46,608 nt of DNA, from positions 1 through 46,608 of the forward strand of contig DYOH01000017.1 in the NCBI GenBank assembly GCA_020720625.1, given 5' to 3'. Source of the DNA: Acetofilamentum sp. GTDB taxonomy: Bacteria > Bacteroidota > Bacteroidia > Bacteroidales > DYOH01. Position numbers and translations under genes: made by a program. Below the pieces are notes generated by a model that saw nothing but the letters and a program-made list of their open reading frames with translations, was not told where the DNA came from and did not search any database. Positions 1 to 46,608 of the stretch are shown one piece after another (the first letter of the stretch is position 1; the number at the start of each line of letters is the position of its first letter).

Positions 1-3
1 AAT

Positions 4-21
4 TTAGAAAACGTTTTCTAA
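4..21. promoter_or_regulatory. 18-bp perfect palindrome, LacI-family-like operator
   Basis: The sequence TTAGAAAACGTTTTCTAA is a perfect palindrome with a central CpG. LacI/CcpA-family operators usually have this form (AAACGTTT core). No regulator gene is visible in the window, and the gene it would control lies either left of the window edge or far downstream. The assignment rests on symmetry and the central CG only. Confidence 0.35.
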
Positions 22-648
22 TCAGAATCTCTTTTGAATCTGTTTCAATACAGCCAATTTCAGGAAGGAATAGAAATATGTTTAGTATATTGTTGAAATG
101 TGTTTTATTCATATTATTGCTAAAACTTACTTTAATCTATGTATAGATGTGGGTAAAAATAAATAAAAAAATGAGTTTTTAATTATTGTGTGTTTGTTTT
201 TTGCCAAAATTCAATATTAATCAGTCTGTATTGTAGCTTTATTTTTTGTGTAATTTATTGATATATAGTTATTTTACTTGGCTTGTAAAAATAGATTCCA
301 AATAGGAATTTATATCCTTAATTGCGATTTTTTTATACGCAAAAGTTGCATTTTAACCTACATTATTCACAAATATTTAGTTTTTGAGTTTTAATGTAGG
401 AAACCACATATTAGTGAAGCTTCCCCGATTTTGTATTTTGGGCAATTTTTCGAACCCAGACTGCAATTCTTTTTAGCGTTGTTTTCCGATTTTTTTCTTT
501 TTCGATTAATACAAAAAGCCAAGAAGCATAATTGTATTTTGTTTTAAAATAATTTTATTTATAAATGTTTGTAATATAATTGTTTACGAATATTTTGAAA
601 GAATTAATCTAAATAAATACAATATTGTTTTTCATATAAACAGGATAT
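22..648. other. Non-coding AT-rich region upstream of the flavoprotein gene
   Basis: No convincing reading frame is seen on either strand. The stretch is very AT-rich, with many stop codons in all frames. It contains repeat copy A (about 354-450). No RNA gene or clear terminator was recognised. Confidence 0.5.
354..450 (+). repeat. Dispersed repeat, copy A (partial)
   Basis: This stretch aligns with copies near 15401 and 16411. It shares CATTATTCAC then AATATTTAGTTTTTGA, GGAAACC, GTGAAGCTTCC and TTTTGGG in the same order. The spacing from GTGAAG (414) to TTGGG (438) is 24 bases, as in copy C. Unlike copies B and C it does not form a clear hairpin, and the right half of the repeat is not recognisable. 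Confidence 0.45.
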
Positions 649-663
649 TTGCGGTCAAAAAAA

Positions 664-1341
664 ATGCAAATGATTAAACCAAGTGTTGAAAAAAATGTCA
701 GAATTTCTAATTTAATCGATATTAGGAAATTAACTAACTCAGCTTTTGTGTTACGTTTCGAAAAGCACGATTTAAGTTTCACCGCTGGTCAGCATATAGC
801 TTTGGGAATTCCCGATATAATTGATACCCGCGAATACTCCATCTATAGTGCCGAAAATGATGAGGCTATGGAAGTGTTAATTAAAGAAGTAGAAGAAGGC
901 TTTATGTCTCCGAAATTTGGCAAACTAGTTGTTGGACAGAAGGTAAAGGTGATGAAGCCAGTAGGATATTTTACCATAAACAAGGATTATTTGCAGAGCA
1001 AGAGATTTGTATTTATTGCCAGTGGTACCGGAATAGCTCCATTTCATAGCATTATAAAGTCATATCCCGACATTAATTACAGCATCCTTCACGGAATTAG
1101 AACATCAGAAGAAGCATACGAGCGAAACGAATATACAGCAGGAAAATATATTGCCTGCACCTCGCGCGACAAAAATGGAGATTTTCATGGTAGAGTTACC
1201 GATTATTTGCAGCAAAATTCCATAGATACCCAAGCAATTTATTACCTTTGCGGCAATTATGAAATGATTGACGAGGCTTACGGAATTTTGGAAAAAGCAG
1301 GTGTTAAACCCGAAAATCTAAAGGCCGAAGTCTATTTTTAA
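664..1341 (+). CDS. FAD/NAD(P)-binding oxidoreductase, ferredoxin-NADP reductase-like
   Basis: This is a stand-alone flavoprotein reductase of the ferredoxin-NADP+ reductase superfamily (about 225 aa), predicted cytosolic. The N-terminal half is an FAD-binding barrel with the flavin motif REYS (in DTREYSIYSAEND). The C-terminal half has the NAD(P)-binding glycine motif SGTGIAPFHS, then YYLCGNYEMIDEA, and ends EVYF with a terminal aromatic residue as FNR-type enzymes often do. No iron-sulfur or globin domain is attached. The frame opens at a TTG at 649, but the ATG at 664 (or 670) is the likelier start. The electron partner and pathway cannot be told from the context. miaB follows after about 110 bp and may be co-transcribed; radical-SAM enzymes need reductant, so a link is conceivable but not shown. 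Confidence 0.75.
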   Translation: MQMIKPSVEKNVRISNLIDIRKLTNSAFVLRFEKHDLSFTAGQHIALGIPDIIDTREYSIYSAENDEAMEVLIKEVEEGFMSPKFGKLVVGQKVKVMKPVGYFTINKDYLQSKRFVFIASGTGIAPFHSIIKSYPDINYSILHGIRTSEEAYERNEYTAGKYIACTSRDKNGDFHGRVTDYLQQNSIDTQAIYYLCGNYEMIDEAYGILEKAGVKPENLKAEVYF

Positions 1342-1450
1342 GTAAAACTATTGAATAATTGATTTTTAGTATAGTAGTTTTGCATTATTTCTCCGAAATA
1401 GAAATTTTGTAAGATTGATGCGTTTGGATTATTCAGGAAAAAAAAATGGA

Positions 1451-2806
1451 ATGAAATACCACATCATAACTTTGGGCTGTCAGATGAACAGCTCCGACAG
1501 CGAAAGAGTGCAAACCGTAATCGAGAGTTTAGGTTTTTCGGCCACCGACAACGAAAACGACGCCGATTTAATTGGCATTATCGCTTGCTCTGTGCGTCAA
1601 AAAGCCATCGACAAGGTTTATTCGCGTGTTTACAAATGGAATAAATGGAAAAATAAACGTAACCTGCTTACCTTCGTTAGCGGATGCATTTTGCCAGCAG
1701 ATAAAGAAAAGTTTTTAAAGCTCTTCGATTTCGTATTTCACACCAATGAATTGAATCTGTTTCCGGAAATGCTGAAAAATTATGGGATTGTTACTCCATT
1801 GCACGTGCAGGAGACCAAAGCCCGTCCGCATGTAGATATTGATTTATTTTGGTTAATAAAACCAAATTATCAAAATAAATTTGAAGCATATATTCCCATT
1901 CAAAACGGTTGCGATAAATTTTGCACTTATTGTGCCGTACCGTATACCAGAGGCAGGGAAGTTTCGCGAAGTTCCGATGATATTTTAAAGGAACTGGAGC
2001 GATTGGTAAATCTTAATTATAAGAGTATTACGCTTCTGGGGCAGAATGTAAATTCTTATGGACTAGATAAAAAGGGCAGCGAAATTAGCTTTGCACAATT
2101 GTTAGCGCAGATAGGTGAATTTGGATTTAAAAGCGGAAAAGAATTTTGGGTATATTTTACGTCGCCGCATCCGCGCGATATGGGCGAAGATGTAATACAA
2201 ACCATTGCAAAATACAAACATTTGGGCAAGCAAATACATTTACCTGTTCAAAGTGGCGACGATAAAGTGCTAATTAGAATGAACAGGCAGCACGGCATGA
2301 GCGAATACCGTAAAATTGTAGATTCTATTCGCAAGCATTTGCCTGATGCTACTCTTTTTACTGATATTATTGTTGGATTTACTGGCGAAACAGAGGAGCA
2401 ATTTGAAAACACCCGAAAAGCAATGCACGAATTTAGATACAATATGGCCTATATTGCCATGTACTCTCCTCGTCCGGGGGCTGCAAGCTCGCGTTGGGAC
2501 GATGATATTCCGCTGGATATAAAAAAGGAGCGTTTTCATGCGCTTAGCGAAGATTTGCGTTTGGAAACATCTGCCTACAATAAAACCATGATTGGTAAAA
2601 TTTACCGTTTGCTTGTGCGCGATACCGACCGAAAGATGGGCTACTTGAGTGGTCAAACCGAAGGAAAAATAACCGTTAGGTTTAAATCGGACGATTTAGC
2701 ACTTATTGGACAGTTTGTAAATGTAAAAATTACCTCAGCTGCCGATTTTTCAGTGCAGGGCGACTTAATCCAAGTATTGGAGACAAAAGTAGTAGAAAAT
2801 GTCTAA
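1451..2806 (+). CDS. miaB: tRNA-2-methylthio-N6-dimethylallyladenosine synthase MiaB
   Basis: Radical-SAM methylthiotransferase that adds the 2-methylthio group to i6A37 of tRNAs reading U-starting codons. Domain order is N-terminal UPF0004 (GCQMNSSDSER, ACSVRQKA and SGCILP supply the three cysteines of the auxiliary 4Fe-4S cluster), radical SAM with CDKFCTYC, and a C-terminal TRAM-like segment. The usual NTCSVR motif is changed to IIACSVR, but the cysteine is kept. The frame is open from TTG 1415 and ATG 1418. ATG 1451 puts MKYHIITLGCQMN at the N-terminus, which fits the family; 1418 is the alternative. The 3' end overlaps mtaB by 8 bp, so the two A37-modifying enzymes are probably translationally coupled. 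Confidence 0.9.
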   Translation: MKYHIITLGCQMNSSDSERVQTVIESLGFSATDNENDADLIGIIACSVRQKAIDKVYSRVYKWNKWKNKRNLLTFVSGCILPADKEKFLKLFDFVFHTNELNLFPEMLKNYGIVTPLHVQETKARPHVDIDLFWLIKPNYQNKFEAYIPIQNGCDKFCTYCAVPYTRGREVSRSSDDILKELERLVNLNYKSITLLGQNVNSYGLDKKGSEISFAQLLAQIGEFGFKSGKEFWVYFTSPHPRDMGEDVIQTIAKYKHLGKQIHLPVQSGDDKVLIRMNRQHGMSEYRKIVDSIRKHLPDATLFTDIIVGFTGETEEQFENTRKAMHEFRYNMAYIAMYSPRPGAASSRWDDDIPLDIKKERFHALSEDLRLETSAYNKTMIGKIYRLLVRDTDRKMGYLSGQTEGKITVRFKSDDLALIGQFVNVKITSAADFSVQGDLIQVLETKVVENV

Positions 2807-4082
2807 AAAAATTGCTTTCAAAACTTTAGGCTGTCGTCTTAATCAATACGAAACCGATTCATTGGTCTCACAGTTCATAGAAAATGGTTACCAGATAGTT
2901 GAGTTTGATGAAAAGGCTGATGCCTATATTGTAAATACCTGTACCGTAACCAATCAGGGCGATAAACGTTCGCGCTATGCCTTTAACAATGTAATTAAAC
3001 GTAATATTGATGCCAAATTGATTGTAACTGGTTGTATGGCAACTCAATATAAAGATAAGCTAGAAGATGAAAAAGCGATAAATTTTGTGGTAGACAACAA
3101 TCACAAAGCCAATATTTTCGACTTGCTAGATTCTTATTTTAAAGGTGAAAGCTTTGCGCTTAATGAGGATGAGCGCAGTGTATTCTCTTTTCTGCCGGCC
3201 AAAGACACTTTTCATACCCGAAGTATGATTAAAGTGCAAGATGGCTGCGATAATTTTTGCACATATTGTATTGTGCCTAAAGTTCGTGGAAGAGCAATCA
3301 GTCGCCCCATTAACGATATTATTTTGAATATTAATCAGGTGCTTGATTTTGGGTTTAAAGAAATTGTGCTAACTGGTGTAAACATCACCAGATACGATTA
3401 TAACGGATTATCTTTCCACGATTTAATTGAAAAAATAGTTGAGATTCCACGTGATTTTCGTTTACGCATTTCTTCTGTTGAACCAGAAGGGTTTACTCCA
3501 AAACTTTTCGAATTGCTTCAGCATACAAAAGTGGCACCTCATTTGCACCTGTGCTTACAAAGTGGAAGCGATAAAATTTTACTCCAGATGCGCAGGTTTT
3601 ACACATTGGCTCAATTTAAAGGAATTGTGCAAAAAATCAGAGAAAAAAGGCCGGATTTTAATTTTACTACTGACATCATTGTTGGCTTTCCATCGGAATC
3701 AGATAAAGATTTTGAAGAAACGCTTCAGGCTATTGAAGAAATTGGGTTTAGCCATATTCATACTTTTAAATATTCAAAGAGAAATCATACCAGAGCTGCC
3801 AGAATGCCCGAACAGACAGACGAAAAGCTAAAAACAAGCCGAAGCGAACAAGTGAGAGTTTTAGGCGAGTTAAAGAAACGTAATTACAGGGCTTCGTTTA
3901 TCGGTAAAACACAAAGCGTTTTGGTAGAAAAATTTCAAAAAAAAGTAGCTTCGGGTTATGGCGAAAATTATATTCCAATAAAATTTACTGCTAATGAAGT
4001 GGCTGAAAATGAGTTTTATAACGTAAGAATAATTGGTATTGAAAGTGGGGAAGACCCAAACTTACTGGCTGAGTTAATATAG
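2799..4082 (+). CDS. mtaB: tRNA (N6-L-threonylcarbamoyladenosine37-C2)-methylthiotransferase MtaB
   Basis: Methylthiotransferase that converts t6A37 to ms2t6A37 in tRNAs reading A-starting codons. It starts MSKKIAFKTLGCRLNQYETD, the form typical of MtaB/YqeV (GCRLNQ rather than the MiaB GCQMN). It has NTCTVTNQGD for the auxiliary cluster and CDNFCTYC for the radical-SAM cluster, followed by VPKVRGRAISRP. The last 60 residues resemble a TRAM domain. At 427 aa it has full family length. It overlaps miaB by 8 bp. The stop at 4080-4082 is only two bases from the stop of the convergent MarR gene, with no terminator hairpin between them. Confidence 0.9.
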   Translation: MSKKIAFKTLGCRLNQYETDSLVSQFIENGYQIVEFDEKADAYIVNTCTVTNQGDKRSRYAFNNVIKRNIDAKLIVTGCMATQYKDKLEDEKAINFVVDNNHKANIFDLLDSYFKGESFALNEDERSVFSFLPAKDTFHTRSMIKVQDGCDNFCTYCIVPKVRGRAISRPINDIILNINQVLDFGFKEIVLTGVNITRYDYNGLSFHDLIEKIVEIPRDFRLRISSVEPEGFTPKLFELLQHTKVAPHLHLCLQSGSDKILLQMRRFYTLAQFKGIVQKIREKRPDFNFTTDIIVGFPSESDKDFEETLQAIEEIGFSHIHTFKYSKRNHTRAARMPEQTDEKLKTSRSEQVRVLGELKKRNYRASFIGKTQSVLVEKFQKKVASGYGENYIPIKFTANEVAENEFYNVRIIGIESGEDPNLLAELI

Positions 4083-4084
4083 TG

Positions 4085-4765
4085 CTACAACGAATCTTTG
4101 TTTATATACTTTCGCATTAATTCATCCAAATCTGTGCCTTTATCGTCTTTATGAATATGTTCGTGAAAGTATTTTAGTTTATTAAAGGCGTAGATAATAT
4201 TTTTTTGTTCTTCGAAGCTTAAATTTCCATTTACAATGATGGCTACTTTTTGCATTTCGCCAAAGGCTTTTATAAGCTCCATTCTTCCGAGCGGGGTTAA
4301 ACTAATTAATTTAGATCGTTTATCGTTGGTATCGCTTTCTTCCTGAATAAGTTCGGCTTTAATTAGCCTTTTCAGAATTTCTGAGCCTGATGAGATTTCA
4401 AGTACATGTCGGTTTATTAATTCGGATTTCGATAATTTTCCAAGCTGAATTAAACTAGCCATAAAACCAAATTCGTCTAAGGTTTTTAGCGCTGTATTAT
4501 CTAATGCTTTTTTGATATAATGCTTTGCAAATCTAAATAGCGTGGTTATTAATGTCGAAAGTTCTACTTCAATGTTTTGTTCGCGACTAAAATTTTGTTT
4601 TTTTGAGAAATCATCAATTTCTTTTTTGGGATTAATTTTGATGTTTTTGCTATGCTCGAATAGCCAAATGCCAAATTCTTCTTGACCACCACTTGGATAT
4701 TTCTCTTCGAAAATCTCCAGATTATCAATTATTTGACGTAGTAAGTCGTACTTTTTGCTACTCAT
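4085..4765 (-). CDS. MarR-family winged-helix transcriptional regulator, long N-terminus
   Basis: Predicted cytosolic DNA-binding regulator. The C-terminal 140 residues carry a MarR-type winged helix: the recognition-helix region ISSGSEILKRLIKAELIQ is followed by the wing DTNDKRSKLISLTPLGR, where the D-x-R and LT-x-G elements are family hallmarks. At 226 aa it is longer than usual (about 140-160), with some 80 extra, helical-looking N-terminal residues of unknown role. ATG at 4765 is the start. The gene is convergent with mtaB and stands alone. The AT-rich 386-bp stretch upstream probably contains its own promoter. Ligand and targets are unknown. Confidence 0.8.
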   Translation of the reverse strand: MSSKKYDLLRQIIDNLEIFEEKYPSGGQEEFGIWLFEHSKNIKINPKKEIDDFSKKQNFSREQNIEVELSTLITTLFRFAKHYIKKALDNTALKTLDEFGFMASLIQLGKLSKSELINRHVLEISSGSEILKRLIKAELIQEESDTNDKRSKLISLTPLGRMELIKAFGEMQKVAIIVNGNLSFEEQKNIIYAFNKLKYFHEHIHKDDKGTDLDELMRKYINKDSL

Positions 4766-5096
4766 TTTAATTCAAATTTGTAGCAAATATACAAAAAAAA
4801 TACAAAACAATTTTATTTATTACGAAATTGTATGATAATTTCATTAAAGATACAAAACAAGAGTAAGTGCTGGAGTTTTTTTGCTGGAAAGCTTTGTTTT
4901 TAATTGTTTCTAGCATTTTTTTTGTAATCGAATTTAATTTTATGGTTGAATTATTGCCTGTTGCTGTGGTCGAAAAGCGTTAAATGTCTCCTTATGAAAA
5001 ACGTTTATTTTCTGAAATTCAAATCAGAAATGCAATATTTTTTGCCTGTATTTGATTGAATATTATTCCTCTTGCGAAATGGCAAATGGCTGTGCA
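4766..5096. other. Non-coding stretch between MarR gene and rprY-like gene
   Basis: No reading frame of interest is visible. There is a small inverted repeat, TTTCTGA/TCAGAAA (about 5008-5030), of unknown role. The promoter of the MarR gene (minus strand) must lie near 4766-4850. The right end merges with the terminator of the two-component operon. Confidence 0.4.
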
Positions 5097-5142
5097 AAAA
5101 AACGCTCCCTTGTATAAGAATATATTGTGTCTAACAAGGGAG
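5097..5142 (-). terminator. Intrinsic terminator of the rprXY-like operon
   Basis: CTCCCTTGT (5105-5113) pairs perfectly with ACAAGGGAG (5134-5142). Read on the minus strand, the stem is followed by a run of T (opposite 5097-5102). It begins 10 bases after the response-regulator stop. Confidence 0.85.
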
Positions 5143-5151
5143 AAATTTTTT

Positions 5152-5844
5152 TTACTCGGTAATGAGCTTATAACCTTTACCATGTACATTCAGAATTTGC
5201 ACATTTTCGTCGTCTTTAAGGTGTTTTCTTAGTTTGGTAATATATACATCCATACTTCTGGCATTAAAGTAGTTATCTTCTATCCAGATGGTTTTTAGGG
5301 CATGGTTTCTTTCTAACACCGAATTTACATTTTGTGCAAGCAATCTAAGTAATTCTGATTCTTTTGTGGTTAACTTTTCTTCGTAATCGTCTAGTTTTAG
5401 AATTTGTTTCTGGGCATCAAACTGGTATTTTCCTATTTGATAGGTGGTTTGAGATGCCGCCGATCCAATTTTTTTGGTCCGGCGCAGAATGGCTTCTAAG
5501 CGGAGCAGCAACTCCTGCATACTGAAAGGTTTGGTAATATAATCATCGGCACCGAGCGAAAATCCTTCGAAAATATCATCTTTCATTGATTTGGCAGTAA
5601 GAAAAAGCACCGGAATTTCGCTATTAACAGCTCTAACCTCCTTTGCCAAAGTAAATCCGTCTTTCAAAGGCATCATCACATCAAAAATGCATGCGTCGTA
5701 ATGCTGGTTCATAAAGGCTTTATAAGCCAATTCTCCGTTTTCGTATAAATCTGTATGATAATTTTTTGCATTTAGGTACTCTTTCAAGAGTGCGCCAAGG
5801 TTGATGTCATCTTCGGCTAGTAATATTTTAATTTTTGGTTCCAT
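5152..5844 (-). CDS. rprY: OmpR-family response regulator, RprY-like
   Basis: Two-component response regulator acting on DNA. The receiver domain (about 5-118) has the acidic pair EDD, phospho-acceptor Asp55 in FDVMMP, and Lys105 in DDYITKPFS. The C-terminal winged helix includes LTTKESELLRLLAQN, then NARSMDVYITKLRKHL and HGKGYKL. The sequence strongly resembles Bacteroides RprY as remembered; the symbol is by similarity. The frame is open upstream to 5904, but the ATG at 5844 (MEPKIKILLAEDD) is where family homology begins. It overlaps the kinase gene by 17 bp (5828-5844), so the pair is one operon with the kinase first. Likely targets include the divergent gene at 7566, see the TTAAC array. 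Confidence 0.9.
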   Translation of the reverse strand: MEPKIKILLAEDDINLGALLKEYLNAKNYHTDLYENGELAYKAFMNQHYDACIFDVMMPLKDGFTLAKEVRAVNSEIPVLFLTAKSMKDDIFEGFSLGADDYITKPFSMQELLLRLEAILRRTKKIGSAASQTTYQIGKYQFDAQKQILKLDDYEEKLTTKESELLRLLAQNVNSVLERNHALKTIWIEDNYFNARSMDVYITKLRKHLKDDENVQILNVHGKGYKLITE

Positions 5845-7423
5845 TTTGTTGTTTTTTATCTTTATTTTGACTGAAAGGTAATATAATTTTAAAAGTTGTG
5901 CCAATATTTGGAGTACTTTCTACATGAATTGTTCCGTTATGTTGTTCTACAACCTTTTTAACATAGCTTAATCCTAATCCAAATCCTTTGACATCGTGCC
6001 TGTTGCCGGTTGGAACCCGGTAAAATTTTTCGAATATTTTTTTTACGTCATCTTTCGACATCCCAATTCCTTTGTCCTGAATAGAAACAATAACCCCTTG
6101 TTTATTGTTGTGGGTAGTAATATTGATGTAGGGTTTTTCTCTGGAGTATTTCACCGCATTATCAAGTAAATTGAATAATACGTTTTTAAGGTGATGTTCG
6201 TCGGCATCAATTTCCGGATTTGGTGCATCAAGATGCAAGTGAATTTCGCCGTTTCTGTTCTGAATATTAATTCTAAAATTGTCGAGCACCGATTGGGCTA
6301 TTTCGTTTACATCAATTTTTTTTATTTTAAAATTGATATGCCCTTTATCGAAAGCTGCCATTTGCAGAATTTTCTCCACCTGATAACTCAATCGCTTTGT
6401 TTCGTCTTCGATTAACTGCGATAATTTGGGCGTATTTTTTATTTCTGCCGGTATTGAATCATCTTTTAGCATTTGAGTTGCCAAAAGCACTGTAGATATA
6501 GGGGTTTTAAGCTCGTGGGTCATGTTGTTTACAAAATCGTTTTTCATGTCGCCCAGTTTTTTTTGCTTAAAAATGATGACCAATGTTCCGGTAAAAATTC
6601 CCATAATTATTAGCATCAGAATAATAGACGAAGAAGCTATAGGGCCAAAAGTACCCAGAAGCGCCTTGGTTTTTTTGGGAAAATAGATGTGCAGATAATA
6701 AGGTTTGTTAAAAAAGTCGTTGCGAAATAGCATTACTTCATAACAATCTTCGTTAGAGCTTTTGGGAAAATTTTTCGATTTGTAAATCACCTGGTTATCG
6801 GCATTCCTTACCATATACTCAAAATCAACGGGTATACCGTTATTTTGTAAATCGCGCTGTATGATACTGCGCCAGGCATTGGTGTCGAAATTGTTTTCAA
6901 GTTTACTCTTTTCTGTGTTAATCATTTTATCTACAATGGCTTGCACAATTACAGCTTTCGACGAGGAATCATCGCCTACTACTTGTAATCTGCCGGTTTG
7001 CGGATTTAAAAAATAGGTTTTATCGTGGGCAATCGTATCGTAAATATTTACATAATCTTTGATAGAGTCGCTCCATAAATAAAGATTGGCTTCCGGACTT
7101 TTATTCGTTTTTAATATGCCTTTGGTGCCATCGTATTCAAATTTTATTTGAAAAGTATCGTTCGACGATTGTATTTGATATTCGAAATTGCTATTTACAA
7201 GATTGTTATTTTCGTTTCCATAGATGAAATTACTGCTCACGCTGTTCCAGGTGGTGTGTATTTCCAAATCGTTTATAACCTGAAATAAGGCCCTTCTAAC
7301 CATGTGGTCAAACTGATTCTGTCGTACAAACAAAGCACTTTTTATCCAAAAATACTGCACCATAATTAAGCCTAACATCGTAACTGCCATAATGATGGAC
7401 AATAACCAAATCCATTTTTTCAT
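5828..7423 (-). CDS. rprX: Sensor histidine kinase, RprX-like
   Basis: Membrane sensor kinase paired with the RprY-like regulator. After an N-terminal membrane segment (about 4-26) comes a periplasmic sensor region of roughly 230 residues with no domain I recognise, then a second membrane segment (about 263-285). The catalytic part follows directly, without an obvious HAMP: H-box MTHELKTPIS (phospho-acceptor near His303), N-box LFNLLDNAVKYS, G1 QDKGIGMSKDD, and GFGLGLSYVKKVV. The frame opens at TTG 7438, but ATG 7423 gives a normal membrane-anchor start (MKKWIWLLS). The 3' end overlaps the regulator by 17 bp. The promoter region is shared with the divergent gene at 7566. Confidence 0.9.
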   Translation of the reverse strand: MKKWIWLLSIIMAVTMLGLIMVQYFWIKSALFVRQNQFDHMVRRALFQVINDLEIHTTWNSVSSNFIYGNENNNLVNSNFEYQIQSSNDTFQIKFEYDGTKGILKTNKSPEANLYLWSDSIKDYVNIYDTIAHDKTYFLNPQTGRLQVVGDDSSSKAVIVQAIVDKMINTEKSKLENNFDTNAWRSIIQRDLQNNGIPVDFEYMVRNADNQVIYKSKNFPKSSNEDCYEVMLFRNDFFNKPYYLHIYFPKKTKALLGTFGPIASSSIILMLIIMGIFTGTLVIIFKQKKLGDMKNDFVNNMTHELKTPISTVLLATQMLKDDSIPAEIKNTPKLSQLIEDETKRLSYQVEKILQMAAFDKGHINFKIKKIDVNEIAQSVLDNFRINIQNRNGEIHLHLDAPNPEIDADEHHLKNVLFNLLDNAVKYSREKPYINITTHNNKQGVIVSIQDKGIGMSKDDVKKIFEKFYRVPTGNRHDVKGFGLGLSYVKKVVEQHNGTIHVESTPNIGTTFKIILPFSQNKDKKQQNGTKN

Positions 7424-7482
7424 ATTATTCTTTATCAATACATCACAAATGTAAATTATTTATTTCTGCAATTGGGCAGAGC

Positions 7483-7527
7483 TTAACAATCTTTAACCAG
7501 ACTTAAAACCTCTTAACTGTGCTTATT
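7483..7527. promoter_or_regulatory. Five TTAAC-type direct repeats at exact 10-bp spacing
   Basis: TTAAC occurs at 7483, 7493 and 7513, TTAAA at 7503 and TTATT at 7523. Each box starts exactly ten bases after the previous one, mostly preceded by C or CT. OmpR-family regulators bind tandem direct repeats about one helical turn apart, and an OmpR-family regulator gene lies in the adjacent divergent operon. The array ends two bases before the -7 element at 7530 and covers where a -33 element would sit, which suits an activator site for the 7566 gene. That RprY is the binder is an inference. Confidence 0.6.
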
Positions 7528-7529
7528 CT

Positions 7530-7537
7530 TACCTTTG
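7530..7537 (+). promoter_or_regulatory. Bacteroidota -7 promoter element TACCTTTG
   Basis: Exact match to the TAnnTTTG -7 consensus of the Bacteroidota housekeeping sigma factor, 28 bases upstream of the ATG at 7566. No good TTTG -33 element is present at the usual distance; that position is occupied by the TTAAC boxes, in keeping with an activator-dependent promoter. Confidence 0.6.
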
Positions 7538-7565
7538 CTAAACATCAATCTAAAATTTTTTGAGT

Positions 7566-8540
7566 ATGAAAAGAATGATTTATTTACTAGCATTGTCAGT
7601 AACTATAATACTGAATGCTAATGCGCAGGAGAATTTCGAGTATAAGGTAAGTATTACCAAGAATGGCCAGAAAGTTATGGACACCACATTTTCGTCTGAA
7701 AATGAAACCGGATTGGCCAAAGTTTTATTTAATGCCGGCGCAAAATCTATGTCGAAGAATATGAACAAGAATTTTGAGTGGAACAACGGCGATGTGTTAA
7801 AAGTTGTGGCTTTAGAAGAAGGTAAGCAAGTAAAAATGCTAAAAGTAACCGAAGGTGGAAACGACTCTTTAGTGCAAGAAATTTTGATTAAAGAGGTGCC
7901 CGAGAAAATTATTTATAAGGAAAATATTGGTGGAAATCAGCAGGCAGGCAGCCTGGAGGGAGCTCAAAAGAAAATTATCTGGGTAACTGAAGAAACCGAA
8001 GAAAATAATGAGGGTACTAAAACAAAAAAAATTATCATTAAAACAGCTGAAGAGGGCGAAGAGTTGGAGAATATAATGTTTTTTAATACCGAAACCGAAG
8101 GAAATGTGATAATTGAATTAAATGGAGAAAATGTAAATGTGGTAGAAAAAGAAGTTATTGTAAATAAGGTGAAATCAGGTAAAGGGGAGTATAATTTTGA
8201 GATGCGCTTGAATAATGGTCAAATTAGTATTGCCATGGTTTCGATGAGCAATGATGAAGCTTCTGCCTGTAAGCTTGCTAGTAATCAGAATTTTAATCCA
8301 TCAGAGTTAACTCTAAAATCGGGCAAGGAAGAATTACAGTATGTTTTAAGTTTTGAAACTAAGGAGAAAGCTATATTAGAGTTGCTTTTACTAGATGAAA
8401 GTGGTAATGAAATTCAGAATGAAACAATGAAAAAAGCCAATGAATTTGATTGCCAGTTGAACTTTCCGCAAAAAGGCAAATATACTTTATTGTTGAGGCA
8501 AAAGGACCAATCTCGTTTGTATAAGATTAAAGTTGAATAA
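7566..8540 (+). CDS. Secreted acidic protein of unknown function, divergent from rprXY-like operon
   Basis: I do not recognise the family. The N-terminus is a signal peptide (MKRMIYLLALSVTIILNANAQ), so the product is exported. The middle is rich in Glu and Lys with many beta-strand-like stretches. The last 80 residues (NPSELTLKSG, then LELLLLDESGNEI, GKYTLLLRQKDQ, YKIKVE) resemble in outline the beta-sandwich C-terminal domains of type IX-secreted proteins, but the match is loose. The frame opens at TTG 7560; ATG 7566 is preferred. It has a TACCTTTG -7 element, an upstream TTAAC array and a strong terminator, so it is a monocistronic and probably regulated gene. It may be an envelope protein controlled by the neighbouring two-component system. 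Confidence 0.7.
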   Translation: MKRMIYLLALSVTIILNANAQENFEYKVSITKNGQKVMDTTFSSENETGLAKVLFNAGAKSMSKNMNKNFEWNNGDVLKVVALEEGKQVKMLKVTEGGNDSLVQEILIKEVPEKIIYKENIGGNQQAGSLEGAQKKIIWVTEETEENNEGTKTKKIIIKTAEEGEELENIMFFNTETEGNVIIELNGENVNVVEKEVIVNKVKSGKGEYNFEMRLNNGQISIAMVSMSNDEASACKLASNQNFNPSELTLKSGKEELQYVLSFETKEKAILELLLLDESGNEIQNETMKKANEFDCQLNFPQKGKYTLLLRQKDQSRLYKIKVE

Positions 8541-8562
8541 TTATTGAAACTAGAAATACTAG

Positions 8563-8609
8563 AAATCGGTTGAATTTATCTTTCAGAAAAGTTCAACCGA
8601 TTTTTTTTT
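8563..8609 (+). terminator. Intrinsic terminator after the 7566 gene
   Basis: A 12-bp perfect stem, AAATCGGTTGAA (8563-8574) with TTCAACCGATTT (8592-8603), is followed by a run of T to 8609. It lies 22 bases after the stop codon. Confidence 0.9.
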
Positions 8610-8634
8610 GACACTATCCTAAAAAGTGTGTAAA
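8610..8634. repeat. Possible solo insertion-sequence end remnant
   Basis: GACACTATCCTAAAAAGTGTGTAAA, here split as GACACTATCC at the start and AGTGTGTAAA at the end, resembles terminal repeats of IS256-type elements, whose ends read TTTACACA...GTGTC in the other orientation. Only one end is present and there is no transposase. It also forms a weak hairpin (ACACT/AGTGT) and might simply be a short terminator for the convergent hbd gene. Confidence 0.25.
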
Positions 8635-8664
8635 GCCAATTTCTTCCGAAAATTCAATCGCAAG

Positions 8665-9552
8665 TTATTTAAATTGTTTGGCAACAACCAGTTCTTTAGT
8701 ACCATGTGTCCAGCTATAAAATCCTTCGCCCGATTTTACGCCTAAATTACCAGATTCCACCATATTAACAAGCAACGGACAAGGAGCGTATTTTGTATTT
8801 CCAAGTCCGTCGTAGAGCACTCTCATGATAGATAAGCATACGTCAAGCCCAATAAAATCAGCAAGTTGAAGTGGACCCATAGGGTGAGCCATTCCAAGTT
8901 TCATTACCGTATCAATTTCTTCTACACCAGCCACACCTTCGTAAAGCGTAATGATGGTTTCGTTAATCATGGGCATAAGAATTCTATTGGCCACAAAACC
9001 CGGATAATCGTTTACAGCCACAGGCACTTTTTGCAGTTTTTTCGATGTTTCCACAATCAAATCGGTAACTTCGTTGCTGGTTTTGTAACCTTTAATAATT
9101 TCAACCAATTTCATCACCGGTACCGGATTCATAAAGTGCATCCCAATAACCTTTTCTGGTCGCTTGGTTACCGCCCCAATTTTGGTAATAGAAATAGAAG
9201 AAGTATTGGATGCTAAAATGGTTTTTTCGGGGCATAATTTGTCTAATTCTCTGAAAATATCGAGTTTAATGCTAATATTTTCGGTGGCAGCCTCTACTAC
9301 CAAGTCGGCATCAGCAACTCCATCAGCAATTTGAGTAAATGTTTTGATATTCCCGAGAGTGGCAGCTTTTACCGATTCATCTAAAGCAGCTTTTTTAATT
9401 TGCCTGTCGAGATTATTTGCAATTGTTTTCAATGCTTTGGTTAAAGCATCCTGACTAACATCGATAAGCGAAACAACATAATTATTCTGTGCAAAAACGT
9501 GAGCAATACCATTTCCCATGGTTCCTGCCCCAATAACAGCAATATTTTTCAT
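8665..9552 (-). CDS. hbd: 3-hydroxybutyryl-CoA dehydrogenase
   Basis: NAD(P)-dependent 3-hydroxyacyl-CoA dehydrogenase interconverting acetoacetyl-CoA and 3-hydroxybutyryl-CoA, in butyrate or short-chain fatty-acid metabolism. It starts MKNIAVIGAGTMGNGIAHVF with the Rossmann GxGxxG, has the substrate-site segment SNTSSISIT and the catalytic HFMNPVPVMKLVEII, and a helical C-terminal dimerisation domain containing NRILMPMINE and MGPLQLADFIGLD. At 295 aa it has the usual length. The frame extends upstream to 9579, but ATG 9552 fits the family. It is divergent from the SCP2-ADH-ALDH-TetR operon, sharing a 197-bp intergenic region. No thiolase, crotonase or acyl-CoA dehydrogenase is adjacent, so its exact pathway here is open. 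Confidence 0.92.
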   Translation of the reverse strand: MKNIAVIGAGTMGNGIAHVFAQNNYVVSLIDVSQDALTKALKTIANNLDRQIKKAALDESVKAATLGNIKTFTQIADGVADADLVVEAATENISIKLDIFRELDKLCPEKTILASNTSSISITKIGAVTKRPEKVIGMHFMNPVPVMKLVEIIKGYKTSNEVTDLIVETSKKLQKVPVAVNDYPGFVANRILMPMINETIITLYEGVAGVEEIDTVMKLGMAHPMGPLQLADFIGLDVCLSIMRVLYDGLGNTKYAPCPLLVNMVESGNLGVKSGEGFYSWTHGTKELVVAKQFK

Positions 9553-9695
9553 GCGAATTGTTTTTTTGTTTGAATACAAAAATAAGAATTAAATTGAGTG
9601 TGTGTCCAAATGGTGTTTTTAAGCACAATAATACCTTTCCTCTAATAAAGCCAAAAAGCTTCATTTTGTTTAAATTAATTTGATAAAAAGGCAAT

Positions 9696-9719
9696 AAAAT
9701 TCATTTTAAATTGAATTTT
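9696..9719. promoter_or_regulatory. Inverted repeat, candidate TetR operator
   Basis: AAAATTCA (9696-9703) and TGAATTTT (9712-9719) form a perfect 8-bp inverted repeat with an 8-base spacer in the divergent hbd/SCP2 intergenic region, 30 bases before the ATG at 9750. The size and position suit the TetR regulator encoded at the end of the operon. The sequence is wholly AT-rich apart from one C and one G, so chance is possible. Confidence 0.3.
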
Positions 9720-9749
9720 TGTCTATATTAGTCGAAAAAATAGCAGAAT

Positions 9750-10289
9750 ATGACGAATCTATTTACTACACTATCAAACGGGTTCTCGCCAGTTAGTTTG
9801 CTTACCAAAAAAGCAGTTGTAAAAACAGGCTTCTTTGCTTTAGGCAGGGTGTTGGAATACCTATCTTATGCCGATGAGAGCATAAAGGCAGAACACGAAA
9901 ATTGGCCGGAGGGATATAAATTTTACATGAAAGTTTTACCCAAAGGACCATCTCTGTCCATGGAAAAGAAAGGCGAAAAAATGGTGTTTTTAGGCACAAA
10001 GGAGCTTGATAAAGCCGATATGGTTGTAGAAGTAAAGAATATTGACACTGCTTTTAAAATGATTACAGCACAATTGGGCGCCCATCATGTGTATGCCCAA
10101 CACAAAATCGGTGTAATTGGCAATGTGTCTGATTCTATGAAACTTATTCGTATGATTTATGCCGCCGAAGATTATATGTTTCCTCCGGTGATGAGCAAAA
10201 ATGTATTGAAGAATGTGGAAGATTTTAGTGTTCAGAGACTTATTAAGCGATTTAGGGTATTGATTTTCGGTTTAGTTTTAAAAAAATAA
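9750..10289 (+). CDS. SCP2-like sterol-carrier-type protein
   Basis: Small protein (179 aa) whose region from about residue 45 to 150 resembles SCP2 lipid-binding domains: GYKFYMKVLPKGPSLSMEKKGEKM, then ADMVVEVKNIDTAFKMI and HKIGVIGNVSDSMKLIR. SCP2 domains bind hydrophobic ligands such as fatty acyl chains. There is no signal peptide. It is the first gene of a tight unit: the Fe-alcohol dehydrogenase starts 11 bases after its stop, and aldehyde dehydrogenase and a TetR regulator follow. It could present a long-chain alcohol, aldehyde or acyl substrate to those enzymes. The family call is by pattern, without a search, and the substrate is unknown. Confidence 0.6.
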   Translation: MTNLFTTLSNGFSPVSLLTKKAVVKTGFFALGRVLEYLSYADESIKAEHENWPEGYKFYMKVLPKGPSLSMEKKGEKMVFLGTKELDKADMVVEVKNIDTAFKMITAQLGAHHVYAQHKIGVIGNVSDSMKLIRMIYAAEDYMFPPVMSKNVLKNVEDFSVQRLIKRFRVLIFGLVLKK

Positions 10290-10300
10290 TTCAACAAGCT

Positions 10301-11482
10301 ATGTTACCAGAATATTACGAATTTTATAATCCGGTAAAAATTAACGCCGGAGAACAAGCCTTAGAAACCATGGCTTATGAGCTGGGTTTGATGGGCGCCA
10401 AAAATCCGATTATAATTACAGATAAGGGCATTGTGGCAGCCGGTTTACTTAAAATTGTGCTCAATAGTTTTGCCGATTCTGAAATAAAAATCAACGCTAT
10501 TTTTGAAGAAACTCCGCCTGATTCTTCTTTGGAAGTTGTGAATCAGATTGTAAGTTTATTTTACAAAAATTCCTGCGATTCTATTATTGCAATTGGAGGG
10601 GGCTCGGTAATAGATACTGCCAAAGGAGTAAATATTGTAGTTTCGGAGGGTACCAACGATATTCGATTGTTTATGGGAGCCGACCGGTTGAAAACTCCGC
10701 AAAAACCATTGATTGTTGTGCCCACCACCGCCGGCACAGGTTCTGAAGTTACCCTGGTGGCTGTAATTTCGGATGTGCAAAACAATGTAAAATTGCCATT
10801 TACGTCGAATTTGCTTTTACCCCGATTAGCCATTTTAGACCCGCGTATGACAATGTCCTTGCCCGCCAAAATAACGGCGGCTACCGGAATGGATGCCCTT
10901 ACACATGCAGTGGAAGCCTATACTTGTTTGCAAAAAAATCCGCTAAGCGATGCTCATGCCTGGATGGCCATTAAACTGATAAGTGAAAATTTATTAGCTA
11001 CTGTAAAAAATGGGAGTAACAAACAAACACGCTTTGCGCTGGCAAATGCATCCATGATGGCAGGTGCTGCATTTTCAAATTCGATGGTAGGAGCCGTGCA
11101 TGCCATCGGACATGCTTGTGGCGCAGTGGCTCATGTTCCGCATGGTGTGGCTATGTCTATTCTTTTACCTTACGTAATGGAGTTTAATTTCGACAAACTC
11201 GAGCAACTATATGCAGAGCTTTTGCTGCCATTGGTAGGAGCAGAGAAATATGCCAAAACATTTTCTTCGCAGAGGGCAAGAGCCAGCATAGCGTATATAC
11301 GCGATTTAAAAGCTCAGCTATACGAAGCTGCTGCACTGCCAGTAACTTTAAGTCAGGCAGGAATCAAAAAAGAACAATTTGAGATGATATCCAATAAAGC
11401 TATCGATGACGGAGCAATTCTTCCAAATCCAAAAGAAGTTACAAAACAGGATATTCTTCAGATTTTAGAAAATGCATTTTAA
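10301..11482 (+). CDS. Iron-containing alcohol dehydrogenase
   Basis: Group III metal-dependent alcohol dehydrogenase, interconverting alcohols and aldehydes or ketones with NAD(P)H. It has the nucleotide-binding motif IAIGGGSVIDTAKGV (about 97-110), PTTAGTGSEVT (141-151), and the metal ligands Asp198, His202, His267 and His281 in GMDALTHAVEAYT and GAVHAIGHACGAVAHVPHG. The C-terminus has DDGAILPNPKEVT. At 393 aa it is full length. It sits 11 bases after the SCP2-like gene and 15 before the aldehyde dehydrogenase, so the aldehyde it makes or uses is probably shared with that enzyme. Substrate chain length cannot be predicted from the sequence. Confidence 0.92.
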   Translation: MLPEYYEFYNPVKINAGEQALETMAYELGLMGAKNPIIITDKGIVAAGLLKIVLNSFADSEIKINAIFEETPPDSSLEVVNQIVSLFYKNSCDSIIAIGGGSVIDTAKGVNIVVSEGTNDIRLFMGADRLKTPQKPLIVVPTTAGTGSEVTLVAVISDVQNNVKLPFTSNLLLPRLAILDPRMTMSLPAKITAATGMDALTHAVEAYTCLQKNPLSDAHAWMAIKLISENLLATVKNGSNKQTRFALANASMMAGAAFSNSMVGAVHAIGHACGAVAHVPHGVAMSILLPYVMEFNFDKLEQLYAELLLPLVGAEKYAKTFSSQRARASIAYIRDLKAQLYEAAALPVTLSQAGIKKEQFEMISNKAIDDGAILPNPKEVTKQDILQILENAF

Positions 11483-11497
11483 CCAAAAATCAATACA

Positions 11498-12877
11498 ATG
11501 AATACTCAAGAGAAAATTAAAAATCAGTTGGTCATTCAAAAGTCTTATTTTTTTACGCACGAAACAAAGGATGTAGATTTTAGGATAGAGCAGCTAAAAA
11601 AACTTAAAAGAGCTATTCGGAAATACGAAGATGCCCTCAACGATGCATTATGGAAAGATTTGCATAAATCTAAATTTGAAGCCTACGCCACAGAAATTGG
11701 CATAGTGCTCGACGAATTGAGTTTGCATATTAAAAGTTTGAAAAATTGGGCAGCTACTAAAAAAGTAAAAACTGCCGTTTTTCATTACAAATCTGAAAGT
11801 TATCTGCATTATGAGCCTTATGGAGTGGCATTGATTATTGCACCCTGGAACTATCCGTTTCAGTTGCTAATAAATCCTTTGGTATCTGCTATCTCAGCCG
11901 GAAACTGTGCCATGCTTAAAACTTCGCCATACACACCCGAAACTGCAAGAGTTATGGGCGAAATGATAGAAGAGACATTTGATTCGAAATATATTAGTGT
12001 TTTTCATGGTGGACGCGAAGTTAATCAGCATTTGCTCGAAGAGCAGTTCGATTATATTTTCTTTACCGGAAGTCCAATGCTTGGAAAGATAGTTATGGAA
12101 AAGGCCGCAAAAAATCTAACTCCTGTTACTTTAGAGCTGGGAGGAAAAAGTCCGGCCATAATAGATAGTGATGCACATCTGGAGTTAGCTGCCCGAAGGC
12201 TCATGTGGGGAAAACTCGTTAACGCAGGCCAAACCTGTATTGCACCAGACTATTTATTTGTGCACAAACAGGTTAAAGATAAAGTTTTGGCTCTGATGAA
12301 AGAGGAGATTCACAAATTTTTTGGAGATAATACGCAAGAAAGTACGGATTATCCGAGAATTGTTAACCTGGCCAATGTAGAACGTCTAAAAGAGTTGATG
12401 AAATCTGGAAAAGTTTACGAAGGTGGAATAGTAGATGCAAGCGACCGATATATTTCTCCTACCATTTTAACCGATGTTGGCTACGATTCTCCAATCATGC
12501 AGGAAGAAATATTTGGCCCTGTGTTGCCGGTTTTAGAATTTGAACACATAGACGAGGTTGTGAATTTTGTAAACGCCCGACCAAAACCATTGGCACTCTA
12601 TTATTTTAGCGAGAGTAGTAGCAGACAAAAAGATATTCTCAATCGAACTAGTTCCGGAGGTGGATGCATTAATGATACATTGATGCATATAGCAAACCAC
12701 CATTTACCTTTTGGTGGTGTAGGAAATAGCGGAATGGGAAGGTATCACGGTAAATATGGATTCGAAGCCTTTAGCAATATGCGCTCAATTATCAAAAAAT
12801 CTACACTTCTGGACGTTCCGGTTAGGTATGCTCCTTATGAAGATAAGTTAGGGATGATAAAAATGTTAATAAATTGA
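11498..12877 (+). CDS. Aldehyde dehydrogenase, ALDH3-like
   Basis: NAD(P)+-dependent aldehyde dehydrogenase oxidising an aldehyde to the carboxylate. It has APWNYP (Asn118, oxyanion hole), the general base Glu213 in TLELGGKSP and the nucleophile Cys247 in VNAGQTCIAPDY. EEIFGPVLPV and the C-terminal HHLPFGGVGNSGMGRYHG are hallmarks of class-3/fatty-aldehyde-type enzymes. The total of 459 aa, shorter than classical ALDH1/2, also fits class 3. It is co-directional with the Fe-ADH (15-base gap), suggesting an alcohol to aldehyde to acid sequence. No C-terminal membrane anchor is seen, unlike microsomal fatty aldehyde dehydrogenases. Confidence 0.9.
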   Translation: MNTQEKIKNQLVIQKSYFFTHETKDVDFRIEQLKKLKRAIRKYEDALNDALWKDLHKSKFEAYATEIGIVLDELSLHIKSLKNWAATKKVKTAVFHYKSESYLHYEPYGVALIIAPWNYPFQLLINPLVSAISAGNCAMLKTSPYTPETARVMGEMIEETFDSKYISVFHGGREVNQHLLEEQFDYIFFTGSPMLGKIVMEKAAKNLTPVTLELGGKSPAIIDSDAHLELAARRLMWGKLVNAGQTCIAPDYLFVHKQVKDKVLALMKEEIHKFFGDNTQESTDYPRIVNLANVERLKELMKSGKVYEGGIVDASDRYISPTILTDVGYDSPIMQEEIFGPVLPVLEFEHIDEVVNFVNARPKPLALYYFSESSSRQKDILNRTSSGGGCINDTLMHIANHHLPFGGVGNSGMGRYHGKYGFEAFSNMRSIIKKSTLLDVPVRYAPYEDKLGMIKMLIN

Positions 12878-12964
12878 TTATATTTGCAGGGGGTTGTTGG
12901 GATTAGTTTTTTTGAATTTGTTTAATTTGTGCCCAACATCCCTTTTTTTTTTAATGCTCATTTC

Positions 12965-13546
12965 ATGGTAGAGAAAGAGAAAATCAGGGAATTAATTATC
13001 AGTAAAGCGTCTGAAATTTTTCGTAAATATGGTTATAAGAAAACCACAATGGACGACATTGCCAAAGCACTTAAAAAGGGCAAGAGTTCGCTCTATTACT
13101 ACTTTAGCAGTAAAGACGAAATTTATAAAGCCGTAATTTCGGCAGAGGGAATTCGTTTTCGGAAAAAAATATTTCAGGCAATTTTGGCTGCCGGTACTCC
13201 TGAGGAAAAGGTAAAAGCTTATATTTTAACCCGAATGAATACCTATACCGAAACTTCGAATTTTCACTCGGCCATGCGTGCCACCAATATGCGTGAGCAA
13301 GAATTTATCGATAGGGTTAAACGAATATACGAGCATCAGGAGATTGGTCTGTTTAAGAATATATTAAAAGCCGGAGTGGAACAAAGGTACTTTAAGGTTT
13401 TTGATATTGATTTGGCCGCAACTGCGATTATTATGGCCATGAGAGGGATGGAAGAAAAACTTTTTAATTCCGAATCTACCGCAAAATATTTACGTCGTCT
13501 CGATGATATAGTCCAAATAATTTTTTACGGAATTGTAAACCGCTGA
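12965..13546 (+). CDS. TetR/AcrR-family transcriptional regulator
   Basis: DNA-binding regulator with an N-terminal TetR helix-turn-helix: IRELIISKASEIFRKYGYKK, then TTMDDIAKALKKGKSSLYYYF and SSKDEIYKAV. The helical C-terminal ligand domain has no assigned ligand. The frame opens at GTG 12929, but ATG 12965 (MVEKEKIREL) directly precedes the HTH and is preferred. It follows the aldehyde dehydrogenase by 87 bases and probably regulates the SCP2-ADH-ALDH unit, and perhaps hbd, through the divergent region. Its last 71 bases (13476-13546) overlap antisense to the 3' end of the convergent histidine kinase gene. Confidence 0.88.
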   Translation: MVEKEKIRELIISKASEIFRKYGYKKTTMDDIAKALKKGKSSLYYYFSSKDEIYKAVISAEGIRFRKKIFQAILAAGTPEEKVKAYILTRMNTYTETSNFHSAMRATNMREQEFIDRVKRIYEHQEIGLFKNILKAGVEQRYFKVFDIDLAATAIIMAMRGMEEKLFNSESTAKYLRRLDDIVQIIFYGIVNR

Positions 13547-14693
13547 AAGATTTTGGCATAACTATCCGGAAAGTAGTTCCTTGCTCAGGCGAAGATTCTT
13601 TTACAAAGATTAGTCCTTTGTGATAGCTCTCCACTATTCTTTTGGTTAATGAAAGACCCAAACCCCAGCCACGTTTTTTTGTAGAATAACCTGGTTGAAA
13701 AACTGTTTTAAATTTTGATTTTGGAATACCTTTTCCTGTATCCTTAATTTCTATTATTACAGCATCGCTAAGCTCCAAAGTACTTATTTTAATTTCGCCA
13801 AAAGCTTCCATGGAGTCAATGGCGTTCTTGCATAAATTTTCAATCACCCATTCAAAAAGGGTTTGGTTCATTGGAATATAAAGTATAGCGTCGATATTAT
13901 AGTTTCTGTAGTAGCTAATTTTTGCCGAACTGCGCGCTTTCAGGTAATCGATACTTTGGTTAAGCACTTTGTATAGGTTTGTTGTTATTAGTTCGGGTTC
14001 CGATCCGATTTTCGAAAAGCGATGGGCAATTTTTTCAAGCCTTTCTACATCATTATTTAATTCGTTTACTATCTTGGGCTCCACTTCTTTTTGCTGTAAG
14101 TATTCCATTCCCGCTATTAACGACGAAATGGGTGTTCCGAGCTGATGCGCTGTTTCTTTTGACATTCCTACCCAAACACGGTTTTCTTCGGCGTGTCGCA
14201 CAGTGCTAAAGGCAGTGATGGCTATCCATACGAAAAAAAACATTACAACTAATTGTATTGCAGGATAATACGCAAGTTGCGTCAGAAGCCAGGAATCACC
14301 ATAATAAATTAAATTTCTCGAATTATCTCCAAAAATAATGACTATCGGCTCATGCTCAGACTTTAGTAATTCAAGCTTTTGCATTAAATAGTCGGTATTG
14401 TTTTTTACTTTTTTTTCGTTTATATTCATAAAAGTAATAACAGAATCATTATTATTGGTTAGAATAACCGGAATGGTTGTATTTGTTTGTAATATCTCGT
14501 AAACAAGAATATTGATATCACCGAGTAAATCACTTGCTTGAATTTGTTTGGTTGCTTCGGCCCAAAGCTCGATTCTTTTTTTTTCCTCGGTTTGCAAATC
14601 ATCTACTAACTGATTGGTATAATACATAGATGTGGCGCTGATGAGAATTGCCGCGGCCAGCAAATATAATCTCCATTTTTTTTGTTTACTCAC
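13476..14693 (-). CDS. Orphan sensor histidine kinase with AHQLGTP H-box
   Basis: Membrane histidine kinase with no response regulator beside it. Membrane segments lie at about 8-26 and 145-163, enclosing a periplasmic domain of about 115 residues. The H-box is SKETAHQLGTPISSL (His183), a variant common in Bacteroidota kinases. ATP-binding motifs follow: N-box VIENLCKNAIDSM, G1 DTGKGIPKSK and GWGLGLSLTKRIVE. The catalytic domain normally ends near GTTFRIVMPK; here about 24 further residues, rich in Arg, Phe and Leu, continue into the convergent tetR gene (71-bp overlap). The original stop may have been lost. Regulon and stimulus are unknown. Confidence 0.87.
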   Translation of the reverse strand: MSKQKKWRLYLLAAAILISATSMYYTNQLVDDLQTEEKKRIELWAEATKQIQASDLLGDINILVYEILQTNTTIPVILTNNNDSVITFMNINEKKVKNNTDYLMQKLELLKSEHEPIVIIFGDNSRNLIYYGDSWLLTQLAYYPAIQLVVMFFFVWIAITAFSTVRHAEENRVWVGMSKETAHQLGTPISSLIAGMEYLQQKEVEPKIVNELNNDVERLEKIAHRFSKIGSEPELITTNLYKVLNQSIDYLKARSSAKISYYRNYNIDAILYIPMNQTLFEWVIENLCKNAIDSMEAFGEIKISTLELSDAVIIEIKDTGKGIPKSKFKTVFQPGYSTKKRGWGLGLSLTKRIVESYHKGLIFVKESSPEQGTTFRIVMPKSFSGLQFRKKLFGLYHRDDVNILR

Positions 14694-14906
14694 TTTTCTC
14701 TACTAAATGATTTAGTTAAAAAACGAATAAATGTAGAATTATTATTTCATTTTATGCAAATCTTTTTTTTGATGAATGAAAGGATGATACAATTTTAAAT
14801 GCTAGGATATTAGAAAATAATAGATGGAATTTTTTTTTTTTGAAAGTGCAGCAATATTTTCAATTGAAACTTTTTTCGTAAATTGGCACACTAAAAAATT
14901 AGAACA

Positions 14907-15290
14907 ATGAAAAAAATACTTTTTTTGAGCTTAATTTTAGCATTTGTGGCATGTGGCAACTCGGCTAAAGACGAGGCCAAAGGTACCGAAGAATCAAACA
15001 AAGAAATTAAATCAACTGGTTCAAACAGCCAAACAGGCGACTGCGATGAGTTTCTTGATAAATATGAGGAGTGGGTAGTCGAGCTGATAAAAGTTTATGA
15101 ACAAGCAAAGAAAAATCCGCTTGATTTGGAAAACACCGGAAGGCTGGTAGAGATTTCTCAGGAGATGGCCAAATGGTCGGAAGATTGGGCAAATTTAAAA
15201 GATTGTTCAGAAAATGCAGAATTTGCTTCAAGGATTGAAGAATTACAAAAGAAAGCCGAGGATGCCATGGGCACATTAAACGGTAATTAA
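14907..15290 (+). CDS. Small lipoprotein, possibly DUF6591-like
   Basis: A predicted lipoprotein of 127 aa. The signal peptide ends in the lipobox FVAC, followed by Gly-Asn and a polar linker, so it is expected on a membrane facing the periplasm or surface. The mature part is a helical domain with CDEFLDKYEEWVVELIKVYE and a second Cys in LKDCSEN, which might form a disulfide with the first. The pattern recalls DUF6591-type lipoproteins, but I am not certain. It stands alone with its own terminator. Function is unknown. Confidence 0.7.
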   Translation: MKKILFLSLILAFVACGNSAKDEAKGTEESNKEIKSTGSNSQTGDCDEFLDKYEEWVVELIKVYEQAKKNPLDLENTGRLVEISQEMAKWSEDWANLKDCSENAEFASRIEELQKKAEDAMGTLNGN

Positions 15291-15324
15291 AAAATTGTTT
15301 TCTTATTCCCCTTTTAGAAAGCAA

Positions 15325-15363
15325 TAGGCCTGCTGTTGAGACAATAGCAGGCCTGCTTTTTTT
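15325..15363 (+). terminator. Intrinsic terminator after small lipoprotein gene
   Basis: AGGCCTGCT (15326-15334) pairs with AGCAGGCCT (15346-15354), extended inward by three more pairs around a GAGAC loop. It is followed by a T run from 15357. Confidence 0.9.
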
Positions 15364-15400
15364 CTTCTGTGGTTAATTGGGGTATTTTAGCATTATTATC

Positions 15401-15573
15401 TGCATTATTCATAAAAAATTCAGTTTCTGAATTTAAATTCTGGAAAATTCTGTAAAGTGAAACTTTCCTAATTTAGAATTTTGGGGCTCTGCTGAACAAA
15501 TATTTTAATGCTATCTAAGATAGAGAAAGTTCTATGAACAGCTAAGTTATTTCCGAAGGTAATTTTATGATTA
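15401..15573 (+). repeat. Dispersed repeat, copy C (left flank of toxin-antitoxin)
   Basis: Homologous to the copy at 16411. Shared blocks in order are TGCATTATT, AGTTT.TGAAT, GTGAA.C.TTCC, TTGGGG, GCT.AAC, GAACA.CTAAGT and GGTAATT. The distance from TTGGGG (15481) to GGTAATT (15558) is 77 bases, identical to copy B. AAAATTCT (15444-15451) pairs with AGAATTTT (15475-15482). The right end reaches to within a few bases of the toxin stop codon. Confidence 0.65.
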
Positions 15574-15577
15574 AGCC

Positions 15578-15916
15578 TTACTTGATTTTTATAAATTCCG
15601 AATTTTTTAGTTTCATTAAGGTTTCTGCCACTTTGTCGGATACTTGCAGAAAGCTAAAAATGCCCATAATACGTACAAAAAAATCATTTACAAAGTATAC
15701 CATGGAGTAAGCACTGTTTTCAAACTCCAGAAGGTATAAATCATTGTAGTTGCTTTTTTTACCAACATAGTTGTTTTTTTGAATAATGTGTAAATAGCTG
15801 TTTACCTCAGAAATAAACTTCAGTGTTTGTTCAGTATCATTTTCGGCCAAATAATCAACTATCTCGAATAAGTCGTTTTTGGCATCAGATGTAAGTACTA
15901 GTTTCCTGTTTGCCAT
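15578..15916 (-). CDS. RelE/ParE-superfamily toxin
   Basis: Predicted toxin of a type II toxin-antitoxin module, 112 aa, cytosolic. The N-terminus RKLVLTSDAKNDLFEIVDYLAEN has the ParE/RelE helix pattern, and LLEFENSAYSMVYFVNDFFVRIMGIFSFLQ matches the closing strands (Y-x-x-x-Y-F-V, I-x-G-I-F). Without structure comparison it cannot be decided whether it acts on gyrase or as a ribosome-dependent RNase. The ATG overlaps the antitoxin stop codon (TAATG arrangement), so translation is coupled. The module lies between two direct copies of a dispersed repeat. Confidence 0.7.
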   Translation of the reverse strand: MANRKLVLTSDAKNDLFEIVDYLAENDTEQTLKFISEVNSYLHIIQKNNYVGKKSNYNDLYLLEFENSAYSMVYFVNDFFVRIMGIFSFLQVSDKVAETLMKLKNSEFIKIK

Positions 15917-16254
15917 TAGTTTAAGTTTAATTCGTTAAGTTTCATATCAAGCTTTTTTTGTAATTGAGTTACAGAAAAATAGGCCATTTTGCCATTATTC
16001 ATTTTTTCAACTCTCTCGCTTAGCATCTGATTTTGAACATCTTTTAGTTCATCAAAAAACAATAGATTCTCCTTTGCTTTTTCTTCGGCAGATTGGGATA
16101 ATTTCTCTGCTTTTTTTTCTTTTGCTTCGGGTAATTCTTCTTTTTTCTGCCAATGCTCTTGTAAACTATCATAAATTTTTGTCAAAAATAGTTCTCTGTC
16201 TTTTGGAGGCAGTTCTAAAACAGATTTTAATAAATTTCTGGTTTCGTAGGTCAT
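15916..16254 (-). CDS. Putative antitoxin, addiction-module-component-like N-terminus
   Basis: First gene of the module, 112 aa. The N-terminus LLKSVLELPPKDRELFLTKIYDSLQ follows the LP-x-x-x-R-x-x-L...SL pattern of short addiction-module antitoxins (the TIGR02574 type). These are normally about 70-80 aa; here a long Lys/Glu-rich, probably coiled or disordered segment (about 36-65) precedes a C-terminal part (YFSVTQLQKKLDMKLNELN). The C-terminal part is the likely toxin-binding arm. No classic ribbon-helix-helix or HTH is seen, so how it controls its own promoter is unclear. ATG at 16254. Confidence 0.6.
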   Translation of the reverse strand: MTYETRNLLKSVLELPPKDRELFLTKIYDSLQEHWQKKEELPEAKEKKAEKLSQSAEEKAKENLLFFDELKDVQNQMLSERVEKMNNGKMAYFSVTQLQKKLDMKLNELNLN

Positions 16255-16410
16255 CTTTTATCTAATTGTTAAATAAAACATTTAAGGGATCAAAATCAAA
16301 ATTAGTAAATTTTTTTATAGTATTCCTATTATTCGAAAAAAAAATATCAAAATAAAACGAATTAATTTTATTTCGAACCGTATATTTAAGCTAACATGGG
16401 TTAATTTAGC

Positions 16411-16578
16411 CTGCATTATTTATGAATATTTTAGTTTATGAATAACGCCAGAAACCCCAAGCTGGTGAAGCATTCCGATATAGCGTTTGGGGTTTGTGCT
16501 TAACTATATTCTCTCGCAACGGAAGATTATGAAAATGCTAAGAACAACTAAGTCCTATGGGTTGGTAATTATCCGGTT
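16411..16578 (+). repeat. Dispersed repeat, copy B (right flank of toxin-antitoxin)
   Basis: Direct repeat of copy C, about 1,006 bases to its right. AAACCCCAA (16452-16460) pairs perfectly with TTGGGGTTT (16487-16495) around a loop containing GTGAAGCATTCCGATATAG. GTGAAG, TTGGGG, GCTTAAC, GAACAACTAAG and GGTAATT follow the order and spacing of copy C. It occupies most of the gap 16255-16650. The antitoxin promoter must lie to its left on the minus strand. Confidence 0.65.
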
Positions 16579-16650
16579 TAATTATTCGAAATTGAATTGG
16601 TTTTCCTAAAATCCCGATTTTTTCGCATAAAAATTGTATTGTTTTTGCAG

Positions 16651-18120
16651 CTAAAATGCGTAGTAGTTGTTTGATATACTTGTTTTTAATCCAACAGAGA
16701 AGTATTTTGTGTTGTCGTAACCTGTAGATCTATGAATATAGTAACCACCAAAATACTGCAAATTTGTTTTTTTGTTAAATAAATAGGCAATTTCGACCCT
16801 GGTGTTGCTGGTACTTTCATCAACATCCAGAAATTGTTTATAGGTGTAGAGTAAGGAGATTGGTTTGTTTTTGGCCAAATAGCTATTGTAAAGAAATGTA
16901 AACCGGAGATTCCGATAGTCTATAATGCTATGTATCAGAAATTCAGAAAAATTATTTCCAAGCGGGTGTGCCAAGGCTTCGTTGTAATGATTATAAGTTT
17001 GTATGCTGTCCTCTGAATCGTATATATTTTCGAAAGCTTGGTTAAATTCAACCCGAAAACTGATTTGAAGTTTATTTATTCGATTATTTGTTATATCTGG
17101 AATGAAAAAACCTGCCTGATAAGCTGTTTGTGTTTTATCATATCCATCGATAGCAATTTGCGAATATATTTTTACATAAGATTTGATAAGCCACTCTGCA
17201 TTCAGTCCTAAAAGTGCATTGTTTTCATTTTCAAGACCATAAAATGCTATTTGTGCCAAAGGAAGGGGAATAAAAAGTGGCCATGGATATGTTCGGCCCT
17301 CATTGTTCATTGTTTTGTAGTTAATAGATTGAAAGAACAAGAAGTTTAAACTGCTAACCGGCGAGTATGAAAGCAGCTGTATTGCAGCATTTTTTTTATA
17401 ATGTTTAGCGTAATATTTGTAGTAAAATTGGTTATACTCTGTCCAGATGGCCGAGTACTGCCAATGTCTTTTTGTATAGTTTATTTTTATAAATGGGTAG
17501 GAGAAAGATGCATCCGATAAAAGCATGCTTCTATATCCATTTCCAATAAAATTTTTGCCGTGTCCGAAATGTACAACAATATTATTTCCGATTCGGGCCA
17601 AAAAAACAGCCTGCGATTGTGAAAAATCGTGTTGAGTTTCTTTAAATATTTTGGTGGCTCCTTGGCCCGGTGCTACCAGGTGTTGTTGCATATAGGCATT
17701 TATGTAATCTGGAAAAAGCGCCTGATTCTCATAAAATACAGATTGAAAGGCAATGCTATTTCGCAAAAGAAACTTTATTTGTATTCCTCTGGTATTTTGA
17801 TAGTAATTTACAGCGGTATTAGAAGAATACATTTTTTGATAGTTAATTAATGGATTTACTGCAATATAGTAATTTTTATGATTTACAATGGCTAAATCTT
17901 CATCGCAGAGTTTTTTAGAAAACCAAAATTTTCTTTTGGAGTTTTCAGGAAAATCAAACGAATCCTTAGTAATGAAGAGATAATCTCTATTGGCTGAAAA
18001 AGGATACTGAAGCAGAAATAATTTTTTCTCTAACTCAATGTTAGTGTGCTGATTAAGCGGTTCTTGCGCCATTAATGTAAGAAATGGAGAAAGAAGTAAT
18101 CCAAGGGTAAGGAAAAACAT
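16651..18120 (-). CDS. Outer-membrane beta-barrel protein, possibly RemB/capsule-assembly-like
   Basis: Exported protein of 489 aa with many alternating aromatic/polar strands, as in outer-membrane barrels. The segment HFGHGKNFIGNGYRSMLLSD, followed by YPFIKINY, resembles a motif I associate with RemB/Wzi-related proteins of Bacteroidota, but this is from memory. A frame is open up to 18201. The stretch between 18201 and 18120 contains a strong terminator hairpin for the upstream gene, and ATG 18120 gives a clean signal peptide (MFFLTLGLLLSPFLTLMAQ). I therefore place the start at 18120. The C-terminus ends in F. It is not clear whether its promoter lies inside the preceding gene or the terminator is read through. 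Confidence 0.65.
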   Translation of the reverse strand: MFFLTLGLLLSPFLTLMAQEPLNQHTNIELEKKLFLLQYPFSANRDYLFITKDSFDFPENSKRKFWFSKKLCDEDLAIVNHKNYYIAVNPLINYQKMYSSNTAVNYYQNTRGIQIKFLLRNSIAFQSVFYENQALFPDYINAYMQQHLVAPGQGATKIFKETQHDFSQSQAVFLARIGNNIVVHFGHGKNFIGNGYRSMLLSDASFSYPFIKINYTKRHWQYSAIWTEYNQFYYKYYAKHYKKNAAIQLLSYSPVSSLNFLFFQSINYKTMNNEGRTYPWPLFIPLPLAQIAFYGLENENNALLGLNAEWLIKSYVKIYSQIAIDGYDKTQTAYQAGFFIPDITNNRINKLQISFRVEFNQAFENIYDSEDSIQTYNHYNEALAHPLGNNFSEFLIHSIIDYRNLRFTFLYNSYLAKNKPISLLYTYKQFLDVDESTSNTRVEIAYLFNKKTNLQYFGGYYIHRSTGYDNTKYFSVGLKTSISNNYYAF

Positions 18121-18128
18121 CAGCCCAT

Positions 18129-18164
18129 AAAAAGAACCAAAGGTGCCATTGCGTCCTTTGGTTC
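18129..18164 (-). terminator. Intrinsic terminator of the 18212-18925 gene, inside an open frame
   Basis: GAACCAAAGG (18134-18143) and CCTTTGGTTC (18155-18164) form a perfect 10-bp stem with an 11-base loop. On the minus strand the stem is followed immediately by TTTTT (18133-18129). It lies about 50 bases after the stop of the upstream gene and 9 bases before the ATG at 18120. It could instead act as an attenuator for the 16651-18120 gene. Confidence 0.75.
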
Positions 18165-18211
18165 GGGTTGATGTCGTAAATAACGCTACAAATTCCGACA
18201 TTCAAAAAGAA

Positions 18212-18925
18212 TTATTGATGTTTTTCTATCATTTCCAAATACTTATTGCGCAAAATATGAGCTTTATCAATAGAACAATTACAGCCGTAAACACGCACAG
18301 TATAGAATAGTGTGTTGCGATAATAAATTACCGCTTGGGCGGCATCAAAATTATAATCAGATAAATTACTTCTCGTTAGATTTGTTAATTTACGAAATAA
18401 TTCCCAACTAAGCAAGCGCGGAATAACCAAATAATATGTATGCTCCATTTCCTGGTCTTCAAAAATATTTTCGTCTATAGCTTTGAGCACAAAAAACTTT
18501 TTTAGTTTGGTTAAGCCAATGCCTCCAAATTTTCTGTCCCTTTCAAATTCAATTCCTTCCGACTGATAAGCTTTTTGTAGTTGCTCAATATGTTCGTAGT
18601 CTGCTAATCCTCTAATTCGAATAGAATGAAAAATATTGGTATTGATATGAATTTGAGCATCGTAGTTTTGAAATTTTAAATCGACAAATTTTTTGATTTT
18701 ATAAGAAATACTCATAATATCTTCCCAGGAGTAGGCTTTTTTGGTAATAAAATAAATATCACCGGGCTTTTTTTCGGGATTTGGAAGATTTTCACCATGA
18801 TATCCCGGAAAAGGTTTTTGATCTTCTACCACTAGGGTACCTGGTATAATTTTTGAGGTAAGTTTAATGAATCCTTCTTCTTTTAAAACATATCCAAATG
18901 AATCGAAAATTGCATTTTTATTCAT
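18212..18925 (-). CDS. Protein of unknown function with internal duplication
   Basis: I do not recognise this 237-aa cytosolic protein. It seems to consist of two related halves. Residues about 57-125 (IYFITKKAYSWEDIMSISYK, then YDAQIHI, SIRIRGL) line up with about 163-232 (TYYLVIPRLLSWELFRKLTN, then FDAAQAV, TVRVYGC). The shared spacing is a hydrophobic strand, SW, helix, Asp-Ala, strand and R-x-x-G. No signal peptide, membrane segment or catalytic motif is seen. It has its own terminator (18134-18164) downstream. ATG at 18925. Confidence 0.65.
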   Translation of the reverse strand: MNKNAIFDSFGYVLKEEGFIKLTSKIIPGTLVVEDQKPFPGYHGENLPNPEKKPGDIYFITKKAYSWEDIMSISYKIKKFVDLKFQNYDAQIHINTNIFHSIRIRGLADYEHIEQLQKAYQSEGIEFERDRKFGGIGLTKLKKFFVLKAIDENIFEDQEMEHTYYLVIPRLLSWELFRKLTNLTRSNLSDYNFDAAQAVIYYRNTLFYTVRVYGCNCSIDKAHILRNKYLEMIEKHQ

Positions 18926-18996
18926 AAATTTACGGTTAAATTATTTCTAAGACAATATACAAAAAATCTTTAATCTTTTAGTAAATAAGCAAAATT

Positions 18997-20004
18997 ATGA
19001 AAACAAAATTTTTTTTATTTTTTATCAGTTTTTTCCTTGCCACATCGGTTTGTAATGCGCAGGTTAATAATTTATTGAATGCAGCAAAAAAGAAAGCATC
19101 CAAAACTGTTGAAAAAAGAGTTGAAAAGGAAACAGAAAAGGCTGTAAATAAGGCTATTGATAAAACAGTGGAAAAAGCTTCGGAAAAACTTAAAAAGAAC
19201 GAAGAAAACGAGGAAACCGAAGAAAATGAGCCTTCTGAAGAGGCTTCTACTTCAACCCCCAAGAATAAGTCGAGTAATCAAGGTAGTGGTGGTGGAATTC
19301 TTGATTTAATGAATAAATATACCGGTGGCGAAAACCTGGTTTATGAGAATGCTTATTCTTTTACTGCCGAAGTGAAGTATTTGGTGGAGTCGGTTGACGA
19401 AAATGGTGAAACTGGTAAGGCTTATTATCGGAATTTGTTTGCCACAGGAAGCGAAAATATGGCAATGATTTTAGAAGATGCAGAAAATGAGACAGGAAAT
19501 AAAGCTTCTGTGATTATTTTCGATCAAAAAAATCAGGTTACCATTATGATTAATGAAACGGAAAAATCGGGGATGGTGATGGGCTTAGGCGGCACGGAGC
19601 AAACCGAACAAACGGAGAATACCGAAGAAACCGAAAATGTTGAACCCGAAGAGGGCGAGGAAGTTAGTTTGAACTATAAAAAAACGGGTAAGTCAAAAAA
19701 AGTTTTGGGTTATACTTGTTACGAATATGTTTCTGCTAACGAAGAGTTTGAAACCACTGTTTGGACTACAACAGAGCTTAAATTTTCAGGAAATACTGGC
19801 CTTAGTAGAATGAATAATATGAATAGTTTTTATACTGCGGGCGTTTATCCATCAGGATTTGTTATGGAAATGACGCATATTAACCTGAAAGATAATTCCA
19901 AGTTAGTTACTACTGTTCAGGATTTTAATGAATCCAAATCGAGTAAAATCGATTTATCAAAATACCAGCTTATTAAAATGGGAACTAATTATAATAATCA
20001 GTAA
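18997..20004 (+). CDS. Secreted DUF4412-like protein with N-terminal coiled coil
   Basis: Exported protein of 335 aa. The signal peptide (about 1-21, ending SVCNAQ) is followed by a Lys/Glu/Ala-rich heptad region (about 27-68) and an acidic, low-complexity linker. The C-terminal part (about 115-330) resembles DUF4412: Tyr-rich strands with FDQKNQVTIMINE, then GKSKKVLGYTCYEY and TTVWTTTELKFS. The YTCYEY and VW-TTEL pattern is typical of these Bacteroidota periplasmic proteins. A second acidic Glu/Thr repeat (TEQTEQTENTEETEN) interrupts the domain near residue 203. Function is unknown. It has its own terminator and no operon partners. Confidence 0.65.
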   Translation: MKTKFFLFFISFFLATSVCNAQVNNLLNAAKKKASKTVEKRVEKETEKAVNKAIDKTVEKASEKLKKNEENEETEENEPSEEASTSTPKNKSSNQGSGGGILDLMNKYTGGENLVYENAYSFTAEVKYLVESVDENGETGKAYYRNLFATGSENMAMILEDAENETGNKASVIIFDQKNQVTIMINETEKSGMVMGLGGTEQTEQTENTEETENVEPEEGEEVSLNYKKTGKSKKVLGYTCYEYVSANEEFETTVWTTTELKFSGNTGLSRMNNMNSFYTAGVYPSGFVMEMTHINLKDNSKLVTTVQDFNESKSSKIDLSKYQLIKMGTNYNNQ

Positions 20005-20031
20005 TTCTGGCTTAGATTTTTTTTTATTGTG

Positions 20032-20061
20032 GAAGTGCTTATAGTGGCACTTCTTTTTTTT
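20032..20061 (+). terminator. Intrinsic terminator after DUF4412-like gene
   Basis: GAAGTGC (20032-20038) pairs with GCACTTC (20047-20053) around an 8-base loop, followed by a T run to 20062. Confidence 0.85.
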
Positions 20062-20126
20062 TGCGCACTTAATTACTACTTTCGCATGAGAATTGTGATT
20101 TGAATTTATTGTTTATTTACATCAAA

Positions 20127-20753
20127 ATGAAATATTTGTATTTTATTGTGCTTTTATTTTTAGGGGCATCGTGCGATTTAATTAATCAGGCGCATAAGTT
20201 TTCTGCTAAACAATACTTTAGGTATCAGGTAGAATCGGCTCATGTGGTTTATGCAATTAGCGGAATGAAAAAAGGAACCGAAGAATTGTTTTTTGACCAG
20301 TATGGCCTTAGACAGCTTAGAGTTTCGAGCAATCGAATTATGCTTGGGGCAGAAATGCGCGAAATGAAAACCGTAACTATTACCATAGCCGATTCGGTTT
20401 TTATGTTGAATTTAAACGACAATACCGGACGTGCCTTAAAAGATCGATTGTTATTTGATGTGGCCGATAGTTTGGGAACCAAAGATTTGGGTGCTGCTGA
20501 TATTTTTTTGCAATCGAGAGAGAGCGGGCTAATGCTCGTTGGCTCTGAAAGATGGCTTTCAAAAGAGTGTCAAGTATATCAATTATCTGATAGTAGCCTA
20601 AAATTATGGATTTGGAATAATATTCCTTTGCGCATCGAATCCGAAATTCTTGGTGTAAAAAATGTGGTTGAAGCAACCAGAATACAAACAGAGTTAGCAA
20701 TTCCAAAAAGTAAATTTGAAATTCCGTTGGGTATAAAAATATTAAATGAATAG
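20127..20753 (+). CDS. Lipoprotein of unknown function
   Basis: Predicted lipoprotein: MKYLYFIVLLFLGASC ends in a lipobox (LGASC), then a mature region of about 190 residues with alternating strands. Segments such as TEELFFDQYGLRQLRVSS, RWLSKECQVYQL and IWNNIPLRIESEI look like the LolA-like or DUF4412-like strands often seen in periplasmic lipoproteins, in the same style as the upstream gene at 18997. Relatedness to that gene is possible but not established. The frame opens at TTG 20100; ATG 20127 is chosen because it starts the signal peptide. Confidence 0.65.
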   Translation: MKYLYFIVLLFLGASCDLINQAHKFSAKQYFRYQVESAHVVYAISGMKKGTEELFFDQYGLRQLRVSSNRIMLGAEMREMKTVTITIADSVFMLNLNDNTGRALKDRLLFDVADSLGTKDLGAADIFLQSRESGLMLVGSERWLSKECQVYQLSDSSLKLWIWNNIPLRIESEILGVKNVVEATRIQTELAIPKSKFEIPLGIKILNE

Positions 20754-20820
20754 CTCTATCCGGGCTTTTAAAATTTATTGATTTTTTATGTTAAAAGGCT
20801 AAGCAAATGCTTATTATAAA

Positions 20821-20850
20821 AAAAAGGTTTAGCAATTGCTAAACCTTTTT
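20821..20850. terminator. Bidirectional intrinsic terminator
   Basis: A 30-bp perfect palindrome: AAAAAGGTTTAGCAA followed by its exact reverse complement. It gives a GC-containing stem flanked by an A run on one side and a T run on the other. It sits between the convergent lipoprotein gene (stop at 20753) and the S46 peptidase (stop at 20858) and can serve both. Confidence 0.9.
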
Positions 20851-20857
20851 TAAAATT

Positions 20858-23020
20858 TTATTCTTTCACTATATCGAGTTCATCAATCAAATGTTTGGCA
20901 CCTGCAAATTTGTCGATTACAAACAGCACGTATCTGATGTCAACAACAATGGTTCGCTGCAATTTTGGAATGTAGCTCAGGTCGGAGCTCATGGCTTCCC
21001 AGTTTCCGTCGAAAGCCAGGCCGATTAACTCACCATTGGCATTTAAGGTCGGACTTCCAGAATTTCCGCCTGTAATGTCGTTGTCGGTAATAAAGCAAAC
21101 GTGCAAACTGCCATCTTTATCGGCATAAACACCAAAATCTTTGTTTACAAGCAATTCTTTTAATTTGGGGTCAACCACGAATTCCGGATTATTCGGATCT
21201 TCCTTTTCCAGAATGCCTTTGTGGGTGGTAAAATGCTCGTATACTATTCCGTCTTTGGCCATATAGCTGCTCACTTTTCCATAAGAAAGTCTCATGGTAG
21301 AGTTGGCATCCGGATAAAATGTTTTTTCGGGGAATAATTCCATTTGAAGGGCAACAAAAAGTTGGTTTAAACTATCCTTTTTTTGGCCTAATTGTTCAGT
21401 GGCCATATACACACCTTGATAATTATTTAAAAAAGAAACCATTAGGATAAAGCCGGGATCATTGGTTAATTTTTCCATTTTGGGCTTTTTCAGAAATTTT
21501 TTCAATTTTGCTTTGTCTGCGAATATACTTTTGGTATAGAGCTCGTTTGCATAGTTTTGTATATTTCCCTGGTAGCTTTCGTTTATTTGCAGCATTATAT
21601 CTGCCTGTAGCTCTTTTTCAATACTCTGGCTATACATTTTTAACATTTTTACCAGAACTTCTTTGTCTACATTGGCATCAAAATCGGCAAAGTATTTTTC
21701 GGCTCTTTCGTTAAATTTTTCAACTCGTTTGTTAATGCTGTCTTTGTGCGATTTTTGTGCCAAATCGGCATATAATTCCAACGCATTATAGGCAAAAATA
21801 ATGATATCCGAACCCCCAAAAATGGCTTCGTCTAAATAGGCCGAAACGAATTCGGCTTTTTGTGAAGCAAAATAGTAATAATTTAGTTCATTGATTATAT
21901 CAGCATAACGTAATTTTAAATCATCCGATTCATCAATCATTTTTTGCATTTGTTGCTCAATAGCTTTTTTTTGTGGAATCAGGTTTTCAGAAATAATTCC
22001 TTTATTTTGCCCGATACTGTATTTCCAATAATTGCTGCTATTGGCAAATTTCGCCGAATATTTTAATTGTAACTCAGCGCTATTGTTCATATATTTTTTT
22101 AAAATATCCTGTTTGGCAGTTCTTACTTCAACCCTAACTGGATTTTGAATTTCGTGAATAATTTTAATCGCTGCCGAATGTAGATATCTGTTGGTTGTTC
22201 CCGGATAGCCCAAAATCATGGCAAAATCGTTTTCGTTTACACCTTTTAGGCTTATTTGCAGATGTTTTTTTGGTTGGTAAGGAATATTTTTTTCTGAGTA
22301 CTCGGCCGGTTTTCCGTCGGGCGACATATAAACTCTAAATATCGAAAAATCTCCGGTATGTCTTGGATACATCCAGTTATCGGTGTCGTGGCCAAATTTT
22401 CCTATTGATTCTGGTGGTGTTCCAACCAATCTAACATCTTTAAAAGTTTCGGTTACAAAAAGAAAAAACTGGTTTCCTTCGAAAAAACTTTCAACAAAAG
22501 CCTCGTAATGGCTTCCTTCTGTAGCTTTTAGTTTAATTGCGGCCATATTTAGGTCCATGAGTTCGGCTCTTTTTTCTCCGGTTGTTGTAGTGTTTATCCC
22601 ATTCATTACCTGTTCGGTTACGTCTTCCATGCGCACAAGGAAAGTGGCTGTTTTTCCCGGATTAGCTAGCTCTTCTTTTAGCGATTGAGACCAGAAACCA
22701 TATTTGAGGTAGTCGTGTTCAAGCGAACTATGTGCTTGAATTTCGTCGTAGCCGCAATGGTGGTTGGTAAACAAAAGTCCTTTAGATGAAACAATTTCGG
22801 CAGTGCAACCGCCATAATCGAGCGATACTATTGCATCTTTTATACTTGCATTATTTACGCTATAAATATCGTCGGCACTAAGCTTAAAGCCCATTTGCTG
22901 CATTTTTTCGATATTGTACTTTTTTACCAGTGAGAGCAGCCACATGCCTTCGTCGGCAAGCATTATTCCCGGCCATAATAATGCTAAAATCAGTAATTTA
23001 AAGTTTTTTTTTGTAAGCAT
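20858..23020 (-). CDS. S46-family dipeptidyl-peptidase, DPP7-like
   Basis: Periplasmic serine exopeptidase that releases dipeptides from peptide N-termini, part of Bacteroidota protein catabolism. Signal peptide about 1-22. The catalytic His is in LLFTNHHCGYDE (His87/88) and the catalytic Ser654 in TGGNSGSPTLN; the Asp region is GHDTDNWMYPRHTGDFS. In this family the residue after the FD of GLxFDx sets P1 preference: Arg in DPP11 (acidic P1), Gly in DPP7 (broad or hydrophobic P1). Here it is Gly672 (GLAFDGNWEAM), so DPP7-type specificity is predicted. The length (720 aa) and C-terminal VDIRYVLFVIDKF fit the family. It is monocistronic, ending at a bidirectional terminator. Confidence 0.92.
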   Translation of the reverse strand: MLTKKNFKLLILALLWPGIMLADEGMWLLSLVKKYNIEKMQQMGFKLSADDIYSVNNASIKDAIVSLDYGGCTAEIVSSKGLLFTNHHCGYDEIQAHSSLEHDYLKYGFWSQSLKEELANPGKTATFLVRMEDVTEQVMNGINTTTTGEKRAELMDLNMAAIKLKATEGSHYEAFVESFFEGNQFFLFVTETFKDVRLVGTPPESIGKFGHDTDNWMYPRHTGDFSIFRVYMSPDGKPAEYSEKNIPYQPKKHLQISLKGVNENDFAMILGYPGTTNRYLHSAAIKIIHEIQNPVRVEVRTAKQDILKKYMNNSAELQLKYSAKFANSSNYWKYSIGQNKGIISENLIPQKKAIEQQMQKMIDESDDLKLRYADIINELNYYYFASQKAEFVSAYLDEAIFGGSDIIIFAYNALELYADLAQKSHKDSINKRVEKFNERAEKYFADFDANVDKEVLVKMLKMYSQSIEKELQADIMLQINESYQGNIQNYANELYTKSIFADKAKLKKFLKKPKMEKLTNDPGFILMVSFLNNYQGVYMATEQLGQKKDSLNQLFVALQMELFPEKTFYPDANSTMRLSYGKVSSYMAKDGIVYEHFTTHKGILEKEDPNNPEFVVDPKLKELLVNKDFGVYADKDGSLHVCFITDNDITGGNSGSPTLNANGELIGLAFDGNWEAMSSDLSYIPKLQRTIVVDIRYVLFVIDKFAGAKHLIDELDIVKE

Positions 23021-23407
23021 AATTCGTTGGTTTTAATTAATTTTTACATTTTCCACCTATTGTAAAGCGTTAAGATAATGGAAATAGAATTTGTATTTTG
23101 CTTTTCTTATCCAAAGATAAAAATTTTGCTTGAGAGAATTTGGAAATTTAAAAAAAATCAGTGAAAAGTACATTTTTTGTGATAGATTCTGAATCCAAGC
23201 CAATTTTTTACACAGCAATTGATTTTTGTTTCATTAGTGGACTTATATTTGTCGCATTTTTAAGCCATCTGGTGGCAATATTGATTACCTAAGATTTCCA
23301 GTACAAGCTCTGCTAAAAAAGATGGTTATCAATTTAGTTTAAACAAAGTTGCGCAACTGCATTGTTGATTATTAAATATTTCTTAACTATCCAACATGGA
23401 ATATTGC
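23021..23407. other. Non-coding gap upstream of the S46 peptidase gene
   Basis: No open frame, tRNA or convincing repeat was found on either strand. The promoter of the peptidase (minus strand) should lie near 23030-23110, but no clear -7/-33 pair stands out. Confidence 0.4.
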
Positions 23408-23443
23408 AATAAAAAAGCCGGAAATATAGTTTTTCCGGCTTTT
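23408..23443 (-). terminator. Intrinsic terminator of alaS
   Basis: AAAAGCCGGAAA (23413-23424) pairs perfectly with TTTCCGGCTTTT (23432-23443) around a 7-base loop. On the minus strand the stem runs into a T tract. It lies about 20 bases after the alaS stop. Confidence 0.9.
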
Positions 23444-23462
23444 CTGCTGTTTTGTATTTAAT

Positions 23463-26099
23463 TTATAAGGATGATAATATGATGTTTTTGGCTTTTTCAA
23501 TAGCCTTTTGCACGCCATTGGGGTTTTTACCGCCTGCGGTGGCAAAAAATGCTTGTCCGCCTCCGCTACCATCAATCTCTTTGGCGGCTTCACGGACGAT
23601 ATTTCCGGCATTTAGTTTGTTGATATTCACAAGATTATCGCTAAGCATAATGCTCAGGTTTGCCTTGCCACTGTCGGTAACACCCGCAATAAAGGCTAAA
23701 TTATCTATTTCGCCTTTAAGTTGGAAGGCAATGTCTTTAATATCGGCCACACTAAGGGAGTCGGAACTAACAGTGATAAAATTAACTCCTTTGTGTTCTT
23801 CTACTTGCTTTAGAAAATCTTTTTTGGCCATCATGGTTTTTAATTTTCTAAAATCGTCGAGTTGCTTTTGCAGTTTGGCGTTTTCTTCCATCAGCTTATC
23901 AACACTCTCAACAGCACTTTTAGTGGCTTTAAGTTTTTCTTCGATAGAAGAAAGCATATCCAGTCTTTGATAAATATAGTTTTCTGACTCAACCGATGTA
24001 ATCGCTTCTATACGACGAATGCCTGCCGCAATGGCGCTTTCTTTTAAAATTTTGAAAAAGCCAATTGTTCCTGTAGATTCTACGTGTATTCCGCCGCAGA
24101 ATTCAACCGAATCGCCAAATTGAATAACTCGCACAATATCACCGTATTTTTCGCCGAAAAGCGCCATAGCTCCCATTTCTTTTGCTTCGCTGATGGGCAC
24201 TTCCCTATGTTCGTGAAGCTGAATATTCTCGCGGATTTTTCGGTTTACAAATTCTTCTACTTTTCGAATTTCGTCGTTGCTCATTTTTTGAAAGTGAGAG
24301 AAGTCGAAACGCAAATGAGTAGGAGCTACCAATGAGCCTTTTTGCTCCACATGTTCGCCCAGAAATAGTCTTAAAGCCTGGTGCAAAAGGTGTGTAGCCG
24401 AGTGATTGGCGGCAGTAAGCGCCCTTTTGCGCGATTCAACTACAACATGTAACTTGGCATCAAGGTTTTGTGGCAATTTTTCGGTGTAATGCAATATCAA
24501 ATTATGTTCTTTTTGAGTATCGAAAATATCTACCTTAAAACCTTCGCACAGAATGTATCCGGTATCTCCAATTTGTCCGCCACTTTCGGCGTAGAATGGT
24601 GTGTAGTTAAACACCAATTGGAATACTTCCTTGTTTTTAACTCTTACTTTGCGATATTTTACCAGATTAACATCTGCTTCGAGGTGGTCGTAACCAATAA
24701 ATTGTTCAATATTATCCCAATCGTCTGTTACTTCGATCCAGTCTGATGCTTCTGTAGCCGCATCGGCTTTTGATGTTGCTCTTTGGTTATCCATGGCTTT
24801 ATCAAATTCGCGCTGTGAAACGATGAGTCCGTTTTCGCGGGCAATTAATTGTGTTAGATCCAAGGGGAAACCATAAGAGTCGTAGAGTTTAAAAGCATCT
24901 TTACCGTTAATAACCTGATAATTATTGGTTTTACATTCGGTTATTATACCGTCTAAAATTTGAATGCCTTTTTCGAGGGTTCTTAAAAATCCGGTTTCCT
25001 CTTCGAAAATAACGGCATGAACTAGTTTTTCCTGTTTTAGGAGTTCCGGATATGCATCGCCCATTTGTTTAACCAAAGATGGAACTAATAAATATATAAA
25101 GGGGTCTTTTTGGTTTAGGAAAGTGTATGCATATCTAACGGCACGACGTAAAATACGGCGAATAACGTATCCGGCTTTGTTGTTGCTGGGAACCTGACCG
25201 TCGGCAATAGAAAATGCAACAGCTCTGAGATGGTCTGCAATTACGCGCATGGCCACATCTGTTTCTTTTTTCTCACCATAGAAATTTCCGCTTAATCTGG
25301 CAATTTCTTGAATGAGTGGTTGAAAAACATCGGTATCGTAGTTCGATTTTTTACCTTGTGTAACCATGGCTAATCTTTCAAAGCCCATTCCTGTATCTAC
25401 ATGTTTATCAGGTAGTAATTCCAATGATTTGTCTTGTTTTCTATTGAATTGGATAAAAACAAGGTTCCAAATTTCAATTACTTGCGGATGATCTTTGTTT
25501 ACCAATTCAGCACCGCTAATTTTTTGTCTTTCGGCATCATCTCTAATGTCTACATGAATTTCTGAACATGGTCCGCAGGGTCCGGTATCGCCCATTTCCC
25601 AAAAATTATCCTTTTTTGAACCCATTAGAATGCGTTCTTTTGGTAAATGTTTCGACCAAAGGTCAATAGCTTCGTCGTCGCGTTCGAGTTTGTCGTCTTG
25701 GCTTCCTTCGAATACTGTGGAATACAAGCGATTTTTGTCAATTTTAAGCACATTTGTCAGATAATCCCAGGCCCAGTCTATAGATTCTTGTTTAAAGTAA
25801 TCGCCAAACGACCAGTTGCCGAGCATTTCGAACATCGTATGGTGGTAAGTATCATGTCCAACTTCTTCTAAATCGTTGTGTTTACCCGACACACGAAGGC
25901 ATTTTTGAGAATCGGCTATTCTTTTTTCTTTTGCAGCCGTGTTACCCAAAAAAATGTCTTTAAACTGATTCATACCGGCATTGGTAAACATCAAAGTTGG
26001 GTCGTCTTTGATAACCATGGGAGCAGAGGCTACTATTTTATGTTGTTTAGAAATAAAGTAATCTAAAAATGATTGGCGTAATTCTTTGGAATTTATCAT
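23463..26099 (-). CDS. alaS: Alanine-tRNA ligase
   Basis: Charges tRNA-Ala and edits mischarged Ser/Gly. The class II catalytic core begins right at the N-terminus (SFLDYFISKQHKIVASAPMV, FTNAGMNQFKDIFLG). The editing domain carries the zinc-site motifs HSATHLLHQAL and FCGGIHVESTG, and the C-terminal oligomerisation/C-Ala part ends with DGSGGGQAFFATAGGKN. The 878-aa length is normal. The frame extends to 26132, but ATG 26099 (MINSKELRQSFLDYF) is the family start. It is monocistronic with a strong terminator. Nothing unusual is seen. Confidence 0.95.
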   Translation of the reverse strand: MINSKELRQSFLDYFISKQHKIVASAPMVIKDDPTLMFTNAGMNQFKDIFLGNTAAKEKRIADSQKCLRVSGKHNDLEEVGHDTYHHTMFEMLGNWSFGDYFKQESIDWAWDYLTNVLKIDKNRLYSTVFEGSQDDKLERDDEAIDLWSKHLPKERILMGSKKDNFWEMGDTGPCGPCSEIHVDIRDDAERQKISGAELVNKDHPQVIEIWNLVFIQFNRKQDKSLELLPDKHVDTGMGFERLAMVTQGKKSNYDTDVFQPLIQEIARLSGNFYGEKKETDVAMRVIADHLRAVAFSIADGQVPSNNKAGYVIRRILRRAVRYAYTFLNQKDPFIYLLVPSLVKQMGDAYPELLKQEKLVHAVIFEEETGFLRTLEKGIQILDGIITECKTNNYQVINGKDAFKLYDSYGFPLDLTQLIARENGLIVSQREFDKAMDNQRATSKADAATEASDWIEVTDDWDNIEQFIGYDHLEADVNLVKYRKVRVKNKEVFQLVFNYTPFYAESGGQIGDTGYILCEGFKVDIFDTQKEHNLILHYTEKLPQNLDAKLHVVVESRKRALTAANHSATHLLHQALRLFLGEHVEQKGSLVAPTHLRFDFSHFQKMSNDEIRKVEEFVNRKIRENIQLHEHREVPISEAKEMGAMALFGEKYGDIVRVIQFGDSVEFCGGIHVESTGTIGFFKILKESAIAAGIRRIEAITSVESENYIYQRLDMLSSIEEKLKATKSAVESVDKLMEENAKLQKQLDDFRKLKTMMAKKDFLKQVEEHKGVNFITVSSDSLSVADIKDIAFQLKGEIDNLAFIAGVTDSGKANLSIMLSDNLVNINKLNAGNIVREAAKEIDGSGGGQAFFATAGGKNPNGVQKAIEKAKNIILSSL

Positions 26100-26409
26100 A
26101 TTATATTTTTTTTTGAACTTTTTAGATAGCAAAAATAATCCGAATTTGCCATATACTCAACACATTTGTTCGCTTTTTGAAAAAAAAATAATCTTTTAGC
26201 AATAAATCTTATTCACAATTTATTCTTTTTGAGTTCAAATAAAAAAAGATATCGCGTAATTGGTTTATTTATTCTTGTTAAAGTACTGGAATATTGATGT
26301 TTAGTAAAGTAGAAAAAAATATTTAAAATAAGTAGTAGGGTCGGTAGGGTTTGAAACGGTTTAATGTAAAATGAAATTATTTACAATGATTAACTTAAAA
26401 ATGAATATT

Positions 26410-27267
26410 ATGAAAAATCGAATTTTTAAATCCCTGGTTTTGTTTGTGTCATTTTCTTTATTAATGGCTGCTTGTAATCCTGATGAAGATGTAGTGATTA
26501 CGAAAGATGAAATTTCAATGATTCAGAGTGATAATTACGAAGAAGCTTTGCTCGATGATGTGGACGAAAGCACTGATGCTATTGTTTATGACCTAGACCA
26601 GAATGATTATGAACAAACAAGTTTAAAATCGACCGTTTGTTACACAGTTACTGTAGATAAACCCGATTCAACACGCTTTCCGAAAACTATAACGGTTGAT
26701 TACGGCGATGGTTGTAGTGTAGTGATTGATGGTGATACAATTACCAAAAGCGGTGTAATTACTATCGTGATTACCGGAAGGTACTCATCGGCAGGAGCTT
26801 CACGCACAGTTACTTACACTAACTTTTTTGTGAATGGAATTCAATTCGAAGGCACACGTACTCAAACATCTTTGGGCGTTGATGAAAATTTAAATTACAG
26901 TTGGACTGTAACTTTGATTAACGGACGAATGATTTTTCCTGATGGCACAACTGTTGTTCGCGAAGTATCTAAAACGCGCACTTTGGTAACGAACAAAACT
27001 ATGGTTAGAGTAGACGATTATTGGTTAACTACCGGTACAACAAGTGGAATAAATTACCTCGGCGAAAGTTTTTTGAAAGAAATTGTTGATCCACTTCGTA
27101 AGAATTATACTTGCAGATTCATTGTTAGCGGTTCCATGGAGATTACTCGCAACGACTTGGTTTACACTATTGATTTTGGCAATGGCACTTGCGATAGAGC
27201 GGCTACGATTACCAGAGATGGCGAAACTGTGAATATTACCTTACCCTGGAATCATAATATTGAATAA
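26410..27267 (+). CDS. Lipoprotein of unknown function
   Basis: Predicted lipoprotein: MKNRIFKSLVLFVSFSLLMAAC has a lipobox (LMAAC) followed by Asn-Pro-Asp-Glu-Asp, an acidic stretch typical of outer-membrane or surface lipoproteins in Bacteroidota. The mature part (about 260 aa) is beta-rich with paired motifs: ITVDYGDGCSVV and YTIDFGNGTCDRAATITRDG have the same D-x-G-(D/N)-G-x-C pattern, suggesting two related strands or a pseudo-repeat. Function is unknown. The frame opens at 26371 with several Met; 26410 is chosen because it begins the signal peptide. Monocistronic. Confidence 0.7.
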   Translation: MKNRIFKSLVLFVSFSLLMAACNPDEDVVITKDEISMIQSDNYEEALLDDVDESTDAIVYDLDQNDYEQTSLKSTVCYTVTVDKPDSTRFPKTITVDYGDGCSVVIDGDTITKSGVITIVITGRYSSAGASRTVTYTNFFVNGIQFEGTRTQTSLGVDENLNYSWTVTLINGRMIFPDGTTVVREVSKTRTLVTNKTMVRVDDYWLTTGTTSGINYLGESFLKEIVDPLRKNYTCRFIVSGSMEITRNDLVYTIDFGNGTCDRAATITRDGETVNITLPWNHNIE

Positions 27268-27305
27268 TGGATTCGTGTTAGTTCTCTTAGATAATATCAT
27301 GATAT

Positions 27306-27332
27306 GCCGGCCAAATGTGGCCGGTTTTTTTT
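27306..27332 (+). terminator. Intrinsic terminator after 26410 lipoprotein gene
   Basis: CCGGCC (27307-27312) pairs with GGCCGG (27319-27324), extended inward by an A-T pair, and is followed by eight T. Confidence 0.9.
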
Positions 27333-27884
27333 GTTTGATTTGAACCTGAAATATTGTTAAGCCGAGCTATTTTTGTTGATTGCATTGTACTGTTTTTATT
27401 GTTGGCTGTTGTGGAAAGGGCTTTTCTTGTAACGAATGTTTAATTAGCCTGCCCCTTCGAGAATTGGTATAGGCTAAGATAATTCTGGGGCATATTGTGC
27501 AAAGTTGTTTTGTATGCCTTGATAGCGGGCAACTATATAACCTGTAGTCATTTTTTTAATAATTCTATCGTTTAGTTCGTCAAAAGATTTTGCTTTTGTA
27601 GAAAATATTTTTGCAGGCTCTTGCCTGCTTTTTTTAGAACTTTATGCGCGTAGTTGCCTGATTAGCGTCAGCCTATAAGACAACTGTCTGAGCCGAAGTC
27701 AGGAAAAAGTTAATTATCCAGCTTGCGCTGTCCTTGCTTTAAAACTTTGAAAGTATTTCTTTCTCGCTTTGCCCTGTAAAATATTCTATATCTTACCTCC
27801 ATCAAAAGTTGCATTTATTAGTTGAATTTAGGTACTTTTTTTTATAAATTGAAGGGATGTGTAATAATAAATAGGTTTATTAGA
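27333..27884. other. Gene-poor region with short decayed-looking frames
   Basis: No complete gene is visible. On the minus strand two short protein-like stretches appear. One is a 30-codon ATG frame near 27711-27803 (MEVRYRIFYRAKRER and so on). The other is an ATG-less frame, 27474-27661, containing KSFDELNDRIIKKMTTGYIV and ending at a TAG. They may be remnants of a lost gene or mobile element. The region also holds an orphan plus-strand terminator (27613-27635). Confidence 0.3.
27613..27635 (+). terminator. Orphan intrinsic terminator
   Basis: GCAGGC (27613-27618), TCTT loop, GCCTGC (27623-27628), then seven T. There is no plus-strand gene between the previous terminator (27332) and this one. 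Either an unannotated small RNA ends here or this is a remnant. A TATTTTTG -7-like element at 27368-27375 could start such a transcript, but no -33 element is at the usual spacing. Confidence 0.6.
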
Positions 27885-27985
27885 CTGCATTTTGCATAAA
27901 CATTACAAGATAGGAATCTAAATTGGATAAATTCCGACCAAATTTTTTGAACTGCGAAGTCATCTCGCTGGCAAATTTTGGGGAT
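27885..27985 (+). repeat. Dispersed repeat, probable copy D
   Basis: Contains CTGCATT, then GCATAAA, GCGAAG and AAATTTTGGGG in the order of copies A-C. The distance from GCGAAG (27954) to TTGGGG (27978) is 24 bases, as in copies A and C. CCAAATTT (27938-27945) pairs with AAATTTTGG (27973-27981) with one bulge. The left and right parts are more diverged, so this copy is less certain. Confidence 0.4.
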
Positions 27986-28057
27986 TTTTTTATTAAAGGC
28001 GATTTGGAACTTTAAAATTCGACTCGGTAAAAGAAATTTTATAAAAAATATCCAAAT

Positions 28058-30580
28058 TTAGAACACCAAATGGAGAAAAACTGTTGGCGTAAATGGAACT
28101 GCTTCAGAATACAACACAAAAGATGTAAGTTTATTTCGGGGAACTCTGCTAAAGTTTTCGTATTTAATGTTTTTGTAATTCGTTAAGTTTAAAATACTGG
28201 CACCAAGTTCCATTTTCCAAAGGGGTTTTGATATTCTGTATATCAAGCTAATATCCAGTCTATTGTATTTATTATCATCAAAACTATCAATAATCAGCGG
28301 GCTAGGATCCGGAAATCCCGAGCCCCAAACATAATTAATACCGGGATAAAATGGATGCAAATCTAGCAGAGCTGCTAATTTTATTTCATGCCGTTGGTCG
28401 TGAAAAGCTCTTCGCCAGTAATCATCCTGAAAATAGGGGAAATGCTCTTGGGTATAACTGAGTGTATATGAAATCCAGGCAGAGCTTCCTCTGTAATTTT
28501 TTTTCAGATACAAGTCCATACCATAAGCTCTTGATTTGCCCTCAGCATGCAATTCATTATTATTTATCATCAAGTATCTTGAATGTCCTTCGGTGTTTTT
28601 TAGAAAGAATTCGTTAAGAATCTGAAAGCCATTTTTTTCGAATTTTGAACCAAAAACCAGATGTCGTGAGCTTAGCATGGGCACGTTTTCTAAATCTGCC
28701 AGCATCCATTGGTAATAAACATTGCCTAGTGCATTAATTATTTCGTTTTCTTGCAGAATTTGTGAATAAATTCCCCCCGATAAATTGAAACTAAAGTGTT
28801 TTATTTGGTAACTTAAAGAAATTCTGGGCATCCAAAAGTCTTTCTGAACCGAAAAAACATAGCTTGTTCTAAGTCCTGTTTCTATTTGTAAAGAGCTGTC
28901 AATATTAAATTTATGTGTAAAATGAAGAGAAAATTGGTTTGCTTTTTGCGAAGAATCAGTTTGAAAGCTCTGGGCTTTGATTTCGGCCTCGTAGTTTGTT
29001 GTATGGGTATTAAATTCAGCCCCCCAAATCCATTGCGAATTTTTGTCGAACTGAGTAGTATTTAAATAACTAATGCTTTGTTCTTGTAGTTGAGTATTCA
29101 GCGAAATATAGTTATCAAGGATTGTTTTGTTTAGTTTGGGGCGTTTAAAAATAATGCTATCTGTTTTTGTTCGATTTAAGTTCGACTGTGTGATTAAAAA
29201 TTGATGTTCATTACCATTTTTATCCGTTTGTCGGAAAAAGAGAGAACCAGCTTTTTGTTTGTTTATCGTTTGTTGATTTTTAATCAATAAATAATTTTTT
29301 TGTTCCTCATTTAAACGAAAATCAAAAACATCGTTACTTGAATAAAAACTGGCATAATAATTATTTTTCTCGTTTGTTTTTCCGGCAATTCTCAGATTGC
29401 AGTCCCTAAATCGATAGTCCGGATATATTATAGCATCGGCAATGGAAGAATATCTATCGGAATTATAAAATATATCCGAAATTTTTTGGGGTTCATATAA
29501 ATCAAAATAAGTAGTTCTTGCAGCAAGACTAAGATTAATATTTTTTGCCAGCGGAAACGAATATAATCCAGTAAGCGTATTATTATTGATATTTAGTTTA
29601 ATATCATGATTTTTGTTATTTCCGGTGTTTCCAGTAATATTTACTATTCCGCCCACAGCATTTCCATATTTGGCCGGATAGGCAGCTTTAATTATTTGCA
29701 TATCTTTCACCAAAAATGGATTTACTGCACTTATATTATCGTTGAAATTATAATTTCCGAAAACCCTGAAACCATCGAATTTTAGCGTACTTTGGCTTTT
29801 GTAGTTTCCCCAAATAATAAGGTCCGACGAATACTCGCCAGAAGCTAAAATTCCAGGTTGAAGGCGCAAAAGATTGAAAATGGCATTATCCCCATTTCCT
29901 GGTAAATAATTGGCCACTTGTGGATTAATTCTAATTACATTCGATTTGCTACCACTTTCAGTATTGTAATCAATTAACTTTAGATTAATTTGTACCTCGT
30001 CAACAAGTTGCATGGCAGGAATTAAAAAAAAATTCACATGGCAGGGAATCCAAATTGTAGTGTCAAAAGCTAAATAGCCTAAATATTGCACCTTAATTCT
30101 AAAAATGCTGTCTAAATCAGATACAAAAGAAAAATATCCGTTTTCTGTGGATAAAACTTGTTGATTATTAATTTTTAAGGCTGCAAATGGGAGAGATTCT
30201 TTGCTTATAGAATCGAAAATAGTTCCTTCTAATCTGTAAGCGGATTTTACAATCTCAGGTATTTTTTTTTCGTAAATTAAAAATACTTTTCCACTTTGCT
30301 CAAAGGTAAGCGATGTAGCTTTTAAAATCTCTGTCAAGGCAGTTGGAATATCCTTAGATGTTTTGTTTAAAGTAATTAAATATTCACTAACTTCTGCGTG
30401 ATTAAATGAGAATTCCACTTGGTAATTGTCTCGTAATTCGAACAATACCAAATGCAGAGGTTTATTAAAGGCAGAAACCACAACACCTTGTGAAAAAGAA
30501 TATTGTGGCAATAAACCAGTAATTAAACCTATGATAATGAAAAGAAACTTTTTATGGTGATTCAAATATTTGATATTCAT
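28058..30580 (-). CDS. FecA-like TonB-dependent receptor with STN domain
   Basis: Outer-membrane receptor of 840 aa. The signal peptide (about 1-31) is followed by an STN signalling domain (about 36-105, VVVSAFNKPLHLVLFELRDN, then KVFLIYEK), a carboxypeptidase-regulatory-like domain (about 115-195, GTIFDSISKESLPFAALKIN), a plug (about 210-320, ending KYGNAVGGIVNITG) and a beta-barrel. The STN domain is what lets such receptors signal through a FecR anti-sigma factor, and genes for FecR and an ECF sigma factor lie immediately upstream; the start overlaps fecR by 29 bp. There is no SusD-like partner, so a complex-glycan role is less likely. The substrate is unknown. Confidence 0.85.
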   Translation of the reverse strand: MNIKYLNHHKKFLFIIIGLITGLLPQYSFSQGVVVSAFNKPLHLVLFELRDNYQVEFSFNHAEVSEYLITLNKTSKDIPTALTEILKATSLTFEQSGKVFLIYEKKIPEIVKSAYRLEGTIFDSISKESLPFAALKINNQQVLSTENGYFSFVSDLDSIFRIKVQYLGYLAFDTTIWIPCHVNFFLIPAMQLVDEVQINLKLIDYNTESGSKSNVIRINPQVANYLPGNGDNAIFNLLRLQPGILASGEYSSDLIIWGNYKSQSTLKFDGFRVFGNYNFNDNISAVNPFLVKDMQIIKAAYPAKYGNAVGGIVNITGNTGNNKNHDIKLNINNNTLTGLYSFPLAKNINLSLAARTTYFDLYEPQKISDIFYNSDRYSSIADAIIYPDYRFRDCNLRIAGKTNEKNNYYASFYSSNDVFDFRLNEEQKNYLLIKNQQTINKQKAGSLFFRQTDKNGNEHQFLITQSNLNRTKTDSIIFKRPKLNKTILDNYISLNTQLQEQSISYLNTTQFDKNSQWIWGAEFNTHTTNYEAEIKAQSFQTDSSQKANQFSLHFTHKFNIDSSLQIETGLRTSYVFSVQKDFWMPRISLSYQIKHFSFNLSGGIYSQILQENEIINALGNVYYQWMLADLENVPMLSSRHLVFGSKFEKNGFQILNEFFLKNTEGHSRYLMINNNELHAEGKSRAYGMDLYLKKNYRGSSAWISYTLSYTQEHFPYFQDDYWRRAFHDQRHEIKLAALLDLHPFYPGINYVWGSGFPDPSPLIIDSFDDNKYNRLDISLIYRISKPLWKMELGASILNLTNYKNIKYENFSRVPRNKLTSFVLYSEAVPFTPTVFLHLVF

Positions 30581-31406
30581 TTGGGTTAACTTGTTTATAC
30601 GTTAAACCTAAAGGTTTACAAACGATGTTTATAACGAATTGCGGATTTTGCAATTTATCGAAATTTCCCGAATAGTTAATATTTAGCTTTTCCGGTACAT
30701 CAATTTTTATTCCATATTGCCGTTCAATCTCTTGAAAAACCTGATAAATTGATTGATTTTCGAAGGCAAACTTATTTTCAATCCAGGCATTTACAGACTT
30801 TTCTGTTACCGTATTTGTCGTAGAAATAAGTGTATTGTTTTGTAAATAAGCTTGTTGCCCTTTGCTTATTTGTATTTTTTGCTCATTGTTCATTACAGCG
30901 CTTATTTGTACTTTTCCGCTAAAGCAGCTTACTAAATATTGATTTTCTCTTGCATAAATAGTGAAAGTGGTTCCAAGAACAGTGGTTTTAGCATTTTCGG
31001 AAATTACTTCAAATTTTTCGCCTTTTTTTACTTCGAAATAAGCTTCTCCTTCGAGTTTAACTGTTCTATTGGCAAACCACCAGTAAGGTTTGTAGCTAAG
31101 AGTGGTTTGAGCGTTTAAGGTAACTTTCGATTCATCGGGCAAAGGAATTGTTTTTCGTTGCGAAACCGGAACGTTTATTGTTGTTTTATAAGTACTTAGA
31201 AAGGCTAATAATCCAAAAATCAGCGAAATTCCGGCCGCCGCAGCATACCATTGAACTTGCGGTATGAAAAGATGTTTGGCTTTAGGTTGTTGCATCAAAG
31301 GTTGCATTTTTGCCCAAACATCTTCTTTCGAAGTAGTCCATTCTATTTGGCCTTTAGTTTCCATCATTTTGTTTAAATCTTTATCTTTTTTAGAATTATC
31401 GGTCAT
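30552..31406 (-). CDS. FecR-family anti-sigma factor
   Basis: Inner-membrane anti-sigma/signal-transfer protein, 284 aa. A short cytoplasmic N-terminal part (about 1-49) would bind the ECF sigma factor, followed by one membrane segment (about 50-71). The periplasmic FecR domain has ISVPQRKTI-like VPVSQRKTIPLPDESKVTLN, LEGEAYFEVKKG and TTVLGTTFTI. The C-terminal DUF4974-like domain has NKFAFENQSIYQVFQEIERQYG and KPLGLTYK. The FecR domain contacts the STN domain of the receptor. The gene overlaps the sigma factor by 4 bp upstream and the receptor by 29 bp downstream, so the three form one operon. Confidence 0.92.
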   Translation of the reverse strand: MTDNSKKDKDLNKMMETKGQIEWTTSKEDVWAKMQPLMQQPKAKHLFIPQVQWYAAAAGISLIFGLLAFLSTYKTTINVPVSQRKTIPLPDESKVTLNAQTTLSYKPYWWFANRTVKLEGEAYFEVKKGEKFEVISENAKTTVLGTTFTIYARENQYLVSCFSGKVQISAVMNNEQKIQISKGQQAYLQNNTLISTTNTVTEKSVNAWIENKFAFENQSIYQVFQEIERQYGIKIDVPEKLNINYSGNFDKLQNPQFVINIVCKPLGLTYKQVNPNEYQIFESP

Positions 31407-31891
31407 CTTTCTTTTAGTTTCAAATTTAAAAATGCCAATGTTTTGCTCATTCTTTTCTCTACTGCTTTAATGCTGATATTTAGTCTATTGGCAATATCGC
31501 TGTAGGTAAGTTCATCAATTCGGCTCATTAAAAATGTAGTTCTTTGTTCTTCTGGTAATTGCGTAAGCGCAATTTCATATTTCATTTTAAGTTCGTTATA
31601 TTCAGTTTCGTTTTCCGTGTGTTGTTCGTTCCAGCTCCATTTAATGGAGTCTAAGTATTTTTGAGCTGTTTTGCCTTTTCTGTAGTTGTCTACAAAAATA
31701 TTTCCGGCCAATTTGTAAAGAAAACTCAGATTTTTTTTTTCTTCGAAATCGGTATTCTTTTGCCAAAGTGTCATAAAAGCTTCCTGAGCAATATCGGTTG
31801 CCTCGTCGGTATTGCCATTTCGATAATAAACATAGCTCCTGATGGAATCAAAGTATTTATCGAACAAGTATTTAAAATCTTTTTCTGTCAA
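31403..31891 (-). CDS. ECF RNA polymerase sigma factor (FecI-like)
   Basis: Alternative sigma factor, 162 aa, with region 2 (FDKYFDSIRSYVYYRNGNTD, then EATDIAQEAFMTLW) and region 4 (LPEEQRTTFLMSRIDELTYSDIANRLNISIKAVEKRMSK). It belongs to the group paired with FecR in Bacteroidota. The start codon is TTG at 31891: the frame upstream has no ATG or GTG before a stop, and the next ATG lies inside region 2, so a non-ATG start is required. It is followed directly by fecR (4-bp overlap) and the STN receptor. Likely targets are its own operon and perhaps others not in the window. Confidence 0.9.
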   Translation of the reverse strand: MTEKDFKYLFDKYFDSIRSYVYYRNGNTDEATDIAQEAFMTLWQKNTDFEEKKNLSFLYKLAGNIFVDNYRKGKTAQKYLDSIKWSWNEQHTENETEYNELKMKYEIALTQLPEEQRTTFLMSRIDELTYSDIANRLNISIKAVEKRMSKTLAFLNLKLKER

Positions 31892-31977
31892 GTTGATCGT
31901 ATTGATTATTTTGATTCATGCTTTATACTCTATAACCGTTAAGAAATGCTTATACCCTACTTAAAAATATAAGTATT

Positions 31978-32754
31978 TTATAACACTATTGTCCCTGTAA
32001 ATACTTTTTCTGCTGGCCCAATTAGCCAAATGTTTGAAAAAGAATTGTTTGTAGTTTCAAATTTTACTTTTAAATCCCCTCCCAGCGCCTTTACATTTAT
32101 TTGGGTAAGCCTAATTTTTCCAGAAATGTAAGCGGCAATGGCCGAGGCCACAATTCCGGTTCCACAAGCCAAAGTTTCGTTTTCTACGCCTCTTTCGTAG
32201 GTGCGAACCGATAATTCTTTGTCATTTACATGCACAAAATTTATATTTGTACCGCCACGCGCCTTAAAAAGTGGGCTGAATCTGATTTGTTTTCCTTCCG
32301 TATAAACATTCGTTTGGTTTAAATTTTCGGTAAATTTAATATAGTGTGGTGCCCCTGTATTCAAAAACAAGTTGTTTTCGATGGTTTCAGAATCATTTAC
32401 ATCGTTCATTTTTAAACTGATAAGTTCTGCATTTATTTCGGCCTCGTGAACACCATCCGGAGCAAGAAAAACAGTTTTTTGGTTGATAATGCCTAATTCG
32501 TTTGCAAAACGGATAATACATCGGCCACCGTTCCCGCACATCATTCCTTCCGAACCGTCCGGATTAAAGTATCGCATAAAAAAGTCGTATTGCTCATGGT
32601 TTTCGAGCAACATCAGACCATCAGAGCCAATGCCAAAATGTCGATGGCAGAGAAATGCGATTTGTGAGGTATTAAGATTTATGTCTTGTTTGCGGTTGTC
32701 AATCAGTATAAAATCGTTTCCAGCTCCGTGATATTTCGAAAATTGTAAAGTCAT
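31978..32754 (-). CDS. dapF: Diaminopimelate epimerase
   Basis: Converts LL- to meso-diaminopimelate for lysine and peptidoglycan synthesis; cytosolic. It starts MTLQFSKYHGAGNDFILID, has the first catalytic cysteine in MCGNGGRCIIRFANE and the second in NETLACGTGIVASAIAA. The 258-aa length fits the family. It follows gldG by 25 bases on the same strand, so it is probably the third gene of a gldF-gldG-dapF unit, an association of convenience with no functional link known to me. Confidence 0.95.
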   Translation of the reverse strand: MTLQFSKYHGAGNDFILIDNRKQDINLNTSQIAFLCHRHFGIGSDGLMLLENHEQYDFFMRYFNPDGSEGMMCGNGGRCIIRFANELGIINQKTVFLAPDGVHEAEINAELISLKMNDVNDSETIENNLFLNTGAPHYIKFTENLNQTNVYTEGKQIRFSPLFKARGGTNINFVHVNDKELSVRTYERGVENETLACGTGIVASAIAAYISGKIRLTQINVKALGGDLKVKFETTNNSFSNIWLIGPAEKVFTGTIVL

Positions 32755-32779
32755 GATAGATTATTAATTGTCTGAATTA

Positions 32780-34480
32780 TTATAATTGACGGGCGTACTT
32801 TCGTTTGCGACCCCATTGAAAGGCTATTCCGATAATTATGAGCAAAATAATTGGGAGGCCAACATTCAAAAACTGCCAGAAAAATTTTTGTTCTGCTATT
32901 TTTTTCTTATCCATTGGCCTAAGCTTAATTTCTCGGTTACGTGTATACATAAAGCTTTCGTCTTCGGCAAGGTAATTTATGGCGTTGAGTAAAAATTGGG
33001 TATTTCCTTTAAAAATTTGTTGACTATAACGATCGAATCCAAGCGGATAGGGTTTTGCTTCGGGCGAAACTAAATTTCGAATTATATCGCCATCCGAAAT
33101 AACTATAATTTTAGCATTTTTGTTTATTGTAGCTTTTGTAAATCCTTGTTTTTCAACCGGTGCCATGCGGTTTTCGAATAATGAACTAAATTTTCCTTCG
33201 AGCAAAACGGCCACCGGAAGGGGTTTGTGGGTAAAGCGATTTTTGTCGGGCGGAATATTTATATCCTGAAACGAGATGGGCAGAGGCGTTGCCGAAATTT
33301 TCGACATTGGCGATGTTTCCAATAATACTGTTTTCTTTATGCCGGGGGTTTTGTTTACAGTATCGATGGTGCTTATAAATTCGGTTCTGATTAAATCAAT
33401 ATATTTATTTATGGGATGATTGTTTTGACTTACGAGCATGGGGAAAAAGTACCAAGGAAACCATTTTATTTCGGTTTGATTGTTATAGCCAATTGTGCTC
33501 AATCCAATTCTGCTGCTGCGCAAGTCTTCCACCAAATCTGCATTTATTCTAAGCCCGTATCTAAAAATTAAATCATCGAGGTTTACCGACAAAGGCATCG
33601 CAAGCGTAGTTGTTTGATTATTAAGGCTATCCATGCGTACATTTACTCCTTCGAGTAGAAAAAGCACACTTCCACCCTGCATGATATATTGGTCGAGTAC
33701 GTATTTTTCTTCGTTGTTGAAAGGATAAATAGGAGAAGCTATTAATAGCGCCTTATAATCATCTAATTGGCCTAACTGTCCTATTAGGCTGCCACGGTCA
33801 ATCTGGTAATATTCTGCCAGAGAGCTACTTATTGAAAGAAGTTCGGTTTCGCTTAGTTCTCCATGTCCTTCAATAAAAGCAATTTTATCGGTTTTCGAAC
33901 GAATAATTTTTCTTATGGAGTTAGTTAATTCGTATTCTAGTGCTTGTATAGATTGATTAATGTTTTCTTCGCTTCCGGCCAGATAGCGGTAATCGGATTG
34001 CAACAAATTTACGCCCAGCTTTTTATCGCCATAAACAACAACCGCTGCTGGAAAAACCATTGTTTCGGAGCTTTTTTCAAGCCCTTCTTCTTTTATTTCG
34101 ATAGGAGTGATTCCTAATTCATAAAGATATTTGTAGAGTTTAAAACGTTCTTCTTGATTTGATTTTTCGGTTGGGTTAATAAATTCGAATCTGATATTTT
34201 TTCCGGCTAATTGCTTGTATTGCTGTAACTGGCTTTCCAGCTCTCTTTTAAGCCTTTTAAACGGTGCAGGCATCGTACCTTGAAGATAAACTCTTATTTC
34301 TAGTGGATGTTCCAGATTTTTTAATAATTCGATACTCGAATTATTCAGGGTAAATCTTTTTTCTTCGGTTAAATCAATTCGAAAAGATAAAAATTGGGTT
34401 AAATAATTGATTATGAATAATGCAGATAGAATAATCAAAGCATTTATCAGTTGCTTTTGTTTCGGACTTGAATTTATCAT
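32780..34480 (-). CDS. gldG: Gliding motility-associated ABC transporter auxiliary protein GldG
   Basis: Membrane-anchored partner of the GldF permease, 566 aa. An N-terminal membrane segment (about 12-31) is followed by the conserved IDLTEEKRFTLNNSS, the periplasmic ABC_transp_aux-like domain with IEGHGELSETEL and LLIASPIYPF, and a C-terminal membrane segment (about 535-555) with a basic tail. In gliding Flavobacterium GldA, GldF and GldG form an ABC transporter, but gldF/gldG also occur in non-gliding Bacteroidota, so this is not proof of gliding. gldG follows gldF by 11 bases. The ATPase gene gldA is not in the window. Confidence 0.9.
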   Translation of the reverse strand: MINSSPKQKQLINALIILSALFIINYLTQFLSFRIDLTEEKRFTLNNSSIELLKNLEHPLEIRVYLQGTMPAPFKRLKRELESQLQQYKQLAGKNIRFEFINPTEKSNQEERFKLYKYLYELGITPIEIKEEGLEKSSETMVFPAAVVVYGDKKLGVNLLQSDYRYLAGSEENINQSIQALEYELTNSIRKIIRSKTDKIAFIEGHGELSETELLSISSSLAEYYQIDRGSLIGQLGQLDDYKALLIASPIYPFNNEEKYVLDQYIMQGGSVLFLLEGVNVRMDSLNNQTTTLAMPLSVNLDDLIFRYGLRINADLVEDLRSSRIGLSTIGYNNQTEIKWFPWYFFPMLVSQNNHPINKYIDLIRTEFISTIDTVNKTPGIKKTVLLETSPMSKISATPLPISFQDINIPPDKNRFTHKPLPVAVLLEGKFSSLFENRMAPVEKQGFTKATINKNAKIIVISDGDIIRNLVSPEAKPYPLGFDRYSQQIFKGNTQFLLNAINYLAEDESFMYTRNREIKLRPMDKKKIAEQKFFWQFLNVGLPIILLIIIGIAFQWGRKRKYARQL

Positions 34481-34491
34481 AATAAAATGGC

Positions 34492-35223
34492 TTACCAGTG
34501 TTTACTTTTAAAAATGATTTCTGTAAGATAAATGAAAAGGAAAATTACGCTAAGGAAATAAACCAAATCGCTAAAATTGAGCAATCCTTTGGATATAGAA
34601 ATATAGTGATAGTTAATTCCCATATATGCAATTATTTGAGAACTTGCTCCTTGTCCAAATAATGTGGCCAAAGCATCAAATCCTAAATAAAAAGTAAAAG
34701 AAATAATAGCTGCTAATATGAACGCAATGATTTGATTATCAGTTAATGAAGAACAGAATACGCCAATTGCAACATATATGGCTGCCAGAAAAAACAAACC
34801 AATATAGGAACCAATCGTTGCACCTAAATCCATAACTCCCACGGGCTGCCCAAGAAAAAACACGCTTAAAACATATATTAATGTAGGCATGAGTGCTAAA
34901 AATACAAGGCTTAATCCAGCCAAGTACTTTCCTAATATAAATTGCAGATTAGTAATGGGTTGAGTAAGTAAATACTCAATGGTACCAAGCCTTTTTTCTT
35001 CGGCAATTAATCGCATTGTGAGTGCTGGAACCAAAAATAGAAATAACCATGGAGCCAGCAAAAAGAATAATTCGAGCGAAGCATAGGCATTTTCGAATAA
35101 ATTGTTTTCTCCGGGTAAAATCCATAGAATCAGACCTGTAATAATCAAAAAAACGGCAATTACAATATAACCGGTTAAGGAGCTAAAGAAGCCGTAAATT
35201 TCCTTTTTGGCAAGTTCAATCAT
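34492..35223 (-). CDS. gldF: ABC transporter permease GldF
   Basis: Integral membrane permease of 243 aa with six predicted membrane segments. N-terminal LAKKEIYGFFSSLTGYIVIAVF-like sequence (first residues MIELAKKEIYGFF) and the loop MRLIAEEKRLGTIEYLLTQP are typical of GldF/ABC-2 permeases. It is the first gene of the gldF-gldG-dapF unit. It would need an ATPase (GldA) encoded elsewhere. Transported substrate is unknown. Confidence 0.9.
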   Translation of the reverse strand: MIELAKKEIYGFFSSLTGYIVIAVFLIITGLILWILPGENNLFENAYASLELFFLLAPWLFLFLVPALTMRLIAEEKRLGTIEYLLTQPITNLQFILGKYLAGLSLVFLALMPTLIYVLSVFFLGQPVGVMDLGATIGSYIGLFFLAAIYVAIGVFCSSLTDNQIIAFILAAIISFTFYLGFDALATLFGQGASSQIIAYMGINYHYISISKGLLNFSDLVYFLSVIFLFIYLTEIIFKSKHW

Positions 35224-35514
35224 TGCAATAGTTTTAGCTTTTCAATTGGCGTAAAATTAATAAAATTGTTTCAGACAAACGAAAATATGCTCAAGTTCGA
35301 TAAAAACAATTTTTTTTGAATTAAGCTTGAAAGCAGATATTAAGCTTAGATATAAATTAATGAATTATATAAATGGAAAAATCTCAGCTGTAAAAATGAT
35401 TTTATAAAGATTCATGCTTATTTACCTGCAATCAATTAATTGTAAAATATGAATTAGCTATAAAATAATTGAATATAAAGGTAGGCTATCTTTGAGAAAG
35501 CAACTTTTGTGTAT
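35224..35514. other. Non-coding AT-rich gap upstream of gldF
   Basis: Nothing coding is visible. ATTAAGCTT occurs twice about 20 bases apart near 35320-35350, with no assigned role. The gldF promoter is expected near 35230-35290 on the minus strand. Confidence 0.4.
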
Positions 35515-35563
35515 AAAAAGTCGAAAACAAAAGCTTTGTGAAACAACTAAGCTTTTGTTTTCG
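35515..35563 (-). terminator. Intrinsic terminator of acyl-CoA ligase/DUF4442 operon
   Basis: CGAAAACAAAAGCTT (35522-35536) pairs with AAGCTTTTGTTTTCG (35549-35563), a perfect 15-bp stem with a 12-base loop. On the minus strand it is followed by a T run (opposite 35515-35519). It lies just after the stop at 35586. Confidence 0.9.
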
Positions 35564-35585
35564 GCTAAATTGTGAATGAAAGAAT

Positions 35586-36032
35586 TTAGTTTTTTTTTTT
35601 GAAATAAAGCCGTTTTGTAATTTCGGCATAAACCAGATTATCCTTATCCGCTAATTTTATGGGAAAATCGATTTCCAGTTTATTTTCGGTTTCAAGCTGA
35701 TTTTTTATTTGTGCAATTAATTCATCCGAAATTTCAAAATCGGCATATAAGTGCTTTTTGGCCGGTTTTAGATATTTGATAGAGGCAGATTTATCCCATA
35801 CCACATATTCTTTTCCTAATATTTTTATTAGCATTACCATTAATATGGGGTCAATAGCTGCATACATAGTACCACCAAAAGTTGTTCCCACATAGTTTCG
35901 GGTTTTTAAACTATATGGTATTTTTACCTTGATTTTTTTAAAATCACGGCTAATGCATTTAATTCGGCCGCCACCACCACGATACGACGGCCATAAATTA
36001 AATAAAATTCGGTAAAGCGGTCTAGTCTTCAT
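35586..36032 (-). CDS. DUF4442 hotdog-fold protein, possible acyl-CoA thioesterase
   Basis: Small cytosolic protein of 148 aa. The pattern VKIPYSLKTRNYVGTTFGGTMYAAIDPILMVML is that of DUF4442, a hotdog-fold family related to PaaI-type thioesterases. TFGGTMYAAID corresponds to the conserved HGG/GG-x-x-x-A helix region, and SASIKYLKPAKKHLYADFEI to the central strands. The gene overlaps the end of the acyl-CoA ligase by 11 bp, so the ligase/thioesterase pair is co-translated and may set acyl-CoA levels. Thioesterase activity is an inference. The N-terminal 30 residues (with SYRGGGGRIK) are basic. Confidence 0.8.
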   Translation of the reverse strand: MKTRPLYRILFNLWPSYRGGGGRIKCISRDFKKIKVKIPYSLKTRNYVGTTFGGTMYAAIDPILMVMLIKILGKEYVVWDKSASIKYLKPAKKHLYADFEISDELIAQIKNQLETENKLEIDFPIKLADKDNLVYAEITKRLYFKKKN

Positions 36033-37872
36033 TTATCAATCCAGTTGGGATTAAATGTCCGTTTTCGTCGCGTTTTAGTAAATTTCCATCTTGGTCGGTA
36101 TAACCAAAGAGTCTGTCTAATTTAACTTTGTATCTTTTTTTCAAAACTTTACGTTTTAATTTTAAAGTAGGCGAAAGTGCTCCATTTTCGGTTGTCCAGG
36201 CCTCGCAAACCAATGCAAATTTTTTGATAGATTCCGTTTTTCCAAGTGTTTTGTTTACTTTTTCAATTTCTTCTAGATACCTTTCTATCACTTTAGGATT
36301 TTCCAACAAATCAATATTATCGCGATAGTGAATTTTTTCCTTAGAACACCAGTCGTGCAAAAATTCATAGTTTGGTGAGATAAGCGTTGCAGCAAACTTT
36401 TCGCCTTCGCCAACAACCATAGCCTGCTCAATGAAGAAAGATTCTTTAAGTTTATTTTCAATTACTTGGGGAGCCACATATTTACCACCCGAAAGTTTGA
36501 AAATTTCTTTTTTTCGGTCGGTGATTTTTAAAATATTGTGTTCTAGTATAACGCCAATATCCCCGGTATGAAACCAACCTTCTTCGTCAACGGCTTCGGT
36601 AGTTTTTTCGGGACTTTTGTAATATCCAAGCATCAGGTTAGGTCCTTTAACCAGAATTTCGCCATCTTCGGCAATTTTAACGCTTACTTTGTCGATAATT
36701 GGTCCAACACTTCCAAATTTGATATATGGATAAATATCCTGATTAACAGCCACAACCGGCGATGTTTCGGTAAGTCCATATCCTTCGTAAACATGAATAT
36801 TCGCTGCCCAAAAAGTACGGGCCAAGCGGGGCTGCAAGGCAGCACCACCTACAATTACGTATTTTACGTTGCCGCCTAATGCATCGCGCCATTTCGAGAA
36901 AATAAGCTTATCGGCAATGGCTAATTGTTTTGCATACAAGGCACCATTCTCGTTGTTTAGTTCAAATTTTAGAGCCAACTCAACTGCCCAATGGAATAGT
37001 TTTCTTTTAATACCGGTGAGCGATTTACCTTTCAAAAGAATTCGGTCGTATATTTTTTCGAGTACGCGGGGTACCGAAACAAAAATGTCGGGCTTAATAT
37101 CTTGCATATTATCTACAATGCTATCAATACTCTCGGCATAATAAACGCGTATACCTTTATATTGATATAAATAATTTACCATACGCTCTAAAACATGGCA
37201 AAGCGGCAGAAAACTAATGGCTTTGTCGCCCGATTTTGTCGGCAACATATTATAGGTAGCCTCCACATTACTTAGAAAATTATTATGCGAAAGCATTACC
37301 CCTTTAGGTATACCTGTAGTTCCGGAGGTATAAATAATAGAAGTTAAATCGTTGGTCTGAACAGTTTTTTTAATTTCTTCGAGCTTTTCGGCATGTTTGT
37401 GCGCATTTTCTTTTCCTAGCTGAATAATATCCTTAAAGTTTTGTGCACCTTCGATGGGATTAAAGGTATAAAAACCTAAAAACTGTGGCAATTTTGACAC
37501 AATGGGCAATAGTTTTACATACAAGATGGCATTAGAAACAATAAGAATTTTTGCTTCTGAATGCTCTAATACAAATTCAAATTCTTCGGTGCTAATGGTA
37601 GGATAAATAGGTACGTGCACAACTCCTAGCTGCGCGGCACCCATGTCGGTAAAATTCCATTCCGGACGATTATTGGAAACGGTTGCAATTTTATCGCCTT
37701 TTTTCAAACCCAGTTCCATCAAGCCATAGCTAAAATTGTTTGCCATGTTCCGGTAGTCTTCTAAACTGAATTTTTCCCATTTTCCTTCTCTTTTTACAGC
37801 CAAAACATCGGAAACGTTTCCGTAAGTTTTTTCATAGTGACCTAATAAATCAAATATTCTGGTAGCTTCCAT
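36022..37872 (-). CDS. Long-chain fatty-acid-CoA ligase
   Basis: AMP-forming acyl-CoA synthetase of 616 aa activating long-chain fatty acids. It has the P-loop-like IIYTSGTTGIPKGVMLSH (about 179-196), YGLTETSP (365-372), GWFHTGDIG (432-440) and the fatty-acyl signature TDRKKEIFKLSGGKYVAP (451-468), all in family order. It lacks any N-terminal targeting signal and is likely membrane-associated from the cytosol, like FadD15-type enzymes of actinobacteria and Bacteroidota. It is the first gene of an operon with the DUF4442 protein (11-bp overlap), ending at a strong terminator. Confidence 0.92.
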   Translation of the reverse strand: MEATRIFDLLGHYEKTYGNVSDVLAVKREGKWEKFSLEDYRNMANNFSYGLMELGLKKGDKIATVSNNRPEWNFTDMGAAQLGVVHVPIYPTISTEEFEFVLEHSEAKILIVSNAILYVKLLPIVSKLPQFLGFYTFNPIEGAQNFKDIIQLGKENAHKHAEKLEEIKKTVQTNDLTSIIYTSGTTGIPKGVMLSHNNFLSNVEATYNMLPTKSGDKAISFLPLCHVLERMVNYLYQYKGIRVYYAESIDSIVDNMQDIKPDIFVSVPRVLEKIYDRILLKGKSLTGIKRKLFHWAVELALKFELNNENGALYAKQLAIADKLIFSKWRDALGGNVKYVIVGGAALQPRLARTFWAANIHVYEGYGLTETSPVVAVNQDIYPYIKFGSVGPIIDKVSVKIAEDGEILVKGPNLMLGYYKSPEKTTEAVDEEGWFHTGDIGVILEHNILKITDRKKEIFKLSGGKYVAPQVIENKLKESFFIEQAMVVGEGEKFAATLISPNYEFLHDWCSKEKIHYRDNIDLLENPKVIERYLEEIEKVNKTLGKTESIKKFALVCEAWTTENGALSPTLKLKRKVLKKRYKVKLDRLFGYTDQDGNLLKRDENGHLIPTGLINED

Positions 37873-38032
37873 GGTTAAATATTTTTAATTGACCAAATAT
37901 AATAATTATTGGAAATATTTATATGCCTGCATAGTGCTTTTTTTAATTTAAAATAAATATAAATAAGCTTTATGGAAATATGTTTAAAATACATCTAAAT
38001 ATAAACTTGCTAAAATTTGTTCAAAAAACGTA

Positions 38033-38062
38033 TTGACACAAATTGATTTATTTACTATCTTG
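38033..38062 (+). promoter_or_regulatory. Promoter of the 38091 gene
   Basis: TTGACA (38033-38038) and TATCTTG (38056-38062) lie with 20 bases between the TTG and the TA, the spacing usual for Bacteroidota -33/-7 promoters (TTG, then TAnnTTTG). The -7 box deviates by one base. It is 28 bases upstream of the ATG. Confidence 0.5.
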
Positions 38063-38090
38063 CGCATATTAATTTAAAATTTCAAAAATT

Positions 38091-38354
38091 ATGGCAAGTT
38101 ATTACAAAGTTATTGATGGAAAAAAATACGACGCAGGCTTAATTGAAGCAGCAGAAGAAGCAGTAAAAGGCCGCGGCGATGGCAGAATTTCTATGGAAGA
38201 TGCCAAAGACCTGCTTGAGAAAGTGAAAGATGGCGACAGTTATACGGACATTGAAAAGGATACAATGGCTTATATCCGTGAAAATTTTAACTGGACTGAA
38301 GAGGCCGATGAGTGGTTCAGAACCGAGATTAGGAAATGGGCTGCATCAAAATAA
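38091..38354 (+). CDS. Small conserved-looking cytosolic protein of unknown function
   Basis: An 87-aa soluble, acidic/basic mixed protein without signal or membrane segment. It contains GRGDGRISMEDAKDLLEKV, which looks like the second half of an EF-hand loop, but the first ligand positions are Lys and Arg, so calcium binding is unlikely. The C-terminus is aromatic (FNWTEEADEWFRTEIRKWA). I recall similar short uncharacterised proteins in other bacteria but know no function. It has a recognisable promoter, a strong terminator and no neighbours in an operon, which suggests a well-expressed monocistronic gene. Confidence 0.75.
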   Translation: MASYYKVIDGKKYDAGLIEAAEEAVKGRGDGRISMEDAKDLLEKVKDGDSYTDIEKDTMAYIRENFNWTEEADEWFRTEIRKWAASK

Positions 38355-38361
38355 CCAAAAG

Positions 38362-38388
38362 AGGCTTCTTGAAAAAGAAGCTTTTTTT
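38362..38388 (+). terminator. Intrinsic terminator of the 38091 gene
   Basis: GCTTCTT (38364-38370), GAAA loop, AAGAAGC (38375-38381), then a T run to 38388. Confidence 0.9.
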
Positions 38389-38474
38389 TATGTGAGATAG
38401 TAATACTTATAAAACTATTTTCGTTAATTGTAAAAAAGAACTAACTTGTTATAAAATGCTAAACTAAATACGTT

Positions 38475-39524
38475 ATGAAAATGATTAGGAAACTCAGTTT
38501 ATTGCTGCTCAGTTTGATAGTTGCCGGAAATGGGGCTTTTGCGCAATTCAAAATTATTGTAAAGTCTAAAAGTAATATACAACAATTGCAGTTACGTAAT
38601 ACCAATACCGGTACAATGAGCCAGATTCCAACTTGGAATAAAACCGGAGGGGGATTTTTATTGGCCGTTGCCGATTTAAATAAAACCGAAATTGTGGCAT
38701 CTTCTTTCATGGAAATTCAGCTCTATAGAATTGATACCAAAGAACCTACCGATTGGATACAACTTAATACCGGTCAAAAAATCAGTTTAAGCGATTGTTT
38801 TGATATTTATGGCAATTCTGGCGCTGCTAAGACGGATGATATGGCCAATGTGTCGGAATTTTTCTCCAGTGTTTTTACAGGATATTCTGTTTCGGGTACA
38901 AACATGGTGGTAAGGGGCGCGAGTTCTAAAATCGATTTCGAAACCTCTAGTCCTAATTTTTTGGAAACTAACGAACTAAGTATATCATGGAAAGCCAGAG
39001 CCGAAATAGACAAAATTTTGCTGATGAATCTTACTACAAACCAGGTAGTTTGGCAAGCGGCGGCTGGTTTTAACGAAAGTAAAATTGATTATAATACCAT
39101 TGCTAGCGATTTAGGCCCAAATGCATCTGAATTGCTTAAATTAGGCAACGATTACGAACTTCAGTTTATGGTTAAGAACGAGAAAGACCCTGTAAAACAA
39201 AAATTTAGTATTACGCCCGCTTATTTTAACTTAGACAATACCGCATCGGTATTATCATGGGAAAATTTAAATATCAGCTGGAAATCTATAAATGCTCCAG
39301 ATTATGCATGGATCGAAGATGCAGAAGGAAATGCCGTTTGGGAAGCAGAGCAGCCAACAATCAGCAAAATTGATTTTGCTTTTCTTCAAAATCAAATGGA
39401 AATTTTTGAATCGGGTAAATATAAGCTCGTTTTAGAATACAACAATATTAAAGTGCCGTTTTTGTTCGAAGTATTTGCATCTCCCGAAGAAGTTGAAGAA
39501 CTAAAAGGTTTTTTGGTTCAATAG
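38475..39524 (+). CDS. Secreted protein with two tandem beta domains
   Basis: Exported protein of 349 aa. Signal peptide about 1-24 (ending GAFAQ). No known domain is recognised, but the second half contains two related segments. Residues about 167-248 (ELSISWKARAEIDKILLMNL, NQVVWQA, SKIDYNTI) align with about 259-339 (NLNISWKSINAPDYAWIEDA, NAVWEAE, SKIDFAFL). Each has a W-K strand, a (V/A)VW strand and S-K-I-D-(Y/F), followed by Y-x-L-x(2) strands, as expected of Ig- or fibronectin-like beta-sandwiches. Its place in the envelope and its role are unknown. Monocistronic, with its own terminator. Confidence 0.65.
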   Translation: MKMIRKLSLLLLSLIVAGNGAFAQFKIIVKSKSNIQQLQLRNTNTGTMSQIPTWNKTGGGFLLAVADLNKTEIVASSFMEIQLYRIDTKEPTDWIQLNTGQKISLSDCFDIYGNSGAAKTDDMANVSEFFSSVFTGYSVSGTNMVVRGASSKIDFETSSPNFLETNELSISWKARAEIDKILLMNLTTNQVVWQAAAGFNESKIDYNTIASDLGPNASELLKLGNDYELQFMVKNEKDPVKQKFSITPAYFNLDNTASVLSWENLNISWKSINAPDYAWIEDAEGNAVWEAEQPTISKIDFAFLQNQMEIFESGKYKLVLEYNNIKVPFLFEVFASPEEVEELKGFLVQ

Positions 39525-39555
39525 TGATTTATTAATTTCTAGTTTTTTGACTTAT

Positions 39556-39600
39556 ACCCGATTCGCAGAATTTTTTTTGATAGCGATTCGGGTTTTTTTT
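39556..39600 (+). terminator. Intrinsic terminator after the 38475 gene
   Basis: ACCCGATTCGC (39556-39566) pairs with GCGATTCGGGT (39583-39593) with one T-T mismatch, followed by a T run to 39600. The gap from here to 39834 is AT-rich and shows no gene. One stretch on its minus strand (about 39715-39755) weakly resembles the dispersed repeat. Confidence 0.8.
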
Positions 39601-39834
39601 CTTTAAATTTTGATTGATACCTAAAATTGACCGTTTAACCCGATATTTACCAAGAAAATTATTTGCTTTTAGAAACCTCACTGTTTATTTTTTTTCCTAT
39701 TTTCGATTGTGTGGAGTTTCCAGAATTCTGATTCATAAACTGATTTGCATCTGATTAATGCGGTTTAAATTGTGTAATAGTTTTTAGTTGGTTTATAGCT
39801 AATTTCTTATTTTTATAAATCAATTATAAAATAA

Positions 39835-40299
39835 ATGCACATGAAAACATCTTGGAGAATTTTATTTTTATTTGCGGGTATCATTATTTTTCAGGCCTGT
39901 GAAAATATTATTGCCGATAATTCGGTTAGTTTTCCGCCATCCGAAGATAATAACGAAAACATACTTTCCATGTCCGACTCTGCTAAGCTTATTGCCGATA
40001 AGCCTTATACCATGATTGCCGATTTAGGAAATGATGCCTATCTAAGCATAAAGTTTACAAATTTGAATATAGCCGACTCTGCTTATGGAAAAATTCCAAT
40101 TTGGTTTTATTCAGAAAATACCGGATGGCAGATAACTGTCTATGATGAAATCATAAATCAACAAATATTCAAAGCAGAAGATGGTGGCCAAAAATATTTA
40201 AATATCCAATTTTTTTCCTGTGGCTTAAAAGGTGCCTGCAATTTGGAAGTAGAACTAAACGATGCAACGATTATTTATAAAACGCTTTTTTGGGAATAG
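39835..40299 (+). CDS. Small lipoprotein of unknown function
   Basis: Predicted lipoprotein of 154 aa with signal peptide MKTSWRILFLFAGIIIFQAC (lipobox FQAC). The mature domain has a beta-rich character (AYLSIKFTNLNIADSAYGKI, then WQITVYDE, YLNIQFFSCG, CNLEVELND). Two Cys (in FFSCGLKGAC) are eight residues apart and could form a disulfide in the periplasm. No family is recognised. ATG 39835 and ATG 39841 are both possible. Monocistronic. Confidence 0.65.
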   Translation: MHMKTSWRILFLFAGIIIFQACENIIADNSVSFPPSEDNNENILSMSDSAKLIADKPYTMIADLGNDAYLSIKFTNLNIADSAYGKIPIWFYSENTGWQITVYDEIINQQIFKAEDGGQKYLNIQFFSCGLKGACNLEVELNDATIIYKTLFWE

Positions 40300-40423
40300 T
40301 TTAGTTTTGCATCAATTTGCTGTATATTAGTTTTTTGTGTTCTTTTTTTGTTAAAATACTGACAAATATTCAAAAAAAAGTCATAATTACAGGTTTAAGT
40401 CAAAAAATGTATGACAAAATATC

Positions 40424-40431
40424 TACTTTTG
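40424..40431 (+). promoter_or_regulatory. -7 promoter element TACTTTTG of trxA
   Basis: Exact TAnnTTTG match 60 bases upstream of the thioredoxin ATG. No clear TTTG is found at the -33 distance. Confidence 0.45.
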
Positions 40432-40491
40432 CACTTGGTATCACATTTGATTAACCAGACTTAATTTAAACTAAATTAAAATAGTGCTAGA

Positions 40492-40866
40492 ATGGCTAAA
40501 TTAGAATTTTTAACTGAGCAATCTTTCAAAGAGAAAGTATTCAATTACGAAGCAAATAAAGAGTGGAAATACGAAGGTTCTGTGCCTTGTTTAATTGACT
40601 TCTATGCAGATTGGTGTCAGCCATGCAAAATGGTAGCCCCAATTCTCGAAGAATTACAATCCGAATATGGCGACAAAATCAAAATATACAAAATTGATAC
40701 AGAGCAAGAACGCACATTAGCAGGAATGTTTGGTATTCAGAGTATTCCTTCATTACTGTTTGTTCCGGTAGATGGTCAACCACAAATGGCTGTGGGTGCA
40801 TTGCCAAAAGAAACTTTTAAACGTGCAATTAAAGATGTTTTAAACGTTGATGTTCCAGTAGCATAA
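40492..40866 (+). CDS. trxA: Thioredoxin
   Basis: Cytosolic dithiol oxidoreductase of 124 aa (no signal peptide). The redox motif is DWCQPCKMVAP, Cys42 and Cys45, so the usual Gly after the first Cys is Gln. The cis-Pro loop is IQSIPSLLF and the C-terminal helix begins KETFKRAI. The short N-terminal extension (about 20 residues with ANKEWKY) is common in Bacteroidota thioredoxins. The CQPC variant may shift redox potential slightly; the rest is typical. Monocistronic, own terminator. Confidence 0.9.
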   Translation: MAKLEFLTEQSFKEKVFNYEANKEWKYEGSVPCLIDFYADWCQPCKMVAPILEELQSEYGDKIKIYKIDTEQERTLAGMFGIQSIPSLLFVPVDGQPQMAVGALPKETFKRAIKDVLNVDVPVA

Positions 40867-40890
40867 TTTAGATAAGCTATGATATAGAAA

Positions 40891-40928
40891 AAAACGACTG
40901 TCGAAACCGGCAGTCGTTTTTTTTTATT
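40891..40928 (+). terminator. Intrinsic terminator of trxA
   Basis: AAAACGACTG (40891-40900) pairs with CAGTCGTTTT (40911-40920), extended inward by TCG/CGG around an AAAC loop, and is followed by a T run to 40925. Confidence 0.95.
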
Positions 40929-40942
40929 AACGCGAATTTATT

Positions 40943-40950
40943 TATATTTG
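40943..40950 (+). promoter_or_regulatory. -7 promoter element TATATTTG upstream of the TPP riboswitch
   Basis: Exact TAnnTTTG match. Transcription starting a few bases downstream would place the TPP aptamer at the very 5' end of the mRNA, with only a few leader bases. Confidence 0.55.
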
Positions 40951-40958
40951 CCATCATA

Positions 40959-41062
40959 TTTTATAAAAGGGGTGCCTTAATACTACGGGCTGAGAATATA
41001 CCCATTGAACCTGATGCAGGTAATGCTGCCGCAGGGAGATGTAAGACGCCTCATTTTTTTTT
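40959..41062 (+). ncRNA. TPP riboswitch (THI element)
   Basis: The thi-box core is present: GGGGTGCC (40969-40976), CTGAGA (from 40990), ATACCC (40998-41003), then ACCTGATGCAGGTAATGCTG and CCGCAGGGA. Helix P2 is GGGTG with TATACCC, and the P4/P5 arm matches the consensus CCTGAT...GGTAATGC...GCAGGGA. A short P1 can form between 40959-40965 and 41040-41046. Thiamine pyrophosphate binding is expected to repress the downstream TonB receptor. A run of nine T (41054-41062) follows, 22 bases before the ATG. How ligand binding is read out is unusual, see the finding. Confidence 0.93.
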
Positions 41063-41083
41063 AATCAATTAATTGAATGCAAG

Positions 41084-43546
41084 ATGAAAAGAATTGTTTT
41101 TTTTCTGATGGCGCTCGTATTGTCTTTTGCAGTGAGTGCGCAAATTAAACTAAAGTTAAAAGTATGCGATTTTGAAAAAACACCATTACCCGGAGCCTCA
41201 ATTATAATGAAAAGCAGTAATGAGGAATACTTCTCCGACAAAAACGGTGAATTAGTTCTGCTATTAAATCAAAAAGGACTGCAAGAATTTAGAGTGAGTT
41301 TTCTAGGCTACAAAACCTTTATTCAGAATTTGGAAATAAAAAGCGATACACTAATCGTTTTTGTAATGGATGCCACATCTATTCTTACCGATGAGATAAT
41401 TGTAAAGGCAACCAGAGCAGGAAATCAGGATCCTTTTGCTTATTCGAATATCGAAAAAAAGCAAATCGAACAAAAACAATCTTCGCGCGATATTCCTTAT
41501 TTGTTAAATCAAACAACATCTTTGGTATATAGCTCCGATGCAGGCACAGGGGTGGGTTATACCTCGCTGCGATTAAGGGGCTCAGATATAACCCGTATTA
41601 ACGTAAGCATTAATGGAGTACCTTTAAATGATGCCGAATCGCAAGGTGTGTGGTGGGTAAATATGCCCGATTTTGCCAAATCTGTTAGTTCTGTTCAAAT
41701 ACAGCGAGGCGTTGGAACATCAACAAACGGAGCAGGCGCTTTTGGTGGGAGTATCAATTTTCAAACCAATGAATTAAACCGAAAACCTTTTGCAGAAATC
41801 AACTCAGAATATGGGACTTTTCAAACTTTTAGAAATAATATTACATTCAGTACAGGCTTAATGAATAATCATTTCGTGTTTGATGGCCGCTTATCCAAAA
41901 TATCGACCAAGGGTTTTGTTGATAGGGCAAGCGCAGATTTGGAAAGCTATTACGCAACTGCTGCCTATTATGCCGACAAAACCATGATTAGGGCAATACA
42001 TTTTGGCGGCCATGAAACTACTTATCAGGCATGGAATGGGGTCCCCAAAGTAAGGTTGCAGAGCGATACCGATGGCATGATGCGCTACATGGAGCACTAT
42101 TTATATACGCCCGAACAAACGGCACAAATGCTGGAATCCGATGCAAGAACTTACAATTTCTATACTTACGACAACGAAATTGATAATTATTGGCAGAAAC
42201 ATACACATTTCATTTTATCGCACCAATTTACGCCAAGATTAAATCTTAATGCGGTAGCACACTACACCCACGGAAAAGGCTATTACGAGCAGTATCGCTC
42301 ACAAGACCAATTTTCAAATTACGGATTGCCCGATTTGGCGAGTGCTTCCGGATTTATTACCCATAGTGATATGATTCGTCAAAAATGGCTCGATAATCAT
42401 TTTTATGGAATAACTTTTAATACCGAATATCAAGGCTCTGAGATTAGTTATATTTTTGGAGGCGCTTGGAATCAGTATTTGGGAAACCACTTTGGCGAAA
42501 TTATTTGGGCAGAATACGCTACCAATGTGCCCAAAGATTACGAATGGTACAGAAACAGAGGTATTAAAACCGATTTTAACCTGTTTTTTAAAACAAACTA
42601 TCAGTTTAATAAGCATTTAAATATGTATGCTGATATTCAGTTTCGCGCGATTGGCTACAAAATATATGGTCTACACGACGATTTACGTACTTTGGCTACC
42701 GATACAATTTATCGTTTTCTAAACCCAAAGGCCGGATTTTTTTATAGGCTAAATAAGCATTTTAGCTTCTATTCTTCGTTTGCATTGGCGCATCGCGAAC
42801 CAAGTCGCAACGAATTTCGAGATGCCGAAGGGCATGATATTCCTTTGCCCGAAAGTCTGTTCGATTATGAAATGGGTGCAAAATTCCAATCAGCAAAAAT
42901 GAGTCTTGAGCTAAACGCTTATTACATGTATTATCGAAATCAGCTTATACAAACCGGAGAATTGAACAATGTTGGAAATGCCATTATGACAAATATTCCG
43001 GAAAGCTTTAGGAAGGGAATTGAGCTATCTGTGGGTTTTGAGCTTCCTGCTGGTTTTACTTTGAATGCCAATACCACTATTAGCAGTAATAAGGCCTTGA
43101 AGTTTACTGCATATACTGATAATTGGGATTATTGGAACAATCCGGAAACTGAAGAATATCAGAAAACAGCGTTCTTTGAAAAAAGTACCCTCATTTTTTC
43201 GCCTTCGCTCATAAGCTCAGGCAGTTTGAGCTACTCGGCACCTAAATGGTTAAACATTGTTTGGGATGCCAAATATGTTTCTCGACAATTTATTGATAAT
43301 ACCAATAGCTTTGAGCGCTCTATAGAACCCTATTTTGTAAACGATTTGCATATTATTTTTAGGTTTCCGCCAAGTATACTCAGACATATCAACCTAAAAT
43401 TGGGAATATTTAATGTGTTTAATGTTGAATACGAAACCAATGCATGGGTGTACCGATATTTTTATAAGGGGCAGTTTTATGATATGGACGGTTATTTTCC
43501 GCAGGCTGGAAGGCATTATAGCCTAAGCTTGTCTATCAGAATTTGA
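41084..43546 (+). CDS. TonB-dependent receptor, predicted outer-membrane thiamine transporter
   Basis: Outer-membrane receptor of 820 aa. Signal peptide about 1-19, carboxypeptidase-regulatory-like domain (about 21-100, KVCDFEKTPLPGASIIMK), plug (about 120-235, with SLRLRGSDITRINVSINGVP and GTSTNGAGAFGGSINFQ) and a 22-strand-type barrel ending HYSLSLSIRI. The TPP riboswitch directly upstream marks it as a thiamine-repressed gene. In Bacteroides a TonB receptor under a TPP riboswitch imports thiamine (OMthi/Omr1-type), and the same role is inferred here. Inner-membrane PnuT and thiamine pyrophosphokinase genes, often adjacent, are absent. There is no SusD partner. Confidence 0.85.
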   Translation: MKRIVFFLMALVLSFAVSAQIKLKLKVCDFEKTPLPGASIIMKSSNEEYFSDKNGELVLLLNQKGLQEFRVSFLGYKTFIQNLEIKSDTLIVFVMDATSILTDEIIVKATRAGNQDPFAYSNIEKKQIEQKQSSRDIPYLLNQTTSLVYSSDAGTGVGYTSLRLRGSDITRINVSINGVPLNDAESQGVWWVNMPDFAKSVSSVQIQRGVGTSTNGAGAFGGSINFQTNELNRKPFAEINSEYGTFQTFRNNITFSTGLMNNHFVFDGRLSKISTKGFVDRASADLESYYATAAYYADKTMIRAIHFGGHETTYQAWNGVPKVRLQSDTDGMMRYMEHYLYTPEQTAQMLESDARTYNFYTYDNEIDNYWQKHTHFILSHQFTPRLNLNAVAHYTHGKGYYEQYRSQDQFSNYGLPDLASASGFITHSDMIRQKWLDNHFYGITFNTEYQGSEISYIFGGAWNQYLGNHFGEIIWAEYATNVPKDYEWYRNRGIKTDFNLFFKTNYQFNKHLNMYADIQFRAIGYKIYGLHDDLRTLATDTIYRFLNPKAGFFYRLNKHFSFYSSFALAHREPSRNEFRDAEGHDIPLPESLFDYEMGAKFQSAKMSLELNAYYMYYRNQLIQTGELNNVGNAIMTNIPESFRKGIELSVGFELPAGFTLNANTTISSNKALKFTAYTDNWDYWNNPETEEYQKTAFFEKSTLIFSPSLISSGSLSYSAPKWLNIVWDAKYVSRQFIDNTNSFERSIEPYFVNDLHIIFRFPPSILRHINLKLGIFNVFNVEYETNAWVYRYFYKGQFYDMDGYFPQAGRHYSLSLSIRI

Positions 43547-43657
43547 ACTATTATTCTACATCGATAAGATAACTTTTTGAAAAAAAAAGCTTGTTGAATA
43601 GGATAATAATTAGCAGATTTGTAAACAATATGAATAAAAAGTTATATCCGAAGGAAA

Positions 43658-44377
43658 ATGCAAAAGATTCACTTATTAACTAATGTTTTTTTTGTTGTTT
43701 ACTTCATTTTTTTGGGAGTAAATCAAGGTAATTCACAAACCACGTTAAATTCAAATTGTCAGATAATTGAATATAAGCAAGGTGTAATGGGCCAAGACCC
43801 TATATTAATTAGTGGATTGTTTTCTTTGCCATATACCTACCCATCAGAAGGAAATGCATTCTATTCGGATAGTTTTAATCTTTCGAAAGTTTTCATAAAT
43901 AACAATATTTTTTCTGATGTTTTATTACGCTATAATGCAGAAGAAGATATTTTTGTATTGCGTGAAAAGAAAGCTAAAAACACTTTTAGATATATTATTC
44001 TAGGTAAATCAGTAGATTCGATATATTATCAGGAAAAATGGTTTATTGGTAGATATTTGTATGATGATGTTAGTCAGCGATTTGGGTATTTCGAAAAGAT
44101 TAGTCACCAATCTTTAACATTTTTGCTAAAGTATAGAAAAATGGCTGATTTGAATACACAAGGGAAAAAGGAATATGGAGATTTATTTCGAGAAAATTTT
44201 TTGTTAGTTGACGGAAAATGGGCAAAAGTTAATACGAAGCAGGCATTTATTCGCTATTTTAAGAAACATCGAAAAGAAGTAAGGGCCTATTTTCGCCGGC
44301 ACCATTTGTCATACAAATCATTGACATCAAAAGAAATAACAAATTTGTTAAAATATTGCAGTGAAATATCAAAATAG
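43658..44377 (+). CDS. Secreted protein of unknown function, coupled to a TonB receptor
   Basis: Exported protein of 239 aa: signal peptide about 1-27 (ending QGNSQ), then an acidic/aromatic mature part and a strongly basic C-terminal third (IRYFKKHRKEVRAYFRRHHLSYKSLT). The ending ITNLLKYCSE resembles proteins placed before TonB receptors in Bacteroidota, though I cannot name the family. AAGGA at 43651, just before the ATG at 43658, is a rare good Shine-Dalgarno-like site. Its last 17 bases overlap the next gene, so the two are translationally coupled and probably act together. Confidence 0.65.
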   Translation: MQKIHLLTNVFFVVYFIFLGVNQGNSQTTLNSNCQIIEYKQGVMGQDPILISGLFSLPYTYPSEGNAFYSDSFNLSKVFINNNIFSDVLLRYNAEEDIFVLREKKAKNTFRYIILGKSVDSIYYQEKWFIGRYLYDDVSQRFGYFEKISHQSLTFLLKYRKMADLNTQGKKEYGDLFRENFLLVDGKWAKVNTKQAFIRYFKKHRKEVRAYFRRHHLSYKSLTSKEITNLLKYCSEISK

Positions 44378-46571
44378 AGAAATATTAATTAAAAAACTTG
44401 TAGCATTCATATTATTTTTATTTGTAACAGAATGCACATATTCACAGCACATTCTAAATCAGAAGTTGCCATCATTCAATAATCAAAAGTGGATAGATTG
44501 GGTGGATAGTGTGCAGAAATATAGCGATTATAGGTTTTATTTTGAGAAGGACAGTATGCAAAATATTGTAGTAGAATTGAATTATGATTCTATATTTTGG
44601 ATAAACAGCCTTGAGCATTTTTTGAAGAAAAATGATTTCTATTGTTTAATAAACCCGCAAAATCAGATTATTATTCTCAAAAATATAGAATTGGAAGCCC
44701 GTATAAGAGATGTTTTTTATGAGGTCGATTCTGTAAGCCAACATGCTATGCGTGAGCAAATAAATAGTAATTTCCAGCAACACGAAATTATTGAGAACAC
44801 TGTTGTAATTGGGAATTCTTCGATTAAGTTAAATCGAAAAGTAAAATTTGCCGGAAAGATAAGCAACAGTAACGCCACAAAAGTTTTATCGGGAGCTACG
44901 ATATATATAGAAGAGCTCGATACAATTTTATTGGCAAACCAATTGGGTCGTTTTGAATTTGAGCTGGAAAGAGGTAGCTATAAGTTTATGATAAGCGATC
45001 TGGAAGGACACAAAGAAAGCTTTAAAGTGCTTGTATATTCAGATGCTGCGGTAGATTTTTTAGTAGAAACAAACCAGATTTTGCTCGATGAGGTTTTAGT
45101 CCTATCAGACGAAAGGCAGTTGGTACGAAATAGTCAGATGGGGTTAGCCACAATGAGTTTAAGAACCGTTGAGCTGATTCCGGCAATGCTGGGGGAAAAG
45201 GATATTTTTAAAGTAAGTTTGATGCTGCCTGGCATACAATCGGTTGGCGAAGGAGGTGCCGGATTTAATGTTAGGGGAAGCCCTGCCGACCAAAATATGA
45301 TATATTTGGATCAAATACCGATTTATAATACTTCGCATGCTTTTGGTTTTTTTTCTGCCATTAATGCAGATGCCATTGAGAATTTTGCCATTTATAAAAG
45401 TCAGATACCTTCGGAATACGGTGGCCGTTTGGCCTCTGTGATGGAAATAGAATCGCGTAAAATCGGAAACAAAGATTTTTCAATACGTGGAGGAATTGGA
45501 TTGCTTACAGCGAATATATTGCTTGAAAAGGAGATAGCAAATAAACTTAGCATGGTGATGAGCGCCCGCAAATCCTATGCTAACTGGATATTGCCAATAA
45601 TCGATAACAATGATGTTGCAAACTCAGAGATGGATTTTGCGGATTATCTGATATCCTTCAATGTGAAATTAAAACCGCATAGTATTTTGAAAGCAACTGG
45701 TTATTATAGTGCAGATAAGTTAAATTATGCCCAAAGTACACTTTACGAATACGAAAATAAGGGGGTTTCTTTACAATGGAAGTATCTTTTTAAGAACGAT
45801 GGATCTAATGCTATATCTTTAACTCATGCAGATTATTACTCCACCGAGCAGAATACGGCCGATATTAGTGGTTGGTTTTTGCAGGATTATCATTTAAGGC
45901 ACACCGAATTTAAAGAAAAGATAGAATGGCATTGGAGTAAAATACACCGCATTTCTTTTGGCGTTAATGCAGTTCTTTATCAATACGACAAAGGAAGCAT
46001 TAATCCAATTAATCCCGATTATCTTTTTGAATCTATTGATTTTGGGTTTGATAATACATTTGAAAGTGCTTTTTTTACGGATTACCGATGGAATATTTCA
46101 TCTAAAGCCGAAATTAATGCTTCGCTCAGATTAAATTCTTATTTTTTGTTAGGCCCTCAAACAATTTTGCAGTACAATAATAATCAATCATTTGAAGCAT
46201 CAAACCTTAAAGATACCTTAATTTTCGAAAAAAATAAGGTGATTAAAACATATTTTCAACCTGATGTTCGCATTTCATTAAAATATATATTGTCTGATAA
46301 TCATTCGCTTAAAGCAAGTTTTAGTAATTTGCATCAAAATAGTTTCATGCTATCTAATACCTTGGCAATATCACCTTTCTATAAATGGTATCCAATTTCC
46401 TTTCACTTAAAACCTATGACTGGTAATCAGTTAAGTGGCGGATACTATGCATTGTTTTTTCAGAATCGCTTAGAGTTTTCGGCAGAGGTTTACTATAAAA
46501 CTGTAAATAATTTGGTTCAGTTTAAGGATGGAGCTAATTTAACTTATAGTATGTATATCAATGTCGTTTAG
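44361..46571 (+). CDS. TonB-dependent receptor, apparently truncated
   Basis: Outer-membrane receptor frame of 736 codons beginning at GTG 44361; no ATG occurs before the mature part, and VKYQNREILIKKLVAFILFL is needed as signal peptide. It has an STN-like N-terminal region (about 30-115), a carboxypeptidase-regulatory-like domain (about 160-240, SGATIYIEE), and a plug with LPGIQSVGEGGAGFNVRGSP and IPSEYGGRLASVMEI. The barrel runs as far as EVYYKTVNNLVQFKDGANL and then ends TYSMYINVV at a stop. Relatives normally continue for roughly 100-150 residues after the KDGA segment, so the C-terminal strands are missing. Frameshift, insertion or a real short form cannot be told apart, since the window ends 37 bases later. 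Confidence 0.75.
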   Translation: MKYQNREILIKKLVAFILFLFVTECTYSQHILNQKLPSFNNQKWIDWVDSVQKYSDYRFYFEKDSMQNIVVELNYDSIFWINSLEHFLKKNDFYCLINPQNQIIILKNIELEARIRDVFYEVDSVSQHAMREQINSNFQQHEIIENTVVIGNSSIKLNRKVKFAGKISNSNATKVLSGATIYIEELDTILLANQLGRFEFELERGSYKFMISDLEGHKESFKVLVYSDAAVDFLVETNQILLDEVLVLSDERQLVRNSQMGLATMSLRTVELIPAMLGEKDIFKVSLMLPGIQSVGEGGAGFNVRGSPADQNMIYLDQIPIYNTSHAFGFFSAINADAIENFAIYKSQIPSEYGGRLASVMEIESRKIGNKDFSIRGGIGLLTANILLEKEIANKLSMVMSARKSYANWILPIIDNNDVANSEMDFADYLISFNVKLKPHSILKATGYYSADKLNYAQSTLYEYENKGVSLQWKYLFKNDGSNAISLTHADYYSTEQNTADISGWFLQDYHLRHTEFKEKIEWHWSKIHRISFGVNAVLYQYDKGSINPINPDYLFESIDFGFDNTFESAFFTDYRWNISSKAEINASLRLNSYFLLGPQTILQYNNNQSFEASNLKDTLIFEKNKVIKTYFQPDVRISLKYILSDNHSLKASFSNLHQNSFMLSNTLAISPFYKWYPISFHLKPMTGNQLSGGYYALFFQNRLEFSAEVYYKTVNNLVQFKDGANLTYSMYINVV

Positions 46572-46608
46572 TTAAGTTAAACTCATAAGTGTTTGTAGTT
46601 CATAGAAT

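Follow-up and report, generated by a model that had tools for sequence, protein, structure and literature searches.

Four tandem TTAAC-type boxes at 7483-7517 of the window (the whole 46,608-nt stretch of DNA analysed here) very probably form an operator of the RprXY two-component system, one that serves two promoters: that of the rprX-rprY operon itself and that of a divergent gene. The array would supply a predicted binding motif for RprY, a regulator that is common in gut and oral Bacteroidota but little understood; no RprY binding motif was found in the literature we searched, subscription papers lying outside that search. It also puts a name to a candidate activator of the FopS small RNAs, a point left open by the 2025 discovery paper (PMC11697453).

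The box array and its two promoters

The locus comprises the following features:
5152..5844 (-): probable RprY, OmpR-family response regulator of 230 aa, its gene overlapping the kinase gene's 3' end
5828..7423 (-): membrane histidine kinase of 531 aa, rprX-like
7446..7453 (-): CAAATGTA (minus strand: TACATTTG), the -7 element for the rprX-rprY operon, 37 bp away from box 1
7483..7517 (+): array of four boxes, TTAACaatctTTAACcagacTTAAAacctcTTAAC, with a 10-bp period
7483..7497 (+): boxes 1-2 (TTAACAATCTTTAAC), the core retained even without a divergent promoter
7503..7517 (+): boxes 3-4, co-occurring with the divergent -7 element and standing in for its -33 element
7523..7527 (+): TTATT, the alleged fifth box, not conserved
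7530..7537 (+): TACCTTTG, the divergent gene's -7 element, at +47 relative to box 1
7566..8540 (+): gene for the 324-aa divergent secreted protein, which has a 'SITKNGQKVMDTTFSSEN' motif
8567..8609 (+): intrinsic terminator, CGGTTGAA...TTCAACCG plus a T run, belonging to the 7566 gene

Read directly, the boxes are TTAAC (7483), TTAAC (7493), TTAAA (7503) and TTAAC (7513), in exact 10-bp register, and 7483-7527 runs TTAAC aatct TTAAC cagac TTAAA acctc TTAAC tgtgc TTATT before TACCTTTG. The original prediction counted five TTAAC-type boxes; four do stand at exactly 10 bp, but the fifth, TTATT at 7523, is weak and unconserved: its position reads TCTTA in a relative of the same genus (G001), and its columns are nearly unconserved across 81 loci. 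An OmpR/PhoB-class operator typically consists of tandem direct repeats in a 10-11 bp register, at a fixed distance from a promoter without a -33 element; both traits are present here, the period being exactly 10 and the divergent -7 element lying at +47 from box 1 in 42 loci. This -7 element is of the TAnnTTTG type, and, in keeping with the earlier description of a -7 element that lacks a -33 partner, the aligned array loci hold no conserved -33 TTG for the divergent promoter; boxes 3-4 fill that region and end 12 bp before the -7 element. The kinase operon has a -7 element of its own at 7446-7453, which the earlier account did not include.

With one mismatch allowed, a pattern of four TTAA words at 10-bp steps has a single match in the 3.8-Mb genome, the 7483 array itself, against 28 matches per strand for the reversed control, and the genome search that had been proposed for further TTAAC arrays at this spacing returned none of this kind beyond 7483-7517. 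The shorter TTAACN5TTAAC is not enriched in the window's genome (16 matches, the reversed control giving 52), and that search brought out no clear regulon of the motif within the genome. Loose three-box arrays, with three mismatches, were not above chance in a window-wide search, and the strength of the case therefore lies in conservation.

Conservation upstream of rprX-like kinases

We surveyed 152 non-redundant upstream regions of rprX-like kinase genes from the same order, many of them in fragmented assemblies. In the same-genus relative, whose kinase and divergent protein are 74% and 43% identical to those of the window, the array reads TTAACaatctTTAACttcacTTAAAgtcagTTAAC, with TTACTTTTG at equal distance; the boxes are identical base for base, and much of the spacer around them differs. 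With the window's genus excluded, TTAAC-N5-TTAAC occurs within 150 bp in 78 of 150 regions, where dinucleotide shuffles give an expectation of 0.24; other box-pair spacings of 5-18 bp occur in 0-3 regions each and the opposite orientation in 8, and the larger counts at spacings of 19, 20, 22 and 25 bp may include third boxes. Within 170 bp, and with the window's genus included, the box pair is carried by 81 loci from at least 31 families of gut-type bacteria, at the same place upstream of the kinase gene, a favourable outcome for the suggested comparison of related genomes. Aligned on box 1, these loci give the consensus CAAAgaTA - 28 bp - TTAACAATCT TTAACATTCx TTAAAATTxG TTAAC - 12 bp - TAnnTTTG, the bases between boxes 1 and 2 (AATCT) being conserved too. 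The kinase -7 element is present in 79 of the 81, nearly always 35-37 bp from box 1, and an exact divergent TAnnTTTG lies 47 bp from box 1 in 42, any other offset being found at most once. A divergent -7 element accompanies boxes 3-4 in 41 of 42 loci and is present in 9 of the 39 without them (p=6e-13); several relatives are of recent common ancestry, for which a Fisher test of boxes 3-4 against the divergent promoter with one locus per family corrects in part (median p=9e-5). Given this co-occurrence, the array appears to be modular, boxes 1-2 going with the regulator operon and boxes 3-4 with the divergent promoter. Fixed -7 distances, the missing -33 element and conservation in relatives bear out the activator-site layout of the OmpR/PhoB class that was first proposed, and the foreseen control of both the 7566 gene and the rprXY-like operon is supported by the joint occurrence of the divergent -7 element and boxes 3-4 and by the fixed distance of boxes 1-2 to the kinase -7 element. 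The exact array is absent from 71 of the 152 rprX-like genes, the Bacteroides-like group among them, and no recognition-helix differences were found between the RprY proteins of genomes with and without it.

In the relatives L013, L017 and L019 boxes 1-2 occur alone and the divergent -7 element is missing, so that they offer a ready-made contrast for the division of function. In two pairs of related genomes (L044/L045 and L066/L067), TTAACAATCTTTAAC is conserved before two other genes, one for a MSKVKYKFNKKSLTFDRV-type protein and one for a secreted protein with FYNGHQMDFGKNRVQY; these are possible further targets.

Products of the divergent promoter and FopS-like RNAs

The divergent product is a secreted protein in the window and in about ten relatives, and most of these proteins share a hydrophobic-x-K-x-G-K-V-x-D-T-T-F-like motif. 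Against Pfam and NCBIfam the 324-aa protein of the window gave sub-threshold noise only and no family, and its AlphaFold model, at pLDDT 37 from two sequences, is not usable. In many other relatives no long reading frame follows the divergent promoter; instead there is a 75-150-nt stretch that ends in an intrinsic terminator, with UUUUUUCAUAGG-UUU...UUUUAGGGUUA before the terminator. The Rfam FopS model (RF04319), derived from Bacteroides, independently matches this element beside rprX in three genomes (G008, G082 and G109) and also at L107, with 43.5, 38.1, 36.8 and 30.1 bits (the last at L107) against a gathering score of 56. An RNA model built from 21 rprX-linked RNAs (R1) in turn matches canonical FopS loci. 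The rprX-linked RNAs resemble FopS and are related to it by these reciprocal matches, and we call them FopS-like without filing them as members of RF04319. R1 also matched 11 of 60 further array loci and 3 of 71 kinase loci without the array, all three marginal; since R1 was trained on array loci, these counts are not independent of the array, whereas the Rfam matches are. The secreted-protein gene carries the RNA element in its 3' UTR at L128 (R1 E=4e-9) and, judged by sequence, at L023. R1 found no FopS-like element in the window's divergent transcript (7538-8650, 3' UTR included), and RF04319 has no match anywhere in the window's genome.

Arrays also stand before FopS-like genes unlinked to rprX. 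Among loci of this kind, 33 have a -7 element within 160 nt upstream of the RNA, and 12 of these, from about seven families, carry a TTAA-10-TTAA pair 26-28, 36-38 or 46-48 bp before the -7 element, in the same register as at rprX; shuffles gave 0.16 expected and never more than one. One of the 12 lies in the window's own genome, an array-bearing FopS-like RNA (L278, G000:C42:5004-5076) whose -7 element has a TTAAT-N5-TTAAC pair 48 bp upstream; it runs divergently from the gene of a second RprY-like response regulator, an orphan. At canonical FopS promoters of Bacteroides-like genomes, TTAA-10-TTAA is found in 17 of 56, centred near -63/-53, and other spacings in 0-4, which hints at a diverged form of the TTAA pair, some two helical turns more distant from the promoter.

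Many canonical FopS promoters (L190-L205, L337, L338, L341) have a TATGTT-N4/5-AACATA inverted repeat immediately before the -7 element. The window's genome also has a tandem pair of FopS-like small RNAs at G000:C102:51693-52001 (L275 and L276; R1 45.7 and 43.9 bits), with neither a TTAA-10-TTAA pair nor TAnnTTTG in the 300 bp upstream.

RprY as the candidate regulator

The regulator encoded at 5152-5844 matches NCBIfam RprY (NF051850) over its full length with 368.6 bits against a cut-off of 370, the next family scoring 177.9, and it shares an operon with an RprX-type kinase; the nearby OmpR-family protein first described as RprY-like is probably RprY. It is of the same family as RprY of Porphyromonas gingivalis and RprXY of Bacteroides; unlike in the systems described, the motif is one proposed here, and the known target nqrA is without it in this order. 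That gene is an RprY target by EMSA in Porphyromonas (PMC5706477), and no array was found upstream of it in about 20 loci read from genomes with the box array (22 were taken; L289 and L292, with a wrong start, were not counted).

The absence of the array at nqrA would suit a reading in which a different OmpR-family regulator, such as the orphan RprY-like protein on contig C42, binds the array and controls rprXY and the small RNAs while RprY acts elsewhere. The RprY recognition helix RSMDVYITKLRK is common to other OmpR regulators, among them the one beside the array-bearing FopS-like RNA in the window's genome. Yet the array stands directly upstream of rprX in 31 families, a position where autoregulation by the encoded regulator is usual, and in P. 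gingivalis an EMSA showed RprY bound to its own promoter (PMC3646045); we hold another binder to be quite unlikely. RprY might also bind the array as a repressor of one or both promoters, the boxes blocking polymerase. Boxes 3-4 overlap the site where a -33 element would be, and the P. gingivalis protein has been proposed as a self-regulated negative regulator (PMC3646045). Repressor sites, however, need no fixed register, whereas exact spacing with an absent -33 element is the layout of a class II activator, and on the kinase side the boxes stand clear of the rprX promoter, upstream of it. The fixed distances and the missing -33 element thus favour activation, and repression is unlikely, if by no means negligible.

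A third reading dispenses with a specific binder, the 10-bp phasing of TTAA arising from DNA bending, from A-tracts or by chance in an AT-rich sequence. TTAA is indeed a common word in this AT-rich genome, and the loose window test was not significant. Chance or bending would nevertheless have to produce 78 pairs in 150 regions against 0.24 expected, at one spacing and in one main orientation, with two -7 elements at constant offsets across 31 families and a conserved AATCT between boxes 1 and 2. The survey statistics already make this very unlikely, and we find it scarcely credible.

We infer, then, that RprY is the binder and that it activates. Phosphorylated RprY dimers would most likely bind the TTAAC boxes head to tail on one helix face; from boxes 1-2, upstream of the rprX -7 element, they would autoregulate rprXY, and from boxes 3-4, in place of the divergent -33 element, they would recruit RNA polymerase, as PhoB does from the pho box. 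The divergent product would be an effector of the response, as a secreted protein here, as a FopS-like RNA in many relatives or, in an alternative form, as a protein mRNA with a FopS-like small RNA in its 3' UTR. Envelope stress would be the signal, and mRNA start sites the presumed targets of the small RNAs.

Direct repeats of 5-7 bp in 10-11 bp steps also make up the PhoB pho box and the CpxR box; there the boxes nearest the promoter take the place of the -35/-33 element, and about 10-13 bp separate their end from the -10/-7 element. The window array is like them in its register and in replacing the -33 element, and unlike them in its sequence (TTAAC), in a -7 element of the Bacteroidota type TAnnTTTG and in that its four boxes serve two divergent promoters, with RprY as candidate binder. 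The arrangement of the locus recalls cpxP and cpxRA, in which a two-component operon and a secreted-protein gene are transcribed away from each other, even though no relation of the divergent protein to CpxP was found. The small RNA CpxQ is carried in the 3' UTR of cpxP (PMC4817254), and the divergent gene likewise ends in a small RNA at L128 and L023; unlike in cpxP, this RNA is absent at the window locus and stands alone in many relatives.

FopS RNAs are induced by bile salts, possibly via 'an unknown transcriptional regulator', and block translation at the start codons of SusC-type transporters (PMC11697453). The rprX-linked RNAs share with FopS of Bacteroides thetaiotaomicron (RF04319; PMC11697453) a seed of the UUUUUCAU...UUUAGGGUUA type with a terminator hairpin after it; unlike FopS, they score below the gathering threshold and many are longer at the 5' end. 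In array-holding genomes RprY is a good candidate for the FopS regulator. A broader proposal, which seems to us evenly poised, is that RprXY is the missing activator of FopS-type RNAs across Bacteroidales, TTAAC arrays switching on its own operon, the secreted protein and the dispersed small RNAs. If so, the latter would silence outer-membrane transporter mRNAs under membrane stress, and RprXY would correspond, in Bacteroidota, to the Cpx response and its small RNA CpxQ.

Elsewhere in the window, a TPP riboswitch at 40958-41054 (+) is the sole Rfam match (64.6 bits), and two short adjoining genes at 15578-16254 (-) resemble, from their appearance, a toxin-antitoxin pair of the RelE/ParE type.
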